The notes under the pieces are model-generated. The model was not told where the DNA came from. It saw only the letters and a program-made list of their open reading frames with translations, and did not search any database. The translations under genes were made by a program, and so were the position numbers. Shown piece after piece: positions 1 to 49,581 of a stretch of 49,581 bases of DNA. Origin of the DNA: Candidatus Poribacteria bacterium (GTDB taxonomy: Bacteria > Poribacteria > WGA-4E > WGA-3G); contig JAJDWI010000056.1 of the NCBI GenBank assembly GCA_022825665.1, forward strand, positions 1-49,581, written 5' to 3'. Position 1 is the first letter of the stretch. Every line of letters starts with the position of its first letter.

Positions 1-56
1 ACGACAGAGACATAAACGCTGCTATCAATATCAAACAGGCAGGCTTAGCTGCCTAA
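1..56 (+). CDS. tnpB: TnpB (IS200/IS605 RNA-guided nuclease), C-terminal end only
   Basis: Reading the third frame from base 3 gives DRDINAAINIKQAGLAA followed by TAA at 54-56. D-R-D-x-N-A-A-x-N-I is the last RuvC motif of TnpB nucleases, where the first or third Asp is a catalytic metal ligand. Only these 17 residues lie in the window; the rest of the roughly 400-residue protein would be upstream. TnpB is an RNA-guided DNA nuclease that works with an omega RNA made from the 3' end of its own gene, and such an RNA-like region follows directly. The identification rests on one short but very characteristic motif plus the flanking element end. Whether the upstream part is intact cannot be seen. 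Confidence 0.85.
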   Translation, partial: DRDINAAINIKQAGLAA

Positions 57-146
57 AGTGGAGACAACGTAACACGTAGCTCAGATCGGCTGTTGTCAAG
101 GAAACACAAGCCCCTACCTTTAGGTAGTGGGTACTATGACAGCAAT
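1..146 (+). ncRNA. omega RNA / right end of an IS200/IS605-type element
   Basis: The last codons of tnpB and the bases after them fold into successive hairpins, as expected for an omega (re)RNA. AGGCAG 37-42 pairs with CTGCCT 49-54. GACAAC 63-68 pairs with GTTGTC 92-97. The terminal hairpin is CCC/CTACCT at 111-119 with AGGTAG/GGG at 122-131, with one bulged base. A GC-rich terminal hairpin of this form is the usual subterminal palindrome of an IS200/IS605 right end. The element boundary is probably near 135-146, and bases after it would act as the guide. The exact boundary and the RNA 5' end cannot be fixed from this sequence. Confidence 0.72.
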
Positions 147-187
147 ACAGAACAATTGAGTCTGTCAAAATAAGAATATAAAATACA

Positions 188-1702
188 ATGAATATACAAC
201 ATCCCAACATACTCATCATCACGACCGACCAGCAACGGACAGATAGTCTTAGTTGCTACGGTTCTACCTTCACCGATACACCACACTTAGACAAACTTGC
301 TGCTGAAGGTGTTTGTTTTGAACGTGCATATTGCACAAATCCTGTCTGTACGCCTGCCCGTGCTTCTATCTTTACAGGGAAATATGTCAGTAGACACGGT
401 GCGTGGAATGTCGGCATGAACGTCCCGGAAGACGAACCGATGATCTCACACCGACTCTCAGAAGTCGGATATCGCACACATTATATCGGTAAAGCACACT
501 TTCAACCCTTCGGAGCATCTCCAGAACAGTCCTTAGAAACGCGAAATAACACTGATAGATATCCTGAATTTAGTGGACCTTATTACGGATTTGAGACGAT
601 TGAACTCGCACTTGGACATGCAACCTATGGCATCGCGGGACACTATGGAGAATGGGTTAAATCTCAAGTTTCTCAAGAGACTTTTGAGAGTTACACGAAA
701 GCAAGACGACTCTCTACTGTCGGATTTGGAGGTGGTGCACACGATTGGGACATACCCTTAAAATACCACAACAGTGTTTGGACTGCTGATAGAACAATAG
801 ATTTTCTAAATAACCATACGAATGATCAACCATTCTTATTGGCAGTTGGATTTCAAGACCCACATCACCCACATTGTGTGCCGACAGAATTTGAGGATCG
901 TGTTGATCCCGCTGATGTCCTGCTACCAGATTTCGTTGAGGGTGAACTGGACGACAAACCACCCCATTTCATGGAAGCACGGTGCGGACAACTTAGTAAA
1001 TCAAAAACTCGTGGAAAATTTGCTATGGCTGGACAAGGTGGCGGGGCAGATTTCCGTAAAGTTCCCGAACAAGACGCTCGATTAGGTAGAGCATACTACT
1101 ACAATATGGTGAAGATTATTGATCAGCAGATGGGACGTATCTTAGAATGCCTTGATGCACAGGGATTACGTGATAATACTTTAGTACTGTTCACCACCGA
1201 CCACGGTGAACTACTCGGTGACCACGGACTCTGGATGAAGGGACCTTTCCATTATGAACAACTTATCCGTGTTCCTACTTTACTTCGATATCCTGCTGTC
1301 ATTCCACCGGCACAACGTTCTCACCAACTATTTAGCCATGTTGATATTGTGCCGACTGTGCTTGCCGCAGCAGGTTTACCAATCCCATCGGATGCAGACG
1401 GTGTAGATGTTCTGCCAATGCTTACTGGTGAAAAAGAGGCAGTGCGAGATTCAGTGTTAGTCGAATGCATAGACGATCCAGCAGGTTTACGTCTCAAAAC
1501 AATTGTTACTGAATCCCGTAAGTTAACTTGGTATTGTGGACATCCGTATGGTGAACTTTACGACCTTGAGAACGACCCATCTGAACGTGTAAATCAATGG
1601 GACAATTCGACCTATGCAGATGATAAGGCACAACTCCTGAGTACTATCCTTGAAGGAATGGAACCTTTAGAGAAACGGGTTGAGAGAACATCGTATGCAT
1701 AA
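188..1702 (+). CDS. Sulfatase, type I (formylglycine-dependent)
   Basis: A 504-residue alkaline-phosphatase-fold sulfatase that would hydrolyse a sulfate ester. The maturation motif CTPAR is at residues 54-58; Cys54 would be oxidised to formylglycine by a maturase not found in the window. The N-terminal metal motif is TTDQQR (residues 12-17), followed by the usual SCYG, and GKAHF takes the place of GKWH. TTDHGELLGDHG, further on, supplies the second metal-binding Asp-His. DQQR with DHGELLGDHG resembles choline-sulfatase and related S1 subfamilies, but the substrate is not predictable. No signal peptide is visible. The gene begins about 40 bases after the IS200/IS605 element end, without a good ribosome binding site, so its promoter may have been changed by that insertion. 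Confidence 0.93.
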   Translation: MNIQHPNILIITTDQQRTDSLSCYGSTFTDTPHLDKLAAEGVCFERAYCTNPVCTPARASIFTGKYVSRHGAWNVGMNVPEDEPMISHRLSEVGYRTHYIGKAHFQPFGASPEQSLETRNNTDRYPEFSGPYYGFETIELALGHATYGIAGHYGEWVKSQVSQETFESYTKARRLSTVGFGGGAHDWDIPLKYHNSVWTADRTIDFLNNHTNDQPFLLAVGFQDPHHPHCVPTEFEDRVDPADVLLPDFVEGELDDKPPHFMEARCGQLSKSKTRGKFAMAGQGGGADFRKVPEQDARLGRAYYYNMVKIIDQQMGRILECLDAQGLRDNTLVLFTTDHGELLGDHGLWMKGPFHYEQLIRVPTLLRYPAVIPPAQRSHQLFSHVDIVPTVLAAAGLPIPSDADGVDVLPMLTGEKEAVRDSVLVECIDDPAGLRLKTIVTESRKLTWYCGHPYGELYDLENDPSERVNQWDNSTYADDKAQLLSTILEGMEPLEKRVERTSYA

Positions 1703-1764
1703 CCTTACGTCCTGATATATATCTGTTTTCAGAAGGCAAATTAGTATAGAGATACATGAATTAT

Positions 1765-1822
1765 GGTGAACTTTGTAAATAAAGGGGCATATATTCTGTA
1801 GGAGCGATCTCCGAATCGCGAC
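1765..1822 (+). repeat. Dispersed intergenic repeat, copy 1
   Basis: The stretch joins a GTGAACTTTGTAAATAAA box to GTAGGAGCGATCTCCGAATC and a few more bases. The same pair of boxes recurs at 7047-7146, the second box at 26721-26787 and the first box inverted at 22959-22982. GCGAT/ATCGC forms a small hairpin inside it. All copies are intergenic. Confidence 0.75.
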
Positions 1823-1855
1823 GAAACGCACGGAAGGGTTGATACTACAACACAT

Positions 1856-1928
1856 CGTAGGGGCGAGGTCGCCTCGCCCGATATTTGCCAAAATACATTC
1901 AAGACGGGCGGAAAACCCCACCCCTACG
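1856..1928. repeat. Hairpin element bounded by 8-bp inverted repeats
   Basis: CGTAGGGG (1856-1863) and CCCCTACG (1921-1928) are exact inverted repeats. Inside them GGGCGAGG (1861-1868) and CCTCGCCC (1872-1879) form an 8-bp hairpin with a three-base loop. The 73-bp unit looks like a small REP- or MITE-like element. No second copy is seen in the window. Confidence 0.6.
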
Positions 1929-1948
1929 AGGTTAATGAGGCATCTCAC

Positions 1949-2231
1949 TTCTATCCCTCTCCAACACCTGTTATAATACTACCACTATGAAAAACAAAAA
2001 CCGCACTCAACCCACATTCTCAACAAAAACTGACATGCGTCACTCAAAAAATAAACACCCAAAAACCGATCACAACCAAGCAAATAAAAAACGCACAAAA
2101 ATGAAAATTTCAAAATTTTCGAAATACCCTATAAATCCAGTTCCATACTGGTACAACCCCAAATATCAAAACGCACTAATGTGCAAAAAACACCGGTTTT
2201 TAGTGCGTTTTTAGAAGGAGCAAAACCTATG
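1949..2231 (+). promoter_or_regulatory. Promoter and structured leader module, copy 1
   Basis: An extended -10, TG-T-TATAAT (1969-1977), is followed by a roughly 230-base leader, a strong ribosome binding site AGAAGGAG (2213-2220) and ATG at 2229. Box A (2086-2101, AAAAAACGCACAAAAA) and box B (2168-2179, AAAACGCACTAA) can both pair with box C (2200-2211, TTAGTGCGTTTT). Here B:C is the better match, 12 bp perfect, and ends in a T run just before the ribosome binding site, so it resembles an attenuator. CCAGT/ACTGG gives another small hairpin. The reading frame after the ATG stops after four codons (M-Y-L-T), so this copy drives nothing recognisable. The -35 (TTCTAT) is weaker than in the other two copies. 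Confidence 0.72.
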
Positions 2232-2616
2232 TATTTAACGTGAGTTTGATAAATCATATCTTTATATTTGGAGAGGTTAGGAAACCGAACCTACCGATGA
2301 GTGTCAATAAGTATGGTTTTTACTATAAAGGAAGCAGAATTGACTATTCATATAAGATAATATCTATCACGAACTTTTTCTGATGAATTATGTCTACTTT
2401 TATAGGTATGGTTTGTTACCATTACAGATTAACATCCTATTGAGACAGAACCTTCCTTACTATAGCATATCGGTTTATCTGTCTGTTTTGTTTGCAAATA
2501 GTGCTCATATTAGGGTATCATATAAAGAAGTTAATGTAATAGCATAAGCACATATCTCCTATAAAGTCCACTTTCATCCTAAATTATTAGACAGCAACCG
2601 CAATATATGGAAGACA
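2232..2616. other. Intergenic stretch, no gene seen
   Basis: AT-rich sequence without a convincing coding frame. At about 2270-2326 it holds a copy of an inverted intergenic repeat (GTTAGGAAACCGAACCTACC, then a box ending TATGGTTTTTACTATAA) that matches 32834-32890 in reverse orientation. Nothing else is recognised. Confidence 0.6.
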
Positions 2617-3270
2617 TTGGAATGGATGCCCCTTATGGAAACCTTCCCAAATTCAAAGAATGAAATTCTATACCCGACAAATCCTGATATTTCTGTGAAT
2701 AAACGCGTAAAAGAACTTTTTATCGCACAATCTGAAAAACCTGCATCTTTGAAGGATATCAATCTCACGCGGCTATCACCCTTTCAGCGTGCCTTACTCA
2801 TAGCAGATGGAACCGTGACACGGTTCATTGAGGCATATACGCATTCACCTATACAAGTTGTACTGCTATACCAAGCAAGACGAATCCTACATAATCAACA
2901 TAAATGGCTTGAACTTTCAACAGGTGGTAATATCATCGCACGAGAAGTTATTCTTCAGACCCCTTGCAAAGAAAACCAAACACCCAAAATACATGCTTAT
3001 GCAGTTTCTCAAATAGTCTATGAACGTTTACCTAATACTGTGGTAAATGAATTAGACGCGGGAATTAATGGTTTAGGAGTCCTTTTGCATCACAGCCAAT
3101 TGGAGACACGACGTGACCTACTCTGGTGGGGAATTGAACGGGTAAAAGGTTTACCAAGTAGCATCGCACATTTTGAAGGCAATCCATTCCTTTGTAGGAC
3201 ATATAGAATAGTTGCTAATGGAAAACCGCTTATGCTAATAACAGAGAAATTCCCTCTTGAAGAATCATAG
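2617..3270 (+). CDS. Chorismate-lyase-like protein (DUF98/UbiC fold)
   Basis: A 217-residue protein. Residues about 50-110 read LSPFQRALLIADGTVTRFIEA, then a Gln-rich strand and a W-L-E-L segment with STGGNIIAREVIL. LL-x-x-DGTVT-x-x-IEA followed by an R-x-V-x-L strand is the pattern of the DUF98/chorismate pyruvate-lyase family, which makes 4-hydroxybenzoate from chorismate. The C-terminal half is less typical, so activity is uncertain. TTG at 2617 opens the frame; ATG at 2626 and 2635 are equally possible, and none has a clear ribosome binding site. The gene is isolated between two sulfatases, facing the second one tail to tail. No quinone or phenolic-lipid genes are nearby. Confidence 0.6.
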   Translation: MEWMPLMETFPNSKNEILYPTNPDISVNKRVKELFIAQSEKPASLKDINLTRLSPFQRALLIADGTVTRFIEAYTHSPIQVVLLYQARRILHNQHKWLELSTGGNIIAREVILQTPCKENQTPKIHAYAVSQIVYERLPNTVVNELDAGINGLGVLLHHSQLETRRDLLWWGIERVKGLPSSIAHFEGNPFLCRTYRIVANGKPLMLITEKFPLEES

Positions 3271-3332
3271 ATCGCTATACTTGATAAGTAGGATGTTATA
3301 GAACGGTATCACCTCACCTATCAAATGGAAGT

Positions 3333-4841
3333 TTATTTGTTAGTATGTTCTGCTGGGTAAGAAGCAAGATGTGCCTGTGGTGTCCCGTGATTATAATCAC
3401 CATCACAAGCATTGATCAACAATTTACTTAGACGTGATACAATGTCTGGATGGTCGGATGATAAATCATTTTCTTCACGGTAATCTTGGTTGAGTTGATA
3501 TAACTGAAAACTATCGGTCTTATTTATACGTCTTAACTTCCAACCATCTGAGGTTACTAAGGCAGGTCCAAGTCTTGATGCATATACAATCCAGTCATGC
3601 GATTGCTGTTTATCATGCTGTTCCAATAAAGTAGGTAAGAATGACACACCGTCTTTCGCTTGTGGTAATTCAGCACGCGTGATTTCAGCTAAGGTAGGCA
3701 TAATATCATAGTTCGCGAGCATGTGGTTAGACTCAGTTTCAGGCTTAATTGTACCGGGCATTCGAACAATAAAAGGAATTCGTGTACCACCTTCCCAGCT
3801 TGAGAACTTTAAACCACCCATACCATCGTTTCCATTGAACACATCCCCGCCTGTTTCAGAATAGAATTTTGTTGTGATTTCATCAAAAGGTTCACCCGCC
3901 AAATTCCTCTGACGACTTGATGTGCGTCCTGCCTGATGGTAATATACTTCATGTCCATTATCTGAACAGAACACAATCATCGTCCGATCATCAATACCGA
4001 GATGTTGGAGTTCATCCAAAATGATTCCAACTGTCTCATCAAGTTTTAGTATCATTGATGCGTATTCTTTCTCAAAAGCAGTCAGTTCCGAATTATCCTT
4101 AACTGCTGGATGTATGTCAGGTATAGAAATTGGTCCGTGTGGTAATTGAGATGGATGGTATAAAAAGAAGGGTTTGTCCTTATGAGCGCGAAGATATTCT
4201 ATGATTTTATCGTTGAATATATCTTGAGAATAGACTTCCTTACCTTGACGATTCCTGCGTATCGCCATATTTTCATCAGATTCTGAACCTGGGTGTTTAC
4301 CACAGTCAGCATGAGTGTTGCCTTGAATTTTTCTAAGTTCTCCGTTTTCAAACAAGAATGGTGGGTAAAAGCCGTGACAACGTTGGTGGTCATAGTAACC
4401 GTAGTGATACTGCCACCCATGCCTCCGTATCCTATTTGCAGTCGTAGCAAAACCCCATTCAAGTTTTCCGACCTGTCCTGTGGCATATCCTGCTTCCTCA
4501 GCGATCTGTGCCAAGAATACATCATCGGGACCTGCTTGAAGTCCGGTTGTATGAATTAACTCAGAAATTTCGTCTACGGTCATTTCCCCTGTGCTAATAC
4601 TCTTGTAAATTCCAGCCTTGGTATAAGTCCATGTCCCTTCATGACAATCGTGAATTCCTGTCAACATGCTTGCTCGTGAAGGCGCGCAGAACGCACAACC
4701 GTAAGCATGGTTAAATTTCATCCCTTCATTTGCAAGTCGGTCAATATTCGGTGTTTCAAAATGTTGCTGTCCATAGCAACTCAACATTCCGCGTCCAAGA
4801 TCATCTGCGAAAATAAGAATAACATTCGGGTTTTCTGTCAT
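3333..4841 (-). CDS. Sulfatase, type I, with altered GKWH region
   Basis: A 502-residue formylglycine-type sulfatase. CAPSR with Cys52 is the maturation site, FADDLGRG (about residue 11) gives the N-terminal metal ligands, and FCSDNGHE, further on, gives the C-terminal ones. The common GKWHLG element is GKLEWGF: the Lys is kept but the His is lost. The longest frame runs to 4895, but ATG at 4841 has AAAGGAGC at a good distance upstream, so it is preferred. A long insertion after the formylglycine site (TYTKAGIYKSISTGE onward) is typical of a subset of marine sulfatases. No signal peptide is visible. It converges on the DUF98-like gene and is separated from the upstream S55 lipoprotein gene by a terminator. 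Substrate unknown. Confidence 0.92.
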   Translation of the reverse strand: MTENPNVILIFADDLGRGMLSCYGQQHFETPNIDRLANEGMKFNHAYGCAFCAPSRASMLTGIHDCHEGTWTYTKAGIYKSISTGEMTVDEISELIHTTGLQAGPDDVFLAQIAEEAGYATGQVGKLEWGFATTANRIRRHGWQYHYGYYDHQRCHGFYPPFLFENGELRKIQGNTHADCGKHPGSESDENMAIRRNRQGKEVYSQDIFNDKIIEYLRAHKDKPFFLYHPSQLPHGPISIPDIHPAVKDNSELTAFEKEYASMILKLDETVGIILDELQHLGIDDRTMIVFCSDNGHEVYYHQAGRTSSRQRNLAGEPFDEITTKFYSETGGDVFNGNDGMGGLKFSSWEGGTRIPFIVRMPGTIKPETESNHMLANYDIMPTLAEITRAELPQAKDGVSFLPTLLEQHDKQQSHDWIVYASRLGPALVTSDGWKLRRINKTDSFQLYQLNQDYREENDLSSDHPDIVSRLSKLLINACDGDYNHGTPQAHLASYPAEHTNK

Positions 4842-4993
4842 ATATGTTTGCTCCTTTGAAATGTAGTATGTATCAACATAAACATTATACCACAAAATAT
4901 GAATCTACTATCAGAATAATGCAGCGATGATGTTTTGATGTGAAATCCGTGTGTGTAATGTTGGGAGGGTAGGGTTATTGACAATATATGAAA

Positions 4994-5025
4994 AGTAAGG
5001 GCAGGTATGAAGACCTGCCCTTACT
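4994..5025 (-). terminator. Intrinsic terminator after the S55 lipoprotein gene
   Basis: AGTAAGGGCAGGT (4994-5006) and ACCTGCCCTTACT (5013-5025) form a perfect 13-bp stem with a six-base loop. On the minus strand the stem is followed by TTTTCATA, so it fits termination of the gene ending at 5038. Confidence 0.75.
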
Positions 5026-5037
5026 ACTGTATATGAA

Positions 5038-6930
5038 TTATTCGACTTGCATGTCATCTATATCTTCTATTGGAGGTGATTCTTTATCAATAACATTGAC
5101 AGGTTTCTCCATAGAACCAGTAATAATGAAACCGTCAATAACAATTTGGGTTTCAATTGGTGGAATCTGATCATCTTCTGATAAACCATCGTTTTCAAAT
5201 GTGAACGGGTCATCCAGAAATGGGAAGTCAAAACCGGCATCATTGGGTGTAAGTGTAATCGTAATTATACCCAAATCTGTCTGACCATCCTCCATCTGTT
5301 TGATAAGTTCATCAAGATTCTCAGGCAACGGTGTTTCTTCCCCATCATTCTCATCAAAGCTGAAATCAAAGAATAAATCATCAAAAGGATCTTCAGACGT
5401 AACACTTAGTCTTGCCTGACCCTTGGTAAAATTGTCTGGAATATCCAGAGTGACCTCTTTTTCAATCTTTCGACTACCGTTAGTTGCAGTCCAATGCGGA
5501 AGTAAAACAACTTTGAAAGTAGCACTTTCACCGGGTGTTATTTCCTCAGGAACAACTAATTCGTGGATTGCAGCTAACATAATTTGAGGTCTGTCAGTAA
5601 TCTCAATTGATACCTCTGTTAATGTAGCTTTACTTGCGCTGTTAGAAAATATGTTTCCAAAAGAAGCGACAATTCTATCCACGTTGAATAAAAGGTCGAT
5701 AAACGGACTTGAAGACGTGCTACGAAAAGATTCCGTATAGACGGTTTCGGTCTCTTTGAATCGGAGTGTAACTGTAGCATCTATAGTGCCTGGACTTAAC
5801 TCTTGGCGAATTGAATCCATTGTTATTGCAGCAATGACAGGTATAAATACTTCCTGACCATACGCTACTTGGTGATGTTTTTGTATGACATTACCATCGC
5901 TTACTTGATAAGCAACCTTTACAGGGATCATTGCAGGAGGTGATCCAAGTTTGCCCACAATCGCTGGTGTAAGATCTTTGGTTATAGTTCCAATTGGATT
6001 ACCATAAGCATAAGCAGATTTATAGGAGGCTTGTAGACTTGGAACTATCCCATTAACAACGGCTCTATAGACAGGTAAAGATGTCTTACCATCCCCATTC
6101 ATTGGGTGCCCGAATGCTACAAACGTATCGTCATCATAAACTTGTGTCACTGTACCATATCCAATTGCATTCACAACATCTCCTGTCGCTACTGCTACAC
6201 CAATCATATCTCCAGCTTCGAGTCTTGATGTGTCAGCAGGAGGGGCAGCGGGTGATCCAGCAACAGACGAAAACAATTCAAGATATTGAAAACGTTCTCC
6301 CTTTAGGTAGGATGTAAGTTGTTCAAGTCTATGAGATTGTATACCTGTAATCATCAAAGGAGTTTTTACTGGTGAAAAATCCGTATGGATTCCGCTTGAT
6401 GGTGCAGCTGGTACACGTTCAGCATCGAGTAAATCTCCAAAAGTTACACGCGCTACGGATGACTCCATAGCATCTATTGATGTTACCCAAAAGCGTGTAG
6501 GCGATTTCGAAAAAGTATTACCATACGCAAGTGCACCCATCACACGACCGGGTGGACCTACAGGACTACCAGACATCCCTTGCGCAATACCGCCTATTGC
6601 TTCAGCTGCGTTATCCTGCAGTTCACACTCGTAGACAGGAAAACCGAGACCAAAATCACGCACACCTCGGTAACGAGCCTCAAGTGTTACTCTACTTGTC
6701 CCTTCAAGTACAGTAACTATCTGGACGCGTGTTTTATCCATCAGATTCCGAACTTCATCTTCATACATATTTTCCAGAGGGACACCATCTTTGAGTGGTG
6801 CACCGATAAACAAGCCTGTTGTGTCAATTTGGGTTGGATTGTTTAATTGATCCTGTTCCACATCAGAAGAACAACCAATGTAGAGCAAAACCATCAAAGC
6901 GATACTTGTGAATGTAAAAAAGTGTTTCAT
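5038..6930 (-). CDS. Lipoprotein with SpoIVB-type (S55) serine peptidase domain
   Basis: A 630-residue predicted lipoprotein with signal peptide and lipobox LYIGC (Cys20). QGMSGSP at about 117-123 carries the predicted catalytic Ser120 of the S55 family, followed by G-R-V-M-G-A-L-A-Y-G. VAFGHPM at about 271-277 supplies the likely catalytic His275. Having GMSGSP before FGHP matches the secreted S55-domain proteins of several environmental phyla rather than Bacillus SpoIVB, where the order is reversed. Later parts (about 430-600) hold beta-rich segments and an acidic linker. The frame opens with TTG at 6942, but GGAG overlaps it and fits ATG at 6930. It is a single gene, closed by a hairpin terminator. 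Its substrate may be a signalling or envelope protein; this is inference. Confidence 0.8.
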   Translation of the reverse strand: MKHFFTFTSIALMVLLYIGCSSDVEQDQLNNPTQIDTTGLFIGAPLKDGVPLENMYEDEVRNLMDKTRVQIVTVLEGTSRVTLEARYRGVRDFGLGFPVYECELQDNAAEAIGGIAQGMSGSPVGPPGRVMGALAYGNTFSKSPTRFWVTSIDAMESSVARVTFGDLLDAERVPAAPSSGIHTDFSPVKTPLMITGIQSHRLEQLTSYLKGERFQYLELFSSVAGSPAAPPADTSRLEAGDMIGVAVATGDVVNAIGYGTVTQVYDDDTFVAFGHPMNGDGKTSLPVYRAVVNGIVPSLQASYKSAYAYGNPIGTITKDLTPAIVGKLGSPPAMIPVKVAYQVSDGNVIQKHHQVAYGQEVFIPVIAAITMDSIRQELSPGTIDATVTLRFKETETVYTESFRSTSSSPFIDLLFNVDRIVASFGNIFSNSASKATLTEVSIEITDRPQIMLAAIHELVVPEEITPGESATFKVVLLPHWTATNGSRKIEKEVTLDIPDNFTKGQARLSVTSEDPFDDLFFDFSFDENDGEETPLPENLDELIKQMEDGQTDLGIITITLTPNDAGFDFPFLDDPFTFENDGLSEDDQIPPIETQIVIDGFIITGSMEKPVNVIDKESPPIEDIDDMQVE

Positions 6931-7430
6931 TTTATTCTCCAAGGATATAGTATAGGGTGATATTTATATTTTGCATGCCCTATTATCTTGTGTTATTTCA
7001 TACTCCATAAGTTTGACTTATACTTTTTCTTTTAGCGTAAGGAGTATATAGTGAACTTTGTAAATAAAAAGACTTATGTTCTGTAGAAGCGATCTCCGAA
7101 TCGCGACAAAACATACGGATAGTCGGGAATCAGAGTTCTCTCCTACATTTCTAACGTCCCATTAATTCTAAAGTTTACTATAAATGGCTAAGTCAAATCA
7201 CCTTGGGTCTAAAAGCAAATTCCATGTCAATACCTATTCGATATACCTATTTAAATTTAAATCCGTGGCAATTTGATTTGGTTTGTTTCAAAAACACAGA
7301 ACCAGACAAGGTTTGTTTAAGGTGGGTAAATATATACAGTCTTTCCAATTTTTATCTGATTAAGAAAAAGGATATGATTTCAATTTGAAGCAAATGTGGA
7401 AAGCACAAGGATTGAAGGGTTTAATACAAA
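6931..7430. other. Intergenic stretch with dispersed repeat
   Basis: No gene is seen. The dispersed repeat described at 1765 recurs at 7047-7146. Here it ends in CTCCTAC, which pairs with GTAGAAG at its other side. The rest is AT-rich and contains no convincing coding frame. Confidence 0.6.
7047..7146 (+). repeat. Dispersed intergenic repeat, copy 2
   Basis: TATAGTGAACTTTGTAAATA is followed by a GTAGAAGCGATCTCCGAATC box and a closing CTCCTAC. The unit can fold back on itself. It matches copies at 1765-1822 and 26721-26787, in the same orientation. Confidence 0.75.
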
Positions 7431-7467
7431 AAATGCATCATACATGCAAAAAATGTATGATGCATTT
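7431..7467. terminator. Perfect 15-bp hairpin downstream of the aldehyde dehydrogenase gene
   Basis: AAATGCATCATACAT (7431-7445) and ATGTATGATGCATTT (7453-7467) are exact inverted repeats with a seven-base loop. The hairpin lies about 90 bases past the end of the minus-strand aldehyde dehydrogenase gene. The stem is A/T-rich, so its strength as a terminator is uncertain; it could be a binding site or a repeat instead. Confidence 0.5.
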
Positions 7468-7558
7468 GTATCGTGAAAACTGAAATTATCAATGCAATCT
7501 GGACATCAAACTGTTGTTAGTTTAGAATCTGTAAATAGTTTGACAGAATAAACGAATA

Positions 7559-8965
7559 TCATCCTTGTTGAAATGCGCGTTGTCTATATAGGTGCTCAAA
7601 TAGGTTGCCTTCATGTGGACTATCCCACGATATCTGATTCGTGGGAATTGCACCGATATTCAGTCTATCAATGAGTGGCGTATTTAAAAGATCTTCTATG
7701 AGTTGGACATCTTCAGTAATCACAGTAGCAACTAACGTGGCTCCAATTGATTCTACTAAATGCGATGATGGAACTTCAACAACACTTACGAAAGGGAACG
7801 GGAATTCGGTATTTGCTAATGGATGTTCTGCGTCCTCACACCATATAACCGTCGGTCTAAGAAAAGTGCAACCGTCTAATTCCACTACTCTATCTCCAGT
7901 TGTCAATTCTATCGCACCGGGTTGTTTGAGATGTCGATCAATTAGTGATGAAATACCGTGTGCAGACTTTGGATTTGCCCACGCTGCGATTCCTGCTTCT
8001 GGATGGTCAAGCGGTCTCGGTTCAATACGCGCTAAACGTTCGGCTAATTCCTGAGCAATATCGTTGCCGTTTTTCGTCACCCACACACCAGAGGCATTGA
8101 TGCAGGATCGCCCCCCGTTTTTACTCACCGATTCCACGATAAGATCAAGATGTTCTTCCAAGTTCCCGTTCTGTTCGTTATGGATAATAATCTTACTACG
8201 CCCCGGTCCGTGGATTTCCACACGTGGGTCATTTACCCAAGGTGCTACAGTTGAGCCACCACCAAAAAGCATGGATCTCCCACATCGGAATAGGATTTCG
8301 TTTGCTCCCGGATAATCTGTTGGATAGAAACTGAATGCTTCGGGTGGCACACCAGCAGTAATAAATGCCTGTGCGATACGATAGGGTGTCCAAGGTTCCT
8401 CACGTCCAGGTTTTAACACGAGTGGTACTTTTAATGGGAGAGCAGGTATCCAAAGAGAATGGACACCTGGGGAATTACTTGGCAACACGGCACCTAAAGC
8501 ATCTGTTTCGCATACATAACTTAACACGCGGTCGTTTTGGATTCCCCATCCAGAGTCAAGTATCTGTAAATCAAGACCCCTTGTCAAACCATCTAAAACC
8601 TGTTCTATATTCTCCAAAACCCCTTGTATCTTACCCATGTTCTGTTTGCATAGTGCTTCAGGTAATCCAGTTGTTCCAGACACTTGTTGTATATAATCTT
8701 CAGGGGTCTGAGTGCCTTCATCAAGTGGAAGGTCTGTAGATGTGAATAACCTTGCAGCCTCCTTGCACATTGCAATCAATTCCGATACAGTATACTGGGA
8801 CAAGGTTTGCCTATGGAGAGGTAAGTCAAGTAGGTCCTTGGCAATTAAACCTCTGTTGGCTTGACTGACTTCAACTAACGGTTCACCCGTTTTGATATGT
8901 GAGACGTTAATAGTCTTTAAACTTCTATAGGTTCGACCTGCGCGTAAAATTGGAATGTGTATCAC
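7559..8965 (-). CDS. Aldehyde dehydrogenase superfamily protein, LuxC/EhpG-like
   Basis: A 468-residue aldehyde dehydrogenase-fold protein that would reduce an activated acyl group to an aldehyde or run the reverse reaction with NAD(P). LVLKPGREEP (Lys185) is the cofactor-binding strand, AGVPPEAF follows it as in the family, and GGRSCINAS contains the likely nucleophile Cys288. The N-terminal about 110 residues are unusual for a plain aldehyde dehydrogenase and fit acyl reductases better. The start is GTG at 8965, with AAGGTAG at a good distance; that site overlaps the stop of the upstream propeller gene, so the two are translationally coupled. An ANL-type adenylating enzyme lies in the same gene run, suggesting a two-protein carboxylate reductase. 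Confidence 0.75.
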   Translation of the reverse strand: MIHIPILRAGRTYRSLKTINVSHIKTGEPLVEVSQANRGLIAKDLLDLPLHRQTLSQYTVSELIAMCKEAARLFTSTDLPLDEGTQTPEDYIQQVSGTTGLPEALCKQNMGKIQGVLENIEQVLDGLTRGLDLQILDSGWGIQNDRVLSYVCETDALGAVLPSNSPGVHSLWIPALPLKVPLVLKPGREEPWTPYRIAQAFITAGVPPEAFSFYPTDYPGANEILFRCGRSMLFGGGSTVAPWVNDPRVEIHGPGRSKIIIHNEQNGNLEEHLDLIVESVSKNGGRSCINASGVWVTKNGNDIAQELAERLARIEPRPLDHPEAGIAAWANPKSAHGISSLIDRHLKQPGAIELTTGDRVVELDGCTFLRPTVIWCEDAEHPLANTEFPFPFVSVVEVPSSHLVESIGATLVATVITEDVQLIEDLLNTPLIDRLNIGAIPTNQISWDSPHEGNLFEHLYRQRAFQQG

Positions 8966-8974
8966 TTAATTCGA

Positions 8975-9670
8975 CTACCTTGTTATTTTTGCGATCCACC
9001 CAGAGGATGCATCACAATAAAGAAAATCATCACCGTAAATGGATAAACCATGTGGTTCAGGATAATCCTCTGAAACTTCTATCTGATCAAGGATTGCACC
9101 ATCATTGAGATCAAGTTTGACGATAAGTCTATCTGATGTATGGGTTACCCAGAGTCCATCCTCTACTCTGACGGTACCATGTGCTCTACCGTACGGTAAC
9201 GGTAATGTATGTTGAATCGTCCAATCGGATGCTCTGACTTTGTGTATTTCCTGATTTTTTAACGTTTGTACCCAGAGATGTCCTTCATCAAAGTTATCGT
9301 ATTCAACCCCATGTGTGCCACCACCTTCTGGCACAGGAAAACGTCCGAGTGTTTCACCAGTTGTAGGGTCAACCTTGAAAATTTCACCAGATTTTGCATC
9401 TGTATCTCGCACTGCACGCCAACGATCTCCTGATCCGTTTGCTGCTAACCAGAGCGCACCCTCACCGAACGTCATGCCACTTGTATTGGAAGAGTCACTG
9501 GGTATATCACGGATATGTTTTGGCACATGATATTCTGGATCACAAGTGATTTCGACTAATGCAACTCTGTCTGTGATTTGGTCGACAATCCACAGACCCT
9601 CATTTGTAACCTGTAAACCGTTTGGTACAGAATAAGGTGAACGAAAAACTTTCTCAATGACTGTAGGCAT
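8975..9670 (-). CDS. SMP-30/Vgb-type beta-propeller protein
   Basis: A 231-residue propeller protein with repeated short strands of the form GLWIVDQ, ALWLAANG, HLWVQTL, GLWVTHT and FLYCDASS. This spacing is typical of SMP-30/gluconolactonase and streptogramin-lyase-like (Vgb) propellers. No signal peptide is present, so it is probably cytoplasmic. GTG at 9676 also opens the frame, but AAAGGA is better placed for ATG at 9670. It sits directly before the aldehyde dehydrogenase gene with a nine-base gap and probably shares its transcript. A lactonase or hydrolase role for the aldehyde dehydrogenase product or its precursor is possible but unproven. Confidence 0.65.
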   Translation of the reverse strand: MPTVIEKVFRSPYSVPNGLQVTNEGLWIVDQITDRVALVEITCDPEYHVPKHIRDIPSDSSNTSGMTFGEGALWLAANGSGDRWRAVRDTDAKSGEIFKVDPTTGETLGRFPVPEGGGTHGVEYDNFDEGHLWVQTLKNQEIHKVRASDWTIQHTLPLPYGRAHGTVRVEDGLWVTHTSDRLIVKLDLNDGAILDQIEVSEDYPEPHGLSIYGDDFLYCDASSGWIAKITR

Positions 9671-9755
9671 ATTCACATTCCTTTATTTTCGTAATGACTT
9701 GCGCTAAATATGATTTACTTAATTGCATTCAAGGATTCTATACCATTTGTTTTCT

Positions 9756-10064
9756 TTACTTTAACGGATGATGAATATAATAATTTTCTTCAATTTCACG
9801 GATACGTCTTATATATTCGTCATGTCTACCTATCCAATACCAGACTAAATTGCCTTCTTCTTCGGTCGCCAAAGCACGATAGTCCTTAGAAATCCGTACA
9901 ACCCAATCATGTCCAATTTTCTTCAAACGAAGTGAAGGATGTTTTGGATTCTTCTTCAGCAGTTGAAATTTCTCATTTGCGCGTATTTGAATATCCCGTG
10001 GTAATTGCTGATAAAAGTCCCAAAATTTACGGTTAGTTCTATAGATTAATACACTTACCTGCTC
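9756..10064 (-). CDS. RelE/ParE-type toxin, start codon unclear
   Basis: An open frame of 102 codons overlapping the end of the antitoxin gene. It reads RKFWDFYQQLPRDIQIRANE, then KNPKHPSLRLKKIGHDWVVR and KDYRALATEEEGNLVWYWIG, ending RHDEYIRRI. This is the RelE/ParE/HigB mRNA-interferase fold: an alpha-helical hairpin, the HPSLRLKK strand, the RxSxxYRAL strand and the W-x-x-IGxHDEY end. Such toxins cleave mRNA at the ribosome or poison gyrase. No ATG, GTG or TTG occurs in frame before the conserved core; the coordinates give the whole open frame. The start may be a rare codon, or the gene may have lost its start and be silent. Confidence 0.75.
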   Translation of the reverse strand, partial: EQVSVLIYRTNRKFWDFYQQLPRDIQIRANEKFQLLKKNPKHPSLRLKKIGHDWVVRISKDYRALATEEEGNLVWYWIGRHDEYIRRIREIEENYYIHHPLK

Positions 10065-10341
10065 TTAAATCCTCAAGTGCTTCCTTGCGAAGATGATCAA
10101 GTTTTCCAGCCTTGATGTCCTCCTCTATCTGTTTTTCCCACGCTTCATCTTCAGTAACTAAGGCTTGATGGAGCTCTTTTGCGAGTATAATTAGCAATTC
10201 CTCTTGTGTTTGTTCTTCACAATTTACATCAGGAACTTCCGGTATCCATCCCAACCACGAGGCTCCATTTTTCTGTATATGTGCAGAATAGGATTCTTCA
10301 TAAACTGTATCCTCTATTTCAATAATCTTGATTTCTTCCAT
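10039..10341 (-). CDS. Antitoxin, HicB-like domain with RelE-antitoxin-like tail
   Basis: A 100-residue small protein. Residues about 17-62 (YSAHIQKNGASWLGWIPEVP onward, with EEQTQEELLIILAKELHQAL) have the HicB-like fold pattern. Residues about 66-100 (DEAWEKQIEEDIKAGKLDHL, then EALEDLRAGK) resemble the C-terminal toxin-wrapping tail common in antitoxins of RelE/ParE pairs. It lies just before, and overlaps, the RelE-type toxin frame. The domain pairing is therefore mixed: HicB-like front, RelE-partner tail. AGGA is nine bases before the ATG. The protein probably binds its own promoter and neutralises the toxin; this follows from family knowledge. Confidence 0.72.
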   Translation of the reverse strand: MEEIKIIEIEDTVYEESYSAHIQKNGASWLGWIPEVPDVNCEEQTQEELLIILAKELHQALVTEDEAWEKQIEEDIKAGKLDHLRKEALEDLRAGKCINL

Positions 10342-10414
10342 ATTTTTTTCCTATAAGATACTTTATAAGGTCATAATTTATACCCTTAACCTTATTACTG
10401 TCAACTTGAAGTGA

Positions 10415-11488
10415 TTAGTAAACACCTACCACAACAGACTCCTGAAGTTCAGTAAGCAGTCGAAGGTTTTCAACACCATCCCAAGGATATTCAGGAATCG
10501 GTTCAGCGCGTTCAGCCTCATCTCGTTCAAGAAAACATGGGACGAAGAATTCTTTTGTTAATGTTGTAAGCATAACACGTCCAGTTTCTCCGTAGTCAAC
10601 TTGTTCGTCTGGATTATCTGGATTTACCAGTTCTATTACAGCACGCGGTTGTGGTGGATAATAGATAATTGCATAGTTATCTACAGGATCATAAGGTTTA
10701 CAAGTTGCTAACCCCATCAAAGTGTTACCGTAAGTTGGCACAAAATCAATTCCTGGGACAAGTTCTTCGCGTGCAAAGCGATGAAATTGTGCATCCATCT
10801 CTGTACCACCACAAAAAATACCTTTTATACCCGCTTTTTTTAAGGATATTTTTTCGCATAATGCTTCAAGCAGCTTCGGTGTAGTGAACAGACATTGGAC
10901 GTTATCATGTGCTTTTAACACATTCAATGCCTGCGAAATTACGTGGTTCTTGTATGCATCCATTTCCTCATTTTTTCCGTAACGAACAAGTTGGTTTACC
11001 CAACGCGGGTCGAGATCAACAAGGAAACAGATTCCACCACGATGTTGCGCAAGGTGTTCAACAGCAAGACGTAATCGTCGTGGACCCGTTGGACCCAACA
11101 TCAACCAGTCACTGCCGGGTGGAAAACCTTCATCGGAGAGCGTTGTACTAAACAACTCATAGTCTATCTGGAAATCGCGTATGCTAATTCGAGACTTTGG
11201 CACACCTGTGGAACCCCCTGTTTCAAACACATAAATCGGTTTGTCGGCATAAGCCTTTGGTACCCATCTGCGAACGGGGCCACCACGTAGCCACTCATCC
11301 TGGAAATGTCCAAGACATTTCAGATCAGCATAACCTCCAATCTCTTTTCTTGGGTCGAAATCCAAACCTTCTGCGTATTCTAACCAGAAAGGACAACCCG
11401 TTTCTGGACTGAAGTGCCAGTTGACTATTTCACGCACATGCACATCAAGTGCTGTTCGTGCATTTTCTATTTTTTGGGTAAGGTTCAT
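10415..11488 (-). CDS. EhpF-like adenylating enzyme (ANL superfamily, no C-terminal lid)
   Basis: A 357-residue acyl-adenylate-forming enzyme. ETGGSTGVPK at 89-98 is the phosphate-binding (A3) loop; PTYGNTLMGL at about 255-264 matches the A5 motif; DYGETGRVML at about 312 is in the position of the A7-A8 region. The protein ends soon after, so the usual roughly 100-residue C-terminal lid is missing. This size and layout match EhpF from griseoluteic acid biosynthesis, an atypical ANL enzyme thought to work with an aldehyde dehydrogenase partner to reduce a carboxylate. The aldehyde dehydrogenase gene 1.4 kb downstream supports the same job here. It follows the PQQ-like gene with a two-base gap, hence probably one operon. 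Confidence 0.75.
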   Translation of the reverse strand: MNLTQKIENARTALDVHVREIVNWHFSPETGCPFWLEYAEGLDFDPRKEIGGYADLKCLGHFQDEWLRGGPVRRWVPKAYADKPIYVFETGGSTGVPKSRISIRDFQIDYELFSTTLSDEGFPPGSDWLMLGPTGPRRLRLAVEHLAQHRGGICFLVDLDPRWVNQLVRYGKNEEMDAYKNHVISQALNVLKAHDNVQCLFTTPKLLEALCEKISLKKAGIKGIFCGGTEMDAQFHRFAREELVPGIDFVPTYGNTLMGLATCKPYDPVDNYAIIYYPPQPRAVIELVNPDNPDEQVDYGETGRVMLTTLTKEFFVPCFLERDEAERAEPIPEYPWDGVENLRLLTELQESVVVGVY

Positions 11489-11490
11489 TT

Positions 11491-13083
11491 CTACTCTTCT
11501 ATTGCAATTAACTGATTTCGCGTTACGATGTAAAGCACACCATTTTCTGCGACAGGGGTTGTGTAAACAGCACTTCCCATGTTAGTTTCAAATAACACTT
11601 CCCTGGTTTTACCTGTTTTCAGAATAACAACATCTCCATCTTCATCCCCTATATATACCTTACCGTCAACAACATAAGGTGAACCCCAAATCGCTGCGAA
11701 AGTATCATAAGTCCAATAGTGATCGCCGGTATTGGCATCTAAACAATATACGAAACCACTTAAATCAGAGATATAGAGGAGACCTTCATGAATAGCGGCA
11801 GTTGACATAGTACGGTTGAACTGTTCGTCACCAAAATGCCATATTGCAGCAGTATCTGTAGTATCACCTGTTTGTGATGCGTCAATACAGTATAGGTGTC
11901 CGACTCCTTCACCGTGTTCTGGGTCTTGTCCCACAGCAATATACACTTTTCCATCATAAACGACTGGTGTTGAAATAATGTTGTTTCGTGTGCCTCGACC
12001 CCCTAATACCCATTCAGAGTCTTTTGGATTACAGTCAAATTTCCAAATAATCTTTCCGGTTTCCGGTTCAAATGAATAGACCCAACCATCACCACCAGGA
12101 ATGATAACCTGTGGAACGCCTTTGATTACGCCGTAAGCAGGATTTGACCACTGACCGTGAAGTATATTCTCTCCAGGGGATGCATCCTCCCAAACAAGTT
12201 CACCCGTATTTTTGTTAAGCGCGATAAAACTTGGAGCAAATGGAGATGGGATGTGGATATGTCCTTCATCAACACCATTACTTGTTTCCAAGAATAACAG
12301 ATCACCAACGGCAAGTGGAGAACATGTTGCAAGGTTATGTGGAAAGACATCTAACTCATCCATCATGTCATATATCCAGATGATGTCTCCGTCAATATTA
12401 CTTGTTTCAGATTCATCTTTGTATGGACCATCATTTTCCCCATCCATAAACCCTTCAGTATCTATACAGACTACCTCACAACGGTTAGAGATGTAATAAA
12501 GTCGGTCACCTTCTATATATGGTGTAGAACAGATTCCTTGTAGGGGCCAATCGTTTACACGTCCAGCAGCGAGTTTTGTGTGTGTTATTTGCCAGAGAAA
12601 TTCACCATCAGATTCACGAAATGCCTGAATATTCCCACGGTCGCCTGTCAATTTTGGATTTCGTAGTGCCTCGTTGTTTGTTCCAACAAACACCTTCCCA
12701 CCGATAACAAGTGGACCTGCATAACTTTGTGAACCGAGTTCCGCTGTCCATTTGATATTTTCACCTGTTGCTAAATTCCAACTTGATGCTATGTTTACCT
12801 CATCAGAAACCATGTTTCTTCCTAAGGAACCGCCCCACAATGCTATTTCTTTGTGCGAATCTGCGTTGGATATAGAGGAGACAAAGAACATTCCCAACAT
12901 CAACACAAAAAGGATTGGCGTATAGGATCGCAATCCATATATTTTATCTTTCTCAGATTTGATTTGACATGTATTGGAAGACACTTTTATGTTAACCTTG
13001 TTATCATATAAGCGATTATGTTTACAATATATGTCGTCATGCGTAGCGATGCCATTGGCACCACTTCTATTTTCTACAATCAT
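11491..13083 (-). CDS. PQQ-like beta-propeller protein, exported
   Basis: A 530-residue protein whose body is an eight-bladed PQQ-like propeller (pyrrolo-quinoline quinone repeat, BamB/alcohol dehydrogenase type). Repeats of the form GKVFVGT, GDRLYYISN, GKVYIAVGQ, GLLYISDLSG and GKVYIGDEDGDV alternate with TGE-x-x-W strands. A hydrophobic segment at about 53-73 is the signal peptide or anchor, preceded by an unusually long 50-residue N-terminus, so the true start could be further in. The stop of the lipoprotein gene is three bases upstream, so the two are coupled. Whether it binds a cofactor, a polymer or a partner protein is not shown by the sequence. Confidence 0.8.
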   Translation of the reverse strand: MIVENRSGANGIATHDDIYCKHNRLYDNKVNIKVSSNTCQIKSEKDKIYGLRSYTPILFVLMLGMFFVSSISNADSHKEIALWGGSLGRNMVSDEVNIASSWNLATGENIKWTAELGSQSYAGPLVIGGKVFVGTNNEALRNPKLTGDRGNIQAFRESDGEFLWQITHTKLAAGRVNDWPLQGICSTPYIEGDRLYYISNRCEVVCIDTEGFMDGENDGPYKDESETSNIDGDIIWIYDMMDELDVFPHNLATCSPLAVGDLLFLETSNGVDEGHIHIPSPFAPSFIALNKNTGELVWEDASPGENILHGQWSNPAYGVIKGVPQVIIPGGDGWVYSFEPETGKIIWKFDCNPKDSEWVLGGRGTRNNIISTPVVYDGKVYIAVGQDPEHGEGVGHLYCIDASQTGDTTDTAAIWHFGDEQFNRTMSTAAIHEGLLYISDLSGFVYCLDANTGDHYWTYDTFAAIWGSPYVVDGKVYIGDEDGDVVILKTGKTREVLFETNMGSAVYTTPVAENGVLYIVTRNQLIAIEE

Positions 13084-13086
13084 AAA

Positions 13087-14040
13087 TCACCATACCTTTA
13101 AATTGTCGTAATATATATTAGCTGGGGAATACCCATAAATACCTGGACTCCCTTCACGATTTGGAAGAGGATCTTCGGCAGTTATTGTCCAGTCATCAGG
13201 TTCGGATTCATCTGTCCGCCACACTTTTCCGCTAATCACTGCTTTATCCTCAAGAACTTCCACCTTCATTTTCATGGTATACCAGACATCTGTTTCCCAC
13301 TTGAAATCAATCGTTTTAGCCATCCGTAAGTCAGATGCCCATGACCTAATTTGCAAGCGTTGATGTCGACCTTGCATGTCCAATGTATAACGATTAGCAA
13401 TCAGACCCATATCTGGCACTCGGCGTTTGTCTTTCTTACCCAATAAATCAATCTGTATCTGATAGTCTTTCATCGTTGAAGGACCTATGTAAACATTGGA
13501 TCGATCCAAACCACGTTGCGCAGGTGTCTTGACTAATACCTTCCTACCATCTATTTCTCTAACGAAGAATTTATTGGTCGCACCGATCCAGTGCGTGGGT
13601 ATTTTTTCAAGTTTAACTGATTCAAAGTCCTCTGACCACGGAAGTGAAGGAATCACACGTATGCGGGATGTAGCATCCATCTCACCCGATTTTGCGGTGA
13701 CCGTTCCTGCATGTGCTCCAGCACTTTTATTAGGAGTGAATGTACTGTTCTCCAACGATCCGCTTAATCCTGTGTGCGTCCATTCTATTGTTCCGATTGC
13801 ATTTGTCTGCTTCCCGTTAGCATCATAGCCGATGATGGTCAGTTCAACAGGTTCACCTGTTGTTATCGTTTCTGCAGGTGTAAGTAGGAGTTCAACTGCT
13901 GGCTCATTACTCATTGGTGGAGTTGTAATCTCTTTGGTAGCACAACCCATAACAATTAGGGGGAAAACCATACATGCAAATATCAGACAACGTAAAATGG
14001 ATGTATCTTTTTGTCTTGAAGTGAAACTTTTCTTCTTCAT
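13087..14040 (-). CDS. Lipoprotein with Ig-like and LamG/DUF1080-like domains
   Basis: A 317-residue lipoprotein with lipobox IVMGC about 30 residues from its start. Residues about 45-125 (PAVELLLTPAETITTGEPVE onward, ending TSRIRVIP) look like a bacterial Ig-like domain. The C-terminal half (WSEDFESVKLEKIPTHWIG to SPANIYYDNLKVW) resembles the concanavalin-like fold of DUF1080/family-16-type proteins, which bind or cut sugars. The longest frame begins at 14058, but GGGAGGAAATA sits before ATG at 14040, whose A is shared with the TAA of the upstream gene (TAATG overlap). It lies between two PQQ-like propeller genes in one operon. No catalytic residue can be assigned. Confidence 0.78.
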   Translation of the reverse strand: MKKKSFTSRQKDTSILRCLIFACMVFPLIVMGCATKEITTPPMSNEPAVELLLTPAETITTGEPVELTIIGYDANGKQTNAIGTIEWTHTGLSGSLENSTFTPNKSAGAHAGTVTAKSGEMDATSRIRVIPSLPWSEDFESVKLEKIPTHWIGATNKFFVREIDGRKVLVKTPAQRGLDRSNVYIGPSTMKDYQIQIDLLGKKDKRRVPDMGLIANRYTLDMQGRHQRLQIRSWASDLRMAKTIDFKWETDVWYTMKMKVEVLEDKAVISGKVWRTDESEPDDWTITAEDPLPNREGSPGIYGYSPANIYYDNLKVW

Positions 14041-15356
14041 TATTTCCTCCCTATACAATAGAGACGTTCTTCTGTGGTGAAATAGATACGTCCATTAGCA
14101 ATTGCAGGTGAACCGAAAATCTCAACATAATGGTCATCATCTACTCGATTTATTTCCTGAACACTGAGCGATTCACACTTATCTGCACTGGGTTGAAGTA
14201 TATGGAATTTCCCATTGACTTCTGTCGCATATAATTTCCCATCTGCCCAAACCGGTGAACCTTTTCCAACGGTTCCAATACTATGTTCCCATATTGCCTT
14301 TCCGGTTTCGGCATCAACACAGTGGATATTTGCAGAGTTATCAACGACATAGAGTCTACCATTCATGAGTGTAGGAGATGCATAACCAACCCCAACGCCA
14401 TCATATCGCCATACTTCGTGAGTTTCTGTTATATCTCCTGTGCCAGTCGCATCAATACAGACAACGCGTCCCATTGCTGTTGTATCTAAATTCTCTTCGC
14501 TGTGCGTAGCGTAAACCTTATTACCAGAAACTATAACAGAGGTATTGATACCGCGTTTACTTAGTTTAAATCCCCAGACCATTTCCCCTGTCGTCTGTTT
14601 CATAGCATAAATACTTCCGTCAGCATTTCCACCGATGATTAAGCGTTGTCCATTTATTTCTGCCACAACAGGTGTAGAGTAAGTTGTATCCAACGGTCTA
14701 CCGCCAGGAGTTGAGACCCAAACCAAGTCCCCGTTATATTTATTAAATGCAAAATATCTGTGACGAGGGATAGCCTGAGATCCCCAACTAACATTCAGGT
14801 AACTGACAACAACAAGGTTGCCAGCAATAATTGGCGTGTGAACACGACCCCCATAACCAGAAATCCTGCCATATTCCTCAGTCAGTGAACGAGACCAGAC
14901 GATGTTTCCGTCCATATCGTAACAGTTGAAAATACCTTGAACCCCATGTATGTAGATATTCCCTGTTTCTGTGTCTCCAACTGGACTTGTCCAACCCACA
15001 CGGTTGAAAGTAATTGTAGTATGGAAAACGTTGAATTTGTCATCCCACAACATGTCCCCTGTATTTGCATCAAAACAAGCAATCCGTTCCTGTTCGGTTA
15101 TATCCTTGCCAATTCGTCCAATGACGTAAACCCTATCGTTCATAACAATAGGTGTGGAACGTCCGATAAAATCTGCTTGCCAGATCAGGTTTTTCCCCTC
15201 TAAAGACCAATCAGAAACTAAATCAGTTTCTGAAGATGTGCCATCCTGATTAGGTCCTCGCCAACTTGACCAGTCGTTGGCATAAACAAATATCGGCATG
15301 GCAATTAAGAGAAAAAAGATAATTATCCGATAATATATCGGTATGCATTTATGCAA
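14040..15356 (-). CDS. PQQ-like beta-propeller protein, secreted
   Basis: A 438-residue secreted protein. After a signal peptide (CIPIYYRIIIFFLLIAMPIF) the mature part opens with WSSWRGPNQDGTSSE, the usual first blade of secreted PQQ-like/outer-membrane BamB-type propellers. Repeats such as DRVYVIGRIG, GNIYIHG, GRLYVVDNSANIHCVDAETG and GKLYATEVNGKFHIL build the rest. ATG at 15377 lacks a ribosome binding site, while GGAGG sits nine bases before TTG at 15356, which is preferred. It is the first gene of the run ending with the EhpF-like gene. Two different propellers in one operon suggest a pair or complex; this is inference. Confidence 0.82.
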   Translation of the reverse strand: MHKCIPIYYRIIIFFLLIAMPIFVYANDWSSWRGPNQDGTSSETDLVSDWSLEGKNLIWQADFIGRSTPIVMNDRVYVIGRIGKDITEQERIACFDANTGDMLWDDKFNVFHTTITFNRVGWTSPVGDTETGNIYIHGVQGIFNCYDMDGNIVWSRSLTEEYGRISGYGGRVHTPIIAGNLVVVSYLNVSWGSQAIPRHRYFAFNKYNGDLVWVSTPGGRPLDTTYSTPVVAEINGQRLIIGGNADGSIYAMKQTTGEMVWGFKLSKRGINTSVIVSGNKVYATHSEENLDTTAMGRVVCIDATGTGDITETHEVWRYDGVGVGYASPTLMNGRLYVVDNSANIHCVDAETGKAIWEHSIGTVGKGSPVWADGKLYATEVNGKFHILQPSADKCESLSVQEINRVDDDHYVEIFGSPAIANGRIYFTTEERLYCIGRK

Positions 15357-15493
15357 TGTATTATTCCTCCATTCCATTTATATGTGATTTTATGAAATTA
15401 AGACGTATATGAAATCTTAATGTTTAAGTTGCGTGTCTTAGTAATCAAACTATAGTAAATTGCTAATTCTTCCAATATAACGTTATGAACAAG

Positions 15494-16336
15494 TTAAATT
15501 GTTGATTTCAGTTTACCCCAAATTATTGATAACTTATCATCAGGTTCAACACTAAGTCCGACTTTGGAATTATAGTTTTTTGTCACTTCATCTGCTGTAA
15601 GAGGACGATTGTAAATACGCACTTCATCTATCACACCAGAAAAGTGCCGCTCCACATTGCCACGATTATTCGCTGCACCGATATAGACTGGTTCCACAAA
15701 TGGAACAAAGTTGTCTAATTTGCTTCCTTTCCCAACGATAACTTCCTGTGGTTTACCGTCCATATATATACTAATTTTAGTATCACTCGCATCCTCAATT
15801 ACGAATGCAATATGATGCCATTCACCATCAGATAGTGCAAATTCGATTTCAACAGCAATATCTATACACCCTGCCACAGCCTGTTGTCGGACATAGAAAT
15901 GAACTATATCTTGAGCAAGTGGAAAACCTGCTTTTGCACTTCGATTAACATCAATTGCCCAAGCCATACTACAACCTTGATCAAGTACTTTGAATAGTGT
16001 AGTCCAATCCTGTTTAAATTCTGTTTTGACCCATGCTTCAAATGTTGATGAACCAACTTCACTACCAAAATCACCAAGGTTTGTTAGATTTACATAGTCG
16101 TCTGAACCATCAAATTCTAATGCTTCGCCTACTTCTCCATTGACAATCTTTGGATCCCCAACTATTGTCCCGTTGTTTTTACCCCAAACATCTTTAACTG
16201 TGTCATTTGAAATATCTGATCTGTCAAATGTCCAATAACTCACCAGACCGTCAGTCACGACATTCGCTGCAATTCCATTAGGAGAGATAACAGCAATCGC
16301 AACCGTGAGCACAACGTAATAGCGTAGTTTTTTCAT
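15494..16336 (-). CDS. Secreted LamG-domain protein
   Basis: A 280-residue secreted protein with a signal peptide (MKKLRYYVVLTVAIAVIS, cut near IAA). A single LamG/concanavalin-like domain spans about residues 28-255: VTDGLVSYWTFD, FDGSDDYVNL, STFEAWVKT, GEWHHIAFV and GVIDEVRIYNRPLTADEV. Such domains bind carbohydrates or proteins in a jelly-roll fold. The last 20 residues (LSVEPDDKLSIIWGKLKS) form a tail shared with the two LamG genes next to it. The frame opens at 16375, but AAGGG before ATG 16336 and the signal peptide fit the latter. Three Cys in the middle may form a disulfide. Confidence 0.88.
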   Translation of the reverse strand: MKKLRYYVVLTVAIAVISPNGIAANVVTDGLVSYWTFDRSDISNDTVKDVWGKNNGTIVGDPKIVNGEVGEALEFDGSDDYVNLTNLGDFGSEVGSSTFEAWVKTEFKQDWTTLFKVLDQGCSMAWAIDVNRSAKAGFPLAQDIVHFYVRQQAVAGCIDIAVEIEFALSDGEWHHIAFVIEDASDTKISIYMDGKPQEVIVGKGSKLDNFVPFVEPVYIGAANNRGNVERHFSGVIDEVRIYNRPLTADEVTKNYNSKVGLSVEPDDKLSIIWGKLKSTI

Positions 16337-16466
16337 GGTAATTACCCTTTTGAAACGGGAAAGAATTCCACGCATAGAGATATGATTTATACGTTCATCA
16401 TAACATCATTGGTGGAAATACGCAATCATATTTTACTTTCGGATAATCTAAGACTTGGTGGGAGGT

Positions 16467-16493
16467 GGTAGGCACGTGGATTACGTACCTACC
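16467..16493. repeat. Imperfect intergenic hairpin
   Basis: GGTAGGCACGT (16467-16477) and ACGTACCTACC (16483-16493) pair over 11 bases with one C-A mismatch. No T run follows on either strand, so it is a hairpin rather than a clear terminator. It lies in the gap between two LamG genes. Confidence 0.5.
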
Positions 16494-16513
16494 GAAATGG
16501 GGAAATTTCCGTT

Positions 16514-17431
16514 CTAACGTCTCGCCTTCAGTGCACCCCAGACCGTTGGTAATTTCTGAGTGGGTTCAACACTGAGTGCGCTGCCTGTTTCATAATTACT
16601 CAGCACTTCTTCATGTGTAAGAGGACGATTATATATCCGTACCTCATCTATCAATCCTCTGAAAAAACCTTCTGATTCGCCATCTTTATTACCAGCACCA
16701 AGATATACAGGTTCTGAGAAGGGCATAAATTCTTCCAATTTCAGGTCTTGTGTTCTGGTTTTCCATTCCCAAATTCCATCTAAAACGAGAGCGGTTTCGT
16801 ACCACATCTCACCGAATTCATCAATATATTCCGCACCCTTTATATACACAAGATGGTGCCATTCATTATCTGATATTTGAAATTTCCATCCACCTGCTGT
16901 AAAATTACAACCGTTTTTCCCAAGTTTATGAGCAAAATATATAAGCAGATTACCTTCTTCATAAGGGTATGAATCAATTTGATCAAACCCAAGTATCTGT
17001 TCTCCTCTTTTTTCTGGTACAAGCGTTCTATTGAGATCCATTCCCCAAATTGTATTACATAATTCGTTTACTGGGTCAATGACTTTGAACAACGTCATCC
17101 AACCACCTTTAAAACTTGTTTTTACCCAAGCTTCAAATGTTGATGCTGGAAGATATTTCCCAAAATCTCCAAGGTTTGTTAGGTTAACGTAATCACCGAA
17201 ACCATCAAGTCTTATTGCATCCCCATCAATTCCGTGAACTATTTCGGGATTTCCCACAATTGTTGCGTCATTTTCACCCCAAACATCCTTGACTGTTCCA
17301 TCATTGATATTATGTTCATCAAATGTCCAATAACTCACCAGTCCATCAGTAACAATAGTTTTCGCGTGTGAAGTTACAGTTAACATAATGCTTACTACAG
17401 AGAATATCATTAGATACATTAATCTTTTCAT
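16514..17431 (-). CDS. Secreted LamG-domain protein, paralogue
   Basis: A 305-residue paralogue of the neighbouring LamG protein. It has a signal peptide (MKRLMYLMIFSVVSIMLTVT), then TDGLVSYWTFDEHNIN, VNLTNLGDFGKYL, STFEAWVKTSFKGGW, NEWHHLVYI and GLIDEVRIYNRPLTHEEV. A longer insertion (about residues 135-200) separates it from its paralogue. The C-terminal tail LSVEPTQKLPTVWGALKA matches the other two LamG proteins. AGGAG is eight bases before the ATG. The gene probably arose by tandem duplication; the ligand is unknown but a surface glycan or matrix polymer is plausible. Confidence 0.88.
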   Translation of the reverse strand: MKRLMYLMIFSVVSIMLTVTSHAKTIVTDGLVSYWTFDEHNINDGTVKDVWGENDATIVGNPEIVHGIDGDAIRLDGFGDYVNLTNLGDFGKYLPASTFEAWVKTSFKGGWMTLFKVIDPVNELCNTIWGMDLNRTLVPEKRGEQILGFDQIDSYPYEEGNLLIYFAHKLGKNGCNFTAGGWKFQISDNEWHHLVYIKGAEYIDEFGEMWYETALVLDGIWEWKTRTQDLKLEEFMPFSEPVYLGAGNKDGESEGFFRGLIDEVRIYNRPLTHEEVLSNYETGSALSVEPTQKLPTVWGALKARR

Positions 17432-17540
17432 AACAGTTCTCCTATGTTACCATTTAGGTTAAGGTATGAGGAAAGTATATCTTGTAATGTTAATTATACG
17501 CAATTTAGTGCCTTTCACAATAATAATATTCATTTAATCT

Positions 17541-17569
17541 TTGACATTTTTATACAAAATTGATATTAT
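17541..17569 (+). promoter_or_regulatory. Sigma70-type promoter for the plus-strand LamG gene
   Basis: TTGACA (17541-17546), a 17-base spacer and TATTAT (17564-17569) form a near-consensus promoter. It would give a leader of about 150 bases before the GTG start at 17725. Confidence 0.6.
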
Positions 17570-17724
17570 CCACTTCAAATATTAAATAAGTCATAATAGC
17601 AATATATGCGCAGCTGTTATGGACTTTAAAATACTAAATAGAACTGAATGGTTAGATTAGACAAAAAGTATAATAGCAACCAATTTAGTTCTACTAAACA
17701 TTTAGTAATACATAGGAGAAAAAA

Positions 17725-18507
17725 GTGAAGTTTGATGCAAAATTGATTTACATATTTTCCGCTGCCTTGTTAGTCATGGGTGTAAGTCTAATTTCCGCGC
17801 ATGCGGATCTGTCTGATCCAACACTCTCTGTTTACTATGGTTTTGATGGAGAAGGGGAAACAGTCAAAGATGGTTCATCCAGCGGCAACGATGGAAAAAT
17901 CGTAGGTGATCCCATACGAGAAGATGGTGTGTTTGGCAAAGCGGTTAGATTAGAAACAAACGTTTGGGTAGATATGAATGGACCGGAATTCACAAACGGA
18001 CCTGTTGATGGATTCACACTTTCAGCATGGATTAACCATACTGGATCTACTGACCCACAAACACTGCTTGATGCAATAGGCACAGACCATGGTAACGGTC
18101 TTTTCCATGTTGAAATACGGACAGGTGGTGTCAGATGGTTCCATCGTGATGGGACGAATACGACTGTCTTCAATATCAACCCAGGTCCAGTCATAGAAGC
18201 AAATAAATGGGTTCATTTTGCAGGCACTTACGACAGCGACAGTGGTGATATTAAACTATATGTCAATGGAGAGGAAACGCACTCAGGCACTGGTTCAGGT
18301 AAATGCTCAGACAACTGGGGTGTTACCGCTGGTATTGGTCACCACAAAAATGGTCGTTGGTATGCAGGATTATTGGATGAGTATTACATTTTTGCTCGTG
18401 CATTAACGCAAGATGAAATAATGGATGTCATGAATGGTGCTCTTCTTGCTGTGGAGCCAGCAGATAAACTCACTACAACTTGGGGTAGTATAAAATCTAA
18501 GAAATAA
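17725..18507 (+). CDS. Secreted LamG-domain protein
   Basis: A 260-residue secreted protein starting at GTG 17725, six to seven bases after AGGAG. The signal peptide (IYIFSAALLVMGVSLISAHA) is followed by one LamG domain: LSVYYGFDGEGETVKDGS, GFTLSAWINHTGS, NKWVHFAGTYDS, IKLYVNGEETHSG and GLLDEYYIFARALTQDEI. The last residues, LAVEPADKLTTTWGSIKSKK, carry the tail shared with the two minus-strand LamG genes. A strong intrinsic terminator follows. The domain is closer to classical LamG_3 than the other two and is not their tandem copy. It probably binds extracellular carbohydrate. Confidence 0.88.
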   Translation: MKFDAKLIYIFSAALLVMGVSLISAHADLSDPTLSVYYGFDGEGETVKDGSSSGNDGKIVGDPIREDGVFGKAVRLETNVWVDMNGPEFTNGPVDGFTLSAWINHTGSTDPQTLLDAIGTDHGNGLFHVEIRTGGVRWFHRDGTNTTVFNINPGPVIEANKWVHFAGTYDSDSGDIKLYVNGEETHSGTGSGKCSDNWGVTAGIGHHKNGRWYAGLLDEYYIFARALTQDEIMDVMNGALLAVEPADKLTTTWGSIKSKK

Positions 18508-18534
18508 TAGACTTGCTAATTTCACAATTATTAT

Positions 18535-18580
18535 GCGCGATGAAAACGGTGTTTTCTTACCGTTTTCATCGCGCATTTTT
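18535..18580 (+). terminator. Intrinsic terminator after the plus-strand LamG gene
   Basis: GCGCGATGAAAACGGT (18535-18550) and ACCGTTTTCATCGCGC (18559-18574) form a perfect 16-bp stem with an eight-base loop, followed by ATTTTTT. It lies 28 bases past the LamG stop and directly before the end of the convergent TonB receptor gene. Confidence 0.92.
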
Positions 18581-18590
18581 TATATGTCAA

Positions 18591-21374
18591 TCAAAAAGTT
18601 TGTGTCAAACGCGCAATTGCTAATCTACCTATTTCCGGTGTTCCAACAAATTGCTGATGTTTACGATCCAGTAGGTTTTGGACTGTCAAAGAAAAACGTG
18701 GTTTCGGTCCGAGCGGAATATCATAACCCGCGTTTAGATCAAGCGTATAATACGACTCCACCTCACCGATATAGACTCCTGACTGCACCGGGAATCCCTG
18801 GACATAACGAGCACGGAGCCCTACTCCCAATCCAAGATTCGTGTTTATGTATTGAACGATAGCACCATATTTATTTTTTGGTGCATTGAGTGCAATATCG
18901 CCGATGCCGTCTACATCTTTAAACAGGTCTTCACTCACAAACGAATAATTGGCACTAACACTCCAACTTGGATTCAGGAAAACTGTAAAATTCAGATCCA
19001 ATCCGTTGAGTGAAATATCACCGTAATTGCGATACGTAAGTAAGACCGCATTTGGATCTGCTGCCTGTTCAGGAGTCACTGTGCCATACGGGATGAAGGC
19101 AGCACCATTATTTTCCGTTCCAGCCACAAACATTGTAACCAATTCTTCAATAGGTGAACCATCTCCATTCCCACCAAAATCTGGGGAATCGAACGCAAGC
19201 AAGGCTTGAGCGAGTATGATATTCTGCGGATCAGCTAACGCTGCCCCGATCTGTTGTCCAAGAGACGCGCTTAAGGTTTCTGCATCCAAGAACACATTAG
19301 GTGTTTCAACAAACAGAGGAGCAATAAAATTGCTTATTCTTGAGTGGTAGACATCCGCGGAAAATGATAACCTATCCAGGAGAATTCCTTTATATCCTAC
19401 TTCATAAGTTTGAGTAATAGTTGGTTTAAGAGGATCAACATCATGCACATCATCTACATCCACAAAACTTGCTGTCTGTGGATCAAGGGATCGTAGCACA
19501 TTCTTCACACCCGTTACCTGTTGTGGGATAACATTTTCAAAACCTGCAGAAAGTGCTTCAATAGTTTCCGTTGGGAATCCTTGTGCTGCTAAACCTCCTT
19601 CAAGTAGAGGCTTGGCTGCATCCATGACGGCAGTTCTGGCAACGTTCCACATCACATTGGTAAATTCAGGACTATCGAGAGGGATGAAATTTGCACCTAA
19701 GGGTGAGAAGGGGGATCGAAACTCAGGTCTACCATCAGCACTTCTTTTAAATGTAAATCCTGTTTCTGATGGTACTCCTTGTGCCCGTATGTCAATACCC
19801 ACGCTAAATGGATTTTCCGATGATAGAATATCCAAGAACAGATTAGATGTTCCTGGGGTGTTAAATGCACGGTTATAGGTTAGTCTTACATTGTGATCAT
19901 CATTTGGTTGTAACGCAAGCGCGACCCTTGGTGAGAGAACAATGTCATTGAGATGATTGTGGCTATCTGCTCTACCCGCAGCAAGGAGCTTAAGTTGTGG
20001 TAAGATATTGGTTTCAGACTGTAGATAAACACCTATTTCGTCAATGTCATCAGTATCTTCATTGATACCATTAATCGTGCCATCAGTATCTGGACGGGTA
20101 AGTAGGACATCTAACCCATAAGTAAACCGTTGAACATCTCCAATACCGATACTGTGTTGAACCTGTCCGACATACAGATTGGAATTGTCAGTTATATCCT
20201 CTCCGCTACGCAGAACATAAGTATCACCTGCATCACTCATATTCACAAAAGCTTGTGCAAAAAGGTCTTTATAAATGAATCGAGTTTGCCCGTAGTAATA
20301 AGTCCAATCCTTAGTTTGACCTGCTCCGATTCCAGTTAACTCTATTCCAGAGGCTTGCGTAGCACCGACTGCAATGATTGCTGTTGTATCATCATTCGGA
20401 CTATAATCCACACGGAATTCACCCCGAGCAAGTGTAGAATCAAATAAAGGTTCCAGTTCACCCTCTACATCTTCTTTTGCCCGTCCTTCTTCCCAATCAT
20501 CTCCACGCGTATAGTTCGCTGTCAGTTTATACCCGAATGTATCATTGACGACACCGGCATGACGTATTGAACCAGTGAGGATACTACGTTCTCCTCCACC
20601 AACACTTACGGTTGTTCCTTGTGAAGTGAAAGGTGATCGGGTGAGGATGTGAACCACACCATTAGCACTATTGGGACCATATAAGGCAGCACCAGGACCA
20701 GAGACAACTTCAATCTGTTCAATGTCTTCACTTATGGTTGGGATCAGTGTATATGCGTTGACACGTAGAGACGGAACGCTCGCAATACGATTATCAACAA
20801 GTGATAATAAATTGCCTGAAAAAACATTGTTGAATCCGCGAACGACAACATACGAAGTGCCTATTCCAGATGTCACAACATCCACTGCACGTAGTGACTT
20901 TAAGTGTTCGGTAACACTTAATGAGACACGGTCTTTAATCTCAGAGGAATCAAGTAACGCAACAGATGCGGGTGCTTCAAGAACTTTCTCTTTTCGACGT
21001 GACGCTGTAACGGAAATGCGATCAAGTTCAATTATGTCTGATTCAAGTGCAATTTCTACCGATTTTTCTTCATCTGCTGTAAGGTTGATATTTGTCAGGA
21101 CATTATCAGCATATCCTTGAGAAGAAGCGGTAATCGTATATATACCCGCAGCTAAATCACCAAATGAAAGTATGCCGTTAGTATCGCTAATACCTTTAGC
21201 AGTTTCACCGGTTGTAGGTTTGACGTTGATTGATACGTTGCTCAGTTTTTTACCAGTATCGGCATCTGTAACTGTAATGTTTAAAGTAGCCGCATGAACT
21301 ACCACTGGCACAACTCCGAAAATAACGAATAAGGTAAATAACGTAATACTTAATAGCCGTAATCGTTTCATCAT
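18591..21374 (-). CDS. TonB-dependent receptor with carboxypeptidase-like N-terminal domain
   Basis: A 927-residue outer-membrane receptor. A signal peptide is followed by a CarboxypepD_reg-like domain (about 27-115; VTDADTGKKLSNVSINV, FGDLAAGIYTITASSQGY). The plug domain then starts with IELDRISVTASRRKEKV and continues with ASVALLDSSEIKD, VVVRGFNNV, IEQIEVVSGPGAALYGPNSA and GVVHILTR. The 22-strand barrel fills the rest and ends in F, as expected for BAM recognition. AGGGG lies just before the two start ATGs (21374 and 21371). Such receptors import siderophores, cobalamin or oligosaccharides using TonB energy. The LamG and sulfatase surroundings favour a glycan or organic ligand, but this is not proven. 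Confidence 0.93.
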   Translation of the reverse strand: MMKRLRLLSITLFTLFVIFGVVPVVVHAATLNITVTDADTGKKLSNVSINVKPTTGETAKGISDTNGILSFGDLAAGIYTITASSQGYADNVLTNINLTADEEKSVEIALESDIIELDRISVTASRRKEKVLEAPASVALLDSSEIKDRVSLSVTEHLKSLRAVDVVTSGIGTSYVVVRGFNNVFSGNLLSLVDNRIASVPSLRVNAYTLIPTISEDIEQIEVVSGPGAALYGPNSANGVVHILTRSPFTSQGTTVSVGGGERSILTGSIRHAGVVNDTFGYKLTANYTRGDDWEEGRAKEDVEGELEPLFDSTLARGEFRVDYSPNDDTTAIIAVGATQASGIELTGIGAGQTKDWTYYYGQTRFIYKDLFAQAFVNMSDAGDTYVLRSGEDITDNSNLYVGQVQHSIGIGDVQRFTYGLDVLLTRPDTDGTINGINEDTDDIDEIGVYLQSETNILPQLKLLAAGRADSHNHLNDIVLSPRVALALQPNDDHNVRLTYNRAFNTPGTSNLFLDILSSENPFSVGIDIRAQGVPSETGFTFKRSADGRPEFRSPFSPLGANFIPLDSPEFTNVMWNVARTAVMDAAKPLLEGGLAAQGFPTETIEALSAGFENVIPQQVTGVKNVLRSLDPQTASFVDVDDVHDVDPLKPTITQTYEVGYKGILLDRLSFSADVYHSRISNFIAPLFVETPNVFLDAETLSASLGQQIGAALADPQNIILAQALLAFDSPDFGGNGDGSPIEELVTMFVAGTENNGAAFIPYGTVTPEQAADPNAVLLTYRNYGDISLNGLDLNFTVFLNPSWSVSANYSFVSEDLFKDVDGIGDIALNAPKNKYGAIVQYINTNLGLGVGLRARYVQGFPVQSGVYIGEVESYYTLDLNAGYDIPLGPKPRFSLTVQNLLDRKHQQFVGTPEIGRLAIARLTQTF

Positions 21375-21664
21375 ACTATCCCCTTTTTATTGCGATTCCA
21401 CACAAATTGAATTTTTTATTACAACACACCAAAGTTTGAGAACCTTATAGATGGTTTATATAATATTACATTGAATTGTAACGCTGCAGATTAGAAATGT
21501 CTCTGCAGCGGACTCTAAACATATAACCTAACCAAAACCAAGTATCACAAATAGTAGAAAAAAAGTCAATTAGATTGTGTTTATCAAACGTTCCGTGTCA
21601 AAACCCCGTTCCTTTAGGTCGGGGATGTAGACACGGCTCCTGTCTACATTTTTGAAAAAGAGTC

Positions 21665-21693
21665 TTGACATTCCAATCTCTTTGTGTTAAATT
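21665..21693 (+). promoter_or_regulatory. Promoter inside the IS200/IS605-like element
   Basis: TTGACA (21665-21670), a 17-base spacer and TAAATT (21688-21693) form a sigma70-type promoter pointing into the omega-RNA-like part. The -35 is perfect and the -10 matches four of six positions. Confidence 0.6.
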
Positions 21694-21734
21694 CTATGCA
21701 TAGACTTCTGATGGCTTTACTATCAGACAGACAC

Positions 21735-21897
21735 TTGTGTCGATCTCGCGGCAGGGCATGCCGAGAGGCTAAACGCCTGTGGATAACGTGTTAGACTACA
21801 CTTTGTAGCAGTGTTAGATGAAGCAGGAAACGTCATTTAGAGGTAAACTCTAATGTCCGAACGAAGAACCCCAAGTCTTTAGACTTGGGAGTATGTC
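21735..21897 (+). ncRNA. omega-RNA-like sequence without tnpB
   Basis: The stretch contains GATGAAGCAGGAAACGTC, a TTAGAG/CTCTAA hairpin and a terminal CCCAAGTCT/AGACTTGGG hairpin followed by GAGTATGTCAG. This order is the conserved 3' end of TnpB omega RNAs. Nothing TnpB-like is encoded upstream, so a transcript from the promoter at 21665 would be a stand-alone guide RNA whose guide is the flanking sequence after about 21898. Confidence 0.7.
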
Positions 21898-21973
21898 AGA
21901 AGAAAGTTGTCCGTTTTATATGGTTTTATGTTTTTCTACTCTCTATTAGCGTTTGTTATACTCCTGAAAATGT

Positions 21974-22933
21974 TTATGATTCTGCCAAAAACTGTTCAAT
22001 CTCAATTTGGGATGGTAATGATGGAATAACCCCAACCTTTTGAGTAGCCAGAGCACCTGCAGCATTTGCATATCGCATTATTTTATCAAGTTTATCATTT
22101 GTAAGCGAAGCAAGGTCAGGAAATTGCATCAACTGAGCGAGCATAGCAGCGACGAATGCATCCCCCGCACCGAGTGTATCCACAACTTCGGCAGCAAACC
22201 CATCAACGGATCTCTCAATGCGTCCATTAGTATAATAACAGCCTCGCTCTCCTAATGTAACAACAAGCAACTTCACACCAAGACCAAGTATACGTTCAAT
22301 GCCACTTGCTAACTCCACATCTCCAGTAACAAATTCCCATTCTTCTTCTGAAATCTTGACGACATCTGCATAAGGCATCACTTCCCATATCCAGTGCTTA
22401 GCATCATCAGCACTATCCCAAAGCATCAATCGTAAATTTGGATCGTAAGAGATGAACGCACCTGCATGCTTGGCACACTGAATCGCTTTGAGTGTTGCTT
22501 CTCGACTTGGTGAATGACTAAGGCTAACAGAACCGTAATGGAAAACTTCCGATGATTGGATATAATCTTCTTCTATTTCATTCGGGGAAAGTTGAATGTC
22601 AGCACCAGGATGTCGATAGAATGTAATATCCTTCATCCCATCAGAACGTGTAGCAACAAAGGCTAAGGTTGTTCGTGACGACTCACCTGCGATAAGATAT
22701 GTAGTATCTACGTTGTTCTGTTGTAACGTCTCAGTCAGAAATTCACCAAACGGATCTGATCCCACCTTTCCAATGAAACCCGTATCTACACCAAGTTTTG
22801 CTAACCCAACAGCAACATTAGCTGGGGCACCGCCTGGTGCTTTAACGAATCCTGGGGCATCCGCAAGGGTTACATCTGGAGTTGTAGATACAAAATCGAT
22901 GAGAAGTTCACCAATACATATAGCTTTTGGCAT
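21974..22933 (-). CDS. PfkB-family sugar kinase (fructokinase-like)
   Basis: A 319-residue ribokinase-fold kinase. APGGAPANVAVGLAKLG (about 32-48) is the substrate-side signature, and VDTLGAGDAFVAAMLAQ (about 251) is the anion-hole and ATP-site signature with the catalytic base Asp. FVATRSDGMKDITFYR and EVFHYGSVSLS are typical of fructokinases. It would phosphorylate a sugar such as fructose with ATP. It is the last gene of a minus-strand run, after a Gfo/Idh/MocA oxidoreductase and an epimerase, and may act on the sugar those enzymes make. The gap to the next gene upstream is 64 bases and holds part of a dispersed repeat. Confidence 0.9.
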   Translation of the reverse strand: MPKAICIGELLIDFVSTTPDVTLADAPGFVKAPGGAPANVAVGLAKLGVDTGFIGKVGSDPFGEFLTETLQQNNVDTTYLIAGESSRTTLAFVATRSDGMKDITFYRHPGADIQLSPNEIEEDYIQSSEVFHYGSVSLSHSPSREATLKAIQCAKHAGAFISYDPNLRLMLWDSADDAKHWIWEVMPYADVVKISEEEWEFVTGDVELASGIERILGLGVKLLVVTLGERGCYYTNGRIERSVDGFAAEVVDTLGAGDAFVAAMLAQLMQFPDLASLTNDKLDKIMRYANAAGALATQKVGVIPSLPSQIEIEQFLAES

Positions 22934-22958
22934 AGGTTTATGTTCCTAAGGTAAGTCA

Positions 22959-22982
22959 CTTTATTTACAAAGTTCACTATAA
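22959..22982 (-). repeat. Fragment of the dispersed intergenic repeat
   Basis: Read on the minus strand, this matches the TATAGTGAACTTTGTAAATA box of the repeat at 7047. Only this first box is present, between the kinase and oxidoreductase genes. Confidence 0.6.
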
Positions 22983-22997
22983 TTTAGATTAACAATT

Positions 22998-24080
22998 TCA
23001 AAATGTAGTACGTAAAGTTTGTGCCTGTCCTGTTTCAGCGGATCGGTAACCTGCGTCAAATATCTCTATGACATGACGTGCGTGCTCCGCAGTAACGATG
23101 GAAGGTTTGTCCTCACGTATCCAATCAACAAGCTGCATAATATCCTCAAAAACGTGTGCTTCCTGTATGCTGCGATGTGGACCAACAACATGCGGCAACT
23201 CCCTTTTTGGGGCATCTATCGGATTGCCGTTGATAGTGCTTCCCTCAATTACGCCTGCTGTTCCATTAATCGCTAATCCACCCTTGATAGCGTGTCCTGC
23301 TGCTGCCCCGTAAATAAATCCGAAAAAGGCATCTCCAAAGTCGAGAAGGATAAATGTATTATCGTCCATGTCGCAAGGAAGCATCTCACCACGGAATTCA
23401 CGTTCTTTAACCCGTACTCCTGAGAACGCGGTCACACGTTTGACTGGACCAAGGATACCAGTCATTGTATGCAAGCCGTAAACGGTCATATCGTAAAGCG
23501 GACCACCACCCGGTTTACGGAAATACCACGCGGGATTGATGTTGGAAAGCACGTCATCACCGTGACGGACAGATTCAGCCTCGTGGTATCTACCAAATGA
23601 GGAACCAGTTGCAGCCCATGTCAAAGTACCAATAGCACCGTCATCAATTAGCCGTTTGATTTCTACATGGATTGGACGCAACATCTGTCCAGGGGAGGCG
23701 ACTAATTTGACTCCCTTACGTTCTGCTGATTCAATCAAATCATCTGCCTCGTCTACGGTAGTCGTCATCGTTTTGTTGAAGTGAGCATGAAGACCGTGTT
23801 CTATTGCAAGTTTTCCTTGTTCATAATGCAGACCAATCGGTGAAGCAATTGTCACAGCATCAACATATCCATCTTCCAATAGTTCCTGATATGTTTCATA
23901 CGCGTAAGGAACATTGAATTTCTCGGATGCAGCTTGTGCTCTGCCGAGAACAGGATCGCAGACAGCCGTTACTTGTAGTCTATCTTGAACATCCTCTTGT
24001 GTAAGGTGTGGCAGAATTCCACGTACAGAGATACTCCCAACACCAATAACACCGATCCTTACTCTGTCGCTCGTTGCCAT
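22998..24080 (-). CDS. Gfo/Idh/MocA-family oxidoreductase
   Basis: A 360-residue NAD(P)-dependent sugar oxidoreductase. IGVIGVGSISVRGILPHL is the Rossmann loop, and AVTIASPIGLHYEQ follows as usual. The common EKP motif is replaced by NKTM, keeping only the Lys that polarises the substrate. The C-terminal domain has GGGPLYDMTVYGLHTMTGI with the conserved Asp and His. The longest frame opens at 24215, but GGAG is seven bases before ATG at 24080, which is one base after the stop of the epimerase gene; the genes are coupled. Substrate unknown; a sugar or inositol derivative is likely from the family and its neighbours. Confidence 0.9.
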   Translation of the reverse strand: MATSDRVRIGVIGVGSISVRGILPHLTQEDVQDRLQVTAVCDPVLGRAQAASEKFNVPYAYETYQELLEDGYVDAVTIASPIGLHYEQGKLAIEHGLHAHFNKTMTTTVDEADDLIESAERKGVKLVASPGQMLRPIHVEIKRLIDDGAIGTLTWAATGSSFGRYHEAESVRHGDDVLSNINPAWYFRKPGGGPLYDMTVYGLHTMTGILGPVKRVTAFSGVRVKEREFRGEMLPCDMDDNTFILLDFGDAFFGFIYGAAAGHAIKGGLAINGTAGVIEGSTINGNPIDAPKRELPHVVGPHRSIQEAHVFEDIMQLVDWIREDKPSIVTAEHARHVIEIFDAGYRSAETGQAQTLRTTF

Positions 24081-24081
24081 A

Positions 24082-24966
24082 TTATTTTCTCCATGAGGTT
24101 TTGTGTCGCCACCCAACAGCGTCTTTGAGTTTATCGCAATTGAGAAAAGATTGATGTCCCTTAAGTGAACGGACTTTGGGAAGGAATTCAGGTTTAAAAC
24201 GTTCAACAAGTTCAAGTGAAGGTTCTAAAGCAGAGGTGTCATCTGCATTGAGAAAATAGACATCGTGCGGTGGTAGTTCTTCTGATTTTTCCATAATCAA
24301 ACGGTGCGCGCTTGCGACATCTTCACTACCAACCCAACACCACAACCAAGGTGTCCATCCGTTTGTGGGTTTAGCATTTTCTGCCATCTGCTTTCTACGT
24401 TCTTCAGGTGTAATACCAGCAGGACGTGTAATGTATGTTCGAATCCCGTAGGCGCGGGTATAACTTGCCAACAAGTCTTCGCCGCACCGTTTTGAGAAGC
24501 TATAGGAATCTTCTGGATAACAGGGATGCTCTTCATCAATGGGTAGATAATCTATAGGGATATGAGTTTTGCTTATTCGGAATCCGTGTCCTAATGCACA
24601 ATTACTACCGGACATCACCACCGTTTTCACATCTGCTTCAATTGCAGCTTGCATAAGATAGTAAGTTCCAAGCATATTCGTTTTGAATGTTGCATCAAAG
24701 GGAATCCCTTTCTCTTCAGCACTTGCACGCATATCTGGATGGTCAACAGGATTCGGTTGTGCACCGAGGTGTTGGATTGCATCAACACCCTCTACAGCAC
24801 GTTGACAGTCTTCAAAATTGTTAAGATCGCCTTGTATAAATGGTAAATTGTCGAATTCGTCAGGGGGTTGTCTTCTGGACATGAGAACGAGTGTGTGTTG
24901 TTCAGATAATTCTCGGATGACATACGCACCAAGTCTACCACTCGCACCAGTTATCAATACTTTCAT
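24082..24966 (-). CDS. NAD-dependent epimerase/dehydratase (extended SDR)
   Basis: A 294-residue extended short-chain dehydrogenase. VLITGASGRLGAYVIREL is the TGxxGxxG nucleotide site, GDLNNFEDCQRAVEGVDAIQ follows, VVMSGSN gives the Ser region and SYSFSK holds the catalytic Tyr-x-x-x-Lys. It would oxidise or epimerise a nucleotide sugar or free sugar acid. AAAGG lies six bases before the ATG. It is the first gene of an operon with the Gfo/Idh/MocA oxidoreductase (one-base gap) and sugar kinase. Confidence 0.9.
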   Translation of the reverse strand: MKVLITGASGRLGAYVIRELSEQHTLVLMSRRQPPDEFDNLPFIQGDLNNFEDCQRAVEGVDAIQHLGAQPNPVDHPDMRASAEEKGIPFDATFKTNMLGTYYLMQAAIEADVKTVVMSGSNCALGHGFRISKTHIPIDYLPIDEEHPCYPEDSYSFSKRCGEDLLASYTRAYGIRTYITRPAGITPEERRKQMAENAKPTNGWTPWLWCWVGSEDVASAHRLIMEKSEELPPHDVYFLNADDTSALEPSLELVERFKPEFLPKVRSLKGHQSFLNCDKLKDAVGWRHKTSWRK

Positions 24967-25014
24967 GGATTACCTTTCGTGTCAAAACCAACGTAAAATA
25001 TAGTTTGGTTTAGT

Positions 25015-25152
25015 TTACGGTGTAAATGTATTGTTTTTTATCTTTTGTGGAATTATAGCATTGATACGATTTTTGTCAAGAGAGTGAAATCCGACCACAA
25101 GGTATTCAGCGAGTTGTTGTTCGTAGACTTGTAGTTTTTCTTGTAAATACAT
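25015..25152 (-). CDS. Small ORF behind the leader module, copy 2
   Basis: Forty-five codons starting at ATG 25152, eleven bases after the AGAAGGAG of the leader. The protein begins MYLQEKLQVYEQQLAEYLVV and ends ...NNTFTP. Its first residues resemble the start of the ORF behind leader copy 3 (MSLQEKHKQF), suggesting both are heads of one longer family that have lost their bodies. No known domain is recognised. It may be expressed, since promoter and ribosome binding site look intact. Confidence 0.45.
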   Translation of the reverse strand: MYLQEKLQVYEQQLAEYLVVGFHSLDKNRINAIIPQKIKNNTFTP

Positions 25153-25436
25153 CGGTTTTTTGCTCCTTCTAAAAACGTACCAAAAAAGGGTGTTTTTCGT
25201 TTCTGTGTACGTTTTGGTTTTTGGGGTTATACCAGTCTGGGACTGGGTTTATAGGTGTGTACGAAACTTTTTGAAATTTTCATTTTGGTACGTTTTTATT
25301 TGCTTGGTTTTGGTGGGTTTTTGGGGTGATGTTTTTTGGGTAACGGATGCCGGTTTTTGTTGTGAATGTGGGTGTAGTTGGTTTCTGTTTTTCATAGTGG
25401 TAGTATTATAACAGGTGTTGGCAGGGGTGTGAAGGG
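25150..25436 (-). promoter_or_regulatory. Promoter and structured leader module, copy 2
   Basis: On the minus strand, TTCACA (25433-25428), a 17-base spacer and TATAAT (25410-25405) with an upstream TG form a strong promoter. The leader follows, ending in AGAAGGAG and ATG at 25152. Box A (25283-25297), box B (25204-25215) and box C (25171-25187) all carry CGTAC/GTACG where copies 1 and 3 carry CGCAC/GTGCG. A and C pair over 15 perfect bases; B and C over nine. A CCAGTC/GACTGG hairpin is kept. Homology with copy 3 continues upstream to about 25530, where an AATCCTG-rich repeat lies. Confidence 0.75.
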
Positions 25437-25807
25437 GTTGTGAAGATTGGAACAATAAGTTTCATGTATGTTTGATGTGGTTTTCAGTTTTGTCTGAACC
25501 AGGATTGACAGGATTTCAGGATTTGCAGGATAAGAGAAGAGGTTTTTGGTGGGATATACGTATATGCATGTATATACGTGTATTTTATTGTCTGAATCGC
25601 TGAAGGCACGTAAACGTGGAAGACGCGGAAGGGTTTTATCAAGGGGTTGGTGTTTCTAAGACTCAGAGAACGCGTAATCTGTGATTCAGGCAGAAAGTAA
25701 TTGGGGTTAGAAACCTTACTGTAAAAAGAATACTACACGATAATTGAATGTCTTTGAATCTGATAGTGAATTATCATGCAGTATTATATCTTCAAAACAT
25801 GCATCTA
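25437..25807. other. Intergenic stretch with short repeats
   Basis: No gene is seen. At about 25490-25530 it holds AGGATT-type tandem words (GAACCAGGATTGACAGGATT and similar), matched in reverse at 36534-36590. An imperfect palindrome, ACGTATAT/ATATACGT, lies near 25560. Confidence 0.5.
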
Positions 25808-26407
25808 TTATGCATTATCTTTCACGTACTTCCATCCATCAATTAGCACAGGAAATCCACGAATAAGACACATAGCAACAGCAATAATTGCAATGATGTA
25901 GGTGGTCGTTGAAAAGATATTTATGTATGTATCACTGAGTTGAGATTCCTTAAGGATAGGAATAGTTGCGAGGAAAAGGAAGGCAATAACTTTGGTGAAA
26001 CCGTATAAAGATCTGGAGAAACGGGAACTTGTTAACGCTCGTGTCCAAGGTATAGTCATCATTTCAAACGCTGTTTTGCCATCTGTGAGTGCCATGCTTC
26101 GAATCCCATCAATCAAAAACCCGCGCGTAACTACAGCGATAGGCATCCAGACCGGGATTAAGTCAATATAAGCGAAGTATATCCAGAATACGTTTTCAGC
26201 TATCCTATCAGCTGCAATATCAAAAACTGCACCGAAAGTAGAGGTTTCACCACGTTTTCGAGCAACGATACCATCTACTGTATCAAGGTTAAATATAATG
26301 AATATTGTTATGACACATGCAATATCTACATAGTAATGTTGACCATAGACCCCAAGGACAACGAAAGTTAAAAAAAGACGAAATAAAGTAATAGCGTTTG
26401 CCATCAT
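25808..26407 (-). CDS. CDP-alcohol phosphatidyltransferase
   Basis: A 199-residue integral membrane protein with about six hydrophobic segments. Starting near residue 42, D-T-V-D-G-I-V-A-R, then eight residues, G-A-V-F-D and I-A-A-D, exactly fit the family signature D-x2-DG-x2-AR-x8-G-x3-D-x3-D that binds the metal and CDP-alcohol. Enzymes of this kind make phosphatidylglycerol phosphate or related phospholipids. Which alcohol is used cannot be told, but length and features resemble PgsA. GGAG is eight bases before the first ATG. It is a single gene between repeat-rich intergenic regions. Confidence 0.9.
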   Translation of the reverse strand: MMANAITLFRLFLTFVVLGVYGQHYYVDIACVITIFIIFNLDTVDGIVARKRGETSTFGAVFDIAADRIAENVFWIYFAYIDLIPVWMPIAVVTRGFLIDGIRSMALTDGKTAFEMMTIPWTRALTSSRFSRSLYGFTKVIAFLFLATIPILKESQLSDTYINIFSTTTYIIAIIAVAMCLIRGFPVLIDGWKYVKDNA

Positions 26408-26920
26408 ATATTATATACTCCAGATTCTATTTCAATGTAACCTATATTTTAGCAGAAAAGAGCATACCTATCAATGAATATTGTAGTAATCTAAGAAATG
26501 GGTGATGGTATTCTGCCTGTACCTGGTTTACAGAAGATCCAAATTATCAGGATTTTATTTCATCAATATACTTTATAGCAGTTTACTTTTGAATGGGACT
26601 TTGACTGTTCAGAATCCAATCTTGAGTATCTGTAGATCCTGTAAATCGTGGTTCAGGCAAATTCTAATTTAACGCCTTGTGCAAGTTACGTGATAGTTTT
26701 GTTATTTTTCACAAATGTTCATATTCTGTAGGAGCGATCTCCGAATCGCGACCCGTTTGTCGTCGGGAATCGGAGTTCCCTCTTACCTTTAAGGTCGTCA
26801 GGTATCGAAAAATTGCGGTATTCAAACCCAAACGAAGTGAACATGTGAAATGTAAACATACCCATTGTTAACAAGCACAACGCGTTAATTTAATCTAATA
26901 CTATGCTTTTAGATTTTCGC
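26408..26920. other. Intergenic stretch with dispersed repeat
   Basis: No gene is seen. A CAGGATT-type word near 26550 and TTCAGAATCC near 26610 echo other intergenic repeats. The dispersed repeat copy 3 is at 26721-26787. Confidence 0.5.
26721..26787 (+). repeat. Dispersed intergenic repeat, copy 3
   Basis: A GTAGGAGCGATCTCCGAATC box followed by GGGAATCGGAGTTCCC, itself a hairpin (GGGAA/TTCCC). It matches 1765-1822 and 7047-7146 in the same orientation. Confidence 0.75.
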
Positions 26921-26950
26921 TTGACTTCTAACAGAAAAATAAGATAAAAT
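26921..26950 (+). promoter_or_regulatory. Promoter for the Gfo/Idh/MocA gene
   Basis: TTGACT (26921-26926), an 18-base spacer and TAAAAT (26945-26950) fit a sigma70 promoter, about 30 bases before the start codon at 26983. Confidence 0.5.
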
Positions 26951-26982
26951 CTAAAGAATATATCTGTAATGAGGAGATGTCT

Positions 26983-28041
26983 ATGAGAACAGTAAAATTA
27001 GGGTTAATTGGTGCTGGTGGTATTTCACAGGCACATTGTGGTACACTTGAAAAGATAAATGGTGCTGAAATAATTGCGGCTGCAGATTTAGTTCCAGCAA
27101 ATTTAGAACGAGCAAAGGAAAAATGGGGAATAAAAAATACATTTACAGATTACAACGAAATGCTTAAAATGGATGAGATTGAAGCAGTGTATGTCTGTAC
27201 CCCTACAGGTGTGCATTCAGCACCAACCGTTGCTGCCCTCAACGCAGGTAAGCACGTTTTCTGTGAAAAGCCGATGGAAGCGACATTGGACGCAGCAACT
27301 GCTATGTGGCGCGCATCTGTAGAAAATGATAAAATACTGATGATCGGTCTTAAACTACGCTACTCCCCTCAAGTCATCAAAGCAAAAGAGATAGTTGACG
27401 CTGGAACACTTGGTGATATTTACTATGTTGAAACCGTAGCAGACAGACGACGTGGAAACCCCGGTGGCAGTTTCATACGCAAAGCAACTGCAGGATTAGG
27501 AGCATCCGCAGACATTGGTGTTTACGCATTGGATACAGCACTTTATCTTATGGGGCATCCGAAACCGGTTGCTGTCTCTGGCATTACTTCAAACTATCTT
27601 AGCCTTCACAATACTTGGAATCCTGCTCTTAAAGAGACGGAAGTAGAAGACTTTGGAGTCGGATGGGTTGTTTTTGAAGACGGTGCGCGCATGGTATTTA
27701 AAACTTGTTGGTGTATGAACATGGATTCTCTCGGAGGAACTATTTTCCTCGGTAAGAAAGCAGGACTGAGAATCGGTATCGGTGAAGTCCGCGGTCCACA
27801 AGAAGGCGTTCGCGTCTATGGTGATAAGGATGGACAGATTCATGACGAAACATACACAGAATTTGAATCAGTAAGTGTCTTTCATGAAGAGGATAGTGCA
27901 TTTATTGATGCAGTACGCGAAGGAAAGCCTTCACCTATTGACCCTTATGGTGTTCTACTAACAAACGTCATCATTCAGGGAGTTATTGATTCTTCAGAGG
28001 CAGGTGGACGAGAAGTTGAGGTTACGGTGCCAACGATGTAA
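26983..28041 (+). CDS. Gfo/Idh/MocA-family oxidoreductase
   Basis: A 352-residue NAD(P)-dependent oxidoreductase. LGLIGAGGISQAHCGTLEK is the Rossmann loop and VFCEKPMEATLD contains the typical EKP. GASADIGVYALDTALYLMG matches the D-x-G-x-Y/H-x-x-D-x-x region of the active site. The reaction is redox at a sugar or sugar-derivative hydroxyl. ATG at 26977 is part of the ribosome binding site, so ATG at 26983 (GGAG, six bases) is preferred. It stands alone, with its own promoter. It is a different subgroup from the protein at 22998. Confidence 0.92.
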   Translation: MRTVKLGLIGAGGISQAHCGTLEKINGAEIIAAADLVPANLERAKEKWGIKNTFTDYNEMLKMDEIEAVYVCTPTGVHSAPTVAALNAGKHVFCEKPMEATLDAATAMWRASVENDKILMIGLKLRYSPQVIKAKEIVDAGTLGDIYYVETVADRRRGNPGGSFIRKATAGLGASADIGVYALDTALYLMGHPKPVAVSGITSNYLSLHNTWNPALKETEVEDFGVGWVVFEDGARMVFKTCWCMNMDSLGGTIFLGKKAGLRIGIGEVRGPQEGVRVYGDKDGQIHDETYTEFESVSVFHEEDSAFIDAVREGKPSPIDPYGVLLTNVIIQGVIDSSEAGGREVEVTVPTM

Positions 28042-28190
28042 CTTCTCGATTTGACTATCCTTTCAACTTTTGAAGACTCAATATAGAATATAAAAGTAGT
28101 TGAGAAAATCCGATAACTTGTCGTATACGATAAAAACACGCTTAAAAAATACAGCAAAACGGGTTTTCTCTATAAAATAAGGATCGCCTA

Positions 28191-29243
28191 ATGAACTTAA
28201 TTGAAATTGCTGGGAAAAAATTAAAATTAGGTTCCAGAATGGCTCGGATGTTCGCGCTCTTCTTGGATGGCATGATTACATTTTGGACAGCTGTGATTGT
28301 GACTTCAATCTTTGGTGCTATGTTTCGTAATGCATTTGGAAGCGGATGGATACAGTTCATGCTGTATATGGGAACATGGAGTGCGGGTATGTTGTTTATG
28401 GATGGATTCAAGAACGGACAAGGACTTGGCAAACGTCTTTTATCTTTACAAGTTATCCGTATGAAAGATGGAAAGCCGTGTACCTTTAAAGACTCATTCA
28501 TTCGGCGTTTAACCTGCATATTTCAACCCTTTGATATGCTCTTTTCACTTGGCGACAAAAAGCAACGGATGGGAGATAAATTTGCGGAAACAGTTGTTGT
28601 GAAATATGAACCATATATTGAAAATGTTAATGTCGAAACAGAAGACCCAGTAAAGGTATTAGACAACGCAATTGACGAGATAACGAACAGGTTGGTGGAG
28701 GCAAGAGAAAAAGTAGATGCTTCTATTGGAATCGAAAAGCAGTTCCAGAACGCTTATGAAGGGGCACTTATACAGGCGGAAAGGTGTGAAGAACGCGCAA
28801 CTATAGCAATTAAGGCAGGACGCGAAGATTTAGCGAGAGAAGATATAGCACAACGAAATGAATATAAACAACTCGCAAGTCGTTATAAAACACAGTGGGA
28901 AGAACAAAAACAAATCGTAGCGGATCTTACAAACCTACTGGACACACTAAAAATGAAGACTGAAGAAGCAGAAAGAAAAAGAGATGTTCTCATTGCACAA
29001 CACAGAAATGTTGATGCACAAAAACATCTACAACAGACTTTGACAGAGGTTCAAGATGGCGCGGCTTTTGAAATACTCAATCAAATGGAACAAAATGTGA
29101 GTGAAGCCGCCACATTAGCAAAAGCAGCATCTGATGTTGATAGCGAACTTTCTGATACCAAGTTAAACCGTGAATTTGCTGACTATGCTGAAGAAGCATC
29201 TATTGACAACGACTTAGCAGAACTAAAAGCAAAATTACAGTAA
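28191..29243 (+). CDS. RDD membrane domain fused to PspA/Vipp1 (ESCRT-III-like) domain
   Basis: A 350-residue fusion. Residues 1-140 are an RDD domain: GSRMARMFALFLDGMI, two hydrophobic stretches (about 24-45 and 52-72), GQGLGKRLLSLQVIRMKDG and QRMGDKFAETVVV. Residues 151-350 match PspA/Vipp1 from its EDPxK site onward: EDPVKVLDNAIDEITNRLVE, CEERATIAIKAGREDLARE, then a long coiled coil and an end DLAELKAKLQ like the PspA C-terminus. PspA normally starts with an amphipathic membrane-binding helix; here the RDD domain takes its place. AAGGA precedes the ATG. PspA proteins remodel and repair membranes, so a membrane-anchored ESCRT-III-like scaffold is inferred. A paralogue follows 128 bases later. 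Confidence 0.85.
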   Translation: MNLIEIAGKKLKLGSRMARMFALFLDGMITFWTAVIVTSIFGAMFRNAFGSGWIQFMLYMGTWSAGMLFMDGFKNGQGLGKRLLSLQVIRMKDGKPCTFKDSFIRRLTCIFQPFDMLFSLGDKKQRMGDKFAETVVVKYEPYIENVNVETEDPVKVLDNAIDEITNRLVEAREKVDASIGIEKQFQNAYEGALIQAERCEERATIAIKAGREDLAREDIAQRNEYKQLASRYKTQWEEQKQIVADLTNLLDTLKMKTEEAERKRDVLIAQHRNVDAQKHLQQTLTEVQDGAAFEILNQMEQNVSEAATLAKAASDVDSELSDTKLNREFADYAEEASIDNDLAELKAKLQ

Positions 29244-29371
29244 CGCTGACCTTGTCCATTACTCTGGTTTTTATATTTCACATAATAGTGTTGTTAGTTC
29301 CATTTCTACTTACATAAACCCAACAATCAAATTTATCACCCTTTTAATCTGTACATTTCAGAGTTACATTC

Positions 29372-30478
29372 ATGTCAATAGTTAGAATTGCTGGAGAGAA
29401 ATTCAAATTAGCATCTCGTTGGGCAAGGTTAGGTGCGTTCTTGCTGGACATCGGTTTCTTGGTGTTCTGTCAAGGTGTGTTATGGCTAATAGGACTATTA
29501 CAATCTGTAATGTTCACTGATTTTGACGATTATATGTATTTCGGTGATGACCCCGCAGTAGTTACGTTCTTTGTCCTTAGCATTATACTGTGGAATTACG
29601 GTTATTTTCTTATGGATGGACGTGCTGATGGAGGAGGATTCGGAAAGAGATTACTATCTCTTAAAATAGTTCGTTTGAAGGATGGAGAACAAGCAAACTA
29701 TAAAGATTCGTTTGTTCGTCGTTTTTCCGCCATATTTCAACCTATTGACTGGCTTTTCGCTTTAGGTAAAGGCAGACAGCGAATGGGTGATAAACTTGCC
29801 AAAACTGTGGTGGTTAAATTAGACACGCCACAAGTTGAAATTGTAACCGAAGAAGAAGAAACGGACGATAAAGAAACAGATCTCGAAAAAGTATTAGAGG
29901 ATGTAATTCTTGAAATTACAAACCGTTTCTCAGAAGCAAAGCAGAAGGTTGACGCATCAATTGGAATAGAGAAACAATTTCAGAATGCACACGACGGGGC
30001 TATAGCACAAGCAGAAAAATGTGAAGAACGTGCCATCATTTCACTTAAGGCAGGACGTGAAGATTTGGCAAAGGAAGATCTCGCACAACGAAATGAATAT
30101 AGACTAATTGCAAACCGATATAAAGAACAGTGGGAAGAACAGAAAAGGACAGTCGAACACCTAACTACACTTCTTGACACACTCCAGCAAAAAACACAGC
30201 AGACACAGCGAGAAAGGGATGTTGTAATCGCACAACACAGAAATGTTGATGCACAAGAACATTTGCAACAAACATTGTCAGAACTGCAAGACAATAAGGC
30301 TTTTGAGATGCTCAAGAAAATGGGGCAGAACGTTACTGAAGCTGCAGCACTCGCAAAAGCTGCATCAGAAGTAGATGTCGAATTCCAGGATGTAGAACTA
30401 AATCGTGAATTTGCAAATTACGCAGAGGATGAAGCAATTAACAAAGACCTTGCCGAATTAAAGGAGACTCTAAAATAG
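29372..30478 (+). CDS. RDD-PspA fusion, tandem paralogue
   Basis: A 368-residue paralogue of the upstream gene with the same order of domains. The RDD part (1-150) has ASRWARLGAFLLDIGFLVF, a longer middle loop with many acidic residues (about 49-61), GGFGKRLLSLKIVRLKDG and QRMGDKLAKTVVV. After an acidic linker (EEEETDDKETD), residues about 170-368 form the PspA body: LEKVLEDVILEITNRF, CEERAIISLKAGREDLAKE and DLAELKETLK. The two proteins agree more in the PspA half than in the RDD half, suggesting they copolymerise while the membrane parts differ. No clear ribosome binding site is seen. It may share a transcript with the first copy. Confidence 0.85.
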   Translation: MSIVRIAGEKFKLASRWARLGAFLLDIGFLVFCQGVLWLIGLLQSVMFTDFDDYMYFGDDPAVVTFFVLSIILWNYGYFLMDGRADGGGFGKRLLSLKIVRLKDGEQANYKDSFVRRFSAIFQPIDWLFALGKGRQRMGDKLAKTVVVKLDTPQVEIVTEEEETDDKETDLEKVLEDVILEITNRFSEAKQKVDASIGIEKQFQNAHDGAIAQAEKCEERAIISLKAGREDLAKEDLAQRNEYRLIANRYKEQWEEQKRTVEHLTTLLDTLQQKTQQTQRERDVVIAQHRNVDAQEHLQQTLSELQDNKAFEMLKKMGQNVTEAAALAKAASEVDVEFQDVELNREFANYAEDEAINKDLAELKETLK

Positions 30479-30514
30479 GAAGAATAAAGACACTAATTCC
30501 TATTGTTATATGAT

Positions 30515-31987
30515 ATGGACAATCAAAAACTACCCAATATTGTTTTTATTATGGCAGACGATATGGGTTATGGTGACGTTGGCTGCTATAACCCAGATTC
30601 AAAAATTCCTACCCCCAATATGGATCAACTTGCCCAAGAAGGTATCCGCTTCACAGACGCACATTCACCCTCCGCTGTTTGCACACCAACACGATATGGT
30701 GTCTTAACAGGTAGATATTGCTGGAGAAGTCGCCTCAAACGGGGTGTGCTTTACGGATATGAACCTGCTCTAATAGAACCTGACCGTTTGACAGTACCAA
30801 GTCTGTTAAAAGAATCAGGATACAACACTGCCTGTATTGGCAAGTGGCATTTAGGTATTGGGTTTTCAACAAAACCGGGATACGATTACGATTTTGATGC
30901 ACCACTACCATGGGGAAATGCTAAACGCGAGTTAGAAGAAAATATAGATTTTCATGCACCATTGACAGGTGGTCCAACTGACATCGGTTTTGATTATTTC
31001 TACGGTACCTCTGGTTGTCCAACGTGCCAACCACCTTATGGATTTATAGAGAATGAATCTTTTGTTGAAATACCGAGTGAATACCGTGGAGAACCAGATT
31101 TTACGGGTCGTCCTGGTATGACGGCACCAAGTTGGCACCACAAAGACGCAGACCCAATGATTGCACAGAAAGCAGTTGAGTACATTGAGACACAAGCCGA
31201 ATCCGATGATCCATTTTTCTTGTATATGACACCATCAGCACCGCATGAACCTTGTGTTGAGGAGGTAGTACCAGAATTCGCACGCGGACAAAGTGACGCA
31301 GGACCACGAGGTGATTTGGTTTGGTTAGTAGACTGGATGGTTGGCGAAGTAATGCAGGCTTTAGATCGCACAGGAAAAACTGACGATACGCTGATCTTCG
31401 TCACAAGTGATAACGGCGCGCTACCCGGAGATCGAATTAAAGGTGGTAAAGGTCCAATGCCATATAACCTTTATGACCATAAATCCTGTGGGGATTGGCG
31501 CGGATATAAAGCACACATCTGGGAAGGTGGACACCGAGAACCACTTATAGCAAGATGGAACGGTGTAATTGAACCGAATACTGAAAATGATGCACTGGTC
31601 TGTCTAACAGATCTCATGGAAACATGTGCAGCGATAGTTGAAACAGATGTGCCTGATGATGCTGGACAAGACAGCTGTAACATCTTACCTGCACTCTTAG
31701 GACAAGAAACCATACAACCACTACGCGAAGCAATCGTACATCATTCCAGTAATGGTGTCTTTTCTATACGACACAACGAGTGGAAACTGGTCATCGGAAC
31801 AGAAGGATCGGGAGGGTGGCCCCCACCCAGTGACGGAGGTCCCAAACCAGATTCACCCGGACAGTTATACAATATATACGATGATCCGTATGAAACTGAT
31901 AATCAATGGTCAAATCGTCCGGAGATAGTCCAAAGGTTAACGAATTTATTAGAAAAGTTTGAACAAGAAGGACACAGCAGAATATGA
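30515..31987 (+). CDS. Sulfatase, type I
   Basis: A 490-residue formylglycine-type sulfatase. FIMADDMGYGDVGCY (about 11-25) has the metal-binding Asp pair, CTPTR (Cys56) is the maturation site, CIGKWHLGIG carries the active-site Lys and His, and VTSDNGALPGD holds the C-terminal metal pair. It resembles arylsulfatase A-like S1 members that act on sulfated sugars. A TTG at 30503 also opens the frame, but ATG at 30515 fits the family N-terminus. No signal peptide. Its TGA overlaps the ATG of the PhyH gene (ATGA), so both are made from one message. Substrate unknown. Confidence 0.93.
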   Translation: MDNQKLPNIVFIMADDMGYGDVGCYNPDSKIPTPNMDQLAQEGIRFTDAHSPSAVCTPTRYGVLTGRYCWRSRLKRGVLYGYEPALIEPDRLTVPSLLKESGYNTACIGKWHLGIGFSTKPGYDYDFDAPLPWGNAKRELEENIDFHAPLTGGPTDIGFDYFYGTSGCPTCQPPYGFIENESFVEIPSEYRGEPDFTGRPGMTAPSWHHKDADPMIAQKAVEYIETQAESDDPFFLYMTPSAPHEPCVEEVVPEFARGQSDAGPRGDLVWLVDWMVGEVMQALDRTGKTDDTLIFVTSDNGALPGDRIKGGKGPMPYNLYDHKSCGDWRGYKAHIWEGGHREPLIARWNGVIEPNTENDALVCLTDLMETCAAIVETDVPDDAGQDSCNILPALLGQETIQPLREAIVHHSSNGVFSIRHNEWKLVIGTEGSGGWPPPSDGGPKPDSPGQLYNIYDDPYETDNQWSNRPEIVQRLTNLLEKFEQEGHSRI

Positions 31988-32829
31988 GGAATTCTATGGA
32001 AACAGCTAAAATTGATTCACTCTTCCGCTTAGCAGGTCCATCAAAGAAAGATATCGATTCATTCCATAACGATGGATACATCGCATATCCAGATATCTTC
32101 ACAGACGATGGCAGAGAAGGTTTAATTGAGGAAATAACACAACAATTTGAACCAACCCATCAATACATTGAATCGCTGAAAAACGGTGACAAACCAGATC
32201 GTTCATATTTCATTCGTCCTTGGAACGAACGACGTGAGTATAGCGACAGACTTATCGACGATCCTTTTATTACCACACTGATTCGTGCAACCATTGGTAA
32301 CGATTATCACTTCTGCCACTCCGCACTAAACATCGCACCTCGCGGCATTGGTCCAGTAGGGTTTCATCAAGACCACCATCATTGGAAGCATGAAAACCCT
32401 ATCAATCTTGCGGAACGTGACAACTACTACATCCAAATACTTTACTATCCTAACGGCTTCAGGCGCGGTGATCGTAATCTCAAAGTTATACCGGGTAGCC
32501 ACAAGATAGCACCAACAAATGAGGCAACCCCAGAACGGATGCTTGCAGGTGAATACGACAAAGAAGCCGGACAACCATTACAAGAAAAGCGGCTTGATTT
32601 ACCACCAGGAAGTATGGTTTATATTGATGCCCGCATCTTCCACGCGGTGGAGGCAAAACCTGAGGATTCACCACAGCTATACCGTATCTTCGTTATAGAC
32701 ATCTTCAAAGAAGCCGGACCACCCCATCGTTATACACAACATATCCCATCGGAATGGATAGAACGAGCAACACCACATCGCAAAAAGTTATTTGATCGTG
32801 AAGGATACACAGAAGGTTGTTGGAACTAA
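31984..32829 (+). CDS. Phytanoyl-CoA dioxygenase (PhyH) family protein
   Basis: A 281-residue Fe(II)/2-oxoglutarate dioxygenase. FHQD gives His128 and Asp130, and ARIFHAVEAK gives His220, forming the 2-His-1-carboxylate iron site; RIF...DIF carries the Arg region that binds 2-oxoglutarate. GDRNLKVIPGSH is the usual strand before. The reaction is a hydroxylation, but the substrate is unknown. ATG at 31984 overlaps the sulfatase stop; ATG at 31996 has GAGGAA five bases ahead and is an equally good start. Coupling with a sulfatase suggests both work on one sulfated or methylated sugar or lipid; this is inference. Confidence 0.9.
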   Translation: MRNSMETAKIDSLFRLAGPSKKDIDSFHNDGYIAYPDIFTDDGREGLIEEITQQFEPTHQYIESLKNGDKPDRSYFIRPWNERREYSDRLIDDPFITTLIRATIGNDYHFCHSALNIAPRGIGPVGFHQDHHHWKHENPINLAERDNYYIQILYYPNGFRRGDRNLKVIPGSHKIAPTNEATPERMLAGEYDKEAGQPLQEKRLDLPPGSMVYIDARIFHAVEAKPEDSPQLYRIFVIDIFKEAGPPHRYTQHIPSEWIERATPHRKKLFDREGYTEGCWN

Positions 32830-32833
32830 AACA

Positions 32834-32950
32834 TTATAGTAAAAACCATAATTATTTTCACACTACGGTAGGTTCGGTTTCCTAACCGAACCTGTGTTTA
32901 TTTAGTTCCATAAATAAGGTTTCCTAACCGCATCTACCGGGAGTGTGCAC
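32834..32950. repeat. Intergenic hairpin repeat, inverted copy of 2270-2326
   Basis: AGGTTCGGTT (32870-32879) and AACCGAACCT (32884-32893) form a perfect 10-bp hairpin with a four-base loop; GGTTTCCTAACC words follow. The part from TTATAGTAAAAACCATAA to the hairpin matches 2270-2326 in reverse. It may be a REP-like element; it fills the gap before the next sulfatase gene. Confidence 0.65.
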
Positions 32951-32996
32951 TTATTTTTAGGTTGCACGATAAACCACTGTCAGAAAGGTAATACAA

Positions 32997-34601
32997 ATGA
33001 ACACGTCAGACCGTCCAAACATTCTTTGGATATCATTAGAAGACACCACACCCCGATTCGGTTGTTATGGAGATTCAATTGCACGGACACCGAATATTGA
33101 CCGTCTTGCCGCAGGTGGATGTAGATTTCCAAATGCATTTTCAACAGCCGGTGTCTGTGCACCGAGCCGTTCCGCAATCATTACCGGTATGTATCAGACA
33201 TCCATCGGGACACATCACCATCGGACAACACATACACACCCAAATACACCTGAACTACCTACGCCTTATTCTGCTGTGCCTCCACCTTATGTGAAAACTT
33301 TCACCGAATACCTAAGAGGTGCAGGCTATTATTGCACCAACAATAGCAAAACAGACTATCAGTTTACACCACCTATTACCGCGTGGGATGACAATAGCAA
33401 TCAAGGACACTGGCGAAATCGTTCTGAAGGGCAACCCTTCTTTTCTGTTTTTAACCCAACCGTTACACACGAAAGCGGTATGTGGGAAAAGGAAGATGTT
33501 CCATTGAACACGAATCCAGATGACGTGATTTTACCACCCTATTTACCAGATACACCTAAATCCCGTGCAGCATTGGCTCGACAGTACGATAACCTCGCAA
33601 CTGCTGATGCACGTGTTGGAGAATTGTTAGATCAACTGGAAGAAGATGGACTCGCAGAGAATACTATCGTCTTTCTCTGGAGCGACCACGGTGAAGGATT
33701 GCCACGTGGAAAGCGATGGATCTATGATGCAGGTATAAGAATCCCATTAATTGTTCGTTGGAATAGAGAACTTACGCCAGGCAGTGATACCGACCAATTG
33801 GTAAGTTTGATTGACCTCGGTCCAACTGTGCTTTCGTTATGTGGTGTACAAGCACCGCAGCATATACAAGGACAACCCTTCCTCGGCACACAAAAAGTAG
33901 AACGTGAATATATTTTTGCGACGCGCGATCGCCTTGATTTATCGTATCACAGGGTGCGTGCTGTCCGCGATAAAAAGTATAAATACATCCGAAATTATTA
34001 TCCCAATAAGCCATATCTTCTCTGGGATCCTTACCGTAATACACATCCCGTTATGCAGGAAATGTGGCGACTTCATGTCGAAGGCAAATTGGAGGGAGAT
34101 CAGATGGTCATGTTCAAATCACCACGTCCCACTGAGGAACTTTATGATGTAGAAAATGACAAGTTTGAACTTAACAACTTAGCAGAAGATGCATCACATA
34201 CAGATATGCTTCAACGGATGCGAAATACACTGGCTGAATGGCAATCGGAATTTGGGGATATGGGAGATATATCTGAAGAACAGATGGTGGCAAAGTGGTA
34301 TCCTAACGGTACACAACCACAAACGGCATCACCTCTTTTCATTCCGATTAACGCATCTAATCCGGGTATGGAACCTGCTCATGAAGATGGAGCCTGGGAC
34401 GCACCCCTTCTATTGCAATTCTACTGTTCAACACAAGGTGCTTCAATTGCGTATACAACCGAACAAGGTGAAGATGTACAATGGCAGTTGTATACAGAAC
34501 CCTTGCGTCTACCAAAAGGTGAAACCGTTATAAGAGCAAAAGCAATTCGAATTGGATATAAAGAAAGCAAAGAAAACACATTGCGGACAAATGTAATATA
34601 A
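32997..34601 (+). CDS. Sulfatase (N-sulfoglucosamine-type) with chitobiase-like C-terminal domain
   Basis: A 534-residue sulfatase. CAPSR (Cys54) is the formylglycine site, ISLEDTTPRFGCYG (about 12-25) holds the N-terminal metal ligands, with Glu-Asp instead of Asp-Asp, and LWSDHGEGLPRGKRW gives the C-terminal ones. The layout resembles heparan N-sulfatase (sulfamidase)-type S1 members. Residues about 445-534 (APLLLQFYCSTQGASIAYTT, then LPKGETVIRAKAIRIGYKES) match the small beta domain found at the C-terminus of chitobiase-type proteins. GAAAGG lies before the ATG. No signal peptide. It forms a group with the sulfatase and PhyH genes, separated by a hairpin repeat. Confidence 0.92.
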   Translation: MNTSDRPNILWISLEDTTPRFGCYGDSIARTPNIDRLAAGGCRFPNAFSTAGVCAPSRSAIITGMYQTSIGTHHHRTTHTHPNTPELPTPYSAVPPPYVKTFTEYLRGAGYYCTNNSKTDYQFTPPITAWDDNSNQGHWRNRSEGQPFFSVFNPTVTHESGMWEKEDVPLNTNPDDVILPPYLPDTPKSRAALARQYDNLATADARVGELLDQLEEDGLAENTIVFLWSDHGEGLPRGKRWIYDAGIRIPLIVRWNRELTPGSDTDQLVSLIDLGPTVLSLCGVQAPQHIQGQPFLGTQKVEREYIFATRDRLDLSYHRVRAVRDKKYKYIRNYYPNKPYLLWDPYRNTHPVMQEMWRLHVEGKLEGDQMVMFKSPRPTEELYDVENDKFELNNLAEDASHTDMLQRMRNTLAEWQSEFGDMGDISEEQMVAKWYPNGTQPQTASPLFIPINASNPGMEPAHEDGAWDAPLLLQFYCSTQGASIAYTTEQGEDVQWQLYTEPLRLPKGETVIRAKAIRIGYKESKENTLRTNVI

Positions 34602-34692
34602 TTCCAGACTTCACACATTATAGCACCAAGCAGATTTCTAACTACTTAAGCATGGACAGGAATTTGTTTTTGGGGAGAGGAGACTGGTTCGT

Positions 34693-35001
34693 CTAACTTT
34701 TTTCATCACCGATTAATTCACGACATACATCGGCAATGTGTTTGGCAGCACACCTATTCTGAACTGGTGTCAATTGTCGAAGTTCATCCATATCAAGTAC
34801 TGAATACACCTCTTTACCAAGTGCTAAACCTACATATATCGTTGATGAATAACTTGTGATTAATACATCTGAGTTAGCAATCATTTCTTCGGCACTACCC
34901 GATGTATAAACGAGTGCATCTGGGGCAAGTTTCTTGATTTCAGCAGTGCGCCGTTGAAACTCTTCAATTATTCTAATCAGCGGAATAGGATATATACTAA
35001 A
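34693..35001 (-). pseudogene. Glycosyltransferase-like C-terminal fragment
   Basis: An open frame of about 102 codons with no usable start: YPIPLIRIIEEFQRRTAEIK, then PDALVYTSGSAEEMIANSDV and LITSYSSTIYVGLALGKEVY. The S-(D/N)-V-L-I-T-x-x-S-S-x-x-x-x-G-(L/I)-A-L-G-K pattern is typical of the C-terminal nucleotide-binding part of CDP-glycerol or capsule glycosyltransferases. The N-terminal domain is missing and an in-frame TAA lies just before the open part. It overlaps the 3' end of the PAP2 gene by a few bases. The remnant belongs with other decayed surface-glycan genes just upstream on this strand. Confidence 0.65.
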
Positions 35002-35587
35002 TTATAAACCACATACCTAACTTAGCAGTAAAAATACCGAGAATAGCACCCGCCAAAACGTCTGTCGGGTAGTGTACCCCAAGATAAACACGGGCAACTC
35101 CTACCATTGATGCCCAGATAAACATACCGACTTGTACCATTGGTATATGAAAGAAATTTGATACAAGTGTCATCACAAGAAACGCTGATGCGGTATGACC
35201 AGAAGGAAAACTGAATTGATCTGGAGGTCGCACCCTAAATTGGACATCATCTATTTTATTAAAGGGACGATCCCGTTTCATCGACTGCTTTAACAGATGA
35301 TAAAGACACCTCTCAATTGGAAAAGCAACAAGGATACATAACAAAAAAACTTTACTTACTGTGTTATCAGTTACCCAATAAATATAGAGTAGAATTAACG
35401 GATATAGATAGCCACATGCACTCCAAGAAATTAAACGGAACGAATGATTGAGTAAACGTCTATCACCCCAACCAAATATATGGTGAAATAACAAAGTATC
35501 CCATCGAGTTACATTATTTGTAAATTCTCTTAACATTAGAAATTGATAAATGTATGCATTTTTGACGCACACTACATTATTATCCAT
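34997..35587 (-). CDS. PAP2-family membrane phosphatase
   Basis: A 196-residue integral membrane phosphatase with about five hydrophobic segments. LKQSMKRDRP supplies the K-x6-RP motif, QFSFPSGHTASAF the PSGH motif, and ARVYLGVHYPTDVLAG the R-x5-H-x3-D motif; all three catalytic motifs of the family are intact. The reaction is removal of a phosphate from a lipid such as phosphatidic acid or undecaprenyl pyrophosphate. No clear ribosome binding site before ATG 35587. It lies between remnants of glycan genes but is itself intact; it may have been part of that locus. Confidence 0.88.
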   Translation of the reverse strand: MDNNVVCVKNAYIYQFLMLREFTNNVTRWDTLLFHHIFGWGDRRLLNHSFRLISWSACGYLYPLILLYIYWVTDNTVSKVFLLCILVAFPIERCLYHLLKQSMKRDRPFNKIDDVQFRVRPPDQFSFPSGHTASAFLVMTLVSNFFHIPMVQVGMFIWASMVGVARVYLGVHYPTDVLAGAILGIFTAKLGMWFII

Positions 35588-35602
35588 ATACCATAAAACT
35601 GT

Positions 35603-35949
35603 TTAGGACGATAATGTATCTTTCCTCCTTAATCTTTCCATTGCTGTCTTTTCACTTGGATAAAGCCGTTTGACACCGTCTCCAAGAGAGGATTCAACAG
35701 TACGAGTATATTTCACCAACCTATCAAATCCTTGTGGTTCGGTGATATTGCAACAACTCTCTATCAGTTAATGCTGCTGATGGGATTTTATAACAAGGTG
35801 GATTAAATTGTTCAATAAAATCAACTGAAGGTTCATCCCAACAGGATGCAAACCAAATTATTTTCTTTTTTTTACAATATTCATCTATCATTATAAACAG
35901 GTTGTCCTATTCCTACTAACCTATCACCAAGCTTAACTACCTTAGACAT
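35603..35949 (-). pseudogene. NeuB-type nonulosonic acid synthase, decayed
   Basis: Three pieces of a sialic/legionaminic/pseudaminic acid synthase follow one another in different frames. The head is MSKVVKLGDRLVGIGQPVYN. The middle is DEYCKKKKIIWFASCWDEPS followed by FIEQFNPPCYKIPSAALTD. The last is EPQGFDRLVKYTRTVESSLG, then DGVKRLYPSEK. In an intact protein about 80 residues (the barrel with its metal ligands) separate the first two pieces, and about 130 separate the next. The C-terminal SAF domain is absent; the frame ends at TAA 35603. So the gene has at least two internal deletions. It shows that a locus for nonulosonic acid once stood here. Confidence 0.85.
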
Positions 35950-36164
35950 TTCTTTCACCCTTATATTTTAATAGATATTTGTGTATAGAAACAAGTTTAT
36001 TTTTGCGTGGTTAATAATAGATCACAGATCAAACTCACGTTACTATAAATCTATTGCATTTAGAGATTGACAATAATTGTAATTGGAAGTTGTTGCACAA
36101 ATATTTCTTTTATATGAAAAATAGGAAGGTGATAAATGGTGGGATAGCAAATGAAATGTAATTG

Positions 36165-36248
36165 TCAACCTATTATGCTTTCACATCCATCATCAAATGT
36201 AAGTACAACAAACTTATCTGGAATAGGTTCAATCTCAATATGACACAT
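36165..36248 (-). pseudogene. Polysaccharide deacetylase (NodB) remnant
   Basis: A 27-codon open frame reads CHIEIEPIPDKFVVLTFDDG then CES and a stop. P-D-K-x-V-x-L-T-F-D-D-G is the first motif of NodB-type polysaccharide deacetylases, in which the DD pair gives the base and a metal ligand. The rest of the enzyme is missing. It lies on the same strand as the NeuB remnant. Confidence 0.7.
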
Positions 36249-36539
36249 AGTACATAACCTTTCAGAGTGGATGGAATATAAACAATATTACGTAGCGTAT
36301 TATACATTAAATTATAACGTAGGTCAAGAGTCAGTCAGGGTTATCAGAGACATTCAATTGTGGCGTATTAGTCTTGTAGGAAAGGCTTCTAACCCAGACT
36401 ACTCTCTGCCTGAACTGCGGATTACTCGGATTACACAGCATCCCTCTTCGTAGCACAAACTTTCCAGTTTGTACAATTCACCACCAACGCCCCAATATCT
36501 CATCATCCTATGAAACGGAATACAATATACCAAACTCCA
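36249..36539. other. Intergenic stretch, no gene seen
   Basis: A 60-codon open frame (36271-36453) is not supported by any similarity or ribosome binding site. The words GGCTTCTAACCCAGACTA and CTGAACTGCGGATTA echo other intergenic repeats, including 25600-25700 in reverse. Confidence 0.5.
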
Positions 36540-36927
36540 ATCCTGAAAATCCTATAATCCTGAAAATCCTGGTTCAAAAAACCAAAAATCCGAAACATAC
36601 ATGAAACTTATTGGATATATATTGTTCCAATTCCCACAACCCTTTCACACCCGCCCCAACCCCTGTTATAATACTACCACTATGAAACACAAAAAACGCA
36701 CACAACACATAAAAACAACAAAAACCGGCACCCGTCACCCAAAAAACATCCACCAAAAAACGACCATAACCGAGCAAATAAAAAACGCACAAAAAATGAA
36801 AAACTCAAAATTTTCAAAAACCCCTATAAACCCAGTTCCAGACTGGTATAACCCCAAATATCAAAACGCACAAATGTGCAAAAAACACCCGTTTTTTGTG
36901 CGTTTTTAGAAGGAGCAAAAACCGATG
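36540..36927 (+). promoter_or_regulatory. Promoter and structured leader module, copy 3
   Basis: TTCACA (36644-36649), a 17-base spacer and TG-T-TATAAT (36664-36672) form a strong promoter. The leader ends with AGAAGGAG and ATG at 36925. Box A (36780-36796), box B (36863-36874) and box C (36892-36907) are AAAAACGCACAAAAAA, AAAACGCACAAA and TTTTTTGTGCGTTTTT; A:C pairs over 16 perfect bases and B:C over 12, so the two pairings exclude each other. The CCAGT/ACTGG hairpin is kept. Upstream, AATCCTG words and CATACATGAAACTTATTG match the flank of copy 2. Confidence 0.78.
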
Positions 36928-37035
36928 TCCTTACAAGAAAAGCACAAGCAATTCGCTGTCAAATCTTACGCAAAATTCATGACACGCAAATTGGCGTTGA
37001 TTTGGACATGGTATGCACACTCCGTGTGTCATTAA
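36925..37035 (+). CDS. Small ORF behind the leader module, copy 3
   Basis: Thirty-six codons from ATG 36925, eight to ten bases after AGAAGGAG. The sequence starts MSLQEKHKQFAVKSYAKFMT and ends ...YAHSVCH, running into a palindrome at 37011-37082. The head resembles the ORF behind copy 2 (MYLQEK), so both look like stubs of one gene family whose bodies have been lost. No domain recognised. Confidence 0.45.
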   Translation: MSLQEKHKQFAVKSYAKFMTRKLALIWTWYAHSVCH

Positions 37036-37082
37036 TTTAGTGTGCCGTCTGCTGTTATTTACGGCACATGGAGTGTGCATAC
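37011..37082. repeat. Nested palindrome (two-stem cruciform)
   Basis: GTATGCACACTCC (37011-37023) pairs with GGAGTGTGCATAC (37070-37082). Within it TGTGCCGT (37041-37048) pairs with ACGGCACA (37061-37068). The outer stem covers 13 bp and the inner eight; both are exact. It overlaps the end of the small ORF and lies about 180 bases before GlnD. It could be a mobile-element end, an attachment-like site or a terminator. Confidence 0.7.
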
Positions 37083-37259
37083 TACTATATACATATACAT
37101 CCTCTACACCTTCCGAGATTCAGACAGAAAATCGACAATTGAATATCTCTGGAAAATCTCTTGTTTATAATGATATGTAGATGTATAATAAACATAATTG
37201 GAAAAGTAAAATCTTCCCAACAATCCATCTAATTATCAACAATATAAGATATATACCCA

Positions 37260-39968
37260 ATGTCTACACAGATAGAAAATCGTCTTACTCAATTCGTTCC
37301 TAACCCTAATATTTCCCAACAAGTTTTACAGGAGCAGTTATCCTCTTTCATAAAAGCTGAACGCGAACTATTAAAAGAAAGTATAGTGTCAGGTGAAAGT
37401 GGATTTTCTGCTTGTGCTACTCACACATTAATATGGGATGCAGTGATTCGAAAGGTTTACGAAGTAGCTGCTTTTCAGATCCAAACTGAATACATGAAAC
37501 AAGTTGAAGAACTACTTAAGATACCTGATATTGAATCAAGTGAATTACTATCAGATTTGCCTGAGGAATGGACTCCTGATGTCGCACTTTACGGAGTTGG
37601 GAGTTATGGAAGACATGAACTCTGCTACTTTTCAGATGTTGATGTCGTGTATACGTCTTCTGTTGATCTTGAGGACGTGTATGATGAGGGCACACTGGAA
37701 TTGATACGTTGGTTCTATGACTTCTTTGATAGTCTACACTCTGTTATTCCAGGCTTTGAGTTTAGTTTCATTTACCGTCCAATGTCAGATATAGCAAAAT
37801 GGAACTATCAAGATATGACCGCTCTTATTGATATGCGCTTTATTGCTGGCGATTCTTCACTGACAGAACAGTTCCGAAAAGCTGTATATAACGAGAAATC
37901 CGATATCTCACTTGTATTAGATTTGCTTCAATCTAAAGCAGATGCATTCAAAGCATCTGAAGATACGATTTATCTCAATCAACCAGATATTAAAACTGGT
38001 CGTGGAGGACTAAGGACACTTCAGTATGCACTCTGGATGTGTGGACTACCCGAATTTATACCTATTCTTGAACTCTATGAACGTTATGATGATGATCAGT
38101 TGAAACCTTCGCTTGACTTTATGTTCAAGGTGAGAAATTTACTCCATGTATTTGCCGATGCACCTCACGATTCACTTTCCTATCATCCTGAACAGGAGGA
38201 TATACTTCAGACAAAAATCGCTACTACTATGGGTTATTCCGATAAATCCGACGAATGCAGATATGAATTTATGGCAGACTATTATGCCAGAGCAAAATAT
38301 CTACACTTTAAAGCAGAATTGTTAATTAGAAAGTTTCTTGCAAATGGGATACCAGTTTCCGACGTTCTTGGTGTGAGAACAGACATACTCTATTGCATTG
38401 ATAACAACTTCGGTGAACTTGATACAGATGAACTCTTTAAACTGTTCACCTATTTTCAACAATACGATTTTGAGATTGATCCATCACTTGCGACCTTTAT
38501 CTTTGCTTATGTAGATGCATTCGACTGGAAATATTTTAAAAATAGAATGGCGGAACTTATCAATACATCCGGTAATGTAGAAAAAAGTTTAACTCGTCTA
38601 CACAGACTCGGAATATTATCTCGTTTAGGTGAGGGTGGCGAACGTTTTGAAAAAGCAATGATGACCCGTAGCGAAAGAAGTCTTGATCCCTATACCGTGG
38701 GCAAACACACATTGGTTGCAATAGGATATCTTGATGAAATCCGACAGACTGAACCCAGCAGTCCTTTCGCAGGACCACGCCTTGGTCAACCGATGATACC
38801 TACTGCTAATTCTGAGTTAGAGGAGCTGAATACGGCTTTCCGATCACTTTCTGATACCGCACCGCTCTACATGGCTATTTTTCTCCATGATATTGATAAA
38901 CCAGATCCAGCTCATCCTCAAACTGGGGCAGAAAAAGCAAAACGAATTGCACCAGAATTTGGGTTTAATCCACAACAAACAGATGAGATATGTTTTCTGA
39001 TTCGAGAGCATCTCACAATGATTAATTTAACGCGGTATCACCAGTGGGATGAAAGCACCATCACTGAATTCTGTGAGAAAGTAAATTCACTGGAACGTCT
39101 AACAGCACTCTATTTGTTAACCTATTGTGATTCAAAAGCGAACGGATCGCAAAACTTTAACAATCTCGTAAAACACAATCTCAAGCGGTTGTATGAAGTT
39201 GTACGAGTACGGTTCGTTGGACAGGAGGAAACACAGTGGGGAGTTCACGCACCACCCGAAGAATATCAACAATTTCTACATCAGATGCCGGTTACCTATA
39301 GGATTGGAGTAGCACCAGAGGAAATCTCTATGCACATGAAAATGATCTCTCAAGCTGAAACTACCTCTGCAGAGAATCAAGATCCAAATGCGGGGGCGGC
39401 AATTCTCCAATTTGTTGATAAACCTGGTTTTACTGAATTACATCTGTGTGGTCATAGACGTATTGGGAAGTTGCACACTGTAAGTGGTCTGTTTTTTGCA
39501 AACAATATTGATGTCCGCGACGCGCGTGTCTATACAAAACAGGATACTAATGTTGAGTTGGAAATATATCGGCTTGTTCATCAATCACCACATCATACTG
39601 CTGAACCATTGCCACTTGATGAGGACTTAAAACGAAACCTTGATTTTGATATACGAAGTCTAATGGCTAAAGAGATAACACTTGAACAGATATTTGAAAA
39701 GCATTATATAGATCCAACAGGGACTTGGCGAGTTGATGATGTTACTGTTGAGCCTGCAAGAAATTATACTGAAATCGTTGTGACTGGTGAAGAAAAGATG
39801 GGATTTCTACACTATTTCAGCGGAATTTTGGCAAAATTGGAGTTAAACGTTGAGATGTGCAAATGTTCAGGTTTAGGTGGACAAGCAATTGATCGGTTCT
39901 ATGTACAAACTGTACCTGATCCTCAAAAAGTGCGTGATAGAATTTTGGCTGAGTTATCTACGGAATAA
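37260..39968 (+). CDS. glnD: PII uridylyltransferase/uridylyl-removing enzyme GlnD
   Basis: A 902-residue bifunctional nitrogen sensor. GVGSYGRHELCYFSDVDVVY (about 112-131) is the nucleotidyltransferase site, DIKTGRGGLRTLQYALW (about 243) is the GlnD/GlnE linker motif, KHTLVA and FLHDIDKPDP (about 480 and 545) are the HD phosphohydrolase, and two ACT domains (about 720-790 and 835-900) close the protein. It would uridylylate PII at low glutamine and deuridylylate it at high glutamine. The length is usual for GlnD. No glnB, amtB or glnA is nearby. The HD residues HD-x-D-K-P-D differ slightly from the common HD-x-x-K-G, so hydrolase activity should be treated with care. Confidence 0.9.
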   Translation: MSTQIENRLTQFVPNPNISQQVLQEQLSSFIKAERELLKESIVSGESGFSACATHTLIWDAVIRKVYEVAAFQIQTEYMKQVEELLKIPDIESSELLSDLPEEWTPDVALYGVGSYGRHELCYFSDVDVVYTSSVDLEDVYDEGTLELIRWFYDFFDSLHSVIPGFEFSFIYRPMSDIAKWNYQDMTALIDMRFIAGDSSLTEQFRKAVYNEKSDISLVLDLLQSKADAFKASEDTIYLNQPDIKTGRGGLRTLQYALWMCGLPEFIPILELYERYDDDQLKPSLDFMFKVRNLLHVFADAPHDSLSYHPEQEDILQTKIATTMGYSDKSDECRYEFMADYYARAKYLHFKAELLIRKFLANGIPVSDVLGVRTDILYCIDNNFGELDTDELFKLFTYFQQYDFEIDPSLATFIFAYVDAFDWKYFKNRMAELINTSGNVEKSLTRLHRLGILSRLGEGGERFEKAMMTRSERSLDPYTVGKHTLVAIGYLDEIRQTEPSSPFAGPRLGQPMIPTANSELEELNTAFRSLSDTAPLYMAIFLHDIDKPDPAHPQTGAEKAKRIAPEFGFNPQQTDEICFLIREHLTMINLTRYHQWDESTITEFCEKVNSLERLTALYLLTYCDSKANGSQNFNNLVKHNLKRLYEVVRVRFVGQEETQWGVHAPPEEYQQFLHQMPVTYRIGVAPEEISMHMKMISQAETTSAENQDPNAGAAILQFVDKPGFTELHLCGHRRIGKLHTVSGLFFANNIDVRDARVYTKQDTNVELEIYRLVHQSPHHTAEPLPLDEDLKRNLDFDIRSLMAKEITLEQIFEKHYIDPTGTWRVDDVTVEPARNYTEIVVTGEEKMGFLHYFSGILAKLELNVEMCKCSGLGGQAIDRFYVQTVPDPQKVRDRILAELSTE

Positions 39969-39979
39969 TCAAGAATACA

Positions 39980-40741
39980 ATGCAACAACGAGTACTTCTT
40001 ACAGGTGCAGCAGGAACAGTAGGCTCTTCCCTATGGCAAGCATGGGAACAGCAGGATATCTACTCACTTACCTTGATGGATATAAATCCGATTGAAGGGG
40101 CAAAATCACGTGTAGTACAGTCGGATATTCGTGACTATGTTGCAATGCAGGAGTTATGTCAAGGACATGATGTCCTGGTTCATCTGGCATATATTCGGCA
40201 AAATACTCGAGGTAAAATACCCGGTGAGGTAAGCGATATTGGTGCGTCAATGAACATATTTGAGGCTGCACGAGAAGGTGGTATACAAAAGATTGTATAT
40301 GCAAGCACAAATCATGTGTCCGGGTGGAATGAACGGTTGAGTTCACCACCACGGTTCTCAACAGGTGATCAGTTTCGTCCTGATGGATGGTATGGGGCAA
40401 TGAAAGGAATGGCAGAGATCGCAGGACGATACCTCGTTGATGCATACAATATACGTTTCATTAGTATCCGTATTGGCAGCTTTAACGGTACTTATGAACC
40501 AAATAACATGCGGCACTGCAGCACACTGCTGACACCTCGCGATTGTGTGCAGCTCTTCACATTGGCTGTAGACTATAACGGACCCGTTCAGTATCTAATC
40601 ACCTACGGTCGTTCTGCAAACACAGATGGGTATCAGCAGAGTTACCTTGATATAAGTGGTGCTGTTGAGGTATTAGGGTATGATCCACAGGACAACTTGA
40701 TAAAGACACATCTGCACAAATTTTCAAACAGTGAGTCATGA
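39980..40741 (+). CDS. NAD-dependent epimerase, uronate dehydrogenase-like SDR
   Basis: A 253-residue extended SDR. RVLLTGAAGTVGSSLWQAW is the nucleotide site, SDIRDYVAMQELCQGHDVLV follows, IVYASTNHVSGWNE holds the catalytic Ser/Thr region and WYGAMKGMAE the Tyr-x-x-x-Lys. The ASTNHV signature and overall size resemble uronate dehydrogenase, which oxidises galacturonate or glucuronate with NAD. It starts 11 bases after GlnD and overlaps TrmB by four bases (ATGA), so the genes are translated from one message although their roles differ. Confidence 0.85.
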   Translation: MQQRVLLTGAAGTVGSSLWQAWEQQDIYSLTLMDINPIEGAKSRVVQSDIRDYVAMQELCQGHDVLVHLAYIRQNTRGKIPGEVSDIGASMNIFEAAREGGIQKIVYASTNHVSGWNERLSSPPRFSTGDQFRPDGWYGAMKGMAEIAGRYLVDAYNIRFISIRIGSFNGTYEPNNMRHCSTLLTPRDCVQLFTLAVDYNGPVQYLITYGRSANTDGYQQSYLDISGAVEVLGYDPQDNLIKTHLHKFSNSES

Positions 40742-41436
40742 ATGCCGAACCACGTTACAACGACATATACTATAAAAATACGACATTTAACTCTCAGATA
40801 CTTGATGTTGTAAATAATAACACCGAATCTCTACACAATTATTCTAAACCTCTTGACTGGGAACAACTTTTTAGGGATAAACATCCCGTGGAAATTGAGG
40901 TAGGTCCTGGCAAAGGAAGATTCCTGCTTGAAGCGTCAAAACAGTATCCCAATATAAACTATGTTGGTGTTGAACGCGCACAAAAATACGTAGAAATCAC
41001 GCGATTGCGTTTTGAAAAATACATAAGACATTTCTCCGTAGATGAAAAATCGGGTTTATTCGAGAATGTCCGTCTCGTATGGACGGATGCCAACTACTTT
41101 TTAACAAGGTATGTCCCCGATACATCTGTGCAAGCCTACCATGTATATTTTCCGGACCCTTGGCCCAAAGCACGTCAACAAAAAAGAAGAATCTTTCGTA
41201 ATAAGGATTTTCTGAAAGCTATTGCACGCACGCTTATATCGGGTTATGGTAAGTTATATCTTATGACAGATTACGTGGAGTATTTCAATGAAATCCAGGA
41301 TAGGTTAGGGCAGCATAAAGCACTGAGACTTGTTTTGTCAGATCCCGAACCCTATAAGAATATCACTACAAACTTTGAAATGAAGTATCAATCAGATGGT
41401 AGAGAAATATACCGCGCTGTTTATGAAAAAATGTGA
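40738..41436 (+). CDS. trmB: tRNA (guanine-N7-)-methyltransferase TrmB
   Basis: A 232-residue methyltransferase. IEVGPGKGRFLLEASKQYP (about 53-71) is the S-adenosylmethionine-binding loop and HVYFPDPWPKARQQKRR (about 135-151) is the TrmB signature with the catalytic Asp. It methylates N7 of G46 in the tRNA variable loop. The start codon overlaps the stop of the SDR gene. The N-terminus is about 40 residues longer than the minimal enzyme, which is common. Identification is certain. Confidence 0.96.
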   Translation: MNAEPRYNDIYYKNTTFNSQILDVVNNNTESLHNYSKPLDWEQLFRDKHPVEIEVGPGKGRFLLEASKQYPNINYVGVERAQKYVEITRLRFEKYIRHFSVDEKSGLFENVRLVWTDANYFLTRYVPDTSVQAYHVYFPDPWPKARQQKRRIFRNKDFLKAIARTLISGYGKLYLMTDYVEYFNEIQDRLGQHKALRLVLSDPEPYKNITTNFEMKYQSDGREIYRAVYEKM

Positions 41437-41449
41437 CACTGGAGTAAAT

Positions 41450-42022
41450 ATGTCAACCGCAGCTGCAAAACTATTGCTAACGCCTGAAGAATATCTTGTA
41501 ATGGAACGAGAAGCTGATTTCAAAAGTGAATTTCGTAACGGAAATATTGTTATGATGCCCGGGGCAAGTCGTCAACATAATCTGATTACAGTTAATATAG
41601 CCAGTGGACTACATATACAGTTGATAAACCGGGCATGTGAAGTTTATACAAACGATATGCGTGTCAAAGTTAGTGAAAGTGGTTTATACACATATCCAGA
41701 TGTAGTTGTTGTATGTGATGAACCAAGGTTTGAGGATGGCTACTTTGATACACTTCTAAATCCAACTGTAATAGTAGAAGTACTTTCTCCATCAACGGAA
41801 AATTATGATCGAAATGAGAAATTTATGTCCTATCAGGCTTTTGAATCGTTACAGGAATATATTCTCATTTCGCAACACGGTATACATGTAGAACAGTATA
41901 TGCGTCAGGAGGATGGATGGATTCTCAGGGAATACTCTTCTTTGGATGATATGTTTCAGATAGCTTCAATAGAGTGTCAATTGGCATTACGAGCAATCTA
42001 TGCAAAAGTGCAATTTTCGTAG
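41450..42022 (+). CDS. Uma2/DUF820-family putative endonuclease
   Basis: A 190-residue protein of the PD-(D/E)XK-like Uma2 family. LLTPEEYLVMEREADFKSEF opens it; E-F-R-N-G-N-I-V-M-M-P-G-A-S with RQHN, YPDVVVVCDEP, and NPTVIVEVLSPSTENYDRNE match the conserved fold, where YPDxxV and VEVLSPST carry the Asp and Glu. The frame is open from 41396 and overlaps trmB, but GGAG before ATG 41450 fits. Copies of this family are abundant in cyanobacteria and environmental genomes; their job is unknown and a restriction or mobile-element role is only suspected. Confidence 0.88.
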   Translation: MSTAAAKLLLTPEEYLVMEREADFKSEFRNGNIVMMPGASRQHNLITVNIASGLHIQLINRACEVYTNDMRVKVSESGLYTYPDVVVVCDEPRFEDGYFDTLLNPTVIVEVLSPSTENYDRNEKFMSYQAFESLQEYILISQHGIHVEQYMRQEDGWILREYSSLDDMFQIASIECQLALRAIYAKVQFS

Positions 42023-42033
42023 AAGGTCGTAAA

Positions 42034-43905
42034 ATGAAGGAAAACCAACCTAAACTTTGGCAATCATTACCTAAATCTCCAGGCGTTTATCTAATGAAAG
42101 CCTCGGATGGATCGTCTATTTATATCGGTAAGGCTGTCAACCTTCGTAATCGTGTTCGCTCCTATTTTCAGCAGAAAGGACTTACTGATAACCCGTTAAC
42201 TGCTCAAATGATGCGGTATGTGACAGAGATAGATTATATCGTTACAAGTACTGAGATTGAAGCACTTATTCTGGAAAATAATCTAATTAAGTCGCATCAG
42301 CCACGATACAACGTTAAACTGAAAGATGATAAACGTTATCCATTCCTGAGGGTTACTACGAATGAACCATTTCCTCGGATAATGATTACGCGCAAAACTG
42401 ATAATGACGGAACACGATATTTCGGTCCATTTGTCAGAGTTAGATCAACAAGACAGGTTCTAAAACAGCTTACTAAGTTGTTTCCGATACGAACTTGCGC
42501 TTTGCCATTGAAAGAATCATATAACAAGTATCGTGCTTGTCTTGATTATCACATTGGAAGGTGTCCCGCACCATGTGCAAATAAAATAGATGTACAGGAA
42601 TATGAAAAGATAGTTCGCAAAGTGTGCCAGTTTTTAGGAGGTAATACAAATGCAGTTGTCAAGGAACTAAAACAGCAAATGCAAGCAGCATCTAAATCAC
42701 TTGATTTTGAGACAGCAGCGAAATACAGGGATATGCTAAATGATGTTCAACAAGCTATTTCTACGCAACAAAGCCTGGATAATGTATCCTCTGTAGATGA
42801 AGATGTAATCGGTATAGCAACTGCATTTCAGCACGGTTTACAAAGTCGTCTGGGTAATGTTGCTTGTGTTCAGGTATTACATATCAGAGATGGAAAACTA
42901 CTTGAACGTGAACACTATTACCTTAACGATGTGCATCCAGAACTGATACCAACAGCACTAAGTGCTTTTGTATCACAATATTACCAAAATGCTGTATTAG
43001 TACCAAAAACTATTGTTTTACCCATACAAGTTGAGACGGAAGAATTGATTGAAAAATGGTTAAGTGAGAAACGCGGAAACCACGTTTCTTTGCATGTACC
43101 AAGAGCTGGAAGACTCAGACGATTACAGAATTTAGCGATGAAAAATGCTGAAGTACTTCTCATTCAACGTGAGCAAACCGTAGTTTATAGCAGCGATGTA
43201 GATCCAGCATTGGTCGAGTTGCAGGAACTTCTCGAGATAAACCATCCACTCAGACGCATAGAAGCGTATGATATTTCTAATCTTGGTGATAGGTATGCAG
43301 TGGGTTCTATGGTAGTACTTGAAGATGGAAAACCAGCATCAAGTGAATATCGACAGTTTCGAATTCGAGACGTTGTTGGACAAAACGATTATGCAATGAT
43401 GCAAGAAGTCCTCACCCGTCGTTTTAGACGTGCAGAAACAGGAGACATCAAATTTAGCAAGTTACCTGATTTAATGTTAATTGATGGTGGTAAAGGACAA
43501 TTAAGTAGTGTTCAAACAGCATTACAAACCTTTGTTAATGCTGATTTAGACCCAGTTCCGACACAGATTCCACTGATTGCATTGGCAAAACGAATAGAAG
43601 AAATATTCGTACCTGGAAATCCTGAACCGATTGTATTGCGAGAAGATAACCCTACACTTCACCTAATTCAGCGGTTACGAGATGAAGCACACCGTTTTGC
43701 AATAACTTACCATCGCAAATTAAGACATAAGGCATTGAGCGAATCTGTACTTGACGAAATACCAAACATCGGTCCAAAAAGGAAACAGGCGTTACTGAAA
43801 CAATTCGGTTCAATAGATGCAATACGGCAGGCAAGTTTAGATGAACTCCTTTCTGTAAAAGGTATACCCCGCAACGTCGCCGAGAACATCCGTAAAAACC
43901 TTTAA
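42034..43905 (+). CDS. uvrC: Excinuclease ABC subunit C
   Basis: A 623-residue nucleotide-excision-repair nuclease that cuts on both sides of a lesion bound by UvrB. SPGVYLMKASDGSSIYIGKA is the GIY-YIG domain, CLDYHIGRCPAPC the Cys-containing linker, ELKQQMQAASKSLDFETAAK the UVR helix that binds UvrB, RIEAYDISNLGDRYAVGSM with LMLIDGGKGQL the RNase-H-like nuclease, and IPNIGPKRKQALLKQFGS with KGIPRNVAENI the (HhH)2 DNA-binding tail. The frame is open from 41974, but AAGG lies before ATG 42034, which fits the family start. All domains and motifs look intact. Confidence 0.97.
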   Translation: MKENQPKLWQSLPKSPGVYLMKASDGSSIYIGKAVNLRNRVRSYFQQKGLTDNPLTAQMMRYVTEIDYIVTSTEIEALILENNLIKSHQPRYNVKLKDDKRYPFLRVTTNEPFPRIMITRKTDNDGTRYFGPFVRVRSTRQVLKQLTKLFPIRTCALPLKESYNKYRACLDYHIGRCPAPCANKIDVQEYEKIVRKVCQFLGGNTNAVVKELKQQMQAASKSLDFETAAKYRDMLNDVQQAISTQQSLDNVSSVDEDVIGIATAFQHGLQSRLGNVACVQVLHIRDGKLLEREHYYLNDVHPELIPTALSAFVSQYYQNAVLVPKTIVLPIQVETEELIEKWLSEKRGNHVSLHVPRAGRLRRLQNLAMKNAEVLLIQREQTVVYSSDVDPALVELQELLEINHPLRRIEAYDISNLGDRYAVGSMVVLEDGKPASSEYRQFRIRDVVGQNDYAMMQEVLTRRFRRAETGDIKFSKLPDLMLIDGGKGQLSSVQTALQTFVNADLDPVPTQIPLIALAKRIEEIFVPGNPEPIVLREDNPTLHLIQRLRDEAHRFAITYHRKLRHKALSESVLDEIPNIGPKRKQALLKQFGSIDAIRQASLDELLSVKGIPRNVAENIRKNL

Positions 43906-43970
43906 ATATGTGAATGCAATTCAATTGATCCTATTGCAACGGGCTGCCCAATTACGTACATAGATAATAA

Positions 43971-43996
43971 ATAGTTGCACTATATCGTGCAACTAT
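43971..43996. terminator. Perfect hairpin downstream of uvrC
   Basis: ATAGTTGCAC (43971-43980) and GTGCAACTAT (43987-43996) are exact inverted repeats with a six-base loop, 66 bases past the uvrC stop. No T run follows, so termination is only a guess. Confidence 0.45.
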
Positions 43997-44004
43997 GAAG
44001 TGAT

Positions 44005-44024
44005 ACTATGTTCTATTACATAGT
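44005..44024. repeat. Second small hairpin before the YibE/F gene
   Basis: ACTATGT (44005-44011) and ACATAGT (44018-44024) pair exactly with a six-base loop. With the hairpin at 43971 it makes a tandem pair of palindromes between uvrC and the YibE/F gene. Confidence 0.45.
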
Positions 44025-44117
44025 GACAGGGTATTACTGTCTTGGCATATTATTTGCTGTAAGCATATACACTTGATCCGTATAGTATTAGTAATCTGTA
44101 ATATAAGAGCGTAGAAT

Positions 44118-46778
44118 ATGCGAGAAAGAAATATAAAAATCGTTGGAATCATATTTATTTTATTAAGTGTTGCCTTTTTGCACTTTAAACTCTATCGTTT
44201 TGCAGAAATAACACAAGAGGGTGCCTTACAGATTTTGGTGTGCTTAGGTCGTGTTATAGAGATAGATACCAGCGAAGAAGTAGATCAGATTCTTACCTTA
44301 CACATCCTCTCTGGTCAGTTTCGGGGTGAACAAGTTAAGGTTGATAACATCTGGATCGGTCGTGCCTATGGAGACCGAGTATTCAGTAAAGACGACATAT
44401 TATTTCTACAAATCCAGATCCGAGATCCATCGAATCCAAAAATATATTCTGTTTCATTAGGAGATTATTTTCGCACACCATTTTTACTCTATCTTGCTGG
44501 CACGTTAGGCATCCTAATGTTACTTGTTGCAGGAATGAAAGGTGTTCGTGCAATACTAACACTGTTCGTAACTGCATTCTCAGTTCTGTATATACTTGTT
44601 CCACTTACTATCAAGGGCTTCAACCCAATTGCAATCGCATTACTCATAGCAGCCTTCCTAACATTAGTCACTTTCCTTTTTATTACAGGATTTAGTTACA
44701 AGGTTATATCTGGTGTTCTCGGCACACTGGGTGGATTAACCGCTGTAGGAATCCTGTCTGTTCTTAGTCAAAACTTGATGGCACTAACGGGATTAGCACA
44801 AGAATTTGGATTTTTAGAACTCGGTATTGCGTTATGGCGGACGCCGAGTTCACATCATTGGAATTTCACAGGTATCCTATCCGCAGGTATCATCTTAGGT
44901 GCGGTCGGTGCTATGATGGATGTGAGTATGTCAATATCCTCAAGCGTTCATGAAGTTAAGCAGGTAAATCCAAACATCAGCGTTAGACAATCAATACGAG
45001 CAGGATTGAATGTTGGTCGGGATATTATGGGAACAATGGCAGACACACTCATATTCGCATACCTTGGTGCACACATGATAACTATGTTGTTACCACGTAT
45101 TGAATTTCCAGAATCGGGTATGCTGTATCCATTTTTACGTTTGGTAAATGAAGAAACAACCGCAGTGGCAATTATTCAAGCAGTAGTTGGGACAATTGGA
45201 TTAGTCCTTACTGTACCTATTGCAGCCACAGTTGCTGGGTTTCTAACAAAATATACGACAGTAAGCAGAACAGATATACACGAGAACATACCAACCGAAG
45301 AGGAACTTGAAGAAATATTCGGAAGTGAATCTACCTTAAGTGGGAATCGAAGTTTTACCAAACGATTTGCTGTTCCGTTTGCATTGATGCTTGTGTTGAT
45401 CGGGACAATGTTTGTCTACCATAGATCACAAAACTTGTCTGCGACAATATCAGAGAATAGAGATGAACAAGGTCAACTGATAACAAAGTCAGAATATGCC
45501 AAAGGTAAAGTTCTCAGATTACTTGAATCAAGTGGTACCTTTCTATTTAAAATCGACCAATCTAACGCCTCTGAGTTAGACAAGAAATCAATTCCGCAAG
45601 CATTACGAGATGCTTTTACTGAGAATGAGTTTTCGTTATCAGAAGATAATGTCACTGTTTCAATAAAACCGTGGAAAGATAGCAGATGGTTGATATCTGA
45701 CCATGAATATGAACAAACTTACAGCATTCGGGTTTCAACAGATGGATCAAATAGCCTTGACGTATATGATTCTGAAACTGAGCATCATGTACTTGAAGTA
45801 GAGATGCTTGGTGGTATGTATAAAGGGAAGAAGTTAGTTCTGCGAAATATCGTAAATCATAGCATGTCCTTACTGAGTGTTCCTGCCGAACCCGGTGATA
45901 TTGTCCTATGTCGCGTTGGCGGTGATGCAGAACAGGTTAGCCTTGTTAAAATTATACAAGAATATGGACGCGATAGATTTCTGATATGGTTTGTTGGTGG
46001 GATGTTCCTATTAATCATTTTGGTAGGCAGGATGGAAGGAATCCGCACCGTGTGCGCTATGTTGATATCCGGTGCAGTGATATATTTCTTTATGTTGCCC
46101 TTGATTTCACAAGGGATGAACGCAGTTTTTGTTGTGACACTTACATCGGGTGCTGTGGCGTTTGTTTCACTGGTATTTGTTATAGGTCCAAGTCGAAAGA
46201 CATATTCTGCCGTGTTGGGAACAATGGGTGGTATCCTCGTAGCGGGAATGATCGTGTTATTTGCACAAAATCAACTACATTTTACAGGTTTAGAAAACGC
46301 TATTGCAGCCGATATTGTTGAAGCAACGCGAACGCCACCCTTTGATTTTGTGCAGATCTTGTTAGCCGGAATGTTAATGGGTGTATTAGGTGTTGCGGTT
46401 GATGGCGCGATCGAAGTCGCATCAAGTATGGAGGAAATTCGTCGTGCAAACCCAAATATGCCAACCTGGAGATTGATCGCTTCTGGTCTCAATGTCGGAA
46501 CCGATATACTCGGTACAATGGTAAATACCTTGGTGTTTGCTTACCTTGGGGTAGAGTTGTTATTGGTAATCACTGTAGCAGCAGAAAATAATTTATTTAA
46601 TTTTATTAATATTGGTGCGCCAAATTTGGAATTATTTAAGGAACCAACGGTGCAATTGCTCAGTATCGGTGTTATTTCAGCGGAGATTGTTAGATTACTG
46701 GCGGGGACACTCGGTTTAGTGTTAGCAATTCCAATTACTGCGGTAATATGTGCTTTCTGGAATCCCAAGAAGATGTAG
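44118..46778 (+). CDS. Internally duplicated YibE/F-family membrane protein
   Basis: An 886-residue integral membrane protein made of two YibE/F units. The first unit (about 1-400) has a soluble N-terminal domain and transmembrane helices with GAVGAMMDVSMSISSSVHEV and LNVGRDIMGTMADTLIFAYL. The second unit (about 420-886) repeats the order: soluble domain, helices, GVLGVAVDGAIEVASSMEEI and LNVGTDILGTMVNTLVFAYL. YibE/F proteins usually have one unit of about 400 residues. Their function is not known; a transport role is often assumed. The second unit has Asp-Gly at the site where the first has Met-Met-Asp-Val, so one half may have drifted. It converges on the cysteine desulfurase gene, 23 bases away. 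Confidence 0.85.
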   Translation: MRERNIKIVGIIFILLSVAFLHFKLYRFAEITQEGALQILVCLGRVIEIDTSEEVDQILTLHILSGQFRGEQVKVDNIWIGRAYGDRVFSKDDILFLQIQIRDPSNPKIYSVSLGDYFRTPFLLYLAGTLGILMLLVAGMKGVRAILTLFVTAFSVLYILVPLTIKGFNPIAIALLIAAFLTLVTFLFITGFSYKVISGVLGTLGGLTAVGILSVLSQNLMALTGLAQEFGFLELGIALWRTPSSHHWNFTGILSAGIILGAVGAMMDVSMSISSSVHEVKQVNPNISVRQSIRAGLNVGRDIMGTMADTLIFAYLGAHMITMLLPRIEFPESGMLYPFLRLVNEETTAVAIIQAVVGTIGLVLTVPIAATVAGFLTKYTTVSRTDIHENIPTEEELEEIFGSESTLSGNRSFTKRFAVPFALMLVLIGTMFVYHRSQNLSATISENRDEQGQLITKSEYAKGKVLRLLESSGTFLFKIDQSNASELDKKSIPQALRDAFTENEFSLSEDNVTVSIKPWKDSRWLISDHEYEQTYSIRVSTDGSNSLDVYDSETEHHVLEVEMLGGMYKGKKLVLRNIVNHSMSLLSVPAEPGDIVLCRVGGDAEQVSLVKIIQEYGRDRFLIWFVGGMFLLIILVGRMEGIRTVCAMLISGAVIYFFMLPLISQGMNAVFVVTLTSGAVAFVSLVFVIGPSRKTYSAVLGTMGGILVAGMIVLFAQNQLHFTGLENAIAADIVEATRTPPFDFVQILLAGMLMGVLGVAVDGAIEVASSMEEIRRANPNMPTWRLIASGLNVGTDILGTMVNTLVFAYLGVELLLVITVAAENNLFNFINIGAPNLELFKEPTVQLLSIGVISAEIVRLLAGTLGLVLAIPITAVICAFWNPKKM

Positions 46779-46801
46779 AATTGACAAATAATATAAGGCT
46801 T

Positions 46802-47974
46802 TTAATTTCTATATAATGAACGCATCTGCTTAATTACATTAGGTAATTTAGAAATTACCGTATCAATTTCTTCCTCAGTGGTGTTTCTACCGAGTGAAAA
46901 CCGAACTGTTCCTTGTGCCAATCTCGGTGGTAACCCAAGTGCAGCAAGGACATGTGATGGTTCCATTGATCCTGAAGTACATGCAGAACCGGTTGAGACA
47001 CAGATTCCCTCCATATCCAATCGCAATATAAGACTTTCACCTTCTACTGATTCAAAGGATACATTTAGAGTACCGGGAGCACAGTATTCAGGATGACCGT
47101 TATAATGTAGACGATCTATATTAGCATCAAGTCCATCACGTAGTCGTTTAGTTAATTTGTCCAAGTGTTGTGTATAATTGTCCTGTTCCTTCCTTGACAG
47201 TTCAGATGCGACTCCAAGACCAACAATAGCTGGGACGTTTTCAGAACCTGCACGTCTATTACGTTCATGCGATCCCCCGTGAACAAGATTCGCTAATCTT
47301 GATCCACGACGAATGTAAAGAACACCAATACCCTTTGGGGCATATATTTTATGTCCAGAAAGTGCTAACAGATTTACACCGAGTTCCTGCACATTAACAT
47401 CTAACTTGCCAATTGATTGCACAGCATCGGTATGTACTGGGATTTCGTGTTCCCGTGCAACCTGACAGATTTCTTCAAGAGGTTGGATAGTGCCATTTTC
47501 GTTATTGACATGCATAATGGAGATAAGAATAGTTGTATCACGAATAGCGGAACGAAGTTGGTCAATTTGTATACGTCCGTATCGGTCTACTGGTAGATAT
47601 GTCACCTCAAAACCACGTTGTTCCAAATATTGGCATGTATGCAACACTGCATGATGTTCAACAGATGAAGTTACAATATGGTTCCCTTCTCCGCGACTCT
47701 TCTGGAGTTCGGTTAATCCTTTGATGGCATGGTTATCTGCTTCGGTACCACTACCTGTGAACACGATTTCACTGGGACTTTTTGCACCAATCAGTTCAGC
47801 GACTTGTTCACGGGCAGTATCTATTGCATTTCGCGCTTCCCTACCATAAGCATGGATACTGGAACCATTACCGTATGCTTCAGTAAGATAAGGCATCATT
47901 GCCTCTCTCACTTCGGGTCGGAGTGGGGTTGTAGCATTGTAATCAAGGTAGATTCTTTGCATGTCTTTATTCAT
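46802..47974 (-). CDS. Cysteine desulfurase (NifS/IscS family)
   Basis: A 390-residue PLP enzyme that takes sulfur from cysteine for Fe-S clusters and thiolated tRNA. IYLDYNATTPLRPEVRE opens it; FTGSGTEADNHAIKG and SVEHHAVLHT bind PLP, LALSGHKIYAPKG contains the PLP Lys (about 207), and STGSACTSGSMEPSHVL has the sulfur-carrying Cys (about 329). ATG 47962 is as likely as 47974; neither has a good ribosome binding site. No iscU, iscR or suf genes are nearby. The SACTSG loop is of the longer, group I type, like NifS/IscS. Confidence 0.95.
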   Translation of the reverse strand: MNKDMQRIYLDYNATTPLRPEVREAMMPYLTEAYGNGSSIHAYGREARNAIDTAREQVAELIGAKSPSEIVFTGSGTEADNHAIKGLTELQKSRGEGNHIVTSSVEHHAVLHTCQYLEQRGFEVTYLPVDRYGRIQIDQLRSAIRDTTILISIMHVNNENGTIQPLEEICQVAREHEIPVHTDAVQSIGKLDVNVQELGVNLLALSGHKIYAPKGIGVLYIRRGSRLANLVHGGSHERNRRAGSENVPAIVGLGVASELSRKEQDNYTQHLDKLTKRLRDGLDANIDRLHYNGHPEYCAPGTLNVSFESVEGESLILRLDMEGICVSTGSACTSGSMEPSHVLAALGLPPRLAQGTVRFSLGRNTTEEEIDTVISKLPNVIKQMRSLYRN

Positions 47975-48013
47975 CTCAATGCCAGCATATAGACTAACTT
48001 CAGGACAAAGGTT

Positions 48014-49366
48014 TTAATCGTAAGTGCGGTAATTTAGTATAGAAATCTGATTTGGCACAATCTTAACATTTTGGAGGGTCTTGCTACCGCTCACTCGTCC
48101 ATTGGCATTTAAGAATGATAGTTTTAGATTATGATTTCCTTCGGGTAATGGTGTGCGCACAATATAAATACGATTCGGTAACGTTTGCCAAGAACGGGTA
48201 TCTGCGCTTTCTGTGAGTATTCCGGCAAGATTCACAAGTGCACCAGCAATTTTATTTTCCTTTCTTGCTTTTCTGAAGATCAAGTATTTCCCAAGGGCAC
48301 GTACTAACGTTCGGATGAGTATTACAGTTCGTTCTGCTTCAAGTGTTTCAATCGCCATTACTTCTACATCTGCAATTAACTGACCTTGAGTCGTTATTTC
48401 TGCTGCAGTAACTTCTATTCCAGAGAATTGTGGACGATTAGACTTGATAGTCGGCATTGCTACGTGTAAGAGATATTCTAATTCAATATCTTTTACGACC
48501 ATTCCTTCACGGTTTCTCAGCGTTCGAGCAAACTTGATATTGTCTTTATTGTCGTCCTCACCAAATTTATCAACCTTTAGAATTGGAAATGTTAGTGTCT
48601 GTTCTTTCTTACGTGGAACAAAACCTGTTTCATAGAATAGGATCAGTTCACCAGAGTCATTGGAATGTGTTGGTGGATTTCCATATTGCCTTCGGTAACG
48701 TTCATACTCATCGCTGAAACCGAGATTATTTGCTACGCGCACTAAAGAATGTCCCACATCCTTAGGCATTGTTATCCCTGTTTTTTGTGATGCTTTCTGA
48801 TAGTTATCTGCAGCTTGCTTGTATGAGATATATGCATCATTCAACTCCCCTGCTGCTTCAAATACTATACCACAAAAATGAGAAAGAAATCCTGTGCCGA
48901 AGAAATCGTATTGTTCGTCCTCACCTTTGAAGTATTGAATTAAGTTGGTTGCACGACGACATTCAACTTGTGCACCGTCTAAATTACCTGCATAGATATA
49001 ATTCAATGCACTATAATAGTGACTCAATAATCTCTCATAATGAGTCCCTGCATACGGACGTAGGTTATCAGTAGTTATGAGCGATAGGGCTTCTTTTGAA
49101 AGGCTTTTTGTAAATCTTTCTTCAGCAATGCTTTCTGCATTTTCAAATGCTTTGCTACTATCAGTAAATAGGTTAGCGTAATGTCCAGTCATCCCTAATT
49201 CGTATAGATGCGGAATATCCGGATTTTTGGGTGAATGCTTCTTAAGGTAATTGTAGGCATCTTCTGACTTACCAGTCGACATGTCCATTTCGACCTGTTC
49301 AAACTTATATCCGCCACAACCAACTATCAGACATGAAATAAATAAAACGCAAAGATATTTTGACAT
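48014..49366 (-). CDS. TPR-containing lipoprotein (COG3014-like)
   Basis: A 450-residue lipoprotein with signal peptide and lipobox IVGCGG about 17 residues in. Residues about 25-230 form helical hairpins of TPR type (EDAYNYLKKHSP, HYYSALNYIYAGNLDGAQVE and ELNDAYISYKQAADNYQKA). The C-terminal half (about 230-450) is beta-rich with FYETGFVPRKKEQTLTFPI and ADTRSWQTLPNRIYIVRTPL, as in the COG3014 family of uncharacterised lipoproteins. The frame is open from 49447, but the signal peptide begins with ATG 49366. The promoter lies near the IS200/IS605-like end starting at about 49441. Confidence 0.8.
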   Translation of the reverse strand: MSKYLCVLFISCLIVGCGGYKFEQVEMDMSTGKSEDAYNYLKKHSPKNPDIPHLYELGMTGHYANLFTDSSKAFENAESIAEERFTKSLSKEALSLITTDNLRPYAGTHYERLLSHYYSALNYIYAGNLDGAQVECRRATNLIQYFKGEDEQYDFFGTGFLSHFCGIVFEAAGELNDAYISYKQAADNYQKASQKTGITMPKDVGHSLVRVANNLGFSDEYERYRRQYGNPPTHSNDSGELILFYETGFVPRKKEQTLTFPILKVDKFGEDDNKDNIKFARTLRNREGMVVKDIELEYLLHVAMPTIKSNRPQFSGIEVTAAEITTQGQLIADVEVMAIETLEAERTVILIRTLVRALGKYLIFRKARKENKIAGALVNLAGILTESADTRSWQTLPNRIYIVRTPLPEGNHNLKLSFLNANGRVSGSKTLQNVKIVPNQISILNYRTYD

Positions 49367-49440
49367 AAGATTACATATTCTAAACAATAAGAGTGGGCGG
49401 GAGTCAATACCCGCCCAATAATATCTTAGATACGGATAAA

Positions 49441-49581
49441 CTGACATACTCCCAAGCCTAAAGACTTGGGGTTCTTCGTTCTTACATTAGAGTTTGCCTC
49501 TAACTGACGTTTCCTGCTTCATCTAACACTGCTACAAAGTGTAGTCTAACACGTTATCCACAGGCGTTTAGGCTCTCGGCA
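49441..49581 (-). mobile_element. Right end of an IS200/IS605-like element with omega RNA, cut by the window edge
   Basis: Read on the minus strand, this is nearly identical to 21770-21898: the GATGAAGCAGGAAACGTC core, a short TTAGAG-type hairpin, and the terminal CCCCAAGTCT/AGGCTTGGG hairpin followed by GAGTATGTCAG. One base change in the terminal stem leaves a G-U pair. The element continues past the window end, so whether it holds tnpB is unknown. Its RNA would point toward, and its guide would come from, the start of the TPR lipoprotein gene region. Confidence 0.8.

Follow-up and report, generated by a model that had tools for sequence, protein, structure and literature searches.

What makes three short boxes of one leader sequence differ together from copy to copy? 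The question is raised by the window analysed here (the whole stretch of 49,581 nucleotides from a Candidatus Poribacteria genome), in which three copies of a leader carry two direct boxes, A and B, and an inverted box C. The original prediction had read a change from CGCAC to CGTAC in copy 2 as a single substitution appearing simultaneously in all three boxes, which preserved the pairings of C with both A and B and pointed either to pairings that matter or to a sequence-specific partner. We found the three leaders and their boxes where that prediction had placed them, read on the leader strand. Copies 1 and 3 are indeed CGCAC/CGCAC/GTGCG and copy 2 is of the CGTAC type, its match being limited to the 5-nt core. 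The features of the window are as follows.

1967..2231 (+): copy 1 of the promoter-leader, CGCAC subfamily
2087-2101, 2172-2176 and 2198-2212 (+): box A, core of box B and box C of copy 1
2213-2220 and 2229-2231 (+): Shine-Dalgarno sequence and ATG of copy 1
24082..24966 (-): NAD-dependent epimerase/dehydratase gene downstream of copy 2 (Pfam PF01370)
25015..25152 (-): stub ORF of copy 2, 45 aa, MYLQEKLQVYEQQLAEYL..., opening with the start of the parent gene and continuing into host sequence
25052..25079 (-): native promoter of the epimerase gene, TTGACA-16-TATAAT (12/12), kept across the genus whether or not a leader is present
25150..25436 (-): copy 2 of the promoter-leader, CGTAC subfamily (BLAST matches in its own genome, 57-copy alignment)
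25163..25170 (-): Shine-Dalgarno sequence of copy 2, AGAAGGAG (sequence; kept in the copies)
25171..25185 (-): box C of copy 2, TTTTGGTACGTTTTT, inverted relative to A and B and adjoining the Shine-Dalgarno sequence on its 5' side
25205..25215 (-): box B of copy 2, AAAACGTACAC (sequence, alignment)
25257..25263 (-): fourth box-like site of copy 2, CGTACAC, between A and B (plus strand GTGTACG)
25283..25297 (-): box A of copy 2, AAAAACGTACCAAAA (sequence, alignment from column 168)
25405..25433 (-): leader promoter of copy 2, TTCACA-17-TATAAT with TG before the -10 (consensus scan 11/12)
36641..36927 (+): copy 3, CGCAC subfamily, upstream of a GlnD-like gene at 37260
36781-36795, 36867-36871 and 36893-36907 (+): box A, core of box B and box C of copy 3
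36908-36915 and 36925-36927 (+): Shine-Dalgarno sequence and ATG of copy 3

In copy 2, box B (CGTACAC) and box C (GGTACG) are mismatched at the sixth base, so that C pairs better with A; the predicted fold of this leader (z = -4.3) indeed pairs A with C, and copy 2 is thus not the cleanest case of a double pairing. The fourth box-like site, an addition to the three boxes of the original prediction, follows the box type only partly.

A dispersed family of promoter-leader cassettes

Leaders of this kind are present in at least 57, and about 57-60, copies in the genome that contains the window (G000), with a unit of ~290 nt; the copy counts were taken from lists of matches and are lower bounds. 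Using copy 2 as a BLAST query against its own genome (4.53 Mb in 170 contigs) returned at least 40 matches with 81-100% identity, and motifs from the promoter end and from the Shine-Dalgarno end were found at 56 and 49 places, respectively. Within the window a 25-nt motif of the Shine-Dalgarno side and a 21-nt motif of the stem occur three times each, where shuffled sequences lead one to expect none. Rfam gave no match in the window at gathering score.

The alignment of 57 copies from G000 revealed a uniform anatomy. Read in the direction of the downstream gene, a copy consists of a promoter, a leader of ~240 nt that holds boxes A and B and the inverted box C, the sequence AGAAGGAG, an ATG and a truncated gene. 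The TATAAT block is kept in essentially all copies, as is across copies the Shine-Dalgarno sequence that directly follows box C on its 3' side. The truncated gene starts with M-(Y/S)-LQEKHKQFAVKSYAKFMT and ends after a few to ~35 codons, the stub ORFs often being just a few codons long. The two ends of the cassette are unequal, the promoter end being shared by the copies and the gene end being variable; for copy 2 the junction between the stub and the native upstream sequence is visible against a leader-free site in another genome, G010.

Many copies contain a 75-codon frame that runs from an ATG beside the -10 to the Shine-Dalgarno sequence with few in-frame stops (25395-25150, minus strand, in copy 2). 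As a coding upstream ORF it was rejected for the solo copies, in which third codon positions show no excess of substitutions and gaps of one base are frequent; the intact gene described below has a frame of 83 codons in front of it. Just upstream of nearly all copies lie reiterated short motifs, ATCCTGAAAATCCTGGTTCAGACAA and AAAACTGAAAACT, which for copy 2 are found at 25490-25530 of the window. In the third species examined (G002), a foreign repeat (TTCGTAGGTCGGAGCGAGCAAAGCGACCT...) separates the promoter from box A in many of the copies L233-L259, which implies that the promoter and box segments act as separable modules.

The parent gene

An intact version of the truncated gene is located elsewhere in G000 (L111:1501-2208, corresponding to G000:C98:35132-35836) and encodes a protein of 235 aa. 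Its leader is related to the solo leaders but diverged, with a box set of its own (CCGTACC / GGTACGG) that is unlike every solo subfamily. In G010 an intact gene (L139) is preceded by a promoter of the lineage to which the solo leaders belong. Relatives of the parent gene were detected in 39 of 97 related genomes, all of them in two genera of one family. The members inspected (L111, L136-L164) are undescribed Poribacterial orphans of ~220-280 aa, solitary in varied chromosomal surroundings and in tandem once (L140). A search for a cognate protein for each box type found none.

TerS, the small subunit of phage terminase, is a DNA-binding family. The first ~38 residues of the parent protein align with DUF2280 (PF10045), a family of phage terminase small subunits, in hhalign (E 5.5e-5, probability 66%), and among the Pfam matches of 12 family members to DUF2280, all at E<=1, the best had an E-value of 2.4e-6. 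The curated cut-off was not reached, the L111 protein scoring 20.0 bits against 24 and over residues 3-36 only, and no protein passed it in a family search among 59 genomes. The other ~200 residues remained unmatched to any known relative. As to the neighbourhood, DUF2280 proteins in phage records, retrieved with an approximate consensus that recovered real phage proteins of up to 73% identity, lie just upstream of and adjoining the terminase large subunit; in the ORF lists of the surroundings of the Poribacterial genes no recurrent neighbour of that sort was seen. A profile search of PDB gave no match, and single-sequence structure prediction yielded a poor model (mean pLDDT 52). A viral origin was rejected, since no relative was found in viral contigs or phage records.

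The boxes form matched sets around a hairpin

To compare the boxes we used the 5-nt cores of 96 copies from G000 and its sister species (G014). All three cores agree in 88 of the 96 copies, B and C in 94, A and B in 89 and A and C in 89, against ~34 matches expected if one box is shuffled among copies; as the rows are related by descent, these are agreement counts and not probabilities. Canonical pairs occupy 96% of the cells for both B-C and A-C, compared with 24-59% when the boxes are slid against each other (27-59% for B-C) and, for B-C, 88% with shuffled rows. Four main matched types exist in the two sister genomes (CGTAC, CGCAC, CGAAC and GATAC), and G002 has further matched sets (GTTACC, GTTACCG, GATACAG and GATACC). 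Matched sets also stand in front of intact copies of the parent gene, so that at least nine distinct sets are known across the genus and before full-length genes. The concerted variation that had been proposed from three copies thus extends genome-wide and across species, with subfamilies of matched variants, and a pattern of boxes varying independently was not seen in the genome-wide copies.

The two pairings are unequal, B-C being the stricter one by the core counts and A-C the looser. The sixth base can pair in 83% of copies for B-C and in 61% for A-C; in six copies the odd box is A and no other, and in five copies A is of the CGAAC type while B and C are of the CGTAC type. The B-C stem sits just before the Shine-Dalgarno sequence, has a mean length of 12.0 bp (6.0 in shuffles) and reaches into A/T tracts; the mean z of the leader fold is -4.9. 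In nearly all full-length genes, too, the Shine-Dalgarno sequence is closely preceded by an inverted repeat of 5-14 bp, whose arms vary in sequence from lineage to lineage and whose loop spans 4 to ~35 nt; a matching box A is found in only about half of these relatives. The covariation points to a pairing that matters.

Alternatively, the boxes might be half-sites at which a sequence-specific repressor, or else the parent protein itself, binds the DNA, their matching then reflecting recognition and not RNA pairing. The arrangement of A and B as direct repeats with C inverted, the fourth site that partly tracks the type, the extra box copies that full-length relatives carry in several arrangements and the TerS-like N-terminus of the parent protein would all suit such an operator. 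We consider it possible but doubtful, as the spacing of the arms varies from 4 to ~35 nt, which favours a stem-loop over a dimer operator of fixed geometry, box C is always tied to the Shine-Dalgarno sequence ~220 nt from the promoter, and the stems extend into the A/T tracts.

A conserved, covarying stem beside the ribosome-binding site is what an autogenous RNA operator would present, and this is what the leaders display. Such operators are known from T4 gene 43, where a hairpin upstream of the initiation codon is bound by the gene product (PMC3014915), and from the leaders of ribosomal protein S15, which act as autogenous translational operators (PMC4137082). As in these systems, the hairpin lies immediately 5' of the Shine-Dalgarno sequence of a gene for a putative nucleic-acid-binding protein; unlike in them, the box sequence changes freely yet stays matched, copies stand before other genes and binding is putative. 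With a mean unpaired value of 0.57 the Shine-Dalgarno sequence lies outside the stem, which means that translation is not necessarily blocked by the hairpin itself, and a scan found no intrinsic terminator at the hairpin; an operator model consequently requires a bound protein. The full-length leaders of L148, L151 and L153 share a distal box region (AAAATGTTACACTTT... and then a T-run) with hardly any nucleotide differences although the surrounding reading frame differs, which argues for conservation at the nucleotide level.

Box types change mostly as whole sets

The notion of one substitution arising in three places of copy 2 is not supported. CGTAC is the commonest type, with 30 of 57 copies in G000 and 23 of 40 in G014, which makes copy 2 typical and places copies 1 and 3 in a smaller CGCAC subfamily, and orthologous sites swap whole sets. 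At 31 orthologous sites of G000 and G014, with flanks 90-98% identical, the type of box B was kept at 19 (12.2 expected by chance) and changed at 12, mostly as a complete set. CGAAC became CGCAC as a unit at L014/L216, L028/L223 and L072/L215, CGTAC became CGCAC at L017/L221 and GATAC became CGCAC at L100/L217. Mixed sets exist as well: at L019/L225 box A of the G000 copy is CGAAC, and L206 is a mosaic with a half-exchanged set and one box out of step. Leader types also differ between species at the genes downstream of copies 2 and 3: G002 has a GTTACCG-type leader at the same place before the epimerase gene, for which G010 has no leader, and G014 has a GTTACC-type leader before the GlnD-like gene where G000 has the CGCAC type.

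In three switched pairs (L014/L216, L072/L215 and L028/L223) the 5' leader still matches its ortholog best, but for the box segment the ortholog ranks only 13-31, that segment being closest to other copies. This is the pattern predicted by block exchange between copies. Most simply, the concerted change of the boxes would be a block replacement among copies, for which we infer gene conversion from the patterns of sequence similarity; repeated re-insertion at the same site would leave a similar pattern. The boxes are found nearly always as a matched set, which is swapped between copies as a block, and this points to a family of mobile regulatory leaders that had not been described.

Pure shared ancestry, in which a few subfamilies happened to be matched and spread by duplication with no present constraint on pairing, would account for the limitation to four main types in two sister genomes and for the excess of orthologous sites that kept their type, and related rows inflate the agreement counts. 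We regard it as unlikely nonetheless: with at least nine matched sets, some of them before full-length genes, matching recurs; the sixth base is matched more often in B-C than in A-C; and the stems have twice the length found in shuffles.

Position relative to downstream genes

The copies are strongly co-oriented with their neighbours, facing the next gene in 52 of the 56 cases with a scored neighbour in G000 (p=1e-11), in 34 of 36 in G014, whose sites are mostly orthologous to those of G000 and hence not independent, and in 10 of 10 in G002. Among 30 downstream proteins scanned with Pfam, 28 matched a wide range of families, and no shared function was seen. The epimerase and GlnD-like genes, the two examined, keep their native promoters immediately in front of them whether or not a species has the leader. 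There the cassette supplements the native promoter and does not replace it, and the copies may be regulatory bystanders.

Putative mobile promoters, homologous promoter regions before unrelated genes, were reportedly described by Matus-Garcia, Nijveen and van Passel in 2012 (cited in PMC9208149). The leaders resemble them in being repeated, co-oriented, before many unrelated genes. They might, then, be ordinary mobile promoters selected for driving the downstream gene, with an incidental hairpin, and their orientation and strong promoter consensus would be explained. This is improbable in our judgement, because the conserved native promoters remain, the downstream genes have no function in common and a hairpin whose sequence changes would not have been retained if it were incidental; moreover, the 290-nt unit differs from mobile promoters in carrying a structured leader, a Shine-Dalgarno sequence and the start of the parent gene, and its box sets switch as blocks.

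Movement by a Y1 (RAYT/IS200) transposase with the hairpins as substrates is very hard to sustain: like REPIN/RAYT populations, which are non-autonomous, vertically persisting dispersed repeats able to form hairpins (PMC8049555), the leaders are dispersed, non-autonomous and hairpin-bearing, and G000 has two Y1 genes, but the draft genomes G002 (at least ~40 leader matches) and G010, both of which have the leaders, gave no Y1 match, and the long promoter-leader-Shine-Dalgarno unit, with one fixed and one variable end, has a different anatomy from a pair of REPs.

A proposed mechanism

The reading we prefer, with a probability of roughly 55% as a whole, combines three parts. The feature at 25150..25436 is one copy of a non-autonomous, dispersed promoter-leader cassette, with its source in the beginning of a Poribacterial orphan gene whose product has a DUF2280-like N-terminus; its box segment would be replaced from time to time by block exchange; and its hairpin would be an RNA operator bound by the parent protein. 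According to this model, recombination or gene conversion between copies replaces the box segment, and mismatched sets may be purged by selection that acts on the B-C stem and more weakly on A-C. The hairpin would act at the RNA level, C pairing with B or alternatively with the distal A beside the ribosome-binding site, and could serve as the address of a binding protein, for which the product of the parent gene is the likeliest candidate. If that product binds the hairpin, the parent gene would be autogenously regulated and the scattered copies would respond in trans.

A bolder extension, which we put forward as a speculation that is probably too far-reaching, takes the hypervariable, self-matched RNA hairpin as the address of an orphan TerS-like protein, with types exchanged as sets, in a regulon that can be rewired. 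If true, addressed leaders would have spread before scores of genes with a code that differs from species to species, and the parent protein family is named here as the candidate recogniser. The ~57-60 leaders, in which pairing elements change together and yet stay matched at sites comparable between sister species, constitute a natural experiment on the evolution of regulatory pairings, in which block exchange can be set against compensatory mutation.

A second repeat in the window involves two adjacent genes, apparently tandem paralogues, which have a 300-nt stretch in common (28643-28942 and 29878-30177) with 70% identity.

Follow-up and report, generated by a model that had tools for sequence, protein, structure and literature searches.

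The window analysed here, 49,581 nucleotides from a metagenome-assembled genome (MAG) of Candidatus Poribacteria, carries two tandem genes, designated fusion A (28191..29243, + strand, 350 aa) and fusion B (29372..30478, + strand, 368 aa), in which an RDD membrane domain is joined to a PspA/IM30 body missing helix alpha0 alone. The best explanation for these proteins, and in our judgement a rather probable one, is an integral-membrane ESCRT-III-like PspA scaffold that would be held in place by its RDD domain rather than by lipid binding. The coordinates, frames and lengths of both genes agree with those of the first-pass annotation. Chance or an assembly error as the source of the fusion is ruled out, since the gene is found intact in dozens of genomes, some of them assembled as a single contig, and is under purifying selection.

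Domain composition and predicted fold

The RDD domain of A (28233..28586, + strand) matches PF06271 over residues 15-132 (E 9.2e-12, 45.9 bits), and that of B (29411..29803, + strand) over residues 14-144 (E 3.8e-13, 50.3 bits), against a curated Pfam cut-off of 24.1 bits. It is followed by the PspA/IM30 body, composed of helices alpha1-alpha5 (28635..29234 in A and 29864..30466 in B, both + strand), which matches PF04012 over residues 149-348 of A (E 2.3e-28, 99.7 bits; profile positions 20-217 of 220) and 165-365 of B (E 2.3e-20, 73.6 bits; positions 18-216 of 220), with a cut-off of 33.9 bits. The C-terminal halves of both proteins can also be aligned by sequence to solved Vipp1 and PspA chains, from the EDP motif onward (chain residues about 19-217). 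The PspA part of the fusions therefore extends from the EDP position to the end of alpha5. Scores against TIGR02977, the NCBIfam equivalog for phage shock protein A proper, are 66.6 (A) and 46.2 bits (B), below its curated cut-off of 242.95. The first-pass annotation had proposed an RDD domain followed by a full PspA body from the EDP position on, with alpha0 exchanged for the membrane domain, and had hung this reading on a PspA/IM30 profile match; that match is highly significant in both proteins, and its start at profile positions 18-20 is preceded by the RDD domain and an acidic linker.

The place of alpha0 in the fusions is filled by the RDD domain together with this linker of 13-28 aa, which is mostly acidic; in A (residues 139-152; 28605..28646, + strand) it is short, lacks an amphipathic helix and is modelled with a pLDDT below 50 at residues 141-150. 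AF2 models and hydropathy predict two transmembrane (TM) helices in each protein (residues 16-44 and 52-68 of A, 16-48 and 61-80 of B), and a third hydrophobic stretch is short. The RDD part, initially described as multi-pass, is thus a membrane domain with just two predicted TM helices.

The AF2 models of A and B share a common order of elements: (i) a short beta hairpin, (ii) two long membrane helices, (iii) small cytosolic RDD elements, and (iv) helices alpha1, alpha2-3, alpha4 and alpha5. Their confidence is moderate (mean pLDDT 68.5 and 62.4, pTM 0.34 and 0.33 for A and B, respectively), so the relative placement of the domains is not readable from them, and pLDDT is low in alpha4-alpha5. 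The ESCRT-III helix order (alpha1/alpha2-3 hairpin, alpha4, alpha5) is present in both, at moderate confidence for alpha4-alpha5. In a Foldseek search with the A model, the 17 best matches were Vipp1 and PspA (E down to 2.2e-7); eukaryotic and Asgard ESCRT-III filaments came next, with weak E-values. A plain coiled coil, which the annotation had named as the outcome that would speak against it, was not predicted.

Distribution, origin and genomic setting

The sequences nearest to A are from Candidatus Poribacteria MAGs, including a 96% identical copy in locus L004. A profile built from 47 fusions was run against 85 genomes from this phylum, 59 of the family to which the window belongs (f1) and 26 of families f2-f10. 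The fusion was found in 56 of the 59 f1 genomes, including the single-contig assemblies G046, G080, G082, G083 and G084; the three genomes without it (G031, G037 and G059) are drafts. Among the matches listed, none of the 26 genomes of f2-f10 contained it; those matches were to separate genes only, with PspA matches at profile positions 127-361. The fusion was likewise absent from an outgroup sample of 297 genomes (the phylum of L030, a Flavobacteriales locus), where RDD and PspA matches lie in separate genes throughout, a search centred on L029 yielding no matches beyond these, and the plasmids searched gave one Paenibacillus PspA match and no RDD. Copy number per locus is 1-4, and split or frameshifted copies occur in G029, G053, G060, G061 and G062. 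The break in the G029 copy (L026/L096, C1:5438009-5439060) lies within the linker and splits the RDD and PspA parts into two frames.

A phylogeny of 90 PspA domains, with a bootstrap that was not yet fully stable, groups the fusions in a single clade (support 100/100). This clade is nested among canonical PspAs of the same (sister) order (94/96), and the nearest of these, from f3, joins it at 90/72. By this tree the fusion arose once. Stand-alone PspAs of the sister families carry an ordinary alpha0, e.g., MGFFNRVSTIFKSNVNAALDQAEDPEKML. The closest separate RDD protein seen (155 aa; L114 of the sister genome G023) shares 40% identity with A over residues 1-139, and the likeness includes the N-terminal hairpin. 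Since f3 has both an alpha0-bearing PspA and a separate RDD protein, both parent types survive there as separate, unlinked genes. The possibility that RDD and PspA genes were ancestrally linked was considered and rejected: no RDD gene adjoins canonical pspA in the sister loci read, so the fusion joined unlinked genes.

Throughout f1, the fusion array lies between a Gfo/Idh oxidoreductase gene and a sulfatase gene, usually followed by a PhyH gene and another sulfatase gene, all on one strand. The window follows this pattern, with conserved neighbours encoding a GFO/IDH/MocA oxidoreductase (26977..28041, + strand) upstream of A, a sulfatase (30515..31987, + strand) starting 36 bases after B, and a phytanoyl-CoA dioxygenase family protein (31984..32829, + strand). 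The setting is metabolic, with no stress gene adjoining the fusions, and the oxidoreductase and sulfatase gene families recurred repeatedly among the loci read. Gfo/Idh was rejected as a conserved operon partner; in sister families a Gfo/Idh gene likewise adjoins pspA, on its downstream side, but it is not orthologous to the f1 oxidoreductase (23-29% identity), and the likeness of these loci is therefore probably a coincidence. A scan for promoters and terminators gave results at about chance level. Two further genes were observed near the fusions: (i) a gene for a 101-aa protein without a Pfam or NCBIfam match, beside or between the fusion copies (L016, 9298-9603, + strand, and 21 other f1 loci), and (ii) a CDP-alcohol phosphatidyltransferase gene (window 25808-26407, - strand), divergently upstream of the oxidoreductase gene, an arrangement shown by five of the f1 loci read.

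Lipid-binding surfaces, paralogues and possible function

Two elements of the PspA family are known to bind lipids. PspA without alpha0 still forms rods, with loss of membrane tubulation (PMC12358876), and IM30 binds membranes through its basic alpha1-3 hairpin (pI 9.43; PMC12636044). In the fusions this hairpin has a mean net charge of -5.5 (range -10 to -1; pI 5.4; n=44), against +4.6 (range +3 to +7; pI 9.4; n=19) in canonical sister PspAs; the sign is reversed and the ranges do not overlap. Conserved basic residues at A positions 184, 187, 238, 247, 251, 255, 273, 275 and 278 are lost or reversed in the fusions. As controls, SmpB and the 128-aa protein of the flotillin locus show no such charge shift between f1 and its sisters, and the SPFH protein is somewhat more acidic in f1. 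The reversal is a single inherited change common to all copies, not many independent ones. Judged from sequence, both lipid-binding elements known in the family are gone from the fusions, alpha0 being absent and the hairpin acidic.

Canonical soluble PspA is also missing from the f1 genomes searched. Genomes of the sister families encode up to four strong canonical PspAs (143-204 bits), whereas among the matches listed no stand-alone PspA of f1 exceeds 66 bits. In the sister locus L101, genes occur in the order PspA, 128-aa protein, NfeD-like protein, SPFH (flotillin) protein, 203-aa protein and PspA. The five f1 flotillin loci read (G000, G028, G046, G080 and G082) all retain the SPFH, NfeD-like and 128-aa genes in the same order, and four of them (all except G028) the 203-aa gene; in all five, both flanking PspA genes are absent with no detectable remnant. 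PspC was found in none of 10 f1 genomes. We infer that in f1 the anchored forms took on the role formerly played by recruited soluble PspA; replacement is favoured over addition by the lack of canonical PspA together with the lost positive charge of the hairpin.

Apart from the fusions, the only PspA-like protein seen in f1 is divergent, scoring 31 bits in the window's own genome and at most 66 bits in the family among the matches listed, with a mean hairpin charge of +1.5. It is encoded in L120 (4295-5014, - strand; C153 of the window's own genome, also L003 and relatives), has an alpha0-like start, adjoins ABC transporter genes and is conserved in f1. The NfeD-like protein encoded in the flotillin locus (L115, 6935-7723, - strand; L117, 5787-6617, + strand) contains long acidic repeats of the DVDADVD type, which are longer in f1 than in L101.

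A and B share 56% identity overall. As the first-pass annotation had noted, the copies differ most in the membrane part and linker (TM1 37%, outside loop 25%, TM2 28%, linker 43%) and least in the PspA coils (alpha1-3 70%, alpha4-5 63%); identity in the cytosolic RDD elements is 62%. The B-type sequences of the window's genus and of genus g4 together make up a supported clade (100/98), so the split between the A and B types predates the separation of these genera, and B is, by its phylogenetic placement, an old and conserved paralogue. Such a long-lived separate orthologue makes two distinct roles for A and B likely. In g4 arrays the first copy (L011, 6741-7937, and others) carries an extended hydrophobic insert separating TM1 from TM2; paralogues thus differ in the membrane part.

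In the scaffold reading, the RDD domain would anchor the subunits in the cytoplasmic membrane, their N- and C-termini both on the inner side, and the PspA bodies would self-assemble at the cytosolic face. Anchoring would stand in for both alpha0 and the basic hairpin, giving a standing membrane scaffold rather than a recruited, tube-forming protein. A-type and B-type subunits probably play different roles; they may co-assemble, as the first-pass annotation suggested, and may protect the membrane. Weighing against this reading are the moderate confidence of the models, the metabolic gene setting without an adjoining stress gene, and a charge reversal that counts as one event, with the SPFH proteins of the family shifted somewhat in the same direction. 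More tentatively, they could build a two-component, permanently membrane-embedded ESCRT-III-like lattice organising or stabilising the cytoplasmic membrane without alpha0 or electrostatic lipid binding, a specific form to which we give less than an even chance.

Without exception, the 47 fusions carry the RDD signature residues R19, D26 and D71, for which a pure anchor has no obvious use and which suggest that RDD may do more than anchor. They raise the alternative, which we regard as unlikely, that RDD is the working part (a cation/proton antiporter or an envelope sensor) and that the PspA body clusters it or relays its state to the cytosol. Consistent with this, an RDD protein of Halobacillus mediates Na+(Li+,K+)/H+ antiport dependent on conserved Arg/Asp residues (PMC5996927), and the C-terminal end of the Bacillus RDD protein SppI controls the protease SppA (PMC7568657). 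However, antiport is reported for a single RDD protein, and in the fusions conservation is lowest in the TM helices and highest in the PspA body; dN/dS is 0.12-0.18 in RDD and 0.01-0.09 in PspA, i.e., purifying selection acts on both halves and more strongly on the latter.

A still less probable possibility is that the anchor blocks polymerisation of PspA, which would make the fusion a small membrane signalling or docking protein and not an ESCRT-III-like scaffold. Many charged hairpin positions do differ from canonical PspA, and the low pLDDT of alpha4-alpha5 leaves the assembly helices uncertain, but in canonical and fused PspAs alike conservation reaches at least 90% at 27 positions, including F329, L342, L345 and K346 at the alpha5 end, and tandem copies with a conserved second type are more readily explained if the protein assembles. 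That the fusion has little function and is a lineage-specific product maintained by tandem-duplication turnover, as the variable copy number and the several broken copies might suggest, is highly improbable: in each half dN/dS is far below 1, the fusion is present in 56 of 59 f1 genomes, and the B orthologue is retained in more than one genus.

The use that PspA/Vipp1 and ESCRT-III proteins make of alpha0 and of the alpha1-3 hairpin at the membrane is under active study. In f1, evolution dropped both alpha0 and the basic hairpin for a membrane domain, and the gene was kept and duplicated family-wide. This offers a natural test of how these proteins work when the parts normally touching lipids are removed; the fusion, its soluble relatives in the sister families and the separate RDD protein form a comparison set for what lipid binding and a membrane-held scaffold each require.

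Relation to known systems

No paper treating RDD together with PspA, and nothing on PspA in Poribacteria, was found in the main texts of the freely accessible papers searched. Neither of two comparative PspA surveys (PMC11237479, PMC9239133) nor an ESCRT survey mentions RDD. A link to cell compartments was considered and dropped; poribacterial polar bodies did not appear membrane bound, and PspA is unmentioned in their description (PMC5087111). The view of the first-pass annotation that no such system has been described agrees with this literature, with the qualification that fusing PspA to a membrane domain has a precedent in the PspC-PspA proteins mentioned for Firmicutes (PMC9239133). These likewise combine both domains in one polypeptide, but their membrane domain is PspC and not RDD.

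Described RDD proteins (PF06271), such as SppI and that of Halobacillus, share with the fusions the RDD domain, the R/D/D residues and two to three TM segments, but those described are small membrane proteins that lack the PspA body. In Bacillus subtilis, PspA reaches the membrane through YdjGHI (PMC8581546), i.e., integral partners place it there, and the flotillin/NfeD-PspA locus of the sister families is of this general type; in the f1 fusion, unlike these, the membrane part belongs to the same polypeptide, and PspA genes are no longer part of the f1 flotillin locus. The closest relatives remain PspA/Vipp1 (IM30, PF04012), which the fusions resemble in the sequence of alpha1-alpha5, the predicted helix order, the EDP start and the alpha5 end, and from which they differ in lacking alpha0, in the attached two-TM RDD domain, in a hairpin that is acidic and not basic, and in being predicted integral rather than peripheral membrane proteins.
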